DNA from: a virus | DNA: 25,487 bases | Reading direction: 5' to 3' (one strand) | Virus record (IMG/VR): IMGVR_UViG_3300033150_001189 | Coordinates: 1-25,487 of that record | Part shown: positions 1-25,487 of the stretch, in pieces | Numbering within the stretch: the stretch's first letter is position 1 | Layout: each line of letters starts with the position of its first letter | Notes under the pieces: model-generated | Databases searched by the model: none | The model's input: the letters and a program-made list of their open reading frames with translations, nothing else | Told to the model about the DNA's origin: nothing | Translations under genes and position numbers: made by a program

Positions 1-72
1 TTGAAGGCGGCGGTCTTGAAAACCGTTAATGGGGAAGCTCATTCGGGGGTTCAAATCCCTCCCTCTCCGCCA
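1..72 (+). tRNA. tRNA-Ser (anticodon UGA), 5' truncated by window edge
   Basis: The anticodon stem-loop is visible (stem around CGGT/ACCG with loop CTTGAAA, anticodon TGA), followed by a long variable arm typical of class II tRNAs, a T arm with GTTCAAATC, the 3' acceptor strand CCTCTCC, a G discriminator and an encoded CCA at 70-72. The 5' acceptor strand and part of the D arm lie outside the window. A terminator hairpin starts 11 bases after the CCA, so this is probably the last gene of a tRNA transcript. Confidence 0.93.
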
Positions 73-83
73 ATTTATAAAGA

Positions 84-132
84 AAATCACTGAAGAGAAT
101 TTTAGTTTAATTCTCTTCAGTGATTTCTTTTT
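84..132 (+). terminator. Rho-independent terminator after tRNA-Ser
   Basis: Two perfectly complementary 18-base arms (84-101 and 109-126) are separated by a 7-base loop and followed by CTTTTT. It ends the tRNA transcript and separates it from the protein genes that begin at 186. Confidence 0.93.
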
Positions 133-185
133 AGCTCTTGTTTGTTTTTCAAATACATTTTATTTATTTAACAAAAGAGGGTATC

Positions 186-548
186 ATGAGAATTGAAGAT
201 CTGTTTTATTTGTATAAAAAAGAGAGGGATTATCAAAAACTAGTGTTTGGAGGGTATGAAAACAATCCAGCTTTTAATTTAGCTACTTTTTTGATATTAT
301 TAGATTCCTACCTAAATAAAATCAAACAAGCATATGTTGGAAAATGGTCAAATGATTTGCCAACATGGCTAGCAAATTCAAATGAACTCGAGTTGGTTAA
401 TGGATGCCCGATAGAAGCTTATGAGAATTTAGTTAAATTATTTGCTTTGTCTGGAGCCGCCATCGAAACGTATTGTAATATTGATCCTGATGAGTGGCGA
501 AAAGAGGGAGTGAATCCGAAGTGGAAAGGAGGGTTTAATGGAAAATAA
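186..548 (+). CDS. Small conserved-looking phage protein of unknown function
   Basis: This encodes 120 residues when started at the ATG at 186, which has AAGAGGG at the right distance upstream. The open frame continues upstream to an ATG at 138, but that start has no ribosome binding site and lies just after the terminator, so it is not preferred. The protein is acidic to neutral and mainly helical by composition, rich in aromatic residues (LFYLYKKERDY near the start, KWSNDLPTWL in the middle) and has no signal peptide or membrane segment. The look is that of small phage accessory proteins with no assigned role; I do not recognise a catalytic motif. The last codons overlap the start of the next gene at 538, so the two are translationally coupled. 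Confidence 0.75.
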   Translation: MRIEDLFYLYKKERDYQKLVFGGYENNPAFNLATFLILLDSYLNKIKQAYVGKWSNDLPTWLANSNELELVNGCPIEAYENLVKLFALSGAAIETYCNIDPDEWRKEGVNPKWKGGFNGK

Positions 549-711
549 CTATGTTATTACTAATGAAAAAAAAGAGAATCTAAAAAAGAGGTTGCCGAAA
601 GAAGGAGACGTTATTAAAGTAAATGGACATGATTTTAAAGTAACATATGTGCATGAAGGAAAACTAAGATTCAGCGCGGAAGTTATTATCCCATCAAACA
701 AAGAATATTAA
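538..711 (+). CDS. Very small hypothetical protein (57 aa)
   Basis: An open frame of 57 codons starts at ATG 538 and stops at TAA 709-711. A near-perfect Shine-Dalgarno sequence (AAAGGAGGG) ends five bases before the ATG, inside the end of the upstream gene, which it overlaps by 11 bases. The product begins MENNYVITNEKKENL and has a lysine-rich first half, then alternating hydrophobic residues (VIKVNGHDFKVTYV, then LRFSAEVII) that suggest a small beta sandwich or barrel. The next gene starts 13 bases downstream with its own GAGGAGA site. The ribosome binding site, coupling and strand agreement make it a real gene; function is unknown. Confidence 0.78.
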   Translation: MENNYVITNEKKENLKKRLPKEGDVIKVNGHDFKVTYVHEGKLRFSAEVIIPSNKEY

Positions 712-724
712 AAGAGGAGAAGAC

Positions 725-1435
725 ATGAATAAAAATATACAAGAAGTGGTTTCTTCTCATAATACGGAAGAAAAATTTGATCCATCCGTTATAGAAAAGA
801 AGGAAATAAAGTCCGAAAATCAATTTGATATAGATATAATATCATTAAATAAATGGTTTTCTGGCAATACAAATTTGAATAACTTTAGTAAGTTAAAACT
901 AACATTGACAGGCATTGATCCTGAATATTATTTGTTACTATTAAAAACAACCGATAAAATAAAAAATGGAGAATCTGTTAGAGAACTATTTTTGTTTAAG
1001 GATGCAGGTAACATACCGGTTCTTAATTGCAATGCAATTGATATGAACATATATAACAACAATACTTATTTGATTACTTATAAATATGAAGATGTTTTTA
1101 TAAAAACTTATGGTACTAAAACCGGTCTCATATGCACATTTTGTGCTAATATTCAAGATCTTTTAATTCCATGTATAAAAATAAAAGTCAAGAAAAATAA
1201 ACCTGGAATTAAAATCCCAAAAATAGAATCTAGTAAAATAGAAGAAAAACTAAAACTGCCATGTGATAAAGAAGAACTTATTTTAAGATATAGACAAATT
1301 CAAAAAGAATCACATGATGTCACCACTTTAAATGATGCCGTTAAATTACTAATCTCAAAACAATCTAACGTATTCGATATAAATCATAAGATACAAATAG
1401 ATGATGTTATATTGAGTATGTTGAAATTAACTTAG
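725..1435 (+). CDS. Hypothetical phage protein (236 aa)
   Basis: The ATG at 725 is preceded by AAGAGGAGAAGAC, a strong ribosome binding site. The first 35 residues are charged and probably disordered. Residues of about 36-160 alternate hydrophobic and polar residues and contain several cysteines and aromatics (LICTFCANIQDLLIPCIKI), consistent with a compact alpha/beta domain. A lysine- and proline-rich linker (KKNKPGIKIPKI) leads to a helical C-terminus. I see no recognisable enzymatic motif, signal peptide or membrane segment. It is third in a plus-strand run and is separated from the next protein gene only by a tRNA gene. The family is not recognised. Confidence 0.8.
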   Translation: MNKNIQEVVSSHNTEEKFDPSVIEKKEIKSENQFDIDIISLNKWFSGNTNLNNFSKLKLTLTGIDPEYYLLLLKTTDKIKNGESVRELFLFKDAGNIPVLNCNAIDMNIYNNNTYLITYKYEDVFIKTYGTKTGLICTFCANIQDLLIPCIKIKVKKNKPGIKIPKIESSKIEEKLKLPCDKEELILRYRQIQKESHDVTTLNDAVKLLISKQSNVFDINHKIQIDDVILSMLKLT

Positions 1436-1443
1436 AATAAAAT

Positions 1444-1517
1444 GGTGGCGTAGTTCAATGGTAGAACGGGTGGCTTATAACCGCTTAACGAAGGTTCAAA
1501 TCCTTCCGCCACCACCA
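1444..1517 (+). tRNA. tRNA-Ile (anticodon UAU)
   Basis: A complete cloverleaf can be drawn: acceptor GGTGGCG pairing with CGCCACC, D stem GTTC/GAAC, anticodon stem GGTGG/CCGCT with loop CTTATAA (anticodon TAT at 1476-1478), T stem GAAGG/CCTTC with loop TTCAAAT, discriminator A and encoded CCA at 1515-1517. It would read AUA, a codon common in this AT-rich genome and rare in many hosts, which is a usual reason for phages to carry this tRNA. It lies inside a run of protein genes, with 8 bases before it and 14 after. Confidence 0.95.
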
Positions 1518-1531
1518 TTAATATTACCAAA

Positions 1532-2281
1532 ATGAAAATAAATAACAAGGTTGATTTTTTTCTTCATGATGTATATAACTATGATATCCCGTCATGCCAT
1601 TACAATATTATTAAAAAACTAAACTATAAAACAAAAGAAATTTCTGACCCGGAAAATAAAGAAGATAGAAATATTAAAATTGGAATGATGATGAGAGATA
1701 ATACAAAGTTATCATCCATCTTAAGAAATATAACTGAATCTGTTATAGATGAATACATAAAAATAAACCGGGTAAATGAAGATGAAATAGTAATTAGGCA
1801 ATACGATGGGATTATCACAACCAGAAAGTTACAAAACTTGACTAGTAATTACAATGTTCCTTTGATATTAAAACGAATATTTCAATTTATGATAATTGGT
1901 ATTGACAGAGACAGATATTTAGGATATGATGGCAAACAAATTTTTATAAAAGGGGTTCCTAATAAATACAAAGGGATTATTTTATTCCTACAATACTTCT
2001 CAAAAATAAACTTTTTACACAAAGAATCAGTATTTAAGGGATTACAAAAAATAAAAGACAGTTTGCTTAAATCGGAAGATCCATCGTTATTTGCAATCCC
2101 TACAGGAAAAGATACTTACAATGTAATTCTTAAAAAATATGGACAGATTGAAATTAAAAAAGGAACAGTTAATATACTAGACACTTCAGATATTGATAAA
2201 GAATGGTATTTTGAGTATTATATTCAACCCTTTACAAAAAGTATAACATTTGAATTTTTATTAAAAAGGAATAAATTATGA
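1532..2281 (+). CDS. Unknown protein (249 aa) with DNA polymerase B-like short motifs
   Basis: No gene name is recognised. Three motifs occur in the order and with the residues of the family B DNA polymerase palm and thumb: YDIPSCHYNII (residues 17-27, compare D-x-x-S-L-Y of motif A, catalytic D18), IRQYDGIITT (88-97, compare the DTDS motif C, D92 in the place of the second, metal-binding Asp) and IDRDRYLGYDGKQIFIKG (124-141, compare KKRY...G...KG). There is no exonuclease domain, and only 74 residues separate D18 from D92, far fewer than in a full polymerase, so fingers would be minimal. The polymerase link is inference from short motifs only. No clear ribosome binding site precedes the ATG, which is 14 bases after the tRNA. 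The gene ends with an ATGA overlap with the methyltransferase-like gene. Confidence 0.75.
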   Translation: MKINNKVDFFLHDVYNYDIPSCHYNIIKKLNYKTKEISDPENKEDRNIKIGMMMRDNTKLSSILRNITESVIDEYIKINRVNEDEIVIRQYDGIITTRKLQNLTSNYNVPLILKRIFQFMIIGIDRDRYLGYDGKQIFIKGVPNKYKGIILFLQYFSKINFLHKESVFKGLQKIKDSLLKSEDPSLFAIPTGKDTYNVILKKYGQIEIKKGTVNILDTSDIDKEWYFEYYIQPFTKSITFEFLLKRNKL

Positions 2282-2889
2282 TATCGAACTTTATTTTAAA
2301 CATAGCAGCAGGCAAAGAGAAATCTTTATTTTTAGATAAACATGAAAATTGTTTTTGTGTTAACGTTGATACTAATTATCCTACTAGTACTAATGATGGA
2401 ATAGAAAATCAAATGAAATATTTGATGTCAATGTTTGAATATAATCAGGCGTATAACCCAGGAAATATGTATATCTCGTATGATGCTTTTCGTTTTATGG
2501 AAAGATTCCCATTTAAGTTTAATTTTATTTCTTGTTATAGATATTTAGAACATGTTCCTTTTAATTCAGTTTTATACTTTATTTATTTAATGTCAACTTC
2601 AATTGAAAAAGGAGGGATTGTAGAAATCATAGTTCCTGATTACAAAAAATTAGCAACTATGATAATTAATGAGGATGTATATGCAGATGATTTTGAAAAA
2701 AATAATATTATTATAACAACAGAGTTGGTTAATGAAATCTCTTGCCCGCATGCGTCGGTTTGGACAAAAGATAGATTAGAATATTTTTTTAAATATGAGG
2801 GAAGATTTGAAGTTGCCTCCATAGAGGAGAATTATCTTTTTGATAATCGAGACATTTACTTGTATGGTCAATTTGTAAAACGAGGTTAG
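2278..2889 (+). CDS. Class I SAM-dependent methyltransferase-like protein
   Basis: The 203-residue product has the second half of a Rossmann-fold methyltransferase: FNFISCYRYLEHVP (residues 81-94) matches the motif in which a strand is followed by LEH and a proline, and KGGIVEIIVPDY (111-122) matches the KPGG...VPD strand. The glycine-rich SAM loop is weak (LNIAAGKEKS, residues 7-16), with a plausible acidic residue at the end of strand 2 (D31 in VNVDTN). This resembles the type 11 methyltransferases found in many phages near structural or glycan genes. The target is unknown, and the weak SAM loop leaves open that it is catalytically reduced. It overlaps the upstream gene by four bases (ATGA), so expression is coupled; the next gene starts five bases after its stop. 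Confidence 0.75.
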   Translation: MISNFILNIAAGKEKSLFLDKHENCFCVNVDTNYPTSTNDGIENQMKYLMSMFEYNQAYNPGNMYISYDAFRFMERFPFKFNFISCYRYLEHVPFNSVLYFIYLMSTSIEKGGIVEIIVPDYKKLATMIINEDVYADDFEKNNIIITTELVNEISCPHASVWTKDRLEYFFKYEGRFEVASIEENYLFDNRDIYLYGQFVKRG

Positions 2890-2893
2890 AAAA

Positions 2894-3772
2894 ATGTCTT
2901 TTTTAGAAAATGCTGAATCAATGGGGCTGGTTCCTATCCTGGATAATTCGTCTTTTAAGCACGAAGATGAATATAGTAAAGTAATGTACAGACGGCTTGT
3001 ATGCAAAGATAACGGAGAAGAAATTCCCAGGATTGCATTGTTTACTTCACCTTCAGACAAAGAAGATTATCAGTATGTGACCACATTGTCAAATTCGTAT
3101 CAATTTGTGGCAAATGACTCTTTGATACAGTCTGTTAAACAATCAATTAATGAAATAGGAAGTCCAATCTTTGATGAACAGTTTTTGATGTCTCCTTCAT
3201 TATCAATGATGATATTAACAATAACTATTAAAAATGAAAAAAGCATTGATAATGTTGGAACATTATATCCATGTTTTAGAATCAGAAATTCTTATGACGG
3301 ATCCTGCGCTGCTTGCGTTTCTTTTGGTATTTCTTTAGAAGATTCAAGTTCTAAAACTTTGTTAAATACCATGTTAACTAAAATTTTCGGTCAAACTAGA
3401 CAAATTCATTTGACCGGCAGTTCAACGTATTTGTCTAGTCAGTTAAAAACTCATGTTCAAGTTTTTAATAGCAGAATTGAAGATCTGTTGCAAGCTAACT
3501 TAAACAGACCGGTAACGGAAGAACATATGATGGAAGTTTTGCATATGATTGAAAAGTGTGGAAAGAAAAGAAAAGATATTATTTCATCAGACATTCTTCC
3601 AGAACAAGGAGGCCCGGTCTCAACATGGGACGTTTTTCATGCAATATTAAGATACTCAACAATCGAAAATAATCTGAACATAAAAGTTATGCTAGAGAAT
3701 ATAGCACAAACAGTTCTGTATGTCCCACAAAAAATGTTTGAAGTGGTTGAAAAACTCAAAGAAGTTGCGTAA
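2894..3772 (+). CDS. DUF932-like phage protein
   Basis: The 292-residue product carries FRIRNSYDGSCAACVSFG (residues 128-145). The NSYDGS signature followed by a small-residue strand is the hallmark of DUF932-type proteins, which are widespread in phages and plasmids and have no settled biochemical role. The segment before it (about 100-127) is beta-rich; the C-terminal 120 residues are helical (MEVLHMIEKCGKKRKDI onward). The ribosome binding site is CGAGGTTAG upstream of ATG 2894. It is the last gene of this plus-strand run and a strong terminator follows five bases after its stop. Assignment to DUF932 rests on the signature and length only. Confidence 0.72.
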   Translation: MSFLENAESMGLVPILDNSSFKHEDEYSKVMYRRLVCKDNGEEIPRIALFTSPSDKEDYQYVTTLSNSYQFVANDSLIQSVKQSINEIGSPIFDEQFLMSPSLSMMILTITIKNEKSIDNVGTLYPCFRIRNSYDGSCAACVSFGISLEDSSSKTLLNTMLTKIFGQTRQIHLTGSSTYLSSQLKTHVQVFNSRIEDLLQANLNRPVTEEHMMEVLHMIEKCGKKRKDIISSDILPEQGGPVSTWDVFHAILRYSTIENNLNIKVMLENIAQTVLYVPQKMFEVVEKLKEVA

Positions 3773-3776
3773 TTAT

Positions 3777-3822
3777 AAAAAAAGAGAAGATGCTACATGT
3801 TTAGTATCTTCTCTTTTTTTTG
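3777..3822 (+). terminator. Rho-independent terminator after DUF932-like gene
   Basis: Arms 3777-3794 and 3803-3820 pair over 18 positions with one G-U pair; the loop is 8 bases (ACATGTTT) and the right arm ends in an eight-T run. Because the left arm begins with an A run, it could also work on the minus strand. Confidence 0.92.
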
Positions 3823-3860
3823 TTGTTTTTTTGTAAATTTTTAGTAGACTATCTAAGTTT

Positions 3861-3939
3861 CCTTGATTAATGTTAAAACATAAAATTAAAAGCATTTCTC
3901 TGAACAAAATAAAAATTTTAATCAAGGTGTGTTCGTTTA
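3861..3939 (+). promoter_or_regulatory. Leader of hub gene with inverted repeat covering its ribosome binding site
   Basis: CCTTGATTAA (3861-3870) is exactly complementary to TTAATCAAGG (3918-3927). The right arm contains the AAGG core of the only ribosome binding site in front of ATG 3940. If the transcript starts upstream of 3861, a 10-bp stem with a 47-base AT-rich loop could mask the site. No good promoter hexamers were identified in 3823-3939. Confidence 0.4.
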
Positions 3940-5199
3940 ATGCCAACTAATAAAAGATCATATTTTAATCCTCAAAGTACTTACTTTTTTTCAGTTAAAA
4001 TTTCTGGTATTGATTTCACAGAAGATTTAAGACAAATATCTATAGTTTCATCATTGACTACAGCGTATCAAATTATTACTTTAACTTTTTTAACGGATGT
4101 TGATGATATTATCTCAGAAAGAATATTTGGAAAAGATCCAATAAAACTAACGGCAACTTTACAAGGAAGAGATGAAATACCATCCGAACAAATAAACTTT
4201 GAATTGATGTTCATAGATTCAAATCAACAACAACCAAATAAACAACAAATGTCAACAGGGATTCAAAGTGAAAGAACCCCTCTTCAAATAACTACAATTT
4301 GCAGGCAACCATTTAAAACAATGATGACTAATGTTAATGACATTTTTGAAGGAGCTACAATTCAAAATATAATTGAAAGCTTAGTTTCTAATTTTACGGA
4401 TGCCTCCCTAGAACTTGATACCCAAAATATAAACACAGATATAATTCCCCAAGTTATAATTCCTCCGACATCATTATATAAGGTTATTAAAGAGTATGAT
4501 CCAATTAATAATGATGGGGTCTTAGATAAATATTTCGGAATATATAATGGAGTTCCTGGAGTTTTTTGTAGACATGATAACACAATATTTATTAAAAACT
4601 TAACACACAGATTAAAACAATCTCAAACATTTAATATATACCAATTAACAACAGATGGAAACAATCAAGATATTATAAATAAAAGCACAGATGGTAAGAA
4701 TTTTTATACATACCACCCTTTGAAAAGTACATACCAGGGAAATGCAAAAATGGCAAATGATGCAGCAATTCAAAATTACATAGTTAATCCAAGAGACAGA
4801 TTAAGTCATGTTATCACTAGAAATTTTACCCAAGACGCAGAAGATTATTCTATAACATATAAAAACCCAACAACATATACAGATCCAATTATGGCAAATC
4901 GAACTAAGTACATTATTGGACAAGCAGGAAATGATTATTCAGAGACGTTTGCTATATCACAAACGTCAAAACAGTTATCAAATTTATCAATAGTTAGAAT
5001 AAATATTGAGAGAGAAATGCCTTTGTTTAATTTAATGGAAATCGGAGAGCCAGTAAAACTAATAACAAGAAGTTTAGAATATGTAGAATTGTCTGGAAAA
5101 TATATTTTAGCATCCAGTAGTTTAAATTTTAATCGTAATGGCCCAGATTGGGAATCCACTGCAGAACTTACTTTATCAAGAAGCAATAAAATAATATAA
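3940..5199 (+). CDS. Probable baseplate hub protein (T4 gp27 / gpD-like fold)
   Basis: The 419-residue protein begins with a strand-rich domain (FFSVKISGIDFTEDLRQISI at residues 16-35, then YQIITLTFLTDVDDI) of the kind that opens contractile-tail hub proteins, followed by a long region with Q/N-rich stretches and a C-terminal beta-rich domain (LMEIGEPVKLITRSLEYVEL). T4 gp27 is about the same length (391 residues). In a virion such a protein would form the trimeric ring joining tail tube and spike. There is no signal peptide or membrane segment. The gene stands alone between two terminators, with a possible masking hairpin over its ribosome binding site, so it may be expressed separately from the terminase operon. 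The hub call rests on fold-like pattern and the surrounding tail genes; another beta-rich tail protein is possible. Confidence 0.6.
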   Translation: MPTNKRSYFNPQSTYFFSVKISGIDFTEDLRQISIVSSLTTAYQIITLTFLTDVDDIISERIFGKDPIKLTATLQGRDEIPSEQINFELMFIDSNQQQPNKQQMSTGIQSERTPLQITTICRQPFKTMMTNVNDIFEGATIQNIIESLVSNFTDASLELDTQNINTDIIPQVIIPPTSLYKVIKEYDPINNDGVLDKYFGIYNGVPGVFCRHDNTIFIKNLTHRLKQSQTFNIYQLTTDGNNQDIINKSTDGKNFYTYHPLKSTYQGNAKMANDAAIQNYIVNPRDRLSHVITRNFTQDAEDYSITYKNPTTYTDPIMANRTKYIIGQAGNDYSETFAISQTSKQLSNLSIVRINIEREMPLFNLMEIGEPVKLITRSLEYVELSGKYILASSSLNFNRNGPDWESTAELTLSRSNKII

Positions 5200-5220
5200 A
5201 AACAACAAAAAGGGGGCCGA

Positions 5221-5262
5221 AGCCCCACCATAGTAAGACAATCTACTATGGTGGGGCTTTTT
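5221..5262 (+). terminator. Rho-independent terminator after hub gene
   Basis: A perfect 15-bp GC-rich stem (5221-5235 with 5244-5258, AGCCCCACCATAGTA and its complement) with an 8-base loop is followed by TTTTT. It sits 21 bases after the hub stop codon. On the minus strand the hairpin has no immediate T run. Confidence 0.95.
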
Positions 5263-5335
5263 ATACACTTTGAAAAGTTTTTGCTTGTTAAAATTAACAA
5301 ACGCTCCGCGCCTTTATCACTAACTGATTTTATCA

Positions 5336-5451
5336 TATCGGCATCACCTCCTTTTGTCCTCTTCCGAATTTCTGAAATACTCCTTTCATTATAAGAACTA
5401 TCCATGTCACCTCCTTCTCCGATTAAAAGGTTATACCATATATATAGTTAA
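5336..5451 (-). promoter_or_regulatory. Minus-strand promoter-like element and two perfect ribosome binding sites
   Basis: The decamer AAGGAGGTGA occurs twice on the minus strand: at 5416-5407, just ahead of an ATG at 5405, and at 5353-5344, with an ideal seven-base gap to an ATG at 5336. Both ATGs are in the same frame. An AT-rich element similar to other promoter-like elements in the window (TTAACTATATATATGG, 5451-5436) lies upstream. The open frame starts MDSSYNERSISEIRKRTKGG but continues through the reverse of the terminator and antisense to the hub gene (to 4935), so the protein itself is doubtful. It may be a small gene, a leader peptide, or a remnant. Confidence 0.35.
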
Positions 5452-5520
5452 CAGAAAAAGTTTTAGAAAATTAAACTTTTTTCTGAAAAAATAATAACCG
5501 CCATTAGATATTAATATATA

Positions 5521-5528
5521 TATAAATA
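5521..5528 (+). promoter_or_regulatory. T4-type late promoter octamer upstream of terminase
   Basis: An exact TATAAATA, the late-promoter -10 element of T4-like phages, lies 59 bases before the terminase GTG, directly after a TTAATATATA run. The rest of the 5263-5586 gap shows no plus-strand gene. Confidence 0.6.
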
Positions 5529-5586
5529 ACTAAGTTTTTAATAGAATGATAGAACAAACTAATAAATAAGTATCTGGAGCGTTAAT

Positions 5587-7233
5587 GTGACATCTAACAA
5601 ACAAAAGTTAAAAGAACTTGCTAAACATTATATTACAGAATATATCGAATGCAGAACTAATTTTGATCATTTCTGCGAGAATTATATTAAATTAGAATTA
5701 ACAGGCGGTGATATTTATTTAAAACCATATGAAGCACAATCAAAACTAATCAATATGATATTAAAAGATCATTACATAATAGTTTTAAAATCTAGACAAA
5801 TAGGGATCTCTACTATTGTTCAAGCTTTTTGTGCTTATCTATGTACTTTTTATGAAAATACAGTGATTGGTTTGATTTCAAAAGATGGAAAAGAAGCAAC
5901 TGATTTTGCTAGAAATATTAGAGGAATGTTAGAGAAACTTCCTCCTTGGTTTAAAATTAAATTTAAAAAGAAAACAGAACAATCATTTATTTTAGATAAT
6001 GGAGCAAAAGTTTACGCATCCCCAGTGAATCCAAAAGAACCTGATAAAACTCTTAGAGGAAAACATATTACATTTCTTGTTATAGACGAGGCAGCATTCA
6101 TTCAAAAAATCGACGATGCTTGGACATCCTTAGTTCCTGCATTATCAACCGATCAAATGCATGCTAAAAAGCATAATGTACCATATGGAACATTGATCCT
6201 TTCAACGCCAAATAAAATGGTTGGTAAAGGTAAATGGTTTTTTGATATGTATAAAGCAGCTGAGTTTGGAAATGATATTTTTAAATCATATATAATACAT
6301 TGGAAGGATGTAAAAGAATTAGCAAACGATCCGCATTGGTATGATACACAATGTAGATTATTTAAAAATAATTCGAAAAAAATTCAACAAGAACTTGAAC
6401 TAAAATTTCTTCCTAGTGGTGGTTCATTTTTTGAAGAGGATGTTTCTATACAATTACAAAAAGTAGATTATGAACCAATAGAAAAATTAAAATTATTTGG
6501 TGGGGAATATTGGAAATTTGCAGAGCCCGAGAAAGGAAAATTCTATTTAATCGGAGTGGACACTGCACCTGAACATGGTTTAGATAAATCTGCAATAACA
6601 GTTTGGGACTATGAAACTCTAGATCAAGTTGCCGAGTTTCAAGGAAAATGTAAAGTAATTGATTTTGTAAAAATAGTTTTGTCTATAGCATCCTCGTATA
6701 ATAATAGTTTAATTATAGTTGAATCAAATTCATATGGAAACCAAGTGGTCGAAGAAATTAATAATAGTGAAATGGCGCCTATGTTATACAAAGAAAAAAG
6801 AGGGGAATCAAAATTAGTTCCTGGGTTATCAACAAATGCTAAAACTAGACCATTAATGATAGATTCTTTATATTCATATGTTACAGAATTTCCAGAGATA
6901 GTTAAATCTAAAAGACTTTCTCTTGAATTAATTGGATTGGTTGATAAAGCAGGACGAGTTGAAGCAGATGAAGGAATACATGATGATTTGGTTATGTCTG
7001 CTGCTCTTTGTTTTTATGTTAGAAAATATGATCCTCCATTAATGCTAAATACTAAGAAACTACAAGAATCAATGTTTTCTAATATAATGCAAATGAATTC
7101 TGATAGTGTTCAATTAAATAATGCAAATATTTTAAACAAAGCAAAAAAAGAAATGATGGAAAACAAAGATCATAATGGATACATAAATACACTTGATTTT
7201 CTAAAATCTGATCCAATAAAGGAGATTTTATAA
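5587..7233 (+). CDS. terL: Terminase large subunit (packaging ATPase/nuclease)
   Basis: This is the DNA-packaging motor subunit: an N-terminal ATPase that pumps DNA through the portal and a C-terminal RNase H-fold nuclease that cuts concatemers. The 548 residues show Walker A KSRQIGIST (68-76), Walker B FLVIDEAAF with D167/E168, coupling motif LILSTPN (203-209), and the nuclease acids D325 (IGVDTAPEHGLDKSA), E379 (IVESNSYG) and D466/D467 (GIHDDLVMS). All key residues are intact and the length is that of T4 gp17-type terminases. Translation starts at GTG 5587 with CTGGAG upstream; an ATG two bases earlier is followed at once by TGA and is not usable. The stop overlaps the next start (TAATG). 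No small terminase gene is visible nearby. Confidence 0.97.
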   Translation: MTSNKQKLKELAKHYITEYIECRTNFDHFCENYIKLELTGGDIYLKPYEAQSKLINMILKDHYIIVLKSRQIGISTIVQAFCAYLCTFYENTVIGLISKDGKEATDFARNIRGMLEKLPPWFKIKFKKKTEQSFILDNGAKVYASPVNPKEPDKTLRGKHITFLVIDEAAFIQKIDDAWTSLVPALSTDQMHAKKHNVPYGTLILSTPNKMVGKGKWFFDMYKAAEFGNDIFKSYIIHWKDVKELANDPHWYDTQCRLFKNNSKKIQQELELKFLPSGGSFFEEDVSIQLQKVDYEPIEKLKLFGGEYWKFAEPEKGKFYLIGVDTAPEHGLDKSAITVWDYETLDQVAEFQGKCKVIDFVKIVLSIASSYNNSLIIVESNSYGNQVVEEINNSEMAPMLYKEKRGESKLVPGLSTNAKTRPLMIDSLYSYVTEFPEIVKSKRLSLELIGLVDKAGRVEADEGIHDDLVMSAALCFYVRKYDPPLMLNTKKLQESMFSNIMQMNSDSVQLNNANILNKAKKEMMENKDHNGYINTLDFLKSDPIKEIL

Positions 7234-8135
7234 TGCCTAATAATTCCAACCAACAATTACAACAAGAACTATATGCACTTCCAATAAGACTAAAACAAGT
7301 AGCTATTATTGACAACACTCTGAAATTATACTCATCGAAAAGCTTAAAAAAGAAATATGTTAAAAGTCTAGCAAAAGTTGGGCTAACAAAACCAATTAAA
7401 GAAAAAATAGAAGAGTTAGTTGATAAAGAAATTATAAATCCAGTATGGATGAATAAAGGATTGCTTAGATTAACAACTTTTAAAATATTTGCTCCATCTG
7501 GATTAAAACTAACTATGGGATTCTTTACTCCAGATTTAGGCAAAATCTATATTTTAATTGATAATAATATTAGATTAGGGTATGTATCAGATAATCAGTT
7601 AGCATTCTTAACGTTACATGAATCAATGCACTTAGCAGCTGCAAAAATGAAAAGGCAATATCTATCTCATTTTAAAGAAGAATTTGATTTGTTTTATTCA
7701 AATTTATTTAAAGAAATATTTTCAATACCAGACAAACATAAATTTGATCCATCACAGATTATAGATTTTATGTTTAGAAAATTTGAGATGAGATCAAATT
7801 TTAATTTTAAGTCTGAAAAAGATGGATATAAAAAAGTAATATATTCATGTGTTAGAAAACATTCAACATTAAAAGATGATCAGTTTACCGTAATGGTACA
7901 TAAGTATTTATTTCTGATTGAATCATATTTTAAAAATATCAATTACTTCCTTAAAATTATTAAGTATCATAAAGATATACTTGTGCCTATATACAATTCG
8001 TATTCAAAAAGTTTTAATAGAACTCATTTAAAAACGTTATGTATACAAGAATTGTTTTTCCCATCTGAAGTAATTGCAGTTAAATCTGAATCTGTTCCAG
8101 ATGCAAGAATTTATTCCGCGTTCAAAAAAATATAA
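7233..8135 (+). CDS. HExxH zinc-metallopeptidase-like phage protein
   Basis: The 300-residue product contains FLTLHESMHLAAAKM, an HExxH motif with H129, E130 and H133 preceded by a hydrophobic helix as in zincin proteases. Possible third zinc ligands are glutamates E149/E150. The rest is helical and lysine-rich, with no signal peptide or membrane segment. The ribosome binding site AAAGGAG lies in the end of terL, and the start overlaps the terL stop, so the two are coupled. Its place between terminase and tape measure suggests a late protein, perhaps a processing protease or a virion component. Only one motif supports the zincin call; the motif could also be structural. No equivalent gene is known to me in T4 at this position. 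Confidence 0.72.
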   Translation: MPNNSNQQLQQELYALPIRLKQVAIIDNTLKLYSSKSLKKKYVKSLAKVGLTKPIKEKIEELVDKEIINPVWMNKGLLRLTTFKIFAPSGLKLTMGFFTPDLGKIYILIDNNIRLGYVSDNQLAFLTLHESMHLAAAKMKRQYLSHFKEEFDLFYSNLFKEIFSIPDKHKFDPSQIIDFMFRKFEMRSNFNFKSEKDGYKKVIYSCVRKHSTLKDDQFTVMVHKYLFLIESYFKNINYFLKIIKYHKDILVPIYNSYSKSFNRTHLKTLCIQELFFPSEVIAVKSESVPDARIYSAFKKI

Positions 8136-8146
8136 AGAGGTTTTAA

Positions 8147-11100
8147 ATGGTTGATGATACAAAGCCATCTGGTCCACCTAGACGAGATATTAACCAGCAG
8201 CGAGCAGCTTCCATTAATAGTATGAATAATACTATGGAAAGACTTAAATCAACCGCTGAAGATATTCAAATAGATGCTGGAACAAGAACTGCAAGCGCTA
8301 GAGATATTAGCTCAGTGACAAATATGATGAATAAAGTATTAGCAAATATTGAAAAATCTGTTAGTGTTACTATGAAAGGAATAAAAGATGTTTCTGCTGA
8401 GTCTTTAAGGGTTGTTAGTGAAACAGCGGATATCAATAAAACAAGATTGGTAGCGCAAACTTTAGCTAGGGCAACCCCTTTGTTTGGTCATTTTGCAGTT
8501 AAGTTTATGGAAACAAACGTTTGGAAAAATTTCTCAGCAAAAGTAAAACAAGAAATGGGAACAGCGCTGGCATATTCTGCTGGACAGTTCAAACAAGCAA
8601 TCGGATCAATCGGATCAAAGGCCATATCATTAATTCCAGGGATAGGGGAAAAAGAAAAAAGAACTGCACAAGTAAATGACGTTGCTTTAAGAAAAAGAAT
8701 TGAAAATTTAGAAAAAGAAGTTCCGAAATTACAAAAAGGTGGTGTTGTAGGAAAAGGTGGTCTTGCATATGTTCATCCTGCAGAGGTAGTTGCCCCGGCA
8801 GAAAAAATTGTTTCTGGCATTGGTGAAAAGTTTAATGAAGCAACTCAAAAACAAATGAAATCTTTGCAGGGAATGATTGAATTTGCTGTTGATGTTAAGA
8901 AAAATGAATATCAAGGATTATTTGCTCCCATTAAAACATTTTTTAAATCTTATAAGAAAGCATTAGGCCCAAAAAATACTCAAGAATTAATGCTTCGTCA
9001 ATTAATTCAAATAAGACAAACTGTCTCTCCTTTATCTAAACAAAGTTTCTTTAGAGAAGCTTGGGCAATGACTTTGACCCAACATCCTATGTTCAGGCTT
9101 CTTGTATCTTCAATGAAAAAATTAACTACATCTGCAATTTCTGTTATAACATTTCCATTTAGAATGGCTGGCGGATATGAAGCAGAAATTCCAAAACAAA
9201 GAGCAGGAAGTATATTTTCTTGGATTGGATCTATGATATATGCTGGGTATGGGCATACTGCAAGAAGATTAGATCTGATTAAATCATATACAAGACAAAC
9301 TGCGGAAAGACTCGGAGTTTTGATAAGTCATGTTACTGGACAGAAAGTTGGTCCAGTTAAAGATGAATCAAAGAAAAAAACTTGGTTGCCTCTAAAGGTA
9401 GCAAAAAGACTTGCAATCGGCGCAGCTGGATTGCAAGCTGCAAGTTATCTTGCTCCTCTTGCTGGTTTTGGCGGATTAGGATCGTTAATTGGAGGCGGGA
9501 CTGGTGCAGTCGGAGGGTTATTAGGAGGTGGCACAGCCATTTCTGTAATATCTCAACTTCTTCCTGCAATAGGGGCATTATTAGTGGCAGGTTACGCAAC
9601 TAAAAAATTAGTTGGCGTAGCTAAAAAGAAACAACTTCCGGGCGGAATAGATGAGAAAGTAAAAGCTTTACCGCCAGGACAACCAATATCAGAACAGATT
9701 TCTTTGCCAACGGAAGAACTTTTAGCTTTGCCTCCCGGAGAAAGTTCATATGAAAAAATAACAATGCCTAAACATGAAATACGTAAATTAGAAATAACAA
9801 GAGAATCTGGATTTTTAAATATCTTAGCTATTAAAGAAATGGTTTATGATATTAAGAAATTCTTATTTGGAAAGTCAAAAGAAGATATACAACATAGAGA
9901 AAAAAGCCATAAAGTAACTAAATCAATTGAAGAAAAGGCATCCAATATATACCAAGAACAAAGCAAAACGAGAAAAGGTTTACATGATTGGATGATGATT
10001 TTATTTCCAACATTTATAGCAATTAAAAATGTTATTTCTAGAATGTTTAGAAAAGTTGGAATGATTGGAAAGGGAATATTTAACATAGGAAGAATTATTG
10101 GAAGCGGTTTAGTTGGAACAATGTCAAAACTTTCTTCTTTTCTTGCAAAAAGTATTCTAGGAATTGCAGGAACATCATTCGGTTCAGTATTATTCGCTGG
10201 AGCTGGAGGATATCTTTTAGGATCTTTATTAAACAAATTTATTATTAATCCACTTCAAGAAAAATGGAAAAAGGAAAGAGAAGAAAAAAGAAAATCTGCG
10301 ATAAGAGTGTCTGAGAAAAAAACTAGTGGAATTATTGAAGGATTAAAAACTGCATTACCTGAAGAGGAAGAAGCTGCTAGACAAAGAGTTTCAATAATTG
10401 GAAAAGGCGGTGGTTTAGGGGAAATTGGAAAAAGAAGACGAGAATCATATGGCGGTATTTTAACTGGAGTTACTGGAATTGACGTTTCAACTATACAAGC
10501 AGCTCAAGATGCAATGATGGCAAAACATGCAGATTTTTATAGGCAGTATGCAACAAACGGAGAGCAATTAGCTAGACTAAGAGGGGTATATTTATCTGGT
10601 CCATTTGCATTTAGAACAAAAAATGCTACAGAGGATGAATTTGAATATGGATTAAAACGGGAACTTATGTTCCAAGAATGGTTAAAGTTAAATGCTAAAA
10701 AAATTCAAGATCTTGGATTAGATATTGATTATAGCACTGCGTATAGGATAGGAAAAGATAAAGAAGGAATTATGAGTGCTATTGGTAAATATGGAAGTAT
10801 ATTAATGTCTCCATTGCATGTAGCAAGAAGAATTGGTTTCCAATATGGCGGTGTTGTGAAAGGAAGACCAGGCGTAGATATGGTCCCTGCAATGTTAACT
10901 GCGGGAGAGTATGTATTAACCGAAGGTGAAACATCCACAATGATTGGATCATTGAAAGAAATTGAAAGGCATACAGGGACTTTGGCTAAAATAGAAGTTT
11001 ATAGATTCAAAAAAGAAAAAGAAGCAGAACGATCTATCTTTGGAGAAATGTTTACAAGGGAACCATCCAAAAGAGGAACAATGCCTGGAATAACTAGAGT

Positions 11101-11908
11101 TTCAAAACCGCCTAGAATTGAGTCTGCAACAAAAAGAGGGATTTCCGGAATATCAGAGGAAATTGTGTGGCCAACAGAACATAATGTAATTACGTCAGGA
11201 TATGGTCCTCGAAGAGTTCCTGGAGGAAGTAAATTTCATAGAGGGGTGGATATAAGAGCTAGGATGGGCGACCCTGTATACTCGGTTTTACCAGGAACTG
11301 TTTCTTTTGTTGGAGGAAATTATGGAACGGTTGATATTGAACATGAGGGAGGTTTAAGATCTAGATATTTACATTTAAGTGGGTTTGGAGTATCTAAAGG
11401 TGATAAAGTTGAAGCTGGTCAAATAATAGGAACGGCTGGAGGAACAGGGCCTTACGGAACAAATCAATATACTCCGCATTTACATTTTGATTTAAGACGA
11501 GGCAAAGCAATAGGAAAAAGTGCAAACTGGATCAATCCAGAAAACTGGTTTAGATCAAAAGGATCAGATTTTTCATATAAAGGAGGCGCAATAGGAGGCC
11601 CTGGAATATCTGGTCATGTTTCAGAATTAGGAACAGAATTTTCCTATGAAGCAAATGAACTAGCAAAAATGGATGTAGTAAGAAATTTAGCTGGCGCCTC
11701 AATGATAAGTAGCGAAAATAGAAAATTACAAGGATTATTAAGTGACAGTGTTTCTAAGAGTTCTACGGAAGTTACAAATAATGTAACAAACTTAACAAAC
11801 TCAATAACAAATTCATTAAGACAATTAAATAATAGCGGGAATAGAGATCAATCAAATCAACCATCTGGTATAGCAGTTGCTAATATTTTATCGGGTAATT
11901 TTAACTAA
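8147..11908 (+). CDS. Tail tape measure protein with C-terminal M23 peptidase domain
   Basis: This 1253-residue protein is the largest in the window. The N-terminal 200 residues are helical and polar. Hydrophobic glycine/alanine-rich segments at about 421-487 and 671-695 are typical of tape measure proteins. Two Gly-Gly-Val-Val motifs occur near 197 and 899; the second reads GGVVKGRPGVDMVPAMLT, a sequence common at tape measure C-termini. Residues of about 1010-1130 form an M23 (LytM-type) endopeptidase with zinc ligands H1031 and D1035 (FHRGVDI), H1076 (YLHLS) and H1111-x-H1113 (HLHF), all intact. The protein should set tail length, and its peptidase could open peptidoglycan during injection. 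Start: ATG 8147 after AAAGAGG. The next gene follows after 14 bases, as gp48 follows the T4 tape measure gene 29. Confidence 0.9.
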   Translation: MVDDTKPSGPPRRDINQQRAASINSMNNTMERLKSTAEDIQIDAGTRTASARDISSVTNMMNKVLANIEKSVSVTMKGIKDVSAESLRVVSETADINKTRLVAQTLARATPLFGHFAVKFMETNVWKNFSAKVKQEMGTALAYSAGQFKQAIGSIGSKAISLIPGIGEKEKRTAQVNDVALRKRIENLEKEVPKLQKGGVVGKGGLAYVHPAEVVAPAEKIVSGIGEKFNEATQKQMKSLQGMIEFAVDVKKNEYQGLFAPIKTFFKSYKKALGPKNTQELMLRQLIQIRQTVSPLSKQSFFREAWAMTLTQHPMFRLLVSSMKKLTTSAISVITFPFRMAGGYEAEIPKQRAGSIFSWIGSMIYAGYGHTARRLDLIKSYTRQTAERLGVLISHVTGQKVGPVKDESKKKTWLPLKVAKRLAIGAAGLQAASYLAPLAGFGGLGSLIGGGTGAVGGLLGGGTAISVISQLLPAIGALLVAGYATKKLVGVAKKKQLPGGIDEKVKALPPGQPISEQISLPTEELLALPPGESSYEKITMPKHEIRKLEITRESGFLNILAIKEMVYDIKKFLFGKSKEDIQHREKSHKVTKSIEEKASNIYQEQSKTRKGLHDWMMILFPTFIAIKNVISRMFRKVGMIGKGIFNIGRIIGSGLVGTMSKLSSFLAKSILGIAGTSFGSVLFAGAGGYLLGSLLNKFIINPLQEKWKKEREEKRKSAIRVSEKKTSGIIEGLKTALPEEEEAARQRVSIIGKGGGLGEIGKRRRESYGGILTGVTGIDVSTIQAAQDAMMAKHADFYRQYATNGEQLARLRGVYLSGPFAFRTKNATEDEFEYGLKRELMFQEWLKLNAKKIQDLGLDIDYSTAYRIGKDKEGIMSAIGKYGSILMSPLHVARRIGFQYGGVVKGRPGVDMVPAMLTAGEYVLTEGETSTMIGSLKEIERHTGTLAKIEVYRFKKEKEAERSIFGEMFTREPSKRGTMPGITRVSKPPRIESATKRGISGISEEIVWPTEHNVITSGYGPRRVPGGSKFHRGVDIRARMGDPVYSVLPGTVSFVGGNYGTVDIEHEGGLRSRYLHLSGFGVSKGDKVEAGQIIGTAGGTGPYGTNQYTPHLHFDLRRGKAIGKSANWINPENWFRSKGSDFSYKGGAIGGPGISGHVSELGTEFSYEANELAKMDVVRNLAGASMISSENRKLQGLLSDSVSKSSTEVTNNVTNLTNSITNSLRQLNNSGNRDQSNQPSGIAVANILSGNFN

Positions 11909-11922
11909 AGGAGGAATATTAA

Positions 11923-13221
11923 ATGCCTGTAAAAGATTATACTAAACCCGCAAGCGATCTAATTCAGAGAGGTTTAGATAAACTCCAACAAATGGAAGAA
12001 AGAACTTTAATGCAAAGACAGGCTCCAAAACCGCCTCAAGTTATTCCAGGAATGAAATTACAAGAAATTATAGGCTTTCCTCCTAGCACGTATTTGAGTG
12101 ATAATCTAGTAAAGAATTCTTTTCCGGTTGTTGAAATTATTCCATGTAAACCTCAATTTCAGACCGGAATGACATTATTTAGTTTACAAAATGATTTTGT
12201 AACATACTCATCTATATTATCTCAATATGGTTTTAATCCAGGATCAGATAGATCTTTAAAATTAGCTTTCTTGGCAGATAATTTTCCTAGTGATACTTTT
12301 ACTAATGAATATGGAGATAGTTTTTTAGAACAATTAACTGGCGTTGTTTCTGAGTCTGCACAAGCTATTAACCAATTTTTTGGAACTAGGTCTTTGACAG
12401 AATTTGGAGCAGAAGCTGGAGAAATAATATCAGGTTGGAGTGAGAATATAGGTGGGTTAGCAAGCGGGGCTTCACAAGGCGCTCAACAAAAAATAAATCA
12501 AGCTGCTGCAAGCGGAGGGATGGGAGGTAAATTGGCCAGTATTGCAAATAGGCTTTTAGCTGGAGCCAGAGTTGACTTTCCTCAAATATGGAAAAATAGT
12601 GCGTTTAGTCCATCTTATTCAATGACAATTAGATTGTATAATCCAAATCCTGCCAATCAACAATCAACTGAGAAATATATTATTGGTCCGTTGGCAGCTA
12701 TTTTATTACTTGGTCTTCCGAGAACAGAGGATGGGGATACATATAACTGGCCATTTTTCCATAAGATTAGATGCAAAGGAATTTATTTTATAAATCCTGC
12801 GGTCATTACGAATATTACAGTGGTTAAGGGTGGAGACCAACAACAAATATCTTTTAATCAACAATTAGGAATTGTTGACGTAAGACTTGATTTTACTAGC
12901 TTATATAATAGCATTGTTGCATCGAACTCGGGATCAATAATTAACAAAGATCGTCCAACATTGAGGAATTATTTAGATGCATTAAAAAGCGGAAGAAATC
13001 TTGATCCTATATACAAAGATCCTGGTCAGCCATATCCTAGACAAGCTCCAGCTACAGAATCTAGCTTACAGAGATCATTAGTATCTCCTCCGACAACCAG
13101 TCAAAAAACAGCGGATCCCTCTGATATAGTGAGTTCGAGAATTGATACAACCAGGAAAAATATATCTAAAGATTTAGAGAAAAAGTTTGATGATGTTTAT
13201 GGGTCTGGTGGTGGGTGGTAA
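11923..13221 (+). CDS. Baseplate / tail-tube-cap-like structural protein
   Basis: The 432-residue product has an N-terminal proline/glutamine-rich segment, a conserved-looking core (DFPQIWKNSAFSPSYSMTIR near residue 217, then IIGPLAAILLLGLP and a beta-rich stretch ending at VDVRLDFTSLY) and a disordered, serine/proline-rich C-terminus ending GSGGGW. The alanine/glycine-rich insert at about 165-205 (GASQGAQQKINQAAASGGMG) is low complexity. Its position directly after the tape measure gene matches T4 genes 48 and 54, whose products cap the baseplate and start tube polymerisation, so a tube-initiator role is proposed from context and strand pattern. A strong AAAGGAGG site precedes ATG 11923. The gene is convergent with the next one, with nine bases between stops and no obvious terminator. 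Confidence 0.68.
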   Translation: MPVKDYTKPASDLIQRGLDKLQQMEERTLMQRQAPKPPQVIPGMKLQEIIGFPPSTYLSDNLVKNSFPVVEIIPCKPQFQTGMTLFSLQNDFVTYSSILSQYGFNPGSDRSLKLAFLADNFPSDTFTNEYGDSFLEQLTGVVSESAQAINQFFGTRSLTEFGAEAGEIISGWSENIGGLASGASQGAQQKINQAAASGGMGGKLASIANRLLAGARVDFPQIWKNSAFSPSYSMTIRLYNPNPANQQSTEKYIIGPLAAILLLGLPRTEDGDTYNWPFFHKIRCKGIYFINPAVITNITVVKGGDQQQISFNQQLGIVDVRLDFTSLYNSIVASNSGSIINKDRPTLRNYLDALKSGRNLDPIYKDPGQPYPRQAPATESSLQRSLVSPPTTSQKTADPSDIVSSRIDTTRKNISKDLEKKFDDVYGSGGGW

Positions 13222-13230
13222 AAAATAAAT

Positions 13231-14331
13231 TTACTGACAAATTGTGTTTCTTAATATCATTGTTATGTAATATGCTAGAAACATATTAACATTAAATTTA
13301 GTTTGATTAGTAAATTTTTCATAAAATTCTAAGTTTCCTGAAGATTTTAATATCTTTAATAATAGTTCATTTATTTGTTGTTTAAAGTAAATTTTTTTCG
13401 ATGTCCTTTTTATTGCCATCAAAGTTCTGACATACTGAAAATATTCAATCTTGCATAAAGTATTAATATTTGTTACACCTTTTAAAAATAACGAATATAT
13501 GGTAGATAACTCATTTGAATATTTTGTATTTGTTAGATCTTTTGAAATTATTGTTGCTAAACTTGATTTTATCTTAGTTAAATTTTTTGCATCATGCAAT
13601 GCTTTTGTGTCTATATGCCTATATACTACAATTTTTTTAACTATATCCCCTATTAATCTTTGCGTTTTTTCTAACGTTTCATATTCATATTGTTTGCCTT
13701 CTTCATCAGTAGCAGGTTCCCGCATACCTAATCCTTCTTCAGATGCTTTATAATAAACTGCTGCGAATGATTTAATACTTTGAGATATTCTATGTCTATA
13801 TTCTCGTAAAAAAGAAGATATAGAACTTGGAGTAAATTCTTTAATTGATTTGATATGTCTTCTTTCCATTTCTTTAGTCATAAAAATTATGAAGCCGCTG
13901 ATTCCTTTTTCTCTTGAGAATAAATGAATACGAGGAAGATTATCTAATGTCCATCTAAAAACACTTTCATTACAATATTTGATTTGCTTATGCATTAAGT
14001 TTGTATAATATCTAATTCCAAAATAAATTAACAGTGACTTAAAAGCTGATTTATCATTTTCTGATAAAAATTGATTTAATAATGAAACAAGAAAAAATGA
14101 GATTGGATCATTTTCTATCTTAAACTTAGCAAATTTTGTTCCTCTCCAAAATTGTTTACATTCAAATATAACTTCTTTTTCTGATAATCCAGATCTATTT
14201 AGTAATTCATAATGATATTTTTTTATAGTTGGATAATAACAAGGCGTAACTAATTGTGATAACTCAGTTGCAGTAATTTTATGTACATAGTTTCTAATTT
14301 GGTATAGTTTATTTTTATCTATAATAATCAT
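13231..14331 (-). CDS. Hypothetical protein at the end of the baseplate operon (366 aa)
   Basis: The product is helical and basic, with many aromatic residues, no cysteine-rich motif, no signal peptide and no clear membrane span. Segments such as EEGLGMREPATDEEGKQYEY (about 200-220) look like an exposed acidic loop between helical regions. The ribosome binding site AAGGTAA lies in the end of the gp6-like gene, whose stop is 13 bases upstream, so it belongs to the same transcript as the baseplate wedge genes and is probably late. Function is not recognised; a virion or assembly role is inferred only from operon membership. Confidence 0.72.
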   Translation of the reverse strand: MIIIDKNKLYQIRNYVHKITATELSQLVTPCYYPTIKKYHYELLNRSGLSEKEVIFECKQFWRGTKFAKFKIENDPISFFLVSLLNQFLSENDKSAFKSLLIYFGIRYYTNLMHKQIKYCNESVFRWTLDNLPRIHLFSREKGISGFIIFMTKEMERRHIKSIKEFTPSSISSFLREYRHRISQSIKSFAAVYYKASEEGLGMREPATDEEGKQYEYETLEKTQRLIGDIVKKIVVYRHIDTKALHDAKNLTKIKSSLATIISKDLTNTKYSNELSTIYSLFLKGVTNINTLCKIEYFQYVRTLMAIKRTSKKIYFKQQINELLLKILKSSGNLEFYEKFTNQTKFNVNMFLAYYITMILRNTICQ

Positions 14332-14343
14332 ATATAAATTACC

Positions 14344-16836
14344 TTAATGTGAGAATATTCTTATAGTAATATTGTCTTCTTTAAAATATACATATTCTGG
14401 AGTATATTTTAATAATTCTTGTTCTTTAAATTTTTGCAAATCAAAATCAAAGAAAATGTTTGATTCTGGTTTTATAACATTGCAATGATGGACCCCTTCT
14501 ATTCCTTGTATGACATCAATTATTTCGGATGTGAATAAAGTAATATTTGATCCAAATCGATCTTGAAACTCATTAAGCAAAGTTTCTATTATTGCATTTC
14601 GTAGTGTTGTATCATTATCGGTATAATCTTGCCTTCTAACAACTTCTATTTCCAATTCTAAAGGAATGTTATAATTTGGGACAATCCATTTATTGCCAGC
14701 AAATATGTATTTTAAACCCTTATTAGTAACATAAACTATATCATCAAGAACAGGTTGGATAAAAAACCAAGTTTGAGATGTTTCATCTATACATTTTGCT
14801 ATCATATTTTGTTTTCCTTCCCATGTGCCACCCTCAAACCCAGATACGATATATCTATCATTTAGATTCCCAACTGGAACTGAATGTAAATCACAATCAA
14901 TAACTGATTCCCTAGTCACTTTATTATATTGCATATTTTCTATCTTTCCGGTAGTATTTGTTAGTTTTAGATTTGTAAAATCTGTTAACATTCTATAGTT
15001 TTCAAAATCTAATGTTTCTAATAAAGTTTGTAAAATTTTTGACTCAAATTGTTTTTTATCAATATTTTCATAATATGATTTTTTGACTACAGGAACATCA
15101 TAAATGGTTGTAATATTAGAGGTTGAGTCATAGAAAACGTTTGACATCATAAACTTGTTTAGAGATTGTCTAAAAGTTAACTGACATGAATAAGTTGAAA
15201 CAGTTTGACTTGGAGATGAAATTGTAAATTGATACGTCGCTTCCCCTTCAGGAAGAATTGTATATGGAGAAAACTCATATACAAATTTCTTATTTGCCGA
15301 ATCATTAATCATATTATATTTATTTCCAGTTTCAACAATCATTAATTCACAAGTAGTAGATGGATAACTTATTTCATCTTCCAGATAATGCAATTCAAAT
15401 ATTGCTTTATTGCCATCTTTTTTAACTATTACTTCATTTGGATATAATTTATAAACTGAATCGTAGCTTTTAACTAATACTGGACTTTGTGAAATTTCGT
15501 ATATTATATATGTATAATAAGCAACTGAATTGGTAATAGGATCAATTTCCATATCAAATAGCGTAATATAATCTTCACCATTAATATTTAATACATAATT
15601 TCTTGGAATATATTGTATACTTGAGTCAAGATTTAATATACCATTTCTTGTTGGAACTATTTCTCCATTAAATTCTAAAGATGTGTATACTTGTATATCA
15701 TTACATTTTAAATCTGATCTTTTTAAAACTGGAATAGAGGAAGTTATTGGTGTATTCGGGATAATATCTTCCATAATCTTATAATCATTTTCTGTTACTA
15801 ACCTATTTAGTGAAGTTAAATGATTGATGGCTCTTGTTCTAATCCTTTCTATCGATTCCTCATCCGCCCCTCCAGATGCCGGGGAAGTATTAATTACATT
15901 ATAACTAATCAATTGATTTCCTGTTGCAGTATTAACATATATTCTTTCTCCATTAGAGATTGACCCTTCAATCACATTTCCGTCTGCACCTAATGTTTCG
16001 TTAATAGTAATTCTAACAGTGGCTCCTGGAGTTGGCTGAACTCCAATTAACCCATTTCCAAAATATAAACGTAATCCATTATCAATTCGTCTTGCAACAA
16101 ATCCATAATCAGAATCTGTCATTAAATATAAACTAGCAAATTCTTCATATATTTGCCAAGCAGATCCTCCCGGGTCTCGCATTTCTACTTTTATAGTGGA
16201 CATTTTTCCTTTTAGAGGAACATCCAAAGTTACAAATTGATATGTTTCTATATCTTCATCTAATTGAAATTCTTGGACCGTTGGTTTATATTGCCTAACC
16301 GGCATTAAAAATCTAAATTCCATATCAGAGGTGGTATCAACATATACTGGAAATGAAAATGTTCTATTATCATTTGTTTTTGCAATAACGTTAACATTTT
16401 TGTTATTTGTTATGGTTACTTCTGTTTCATAAAAAGTTACAAACTGGATATTCCCTGCATGAAATTTATGTCCCAATGGGATAGTAAATGTTATAGATGG
16501 CTCTTCAAAAGATAGAGGAAAAGTTAACAAACAATCGGTTGTTGCATAAGATGCATTTTGTGGTTTGTATCCTAAAAAAGCAGATAAGTTAAAAATACTT
16601 TCTGGAAGTTGAGCGGTTGTTAAAAAGAATTCTTTATACACAGATGATTGATAAAACATTAAATTACCAGTTAATGTTGAGATTACATTAATTAAAAAAG
16701 AAAGAAAAGAAGATTTTGTGAGATCTATATTTTCTAGTTCTAAGTAACTTTTCATATATTCAACTATTTGATTTCTAATTTGATCCCTAGATTGATGAAT
16801 CTGAGATGACATAGAATTACTTGAAGATCTAGCCAT
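14344..16836 (-). CDS. Baseplate wedge protein, T4 gp6 / baseplate J-like
   Basis: The 830-residue protein contains the baseplate J signature SPASGGADEESIERIRTRA (about residues 316-335) followed by VTENDYKIM, as in phage P2 gpJ and T4 gp6. The upstream half carries beta-rich domains and a helical N-terminus (QIRNQIVEYMKSYLEL); the downstream half has several strand-rich domains and a C-terminal helical/beta segment (TLRNAIIETLLNEFQDRFGS) like the second gp6 dimerisation region. T4 gp6 is 660 residues, so this is longer. In the baseplate, gp6 dimers form the iris ring that joins wedges around the hub. The ribosome binding site AAGGAAAT precedes ATG 16836. It follows a gp25-like gene two genes upstream, which fits wedge assembly. 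Confidence 0.88.
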   Translation of the reverse strand: MARSSSNSMSSQIHQSRDQIRNQIVEYMKSYLELENIDLTKSSFLSFLINVISTLTGNLMFYQSSVYKEFFLTTAQLPESIFNLSAFLGYKPQNASYATTDCLLTFPLSFEEPSITFTIPLGHKFHAGNIQFVTFYETEVTITNNKNVNVIAKTNDNRTFSFPVYVDTTSDMEFRFLMPVRQYKPTVQEFQLDEDIETYQFVTLDVPLKGKMSTIKVEMRDPGGSAWQIYEEFASLYLMTDSDYGFVARRIDNGLRLYFGNGLIGVQPTPGATVRITINETLGADGNVIEGSISNGERIYVNTATGNQLISYNVINTSPASGGADEESIERIRTRAINHLTSLNRLVTENDYKIMEDIIPNTPITSSIPVLKRSDLKCNDIQVYTSLEFNGEIVPTRNGILNLDSSIQYIPRNYVLNINGEDYITLFDMEIDPITNSVAYYTYIIYEISQSPVLVKSYDSVYKLYPNEVIVKKDGNKAIFELHYLEDEISYPSTTCELMIVETGNKYNMINDSANKKFVYEFSPYTILPEGEATYQFTISSPSQTVSTYSCQLTFRQSLNKFMMSNVFYDSTSNITTIYDVPVVKKSYYENIDKKQFESKILQTLLETLDFENYRMLTDFTNLKLTNTTGKIENMQYNKVTRESVIDCDLHSVPVGNLNDRYIVSGFEGGTWEGKQNMIAKCIDETSQTWFFIQPVLDDIVYVTNKGLKYIFAGNKWIVPNYNIPLELEIEVVRRQDYTDNDTTLRNAIIETLLNEFQDRFGSNITLFTSEIIDVIQGIEGVHHCNVIKPESNIFFDFDLQKFKEQELLKYTPEYVYFKEDNITIRIFSH

Positions 16837-16847
16837 TTATTATTTCC

Positions 16848-17498
16848 TTATATTAAATAGAATCCTGAATTATCATCAAACGTTTCTTTTAATTTTTTAG
16901 CCAAAATGCTATGTTTATATAACATCTTGGCTAAAAAACCTGCATCATTTAGTTGGTAAATTTGTTTAGTATATTCAACAAATACCTTTGTTTCTAATAC
17001 TTGATCATCAATATCTTGAATTGTTTTACTTTCATAGTTTTTAACAGTTAGTTTCCAAAATCTTTTATCTGTGTTTGTTGATATTTCTATTCCTTCGACC
17101 CTAAATAATGGGTATATATCATTAGTTTGTCTTAAAAAGGATTGTTCAAATTTTAAGAAGTCTCCGGCATATGGTATGATTCCATATGAAGATGGTATAA
17201 CTAATGTAGTTTGATTTTCTTTTATTAAACCAGTTTCTTGCCCATCAAAACTGGTTGTTATTTCATCCGGCCAATGAACTGGAAACATTAGTATCTTATC
17301 AAATTTTAATCCAGATAAATTTCCAGTTCTTTCGTAAGATCCACTAAATAATTTGTTATCATCCCATATTGTTTCGTCTTTGTTAATATTATAATAAGTA
17401 ACTAAATATCTACTTGCATGTTTACTATAAAAATCATATACTAAGTTTTGGTAGTCATGAATATAAGAATATAATCTTTCATAAAATTGAATAGACAT
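16848..17498 (-). CDS. Putative baseplate-associated protein (216 aa)
   Basis: The N-terminal 30 residues are an aromatic helix (YERLYSYIHDYQNLVYDFY). The middle is beta-rich with conserved-looking turns (GNLSGLKFDKILMFPVHWP and SSYGIIPYAGDFLKFE), and the C-terminus is helical. No catalytic motif or membrane segment is seen. It lies between the gp25-like and gp6-like genes with short gaps (11 bases on each side), so a wedge role is likely from context; I could not match it to T4 gp53 or gp7 by sequence features. The ribosome binding site is a weak AAGGATA. Confidence 0.72.
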   Translation of the reverse strand: MSIQFYERLYSYIHDYQNLVYDFYSKHASRYLVTYYNINKDETIWDDNKLFSGSYERTGNLSGLKFDKILMFPVHWPDEITTSFDGQETGLIKENQTTLVIPSSYGIIPYAGDFLKFEQSFLRQTNDIYPLFRVEGIEISTNTDKRFWKLTVKNYESKTIQDIDDQVLETKVFVEYTKQIYQLNDAGFLAKMLYKHSILAKKLKETFDDNSGFYLI

Positions 17499-17509
17499 TT
17501 AGATTATCC

Positions 17510-18001
17510 TTATATTTTATTTCCAGCTAACGAAGATAATTTTTTCGAAACCATTTTAGATTGCATAAGATTTAATTCGGCTCCTTTAATATCAATATTT
17601 CCATAAACAAAGTATAACATTTGTCTACCATTACTATGCTCATCTAAAAACTTAAATTTTATGTCAGATTTAATATACTTTCCTTTTTCTTGAATATCAA
17701 TAATAAGATCATTATTATCAGGAATCGTTTTACAATCTAACTCCTCTAATATAATTACGTTTTTCTTTTTAAATTTTTTATATAGTTCATCCATTAACAT
17801 ATTTTGATAATTGATATCTGTTTGTGATAACAAACTAAATACCTTGATGTCTTTTTTATTTTTAAGGTTCCCTAGATAAGCAAAATGTTTTATTTTATTT
17901 TCATAATTATTTGTAACAGTTAAAATATGAATATTTCCTTTATGATTTCTTTTAAGCATTCCTTTGTAAAGTTTGATCACTATATAACTTAGTTTTTCCA
18001 T
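17510..18001 (-). CDS. Hypothetical protein in the baseplate operon (163 aa)
   Basis: A small basic protein (isoleucine-, lysine- and asparagine-rich) starting MEKLSYIVIKLYKGML, with alternating strands and helices (HILTVTNNYENKIKHFAYLG, VIILEELDCKTI, IKFKFLDEHSNG). No membrane segment or known motif is seen. Its ATG follows the stop of the gp25-like gene directly (TAAATG), without a strong ribosome binding site, so translation is probably by re-initiation or coupling. Its fixed place between gp25-like and wedge genes suggests a minor baseplate or assembly protein, by context only. Confidence 0.7.
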   Translation of the reverse strand: MEKLSYIVIKLYKGMLKRNHKGNIHILTVTNNYENKIKHFAYLGNLKNKKDIKVFSLLSQTDINYQNMLMDELYKKFKKKNVIILEELDCKTIPDNNDLIIDIQEKGKYIKSDIKFKFLDEHSNGRQMLYFVYGNIDIKGAELNLMQSKMVSKKLSSLAGNKI

Positions 18002-18433
18002 TTATTTTCGCTCCAATGAAAAATATAGATTCTCATCTATTGTTGCAGATAACTTTGATCTTTCTTGTCCATATTTAACGTATATGTCAAAAGTAAATCC
18101 TTTTTTATTTGATAAAAATTGTACGTTTATTTGTTCAATCTCAGCTCTGCTATCATACATCATTAACCTGTAATGTATTTCATCGATAATTTTTTCTTTT
18201 GTTTCTTCATCTGCCGGTTCAAATATCATTTTTATTAATTCGCTTCCATATTCTGGATCAAACGTATATGATCTCAACGGAGTTAATAAAATGTTATTCC
18301 ATGAATTTAAAATAACATTTATATCACTAACTCTTTTGAAGTCTCCTGAAGGATATATTGTTTGGAAATAATCACTAATTTTACTTTCTGATCCTACAGA
18401 ATTTTCTCTGAATCTATCTAGTAAATTAGCCAT
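18002..18433 (-). CDS. Baseplate wedge protein, T4 gp25-like (GPW/gp25 family)
   Basis: The 143-residue product matches the gp25 family in length (T4 gp25 is 132) and in its core: LLTPLRSYTFDPEYGSEL (residues 49-66), then FEPADEETKEKIIDEI (71-86) and the strand after SRAEIEQINV. The family includes the conserved E-P motif seen here at E72-P73. In T4, gp25 joins the wedge to the tail sheath initiator and stabilises the gp6 ring. The gene follows the frameshift-extension reading frame by two bases; the ribosome binding site is weak (GGAGG is 23 bases upstream, AAAGAAAT nearer), suggesting coupling with upstream translation. Confidence 0.88.
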   Translation of the reverse strand: MANLLDRFRENSVGSESKISDYFQTIYPSGDFKRVSDINVILNSWNNILLTPLRSYTFDPEYGSELIKMIFEPADEETKEKIIDEIHYRLMMYDSRAEIEQINVQFLSNKKGFTFDIYVKYGQERSKLSATIDENLYFSLERK

Positions 18434-18435
18434 AA

Positions 18436-18636
18436 TTATTTCTTTTTATATTCCTCCATTAGTTTTTGTTTTTCTTCTTCCAGCTCAGATTTCCATTTAA
18501 GTAAATCAGTGAATCTTTTAATTGGCATAAACATTATAGATAAATATTCTTGTTTGCACATTTCCATGCAAGTAAAAATATTTTCTTTTAATGTTTTTCT
18601 GTACTGGGAAACCTTATCATGAGCTGTATACCATTC
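18436..18636 (-). CDS. Probable +1 frameshift extension of the gp26/gp51-like gene (66 codons)
   Basis: This frame is open for 66 codons from the slip site to the TAA at 18436-18438 and reads EWYTAHDKVSQYRKTLKENI, then MPIKRFTDLLKWKSELEE. The composition is that of a real protein (amphipathic, ends in a charged helix). Inside it an ATG at 18567 could start a 43-residue protein, but it has no ribosome binding site, whereas neighbouring genes have clear ones. The simplest reading is that it is translated by a +1 shift from the upstream gene, giving a 323-residue fusion, comparable with the two-product tail assembly chaperones of many tailed phages. A free-standing 43-residue gene or a sequencing indel in the T run are the alternatives. 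Confidence 0.6.
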   Translation of the reverse strand, partial: EWYTAHDKVSQYRKTLKENIFTCMEMCKQEYLSIMFMPIKRFTDLLKWKSELEEEKQKLMEEYKKK

Positions 18637-19408
18637 GAAAAAAGTTGGACACTAAATCAATGTCTATAACTTCATCGTTGCCGCAGTGAATGCAATTAGT
18701 TCTCATTTTTAAGAATATGCCATAATTTCCAAACTCTTTCATATATGATTCAAAAATAACTTTCTTATCTCTTGATGGTAACGTTTTATAGGCATCTAAT
18801 ATATCAACTTTATCTTTGTAAACTAGAGGGTCAGCTTGTTCCGGAATATCCTGCTCAAAAGAATCAATAATTAAGATCTCGTTGATTAAAGATGAGCTTG
18901 ACCCAGGTCGATTGCCTAAACTTTTTATTGAAGATATTTCATCCTTTAAAGTAGGTTGTTTAATAACTGCAGTGACACCTTTAGATATTTTTAACGGAAC
19001 TTTGACTTTATGTTTTAAGATATTTTCTCCTGGATACGCTTCATATGAAAAAGTATCTGAAGCTTTGACTGTTACTGGATAATCTCTTCCGCACGAACCA
19101 CATGTAATATCATAATTTCTAATTTCTTCATATGTTACATGATATAATCCATACAAAAGCGCATCTCTATCTTTTAAAGTAACTGACTTCAAAAACGTTT
19201 CAAAGTCTTTGATATGTTCTGGTTTGGAAGTAATGCAATCATAGATTGCTTTATTCAAATGCTCTGTTACTTTATGTGGAGATAATAAACTGCCTTTTAA
19301 GTTTTCTTCCTCTTGTACGTTTAAACTTCTAACATTAAATGACAATTTTGTCTGCGGTGTTATGACCTCATATTCTGGATACTTTAAGTTAAAACCTGTA
19401 AATACCAT
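18617..19408 (-). CDS. T4 gp26/gp51-like baseplate assembly protein with zinc ribbon
   Basis: The 263-residue product has an N-terminal strand-rich part, a four-cysteine zinc-ribbon pair (C103-x2-C106 in ITCGSCGRDY, C239-x2-C242 in NCIHCGND) and a helical region between (LPSRDKKVIFESYMKEFGNY). This layout resembles the T4 baseplate hub assembly family (gp26/gp51). T4 gp51 is needed catalytically to form the hub; related proteins may act as tape measure chaperones. AGGAGG lies upstream of ATG 19408, and a T4-type late promoter is 86 bases upstream. The end of the frame contains a T6 slip site leading to a 66-codon extension. Family assignment is from pattern and location (just before gp25). 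Confidence 0.68.
   Translation of the reverse strand: MVFTGFNLKYPEYEVITPQTKLSFNVRSLNVQEEENLKGSLLSPHKVTEHLNKAIYDCITSKPEHIKDFETFLKSVTLKDRDALLYGLYHVTYEEIRNYDITCGSCGRDYPVTVKASDTFSYEAYPGENILKHKVKVPLKISKGVTAVIKQPTLKDEISSIKSLGNRPGSSSSLINEILIIDSFEQDIPEQADPLVYKDKVDILDAYKTLPSRDKKVIFESYMKEFGNYGIFLKMRTNCIHCGNDEVIDIDLVSNFFRMVYSS
18637..18643 (-). other. Candidate +1 ribosomal frameshift site (TTT TTT C)
   Basis: In frame 0 the minus strand reads AAC TTT TTT CGA ATG, six codons before the stop. tRNA-Phe (anticodon GAA) on TTT can move one base forward to TTC, a better match, while the slow codon CGA waits in the A site. The +1 frame then reads GAA TGG and stays open for 66 codons. Confidence 0.5.
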
Positions 19409-19447
19409 TTATTCGTCAACCTCCTATTTCTATTCTTTGATATAATT

Positions 19448-19480
19448 AATCTCAATATGTACTTTAAATTTATTGAGATT
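19448..19480 (-). promoter_or_regulatory. 5' leader hairpin of gp26/gp51-like gene
   Basis: AATCTCAATA (19448-19457) and TATTGAGATT (19471-19480) form a perfect 10-bp stem with a 13-base loop, between the late promoter octamer and the start codon at 19408. It would lie near the 5' end of the late transcript and may stabilise it. Confidence 0.45.
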
Positions 19481-19493
19481 TAATTCGGGTTTT

Positions 19494-19501
19494 TATTTAT
19501 A
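19494..19501 (-). promoter_or_regulatory. T4-type late promoter octamer for baseplate operon
   Basis: Minus-strand TATAAATA, 86 bases before the gp26/gp51-like ATG and overlapping the last codons of the decayed gene. It is in position to drive the gp26/gp51, gp25, gp6 transcript. Confidence 0.55.
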
Positions 19502-19875
19502 TGGTATGCCTTTTCGTACAAAAGCATCCTCTATTTTTTCAATTGTTCTTTTTTCTTTTCTAGTTTTTGCTAGTTTTTTTCCAATTTGTTTATCACATCT
19601 ATACATTTTTCTGGATTCTCTTTTAATTTACATTCTTTTTTTGCTACTTGAGCTAATTCTATTTTTTCTCAATAATTTTTACATCATATTGCGATTTACA
19701 AAAATCATTTTTACCACTAACTCTATTTCGCTTGCTGACTAATCCTTTTATAGTCCTCCAAATTAGCCTTCGACTGGAGTGATATACTCCAACCTACACC
19801 TTTTTCTGATATTAGATCTTTTATTTTAGAATTCTTAAATCTTTTTTCAAGTAGCTTTTTGTCTTTTTCATCAAG

Positions 19876-19920
19876 ATTAAAATACATTTCACCATCTAAT
19901 AATAATCCCATAATTTGATG
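19876..19920 (-). repeat. 45-base exact direct repeat, copy in pseudogene
   Basis: The same 45 bases occur at 20583-20627 (about 707 bases away, same orientation). They encode most of HQIMGLLLDGEMYFNL in both copies. Similarity beyond the exact block extends over about 200 bases with scattered substitutions, which marks a tandem gene duplication. Confidence 0.85.
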
Positions 19921-20049
19921 TATGTTTGCTTCTTTTATGAAATTCAAAGTTTGTATCTTTGAATTTTTAGATAACTTAGATTCAGTCACTATATGTCCAG
20001 TAATTAATTTTAAGATTTTTTGTTCATTTAAATATCTCCGATTTAATCT

Positions 20050-20057
20050 TATTTATA
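20050..20057 (-). promoter_or_regulatory. T4-type late promoter octamer upstream of decayed duplicate
   Basis: Minus-strand TATAAATA followed by AGATTAAATCGGAGATATTTAAATG, that is, a promoter octamer and a ribosome binding site (CGGAGA) directly before the original ATG at 20027. The control region therefore outlived the coding frame. Confidence 0.5.
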
Positions 20058-20063
20058 TTTATT

Positions 20064-20735
20064 TTATGACATCATTCTTATCTTATCATTCACTTTTCTT
20101 AATTTCTTTTCAGTACTATCAATCATAGACTTAATCTTTTTTGTACATTTTTCTGGGTTCTTAGCATTTTTGCATTTAGCTACCATAGATTTTAATTTTG
20201 ATATTTTCTTTTCAAGCCCGATTGCTTTACATTTTTGAATACAAACATGTCTTTGATTTCCCTCAAGTTTGGCACATTTTCTTCCGCAACTAGTTATAGT
20301 ACCACTCAATTCTGACATTAATCCTCTAAATACTTTAGGACCAAAATACAAAGTAATTATTGTCATACCTGTAAGAATTGACAATATGGTGGCCGCTTCA
20401 ACGTCTCTCATCCCAATATTAGATAAAGCATTGCCCGCTTTGGTTACTATATCTTTCCCGATATTAGCGGCTGCTGATACAGCCTTTGCGGGATCAAACT
20501 CAAGAAGATTTTCATTTATTTTTCTATAAACTTTAGAATTCTTAAATCTTTTTTCAAGTAACCGTTTCTCTTCTTTAGTTAAATTAAAATACATTTCACC
20601 ATCTAATAATAATCCCATAATTTGATGAGTATTTGCTTCTTTTATAAAGTTTAAAGTTTGTATCTTTGAATTTTTAGATAGCTTAGATTCCATTATCATA
20701 TGTCCACTAATTAATTTTAAACTTTTGTTATTCAT
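20064..20735 (-). CDS. Membrane-segment protein with twin CX3C cysteine array (223 aa)
   Basis: The protein has three parts: an N-terminal domain (residues about 12-66, SKLSKNSKIQTLNFIKEAN to KRLLEKRFKNSK) that is also in the adjacent pseudogene; a hydrophobic segment (about 115-137, ATILSILTGMTIITLYFG) likely to be a membrane span; and a C-terminal helical region with six cysteines spaced C-x3-C-x10-C-x3-C-x18-C-x8-C. The next gene upstream has the same array after a similar YFG segment. Twin CX3C pairs usually staple a helical hairpin by disulfides or bind zinc. A virion or envelope-facing role is possible since it lies between tail tube and baseplate genes, but the family is not recognised. 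AAAGGAGAG precedes ATG 20735. Confidence 0.78.
   Translation of the reverse strand: MNNKSLKLISGHMIMESKLSKNSKIQTLNFIKEANTHQIMGLLLDGEMYFNLTKEEKRLLEKRFKNSKVYRKINENLLEFDPAKAVSAAANIGKDIVTKAGNALSNIGMRDVEAATILSILTGMTIITLYFGPKVFRGLMSELSGTITSCGRKCAKLEGNQRHVCIQKCKAIGLEKKISKLKSMVAKCKNAKNPEKCTKKIKSMIDSTEKKLRKVNDKIRMMS
20583..20627 (-). repeat. 45-base exact direct repeat, copy in intact gene
   Basis: Identical to 19876-19920 and part of the tandem duplication of the N-terminal domain. Confidence 0.85.
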
Positions 20736-20737
20736 TC

Positions 20738-21130
20738 TTATCTCTCCTTTATTTTATAGTTTTTAAATTTTTCTTTTATTTTATCTAATGTATTTTGTTC
20801 TTTTTCTATTCTTTTTTCTATATTATCTCGGCATTTATTTTCTTGATTTATGTCATTTATAGAAGTACATCTACTTCTGATTGTTTGTAACATTCTTATT
20901 TTTTCATTTAGTATTCTGATTCTGCAAAATATTTGACAAATTCTTTCTTGTTTGTCTTCTTTAATATTTTCACACTTATCTGCGCATGATTCTGCTTTTG
21001 CTTTTAGAGATTGTATAATAGATTCTATATACGGAATTCCAAAATATGATTCAAATCTTTTAATTCCTGAGATAGAATTTCTTACTAATGCAGAAGAAAA
21101 GTCTTCTTTTAAATATAAATATTTGTTCAT
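20738..21130 (-). CDS. Twin CX3C cysteine-rich helical protein (130 aa)
   Basis: After an N-terminal segment of about 45 residues containing an amphipathic stretch (RFESYFGIPYIESIIQSLKA) the protein shows six cysteines as C-x3-C-x11-C-x3-C-x18-C-x11-C (SCADKCENIK, RICQIFCRIR, RSRCTSIND, ENKCRDN), then a charged coiled-coil-like tail (EKRIEKEQNTLDKIKEKF). This is the array of the adjacent 223-residue protein, without that protein's N-terminal domain, so the two are paralogues of the C-terminal part. There is no signal peptide. The start codon at 21130 has no strong ribosome binding site; its stop is two bases before the next ATG, and an AT-rich promoter-like element lies 47 bases upstream. Function is unknown. 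Confidence 0.75.
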   Translation of the reverse strand: MNKYLYLKEDFSSALVRNSISGIKRFESYFGIPYIESIIQSLKAKAESCADKCENIKEDKQERICQIFCRIRILNEKIRMLQTIRSRCTSINDINQENKCRDNIEKRIEKEQNTLDKIKEKFKNYKIKER

Positions 21131-21176
21131 TAATAAACTCGGTTATTAAATTTACTCTGAAAATTTAGATCAAATA

Positions 21177-21189
21177 GTATATATATTAA
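21177..21189 (-). promoter_or_regulatory. AT-rich promoter-like 13-mer TTAATATATATAC
   Basis: The identical 13-mer is found at 24027-24039 on the plus strand and a one-base variant at 5511-5523. In each case it points toward the gene that starts 47-87 bases further on. Here it overlaps the stop codon of the tail tube gene and precedes the cysteine-rich gene starting at 21130. Confidence 0.35.
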
Positions 21190-21911
21190 CCACCAGATTG
21201 TCTTTGTCCATATTGTTCAATTAGTTGTTTTTTGTTCATAAATGTAGATACAAAAGATTGACATTTTTCTTTTACCCATGGTTCGTGCCATGCATAGTCA
21301 ATATTGAATTCTATTTCAACATCAACTTTTCCAACCGTTTCAACATCAGAGCTAAATAAATCTTGTGGATCTTTTGTCGGGAAAACTCCATCATAACATG
21401 CATAATATTCGATAGTTTTTCCATCTGGTGCGGTAGTCCAATAATACATTAATCCAGCATATGTTTTCTTTGTATATCCGTCACCTTGATCTCCATCCTC
21501 TAGGTCAGTTATTCCATATCTATAATCTCTAATTAATTTTACCCAGCCATGAAAAATATCTAACATCGGAGTTTTATTGAATTCAAAGAATTTTACCGTA
21601 ATAGTATTTCCGTAATCAATATTTCCTGGAACTGCCCATTTAGTTCCTCCTAGCCCAGTAAACTCAACCCTATTTAAAGTTCCTCCTGGAGGGGTCACAG
21701 ACAAGCATGTAGCGGCTAGAATATTTTTAATTTCTTCCTCTGTGCTAATACCGCTTATGCCTTGTGAAGTATATTCTACTAGTTTTGACGGGATTTTATC
21801 AAACCATATAAAAAAAGTACCTGATAAATATGGATCGGCTACACCCATTGTAGTTCCGCCAAATTTCCTAGTAAGAATGTTATTGCCTAACTCAGCAAAT
21901 GAGTTTTTCAT
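21186..21911 (-). CDS. Tail tube protein (T4 gp19-like)
   Basis: The 241-residue protein has the strand pattern of contractile-tail tube proteins: an N-terminal arm (KFGGTTMGVADPYLSGTFF), then LAATCLSVTPPGG, a beta hairpin (IDYGNTITVKFFEF), the helix DIFHGWVKLIRDYRYGI, and strands near the C-terminus (VETVGKVDVEIEFNIDYAW). T4 gp19 is shorter (163 residues), so this has insertions such as the acidic loop TDLEDGDQGDGYTKK. It should polymerise into hexameric rings around the tape measure. The ribosome binding site AGGAGG lies 12 bases before ATG 21911. It is the first gene after a 0.6 kb non-coding gap, so a strong late promoter is expected there. Other phage tube families of the same fold are the alternative. 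Confidence 0.8.
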   Translation of the reverse strand: MKNSFAELGNNILTRKFGGTTMGVADPYLSGTFFIWFDKIPSKLVEYTSQGISGISTEEEIKNILAATCLSVTPPGGTLNRVEFTGLGGTKWAVPGNIDYGNTITVKFFEFNKTPMLDIFHGWVKLIRDYRYGITDLEDGDQGDGYTKKTYAGLMYYWTTAPDGKTIEYYACYDGVFPTKDPQDLFSSDVETVGKVDVEIEFNIDYAWHEPWVKEKCQSFVSTFMNKKQLIEQYGQRQSGG

Positions 21912-22102
21912 TTTTAAAGTTCCTCCTACTTTATGGTTAACTTTCTTATTTAATCGTATTTTAATTCGTATGATATCTGAACATATAGCAAATTTTTACT
22001 TGTTTGTTATTTAAACTATAATCAATGTTATATAATATCTAATCATATGGGTGTAATTTCATCATAATAAAAATAATCTTTTTTAAGATTTTTTGTTAGT
22101 AT

Positions 22103-22145
22103 AGTAATTATTATTTTGTTAAATTTTTGTAACAAAAAAATTACT
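22103..22145 (-). repeat. Long inverted repeat in tail tube leader
   Basis: AGTAATT (22103-22109) pairs with AATTACT (22139-22145) and TTTTGTTA (22114-22121) with TAACAAAA (22130-22137), with an 8-base loop and a small internal bulge. Either strand could fold; no T run follows on the plus strand, so it is not a clear terminator. Confidence 0.5.
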
Positions 22146-22418
22146 GACTGTAAATAAATAACTTTATTTTATTAAAATATCTTCCTGTTTAATTTTTTAT
22201 TTGTTCTAATTTATTATCAAGTAAGTTGTTCAAATTGATTTATAACTAGTTTATATTTCTATGTTATCGTTCTTTCATTTATATTTTGTTCTTCTTGTTT
22301 TATCATTTTGTTTTTTCTGAGACAAAAAAAAAGTTTATAATATGCTTTATTTTTAAAATATCATAGAATATTATTTTTTATAATATGAAAAAATTCCGGT
22401 GTTTGGTTATTATATTTT

Positions 22419-22450
22419 ATGATGAGGGTTAGTTTCCTAACCCTCATCAT
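22419..22450 (-). terminator. Perfect 14-bp hairpin with GAAA tetraloop downstream of minus-strand operon
   Basis: ATGATGAGGGTTAG (22419-22432) and its exact complement (22437-22450) are separated by four bases, read as GAAA on the minus strand, a stable GNRA tetraloop. It lies 87 bases after the stop of the gene at 22537. No T run follows on the minus strand, so it may be an RNA-stabilising 3' end rather than a classic terminator. Confidence 0.5.
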
Positions 22451-22536
22451 TGTTAATTACTAATAAGCGCTACCATAGAGAAACTGTTGTTCCGCCAAAA
22501 GATGCAATCTTCATTATGCGGAATACTCCGTCATTT

Positions 22537-22824
22537 CTACGTGATTGTATCTCCACAAACTGTGCATTGTCCATCCACAGTTTCACATCCGCAACACATT
22601 GAAGGATTTTGATATACTAAACATGATTTCATCATATTTAGCAAAATCAAAATCCCTTTCAAATTTCCGCTAGCTTCTTTTACATATGCATTTTTGTCAA
22701 TGCATAAATGCGCGGGTATTTTTTTATGTGTTAACTTCAAAGTTTCAATCCCCTCTTCCACTTTAATTTCTTTTTCAAAGTTGTTTATCAACTTTATTTT
22801 TGAATATTTGATATTTACTTTCAT
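22537..22824 (-). CDS. Small protein with C-terminal zinc-knuckle-like cysteines (95 aa)
   Basis: The first 70 residues are a mixed alpha/beta region (KIKLINNFEKEIKVEEG, then GNLKGILILLNMMKSCLVY). The last 20 carry CCGCETVDGQCTVCG, five cysteines in a pattern (C-x-C or C-C, then C-x2-C) that fits a small zinc ribbon; extra cysteines at about 41 and 68 could take part. A good AAGGAAAGAGAC site precedes ATG 22824, and the gene follows its neighbour by 11 bases. It is not a recognised family; binding of nucleic acid or a protein partner is possible for such knuckles. A hairpin lies downstream at 22419-22450. Confidence 0.72.
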   Translation of the reverse strand: MKVNIKYSKIKLINNFEKEIKVEEGIETLKLTHKKIPAHLCIDKNAYVKEASGNLKGILILLNMMKSCLVYQNPSMCCGCETVDGQCTVCGDTIT

Positions 22825-22835
22825 GTCTCTTTCCT

Positions 22836-23306
22836 TCAGTTTATATGTTTACTAACTAAATCATTACTTAACAAAGATGAAGGAATGTCTATTGGCTCTG
22901 GATTGTTGACAGAAATTTGTCCATTTACATTTTTATATTTATACACAACTGTAGATCTTGATCCTGACTTTCTATCTGTTGCGTATACCAATATTCCGGG
23001 AGTTTGGTTGCTCTTTGGATATATTCTATTTACCCTATTTACTTCAGGTATCTCTATTTCTTGTTTGTCTTGTGACATATAGATTTCGCAAGTAAAAATA
23101 CTTGCATCAATATTAAGGTTGTCTACTGACATGTTCTTTTGCATTTCAATAACTATTTGATCTGTTTTCGATATATCTTGAACTACTATCGGCACAACCA
23201 TGCCATTGCTTACTAAAATAAATAAAGTTGGAGACACACATTTGCAATCTTTAAATGCATCAACAATCAGAGAGTTAACTCCATCATAAAATTGATTAAA
23301 CTCCAT
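22836..23306 (-). CDS. Hypothetical phage protein (156 aa)
   Basis: An alpha/beta protein beginning MEFNQFYDGVNSLIVDAF, with a hydrophobic strand core (PTLFILVSNGMVVPIVVQDI), a middle rich in acidic and polar residues, and a basic turn (YATDRKSGSRSTVVYKYK). No membrane span or catalytic motif is seen. The ribosome binding site GAAGGAGGAAA is strong. It is the second gene of a three-gene minus-strand run between an ATPase-like gene and the zinc-knuckle gene. Family not recognised. Confidence 0.72.
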   Translation of the reverse strand: MEFNQFYDGVNSLIVDAFKDCKCVSPTLFILVSNGMVVPIVVQDISKTDQIVIEMQKNMSVDNLNIDASIFTCEIYMSQDKQEIEIPEVNRVNRIYPKSNQTPGILVYATDRKSGSRSTVVYKYKNVNGQISVNNPEPIDIPSSLLSNDLVSKHIN

Positions 23307-23389
23307 TAGATTTCCTCCTTCTGGTTTTTAGTTATAAAAGCAGTTTTACATCATGATTAGAGCAGTTGAGATTTAGATACTATTAATAG

Positions 23390-23974
23390 CTATAACAAAC
23401 CATCCTTTCGGGAATGAATAGTTATGAATAGAACATTCATTTTGAATTTGTCGCAACAATTCCGTATGCTGTAATTTATATTTTCTGAATCATCAATTAC
23501 AAACAACCCATATGAATTTTTATCTTTCGGAATAAGATCTGACCATAACCTCCGAAACAATTTTCTGTTGGTTGGTAACGAAAGGATAAAATCCTCTCTT
23601 ACTAAACATGCAGCATCGATAACTATAATATTGAATTTAGTTCCGGTGTTCTTAGTCAATTCATCAGCGATTTGCTGACAAATGTGACTTTTATTAATAC
23701 CATATCCTCCTACAACATGAAAAGATTGTTTTTCTATATCTATGTTGTTTTTCCAAGCTTTTATGGTATTTAAGATGTTTTTGGAAATTGCCATTTTTAT
23801 TTGATATTCATTAACATAATTTATATTTTTCATAGAAATCTCCTTAATAAAAATCAAACTGTAGAAACTTGCGTCCTTGATGATTACGTCGTATTTTTGT
23901 CCGGTTTTGTTATCCCCACCGATACTCAAGTGTTTGCTTTGGTTTGCCATAGCCGCATTGATTTGAGTGGCCAT
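23390..23974 (-). CDS. P-loop ATPase-like protein with altered Walker A, two possible starts
   Basis: The 194-residue product contains FHVVGGYGINKSHICQQI, which resembles the GxxGxGKSH loop of DnaC-type AAA+ ATPases but with Asn (N94) in place of the last Gly; K95 and S96 are kept. Walker B is GLFVIDDSEN (D161/D162), followed by a beta strand NVLFITIHS like a sensor 1 strand. The domain is small and lacks the lid of AAA+ proteins. There are two starts in frame with strong ribosome binding sites: ATG 23974 (AAAGGAG) and ATG 23833 (AAGGAGATTTCT). The 47 extra N-terminal residues (MATQINAAMANQSKHLSIGG...) do not look part of the ATPase, so two products may be made. It is the first gene of its run, divergent from 24126. 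Confidence 0.75.
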   Translation of the reverse strand: MATQINAAMANQSKHLSIGGDNKTGQKYDVIIKDASFYSLIFIKEISMKNINYVNEYQIKMAISKNILNTIKAWKNNIDIEKQSFHVVGGYGINKSHICQQIADELTKNTGTKFNIIVIDAACLVREDFILSLPTNRKLFRRLWSDLIPKDKNSYGLFVIDDSENINYSIRNCCDKFKMNVLFITIHSRKDGLL

Positions 23975-24125
23975 AACTTAATCTCCTTTCAGTTTATAAA
24001 AAATAAAAACAACTATTTCTTATAAATTAATATATATACAAGTTTAACTTTTAAAAAATAATTAAATATGTAATTATTCTATAAAACAAGAACAAATATA
24101 AAACTTTGTTTCTGGAGATTTTAAA
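23975..24125. promoter_or_regulatory. Divergent intergenic region
   Basis: This 151-base AT-rich stretch separates the ATPase-like gene (minus) from the gene at 24126 (plus) and must hold promoters for both. It contains the TTAATATATATAC element at 24027-24039 in the orientation of the plus-strand gene, 87 bases ahead of its start, and a TATAAAAC near-match to the late octamer. Confidence 0.5.
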
Positions 24126-24698
24126 ATGAAACAACAAAAAATATCTGAAAGAGTAGATTATTACATAAATAAAATTAAACTAGTGAAAGAAAATAAGTAT
24201 GATTTTATAGTATCCGCTGGAGCCACTCCAATTTTTATTACTTTAGTTTCTACTATGGATAAAAGATTATCTAATCCTATGATTAGAAAGATGATCAAAG
24301 ATTACGATAAAAGATGTCTTGGTTGCAAACAAAAATTTTTAGACAATGAAACTATCAATACTTCAATTCAAGAACTAATAAAACAATTAAAACCAAATAA
24401 AATCCAAGAACTAATAAGAACAAAAAAAGAAGATTGCAGTAAAATATGGCAATCAAATCCAGATTTCGCAAGATGCTATTCAATGTCAAAACTTCTTTTT
24501 TGTAAAGATTACTTAAACTATATCAAAAATAATGATCCGCAACAAGTATGCAAAGGATTTATGCCAAAAAATGATTGCGTTGAATTATTTTCTAATAATT
24601 TAGATGACTTAGAAAGTCAAGTAATATATCTGATAAGTATTTTAAAAAATAAAAACGTTGTTAAATTTCCAATACAAAGAATGAAAAGGTTAATATAA
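24126..24698 (+). CDS. Cysteine-containing protein with possible membrane segment (190 aa)
   Basis: After a short charged N-terminus there is a hydrophobic segment (YDFIVSAGATPIFITLVSTM, about residues 27-46), then an amphipathic region and a cysteine-containing helical domain (CLGC, EDCSK, ARCYS, LFCKD, QVCKG, NDCVE; seven cysteines). The order of a membrane-like segment followed by cysteine pairs recalls the twin-CX3C proteins at 20-21 kb, though the spacing differs, so relation is uncertain. TCTGGAG precedes ATG 24126. Its stop overlaps the next ATG (TAATG), so it is coupled with the HAD protein gene. Family unknown. Confidence 0.75.
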   Translation: MKQQKISERVDYYINKIKLVKENKYDFIVSAGATPIFITLVSTMDKRLSNPMIRKMIKDYDKRCLGCKQKFLDNETINTSIQELIKQLKPNKIQELIRTKKEDCSKIWQSNPDFARCYSMSKLLFCKDYLNYIKNNDPQQVCKGFMPKNDCVELFSNNLDDLESQVIYLISILKNKNVVKFPIQRMKRLI

Positions 24699-25306
24699 TG
24701 GAAATATTACAAAGATATTTACTATATTTAAATGATCAAGTAAGTACAAGTTCTGGAATAGGATTTCATATAGATAGTGTATCTGATGATAGTAGAAATT
24801 TTTCTTTAGATAAAAGAAAAGATGGGTCAACTAAAACTTCAAATGATTTACTTTATTTATCTTTGATGATAAAACAATCAGAAAAACTAATATCAAGAAT
24901 GAAGAAAAATCTTAAGCTTAGTAAAGAACAATTTAATACAGAAAAAGATAAAGAAAGAATAATGATAGATTTTGATGGTGTTATTCATTCATATGATAAA
25001 GGATGGCAAGATGGCAGAATATATGGAAATCCAATTAAAGGAACAAAAGAAGCGCTAGAAAAATTAAGAAAAAAATATGAAATCGTAATCTTTACAACCA
25101 GAGCATCTAACAGGTTTAACGAAAGTCCAACATCAGATGAACTAATAGAAGATTTAAAAAAATGGTTAGCTAAACATGAAATCCCATATGATGAAATAAC
25201 GTCAGAAAAATATGGAGCAATAGCATATATTGATGATAAAGCTATTAGATTTGAAGGGAATTGGAGCTCAATACTTAGCAAACTAGAAAAACTAAATATA
25301 ATTTAA
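24698..25306 (+). CDS. HAD-superfamily phosphatase-like protein with N-terminal extension
   Basis: The C-terminal 120 residues show the four HAD motifs: I, IMIDFDGVIH with nucleophile D91 and acid D93; II, IFTTRAS with T133/T134; III, K171 in SEKYGAIAY; IV, YIDDKAI with D179/D180. The small cap position and lengths fit phosphatases of nucleotide or nucleic-acid 5'/3' ends seen in phages, such as the phosphatase domain of T4 Pnkp, but the substrate is not readable. The first 80 residues (MEILQRYLLYLNDQVSTSSG onward) have no catalytic motif and end in a charged helix; they may bind a partner. The start overlaps the previous stop, so the pair is expressed together. Confidence 0.86.
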   Translation: MEILQRYLLYLNDQVSTSSGIGFHIDSVSDDSRNFSLDKRKDGSTKTSNDLLYLSLMIKQSEKLISRMKKNLKLSKEQFNTEKDKERIMIDFDGVIHSYDKGWQDGRIYGNPIKGTKEALEKLRKKYEIVIFTTRASNRFNESPTSDELIEDLKKWLAKHEIPYDEITSEKYGAIAYIDDKAIRFEGNWSSILSKLEKLNII

Positions 25307-25349
25307 AAACAAGCAGAATTTGTTTTATCTATAAAAACATTCTTTAGAA

Positions 25350-25487
25350 TTAAATACTTTTTTGTTTGTTTCTTAAAACAAATTTTAAGTTCCCACAATC
25401 CCAAATTCTTGAATATCCTTCTTTTTGTCTTAGTACCCATTCTGGTATATTCTTTGGTTCATCTTGTTTTTTTCTTAAGTTAAATCT
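25350..25487 (-). CDS. C-terminal fragment of a gene running off the right edge
   Basis: The minus-strand frame is open from the window edge to a TAA at 25350-25352 and reads 45 residues including IPEWVLRQKEGYSRIWDCGN, then LKFVLRNKQKSI. The composition (tryptophans, glycine, basic end) is that of a real protein rather than a chance frame. The gene is convergent with the HAD protein gene, 43 bases from its stop. Its start and function are outside the window. Confidence 0.75.
   Translation of the reverse strand, partial: RFNLRKKQDEPKNIPEWVLRQKEGYSRIWDCGNLKFVLRNKQKSI

Follow-up and report, generated by a model that had tools for sequence, protein, structure and literature searches.

Genes 26 and 51 reportedly constitute the tail assembly chaperone (TAC) pair of phage T4, and the 2022 work of Vladimirov et al. 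is said to describe frameshifting conserved in several other groups of T4-like phages. Among bacterial genes, prfB is translated with a +1 shift at CUU_UGA, aided by an upstream SD sequence. The PRFect (PMC10885494) and Adele (PMC12846349) papers cite T4-like phages with a short and a long chaperone gene, as well as poly-T slip sites in others, and the attribution cited there for the T4 pair, with gp26 as the short and gp51 as the long product, is Vladimirov, Gautam and Davidson (2022, Virology 566:9-15). A review of tail chaperone shifts lists -1, -2, and +1 events, with a +1 shift considered very likely in the haloarchaeal virus HSTV-2, and describes +1 shifting in the capsid and tail tube genes of Listeria phage PSA, at proline codons followed by a stop codon or a pseudoknot (PMC5009743). 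Finally, experiments have shown +1 shifting at UUU_CGN in influenza PA-X; for amalgaviruses, in which each of the four CGN codons is represented, it has been proposed (PMC5052127).

The locus analyzed here very probably carries a conserved programmed +1 frameshift site, through which a short and a long tail assembly chaperone would be made from one gene. The window, the entire 25,487-nucleotide stretch of an IMG/VR virus record (IMGVR_UViG_3300033150_001189), encodes on the minus strand a gp26/gp51-like protein of 263 aa (19408-18617), exactly where the sequence-only reading had placed it. The protein belongs to the Pfam family PF12322 (3e-10; 40.6 bits versus a gathering cut-off of 24.5) and matches PHROG 150 (baseplate hub). 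Structures of this frame-0 protein and of the extension described below were predicted separately; the AlphaFold2 (AF2) model of the former (pLDDT 85) has matches in a viral structure library, both to predicted T4-like baseplate hub proteins and to proteins from other large myophages, consistent with membership in the gp26/gp51 family. Nothing convincing was matched when the model was compared with PDB folds, nor when the frame-0 protein and the extension were searched against PDB sequences. Directly downstream lies a gp25-like baseplate wedge gene (18433-18002, minus strand; GPW_gp25, 6.4e-8), so that the gene neighbors gp25 within the baseplate operon in the T4 order, 26-25. T4 gp26, ending ...CPECGKTHAHVIRGLKEFFELL (C-terminus FFELL), stops at the same alignment position as the frame-0 protein of the window, ending ...CIHCGNDEVIDIDLVSNFFRMVYSS*. 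On these sequence comparisons, we assign the gene as a T4-type tail assembly chaperone (gp26 being the short and gp51 the long form), from which two products would be expected, and the source appears to be a large, contractile-tailed phage producing two chaperone forms from one gene.

The 263-aa ORF ends ...GTG TCC AAC TTT TTT CGA ATG GTA TAC AGC TCA TGA, so that its stop indeed falls six codons after AAC TTT TTT CGA, and the frame-0 tail past the slip site consists of MVYSS and the TGA stop (18634-18617, minus strand). The candidate slip heptamer, TTT_TTT_C (18643-18637, minus strand), comprises the codons TTT (18643-18641) and TTT (18640-18638), with tRNA-Phe predicted to re-pair on TTC (18639-18637) while the Arg codon CGA (18637-18635, minus strand; CGN in all relatives) occupies the A site. 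Reading TTT TTC GAA yields FF-EWYTAHDKVS...KKK*, that is, 66 codons after Phe. This +1-frame extension, (F)EWYTAHDKVS...EEYKKK plus stop (18639-18436, minus strand), would be the TAC-C-like C-terminal domain of the long product, the frame-0 protein being TAC-N-like. Its TAA stop (18438-18436) is followed two bases further by the ATG of the gp25-like gene at 18433, as the sequence-only reading had proposed.

Three scans of viral contigs yielded approximately 230 loci, of which 125 were sequence-distinct with both parts intact; these are mutually related, and the counts given for them do not represent 125 independent events. In the 2 loci lacking one of the parts, the gene adjoins the contig end. 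Although the proteins of the relatives diverge from those of the window by up to ~45%, the motif TT[T/C]_TTT_CGN is found in frame at the junction, where frame 0 and the +1 frame overlap, in 125/125 loci. Every one of these has its extension in +1, and no in-frame fusion was found. A second, C-terminally extended form is thus encoded in every distinct locus, and the proposed slip from TTT to TTC with CGA as the next codon finds support in the relatives. The same arrangement recurs in one viral contig beyond the 125 and in 2 loci on contigs of metagenome-assembled genomes (MAGs) assigned to Lokiarchaeota and Thermoplasmatales. Some members of the clade lie on contigs of over 200 kb.

Codon choice at the site departs strongly from that of the surrounding genes. 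Of the two Phe codons, the second is TTT in all 125 loci, the first TTT in 117 and TTC in 8, whereas TTT makes up 77% of Phe codons in the gene bodies of the relatives. The Arg codon is CGT in 53 loci, CGC in 42, CGA in 17, and CGG in 13, whereas ~80% of Arg codons in the gene bodies are AGA or AGG (85% in a 73-locus set) and ~20% are CGN; the CGC fraction alone is 0.34 at the site versus 0.02 in gene bodies. In the window's own genes, CGN accounts for 35/277 Arg codons. Immediately 5' of the site, conserved Leu and Val codons vary freely at their third positions, which indicates that the constraint at the slip site is local. In all relatives, the frame-0 stop lies 5 to 9 codons past CGN (exactly 6 in 80/93), and the +1 frame is usually closed 4 to 10 codons 5' of the slip site. 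The search for stimulators revealed an SD-like element near the site in 0/93 loci and no convincing or stable RNA structure (mean z -0.6 to -1.2). A -1 slippery heptamer (X_XXY_YYZ) was rejected for the window clade, given that the extension is in the +1 frame in 125/125 loci and the -1 frame closes early, and so was a site of the prfB type, given the lack of an SD-like element (0/93) and an A-site codon that is CGN rather than a stop.

The extension behaves as protein-coding sequence, as the sequence-only reading had suspected. It spans ~60 to 75 codons in the relatives and evolves under purifying constraint in the +1 frame (Ka/Ks ~0.29; gene body, ~0.20), so that protein-level selection acts on both overlapping frames. 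Off-frame starts within the same gene bodies remain open for at least 60 codons in 0.15% of trials, and the occurrence of +1 extensions at the same spot in 125/125 loci is therefore beyond chance. Residues E26, P39, W49, and K50 are invariant among the relatives, and the AF2 model (pLDDT 87) consists of 2 long helices (2-28 and 40-66). Searched alone against Pfam, PHROGs, and NCBIfam, the extension produced weak, scattered, and unconvincing matches, and tblastn against named phages produced none; P2 GpE, considered as a possible relative, did not appear in the Pfam scan. Aligned with hhalign to the C-terminus of T4 gp51, the extension scored P 0.002, with 0/150 column shuffles reaching the score but only 17 columns aligned, whereas 19/150 column shuffles reached the score of its alignment to the cyanophage extension. 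Homology between the window-clade extension and the gp51 C-terminus is, on this evidence, suggestive only.

The sequence-only reading had named a homopolymer indel as the main alternative, in which five T and a single continuous reading frame would be disguised by an assembly error. Although the T6 run is a plausible spot for such errors, 125/125 distinct contigs from many metagenomes are out of frame alike and none is fused, 8 loci carry TTC TTT in place of T6, and the choice of a CGN codon at the site is under selection; the indel is in practice ruled out, and we give it virtually no probability. Some genes employ RNA polymerase slippage, which on the six identical bases would generate mRNAs of altered length. 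Six-base runs are, however, short for slippage, the run is broken in the TTC_TTT variants, and slippage would exert no selection in favor of CGN over AGA, making this explanation exceedingly improbable. Alternatively, the extension might be a second gene, initiated at a start codon of its own with translational coupling to the 263-aa ORF. Similar pieces are listed as genes of their own in cyanophage and jumbo-phage annotations, and the window extension contains five in-frame ATGs (codons 24, 26, 35, 37, and 60), rather than the single internal ATG counted previously. No start codon is conserved among the relatives, in which the first possible start lies a median of 23 codons into the extension and is preceded by a good Shine-Dalgarno (SD) sequence in only 3% of loci, whereas SD sequences before gene starts are strong in 93/93. 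Some relatives have no start before codon 35-38, and a gene beginning there would be missing half the conserved domain. A conserved start with a ribosome binding site, the expected mark of a stand-alone gene, was thus not found, and a separate gene would leave the invariant TTT_CGN unexplained; we regard it as highly improbable. Taken together, selection for CGN, conservation of the frame, constraint on the protein, and the lack of an SD-led start make it unlikely that the arrangement reflects an assembly error or a stand-alone gene.

The direction of the shift requires separate consideration, as both +1 and -2 slips lead into the frame of the extension, the latter with one Phe added. A -2 shift is known from phage Mu (PMC5009743), and the T6 run would permit the corresponding re-pairing in the P site. 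In the 8 TTC_TTT_CGN loci, however, a -2 slip would produce a mid-codon mismatch, and these loci nonetheless keep the +1 frame; there, tRNA-Phe could re-pair one base forward on TTC, not two back, which favors +1. Nor does a -2 slip have any need for conservation of CGN. The TTC_TTT_CGN variants and the selection for CGN thus appear to favor +1 over -2, and we consider the -2 slip very improbable.

Under the +1 model, most ribosomes would read through UUU UUU CGN AUG... in frame 0 and terminate about six codons further, releasing a short chaperone similar to T4 gp26. A minority would slip +1 with the second UUU and its tRNA-Phe in the P site while the slow CGN codon occupies the A site; tRNA-Phe would then re-pair on UUC, and a conserved helical domain of 60 to 75 residues would be added, giving a long chaperone functionally similar to T4 gp51. 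The frameshift rate, governed by the slow CGN codon, would determine the ratio of short to long form. By analogy with TAC biology, the tape measure protein would be coated by both forms, which would also recruit subunits of the tail tube or hub. The sequence comparisons establish the two overlapping frames, the conserved site, selection on both frames, the lack of a start for the second, and the PF12322 family of the first; shifting in vivo, its rate, and the chaperone role of both forms are predictions. The expected client would be the probable tape measure protein of 1253 aa (8147-11908, plus strand), which has PHROG M23/endolysin and tape-measure matches as well as NCBIfam matches to peptidoglycan hydrolases; its M23-type peptidase domain is located near the C-terminus (residues ~1005-1140).

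Against the archaeal labels of the two MAG contigs, the peptidoglycan-peptidase domain of the probable tape measure protein encoded by the window suggests a host among the bacteria. Among the other features of the window, a tRNA-Ile gene with the anticodon TAT (1444-1517, plus strand) would read AUA. The minus-strand ORFs 19723-19989 and 20064-20735 share a near-identical N-terminal stretch, SKLSKNSKIQTLNFIKEANxHQIMGLLLDGEMYFNL, and by this similarity represent a partial tandem duplication in which the 19723-19989 copy is short. A 202-aa ORF (24698-25306, plus strand) contains a putative HAD-phosphatase-like stretch (MIDFDGVIHSYDKGW...).

Other phages carry the same gene with an extension in the -1 frame. 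T_TTT_TTC is the junction site in three of these (cyanophage S-RIM8, Aeromonas phage 65.2, and Desulfovibrio phage SRB7757), and the corresponding TTTTTTC heptamer is present in 77/77 distinct marine T4-like loci. The fused cyanophage product aligns with T4 gp51 from end to end (hhalign, E 7e-17; C-terminal part alone, 5e-11), and the annotated 45-aa gp51 of Synechococcus phage S-RIM8 (1971-2869 of the examined piece) can therefore be recognized as the end of the -1 ORF that extends gp26. This -1 reading explains why cyanophage gp51 was noted in 2010 to be only ~20% of normal length (PMC3037559). In Aeromonas phage 65.2 (1911-2860 of the examined piece), gp26 is followed by an unannotated -1-frame extension of ~55 codons, and an extension of this type may, by analogy, explain the gp51 called missing in Aeh1. 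The homologues in the jumbo phages AR9, BpSp, several Staphylococcus phages, and phiR1-37 are likewise followed by -1-frame extensions, annotated as small hypothetical genes. The junctions in these Bacillus, Staphylococcus, and Yersinia phages are candidate shift sites, with T_TTT_TTT in BpSp and CTT_TTT or CTT_TTC in the others. Searches of viral contigs with the SRB7757 and AR9 proteins matched almost nothing.

That this gene gives two products, and that other groups use frameshifting, was known before; what appears new, judged by sequence, is an entire clade with a +1 site at UUU_CGN. Accordingly worded, the earlier suggestion that a +1 shift in a T4-like baseplate gene would be unusual stands for the direction of the shift and for UUU_CGN, but not for the existence of two products, already known for the family. 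The literature searched contained no report of UUU_CGN in a phage. We consider it likely that a large clade of uncultured myophages makes the T4-type chaperone pair through a +1 shift at UUU_CGN without a detectable stimulator, which would be the first conserved use by prokaryotic ribosomes of the influenza/amalgavirus motif and would add to a gene family that meets the same need for two products by -1 shifting, +1 shifting, and gene duplication.

Like phage lambda gpG/gpGT and other chaperone shifts, the locus would yield two products by a late frameshift that gives the long form an extra C-terminal domain, although lambda shifts -1 and the site of the window clade is +1. Like PSA and prfB, it would be a phage or bacterial case of +1 shifting, but its A site holds no stop codon and no SD-like element is present. 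For the site, a parallel exists in influenza A PA-X and the plant amalgaviruses, with which the window clade shares a predicted P-site slip from UUU to UUC and an A-site CGN represented by all four codons. Those are eukaryotic viruses translated by eukaryotic ribosomes, whereas here the motif lies in an assembly gene of a tailed phage, and no common origin is implied. Clade-wide conservation in phages suggests that the minimal requirement, re-pairing of Phe tRNA plus CGN, may be general to ribosomes. For annotation, it serves as a warning that the second form may be missed or called as a small separate gene. T4 gp26/gp51 and the window clade agree in Pfam family, gene order, and the position at which the short form ends, and the C-terminal domains of gp51 and the window long form are of similar size. 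T4, however, uses two genes, the cyanophages a -1 site (U_UUU_UUC), and the window clade a probable +1 slip at UUU_CGN, the latter two sites having a common U6C core that is entered in different frames. This chaperone gene family thus offers a natural experiment, in which the same two products would be obtained by a -1 shift, a +1 shift, or separate genes.
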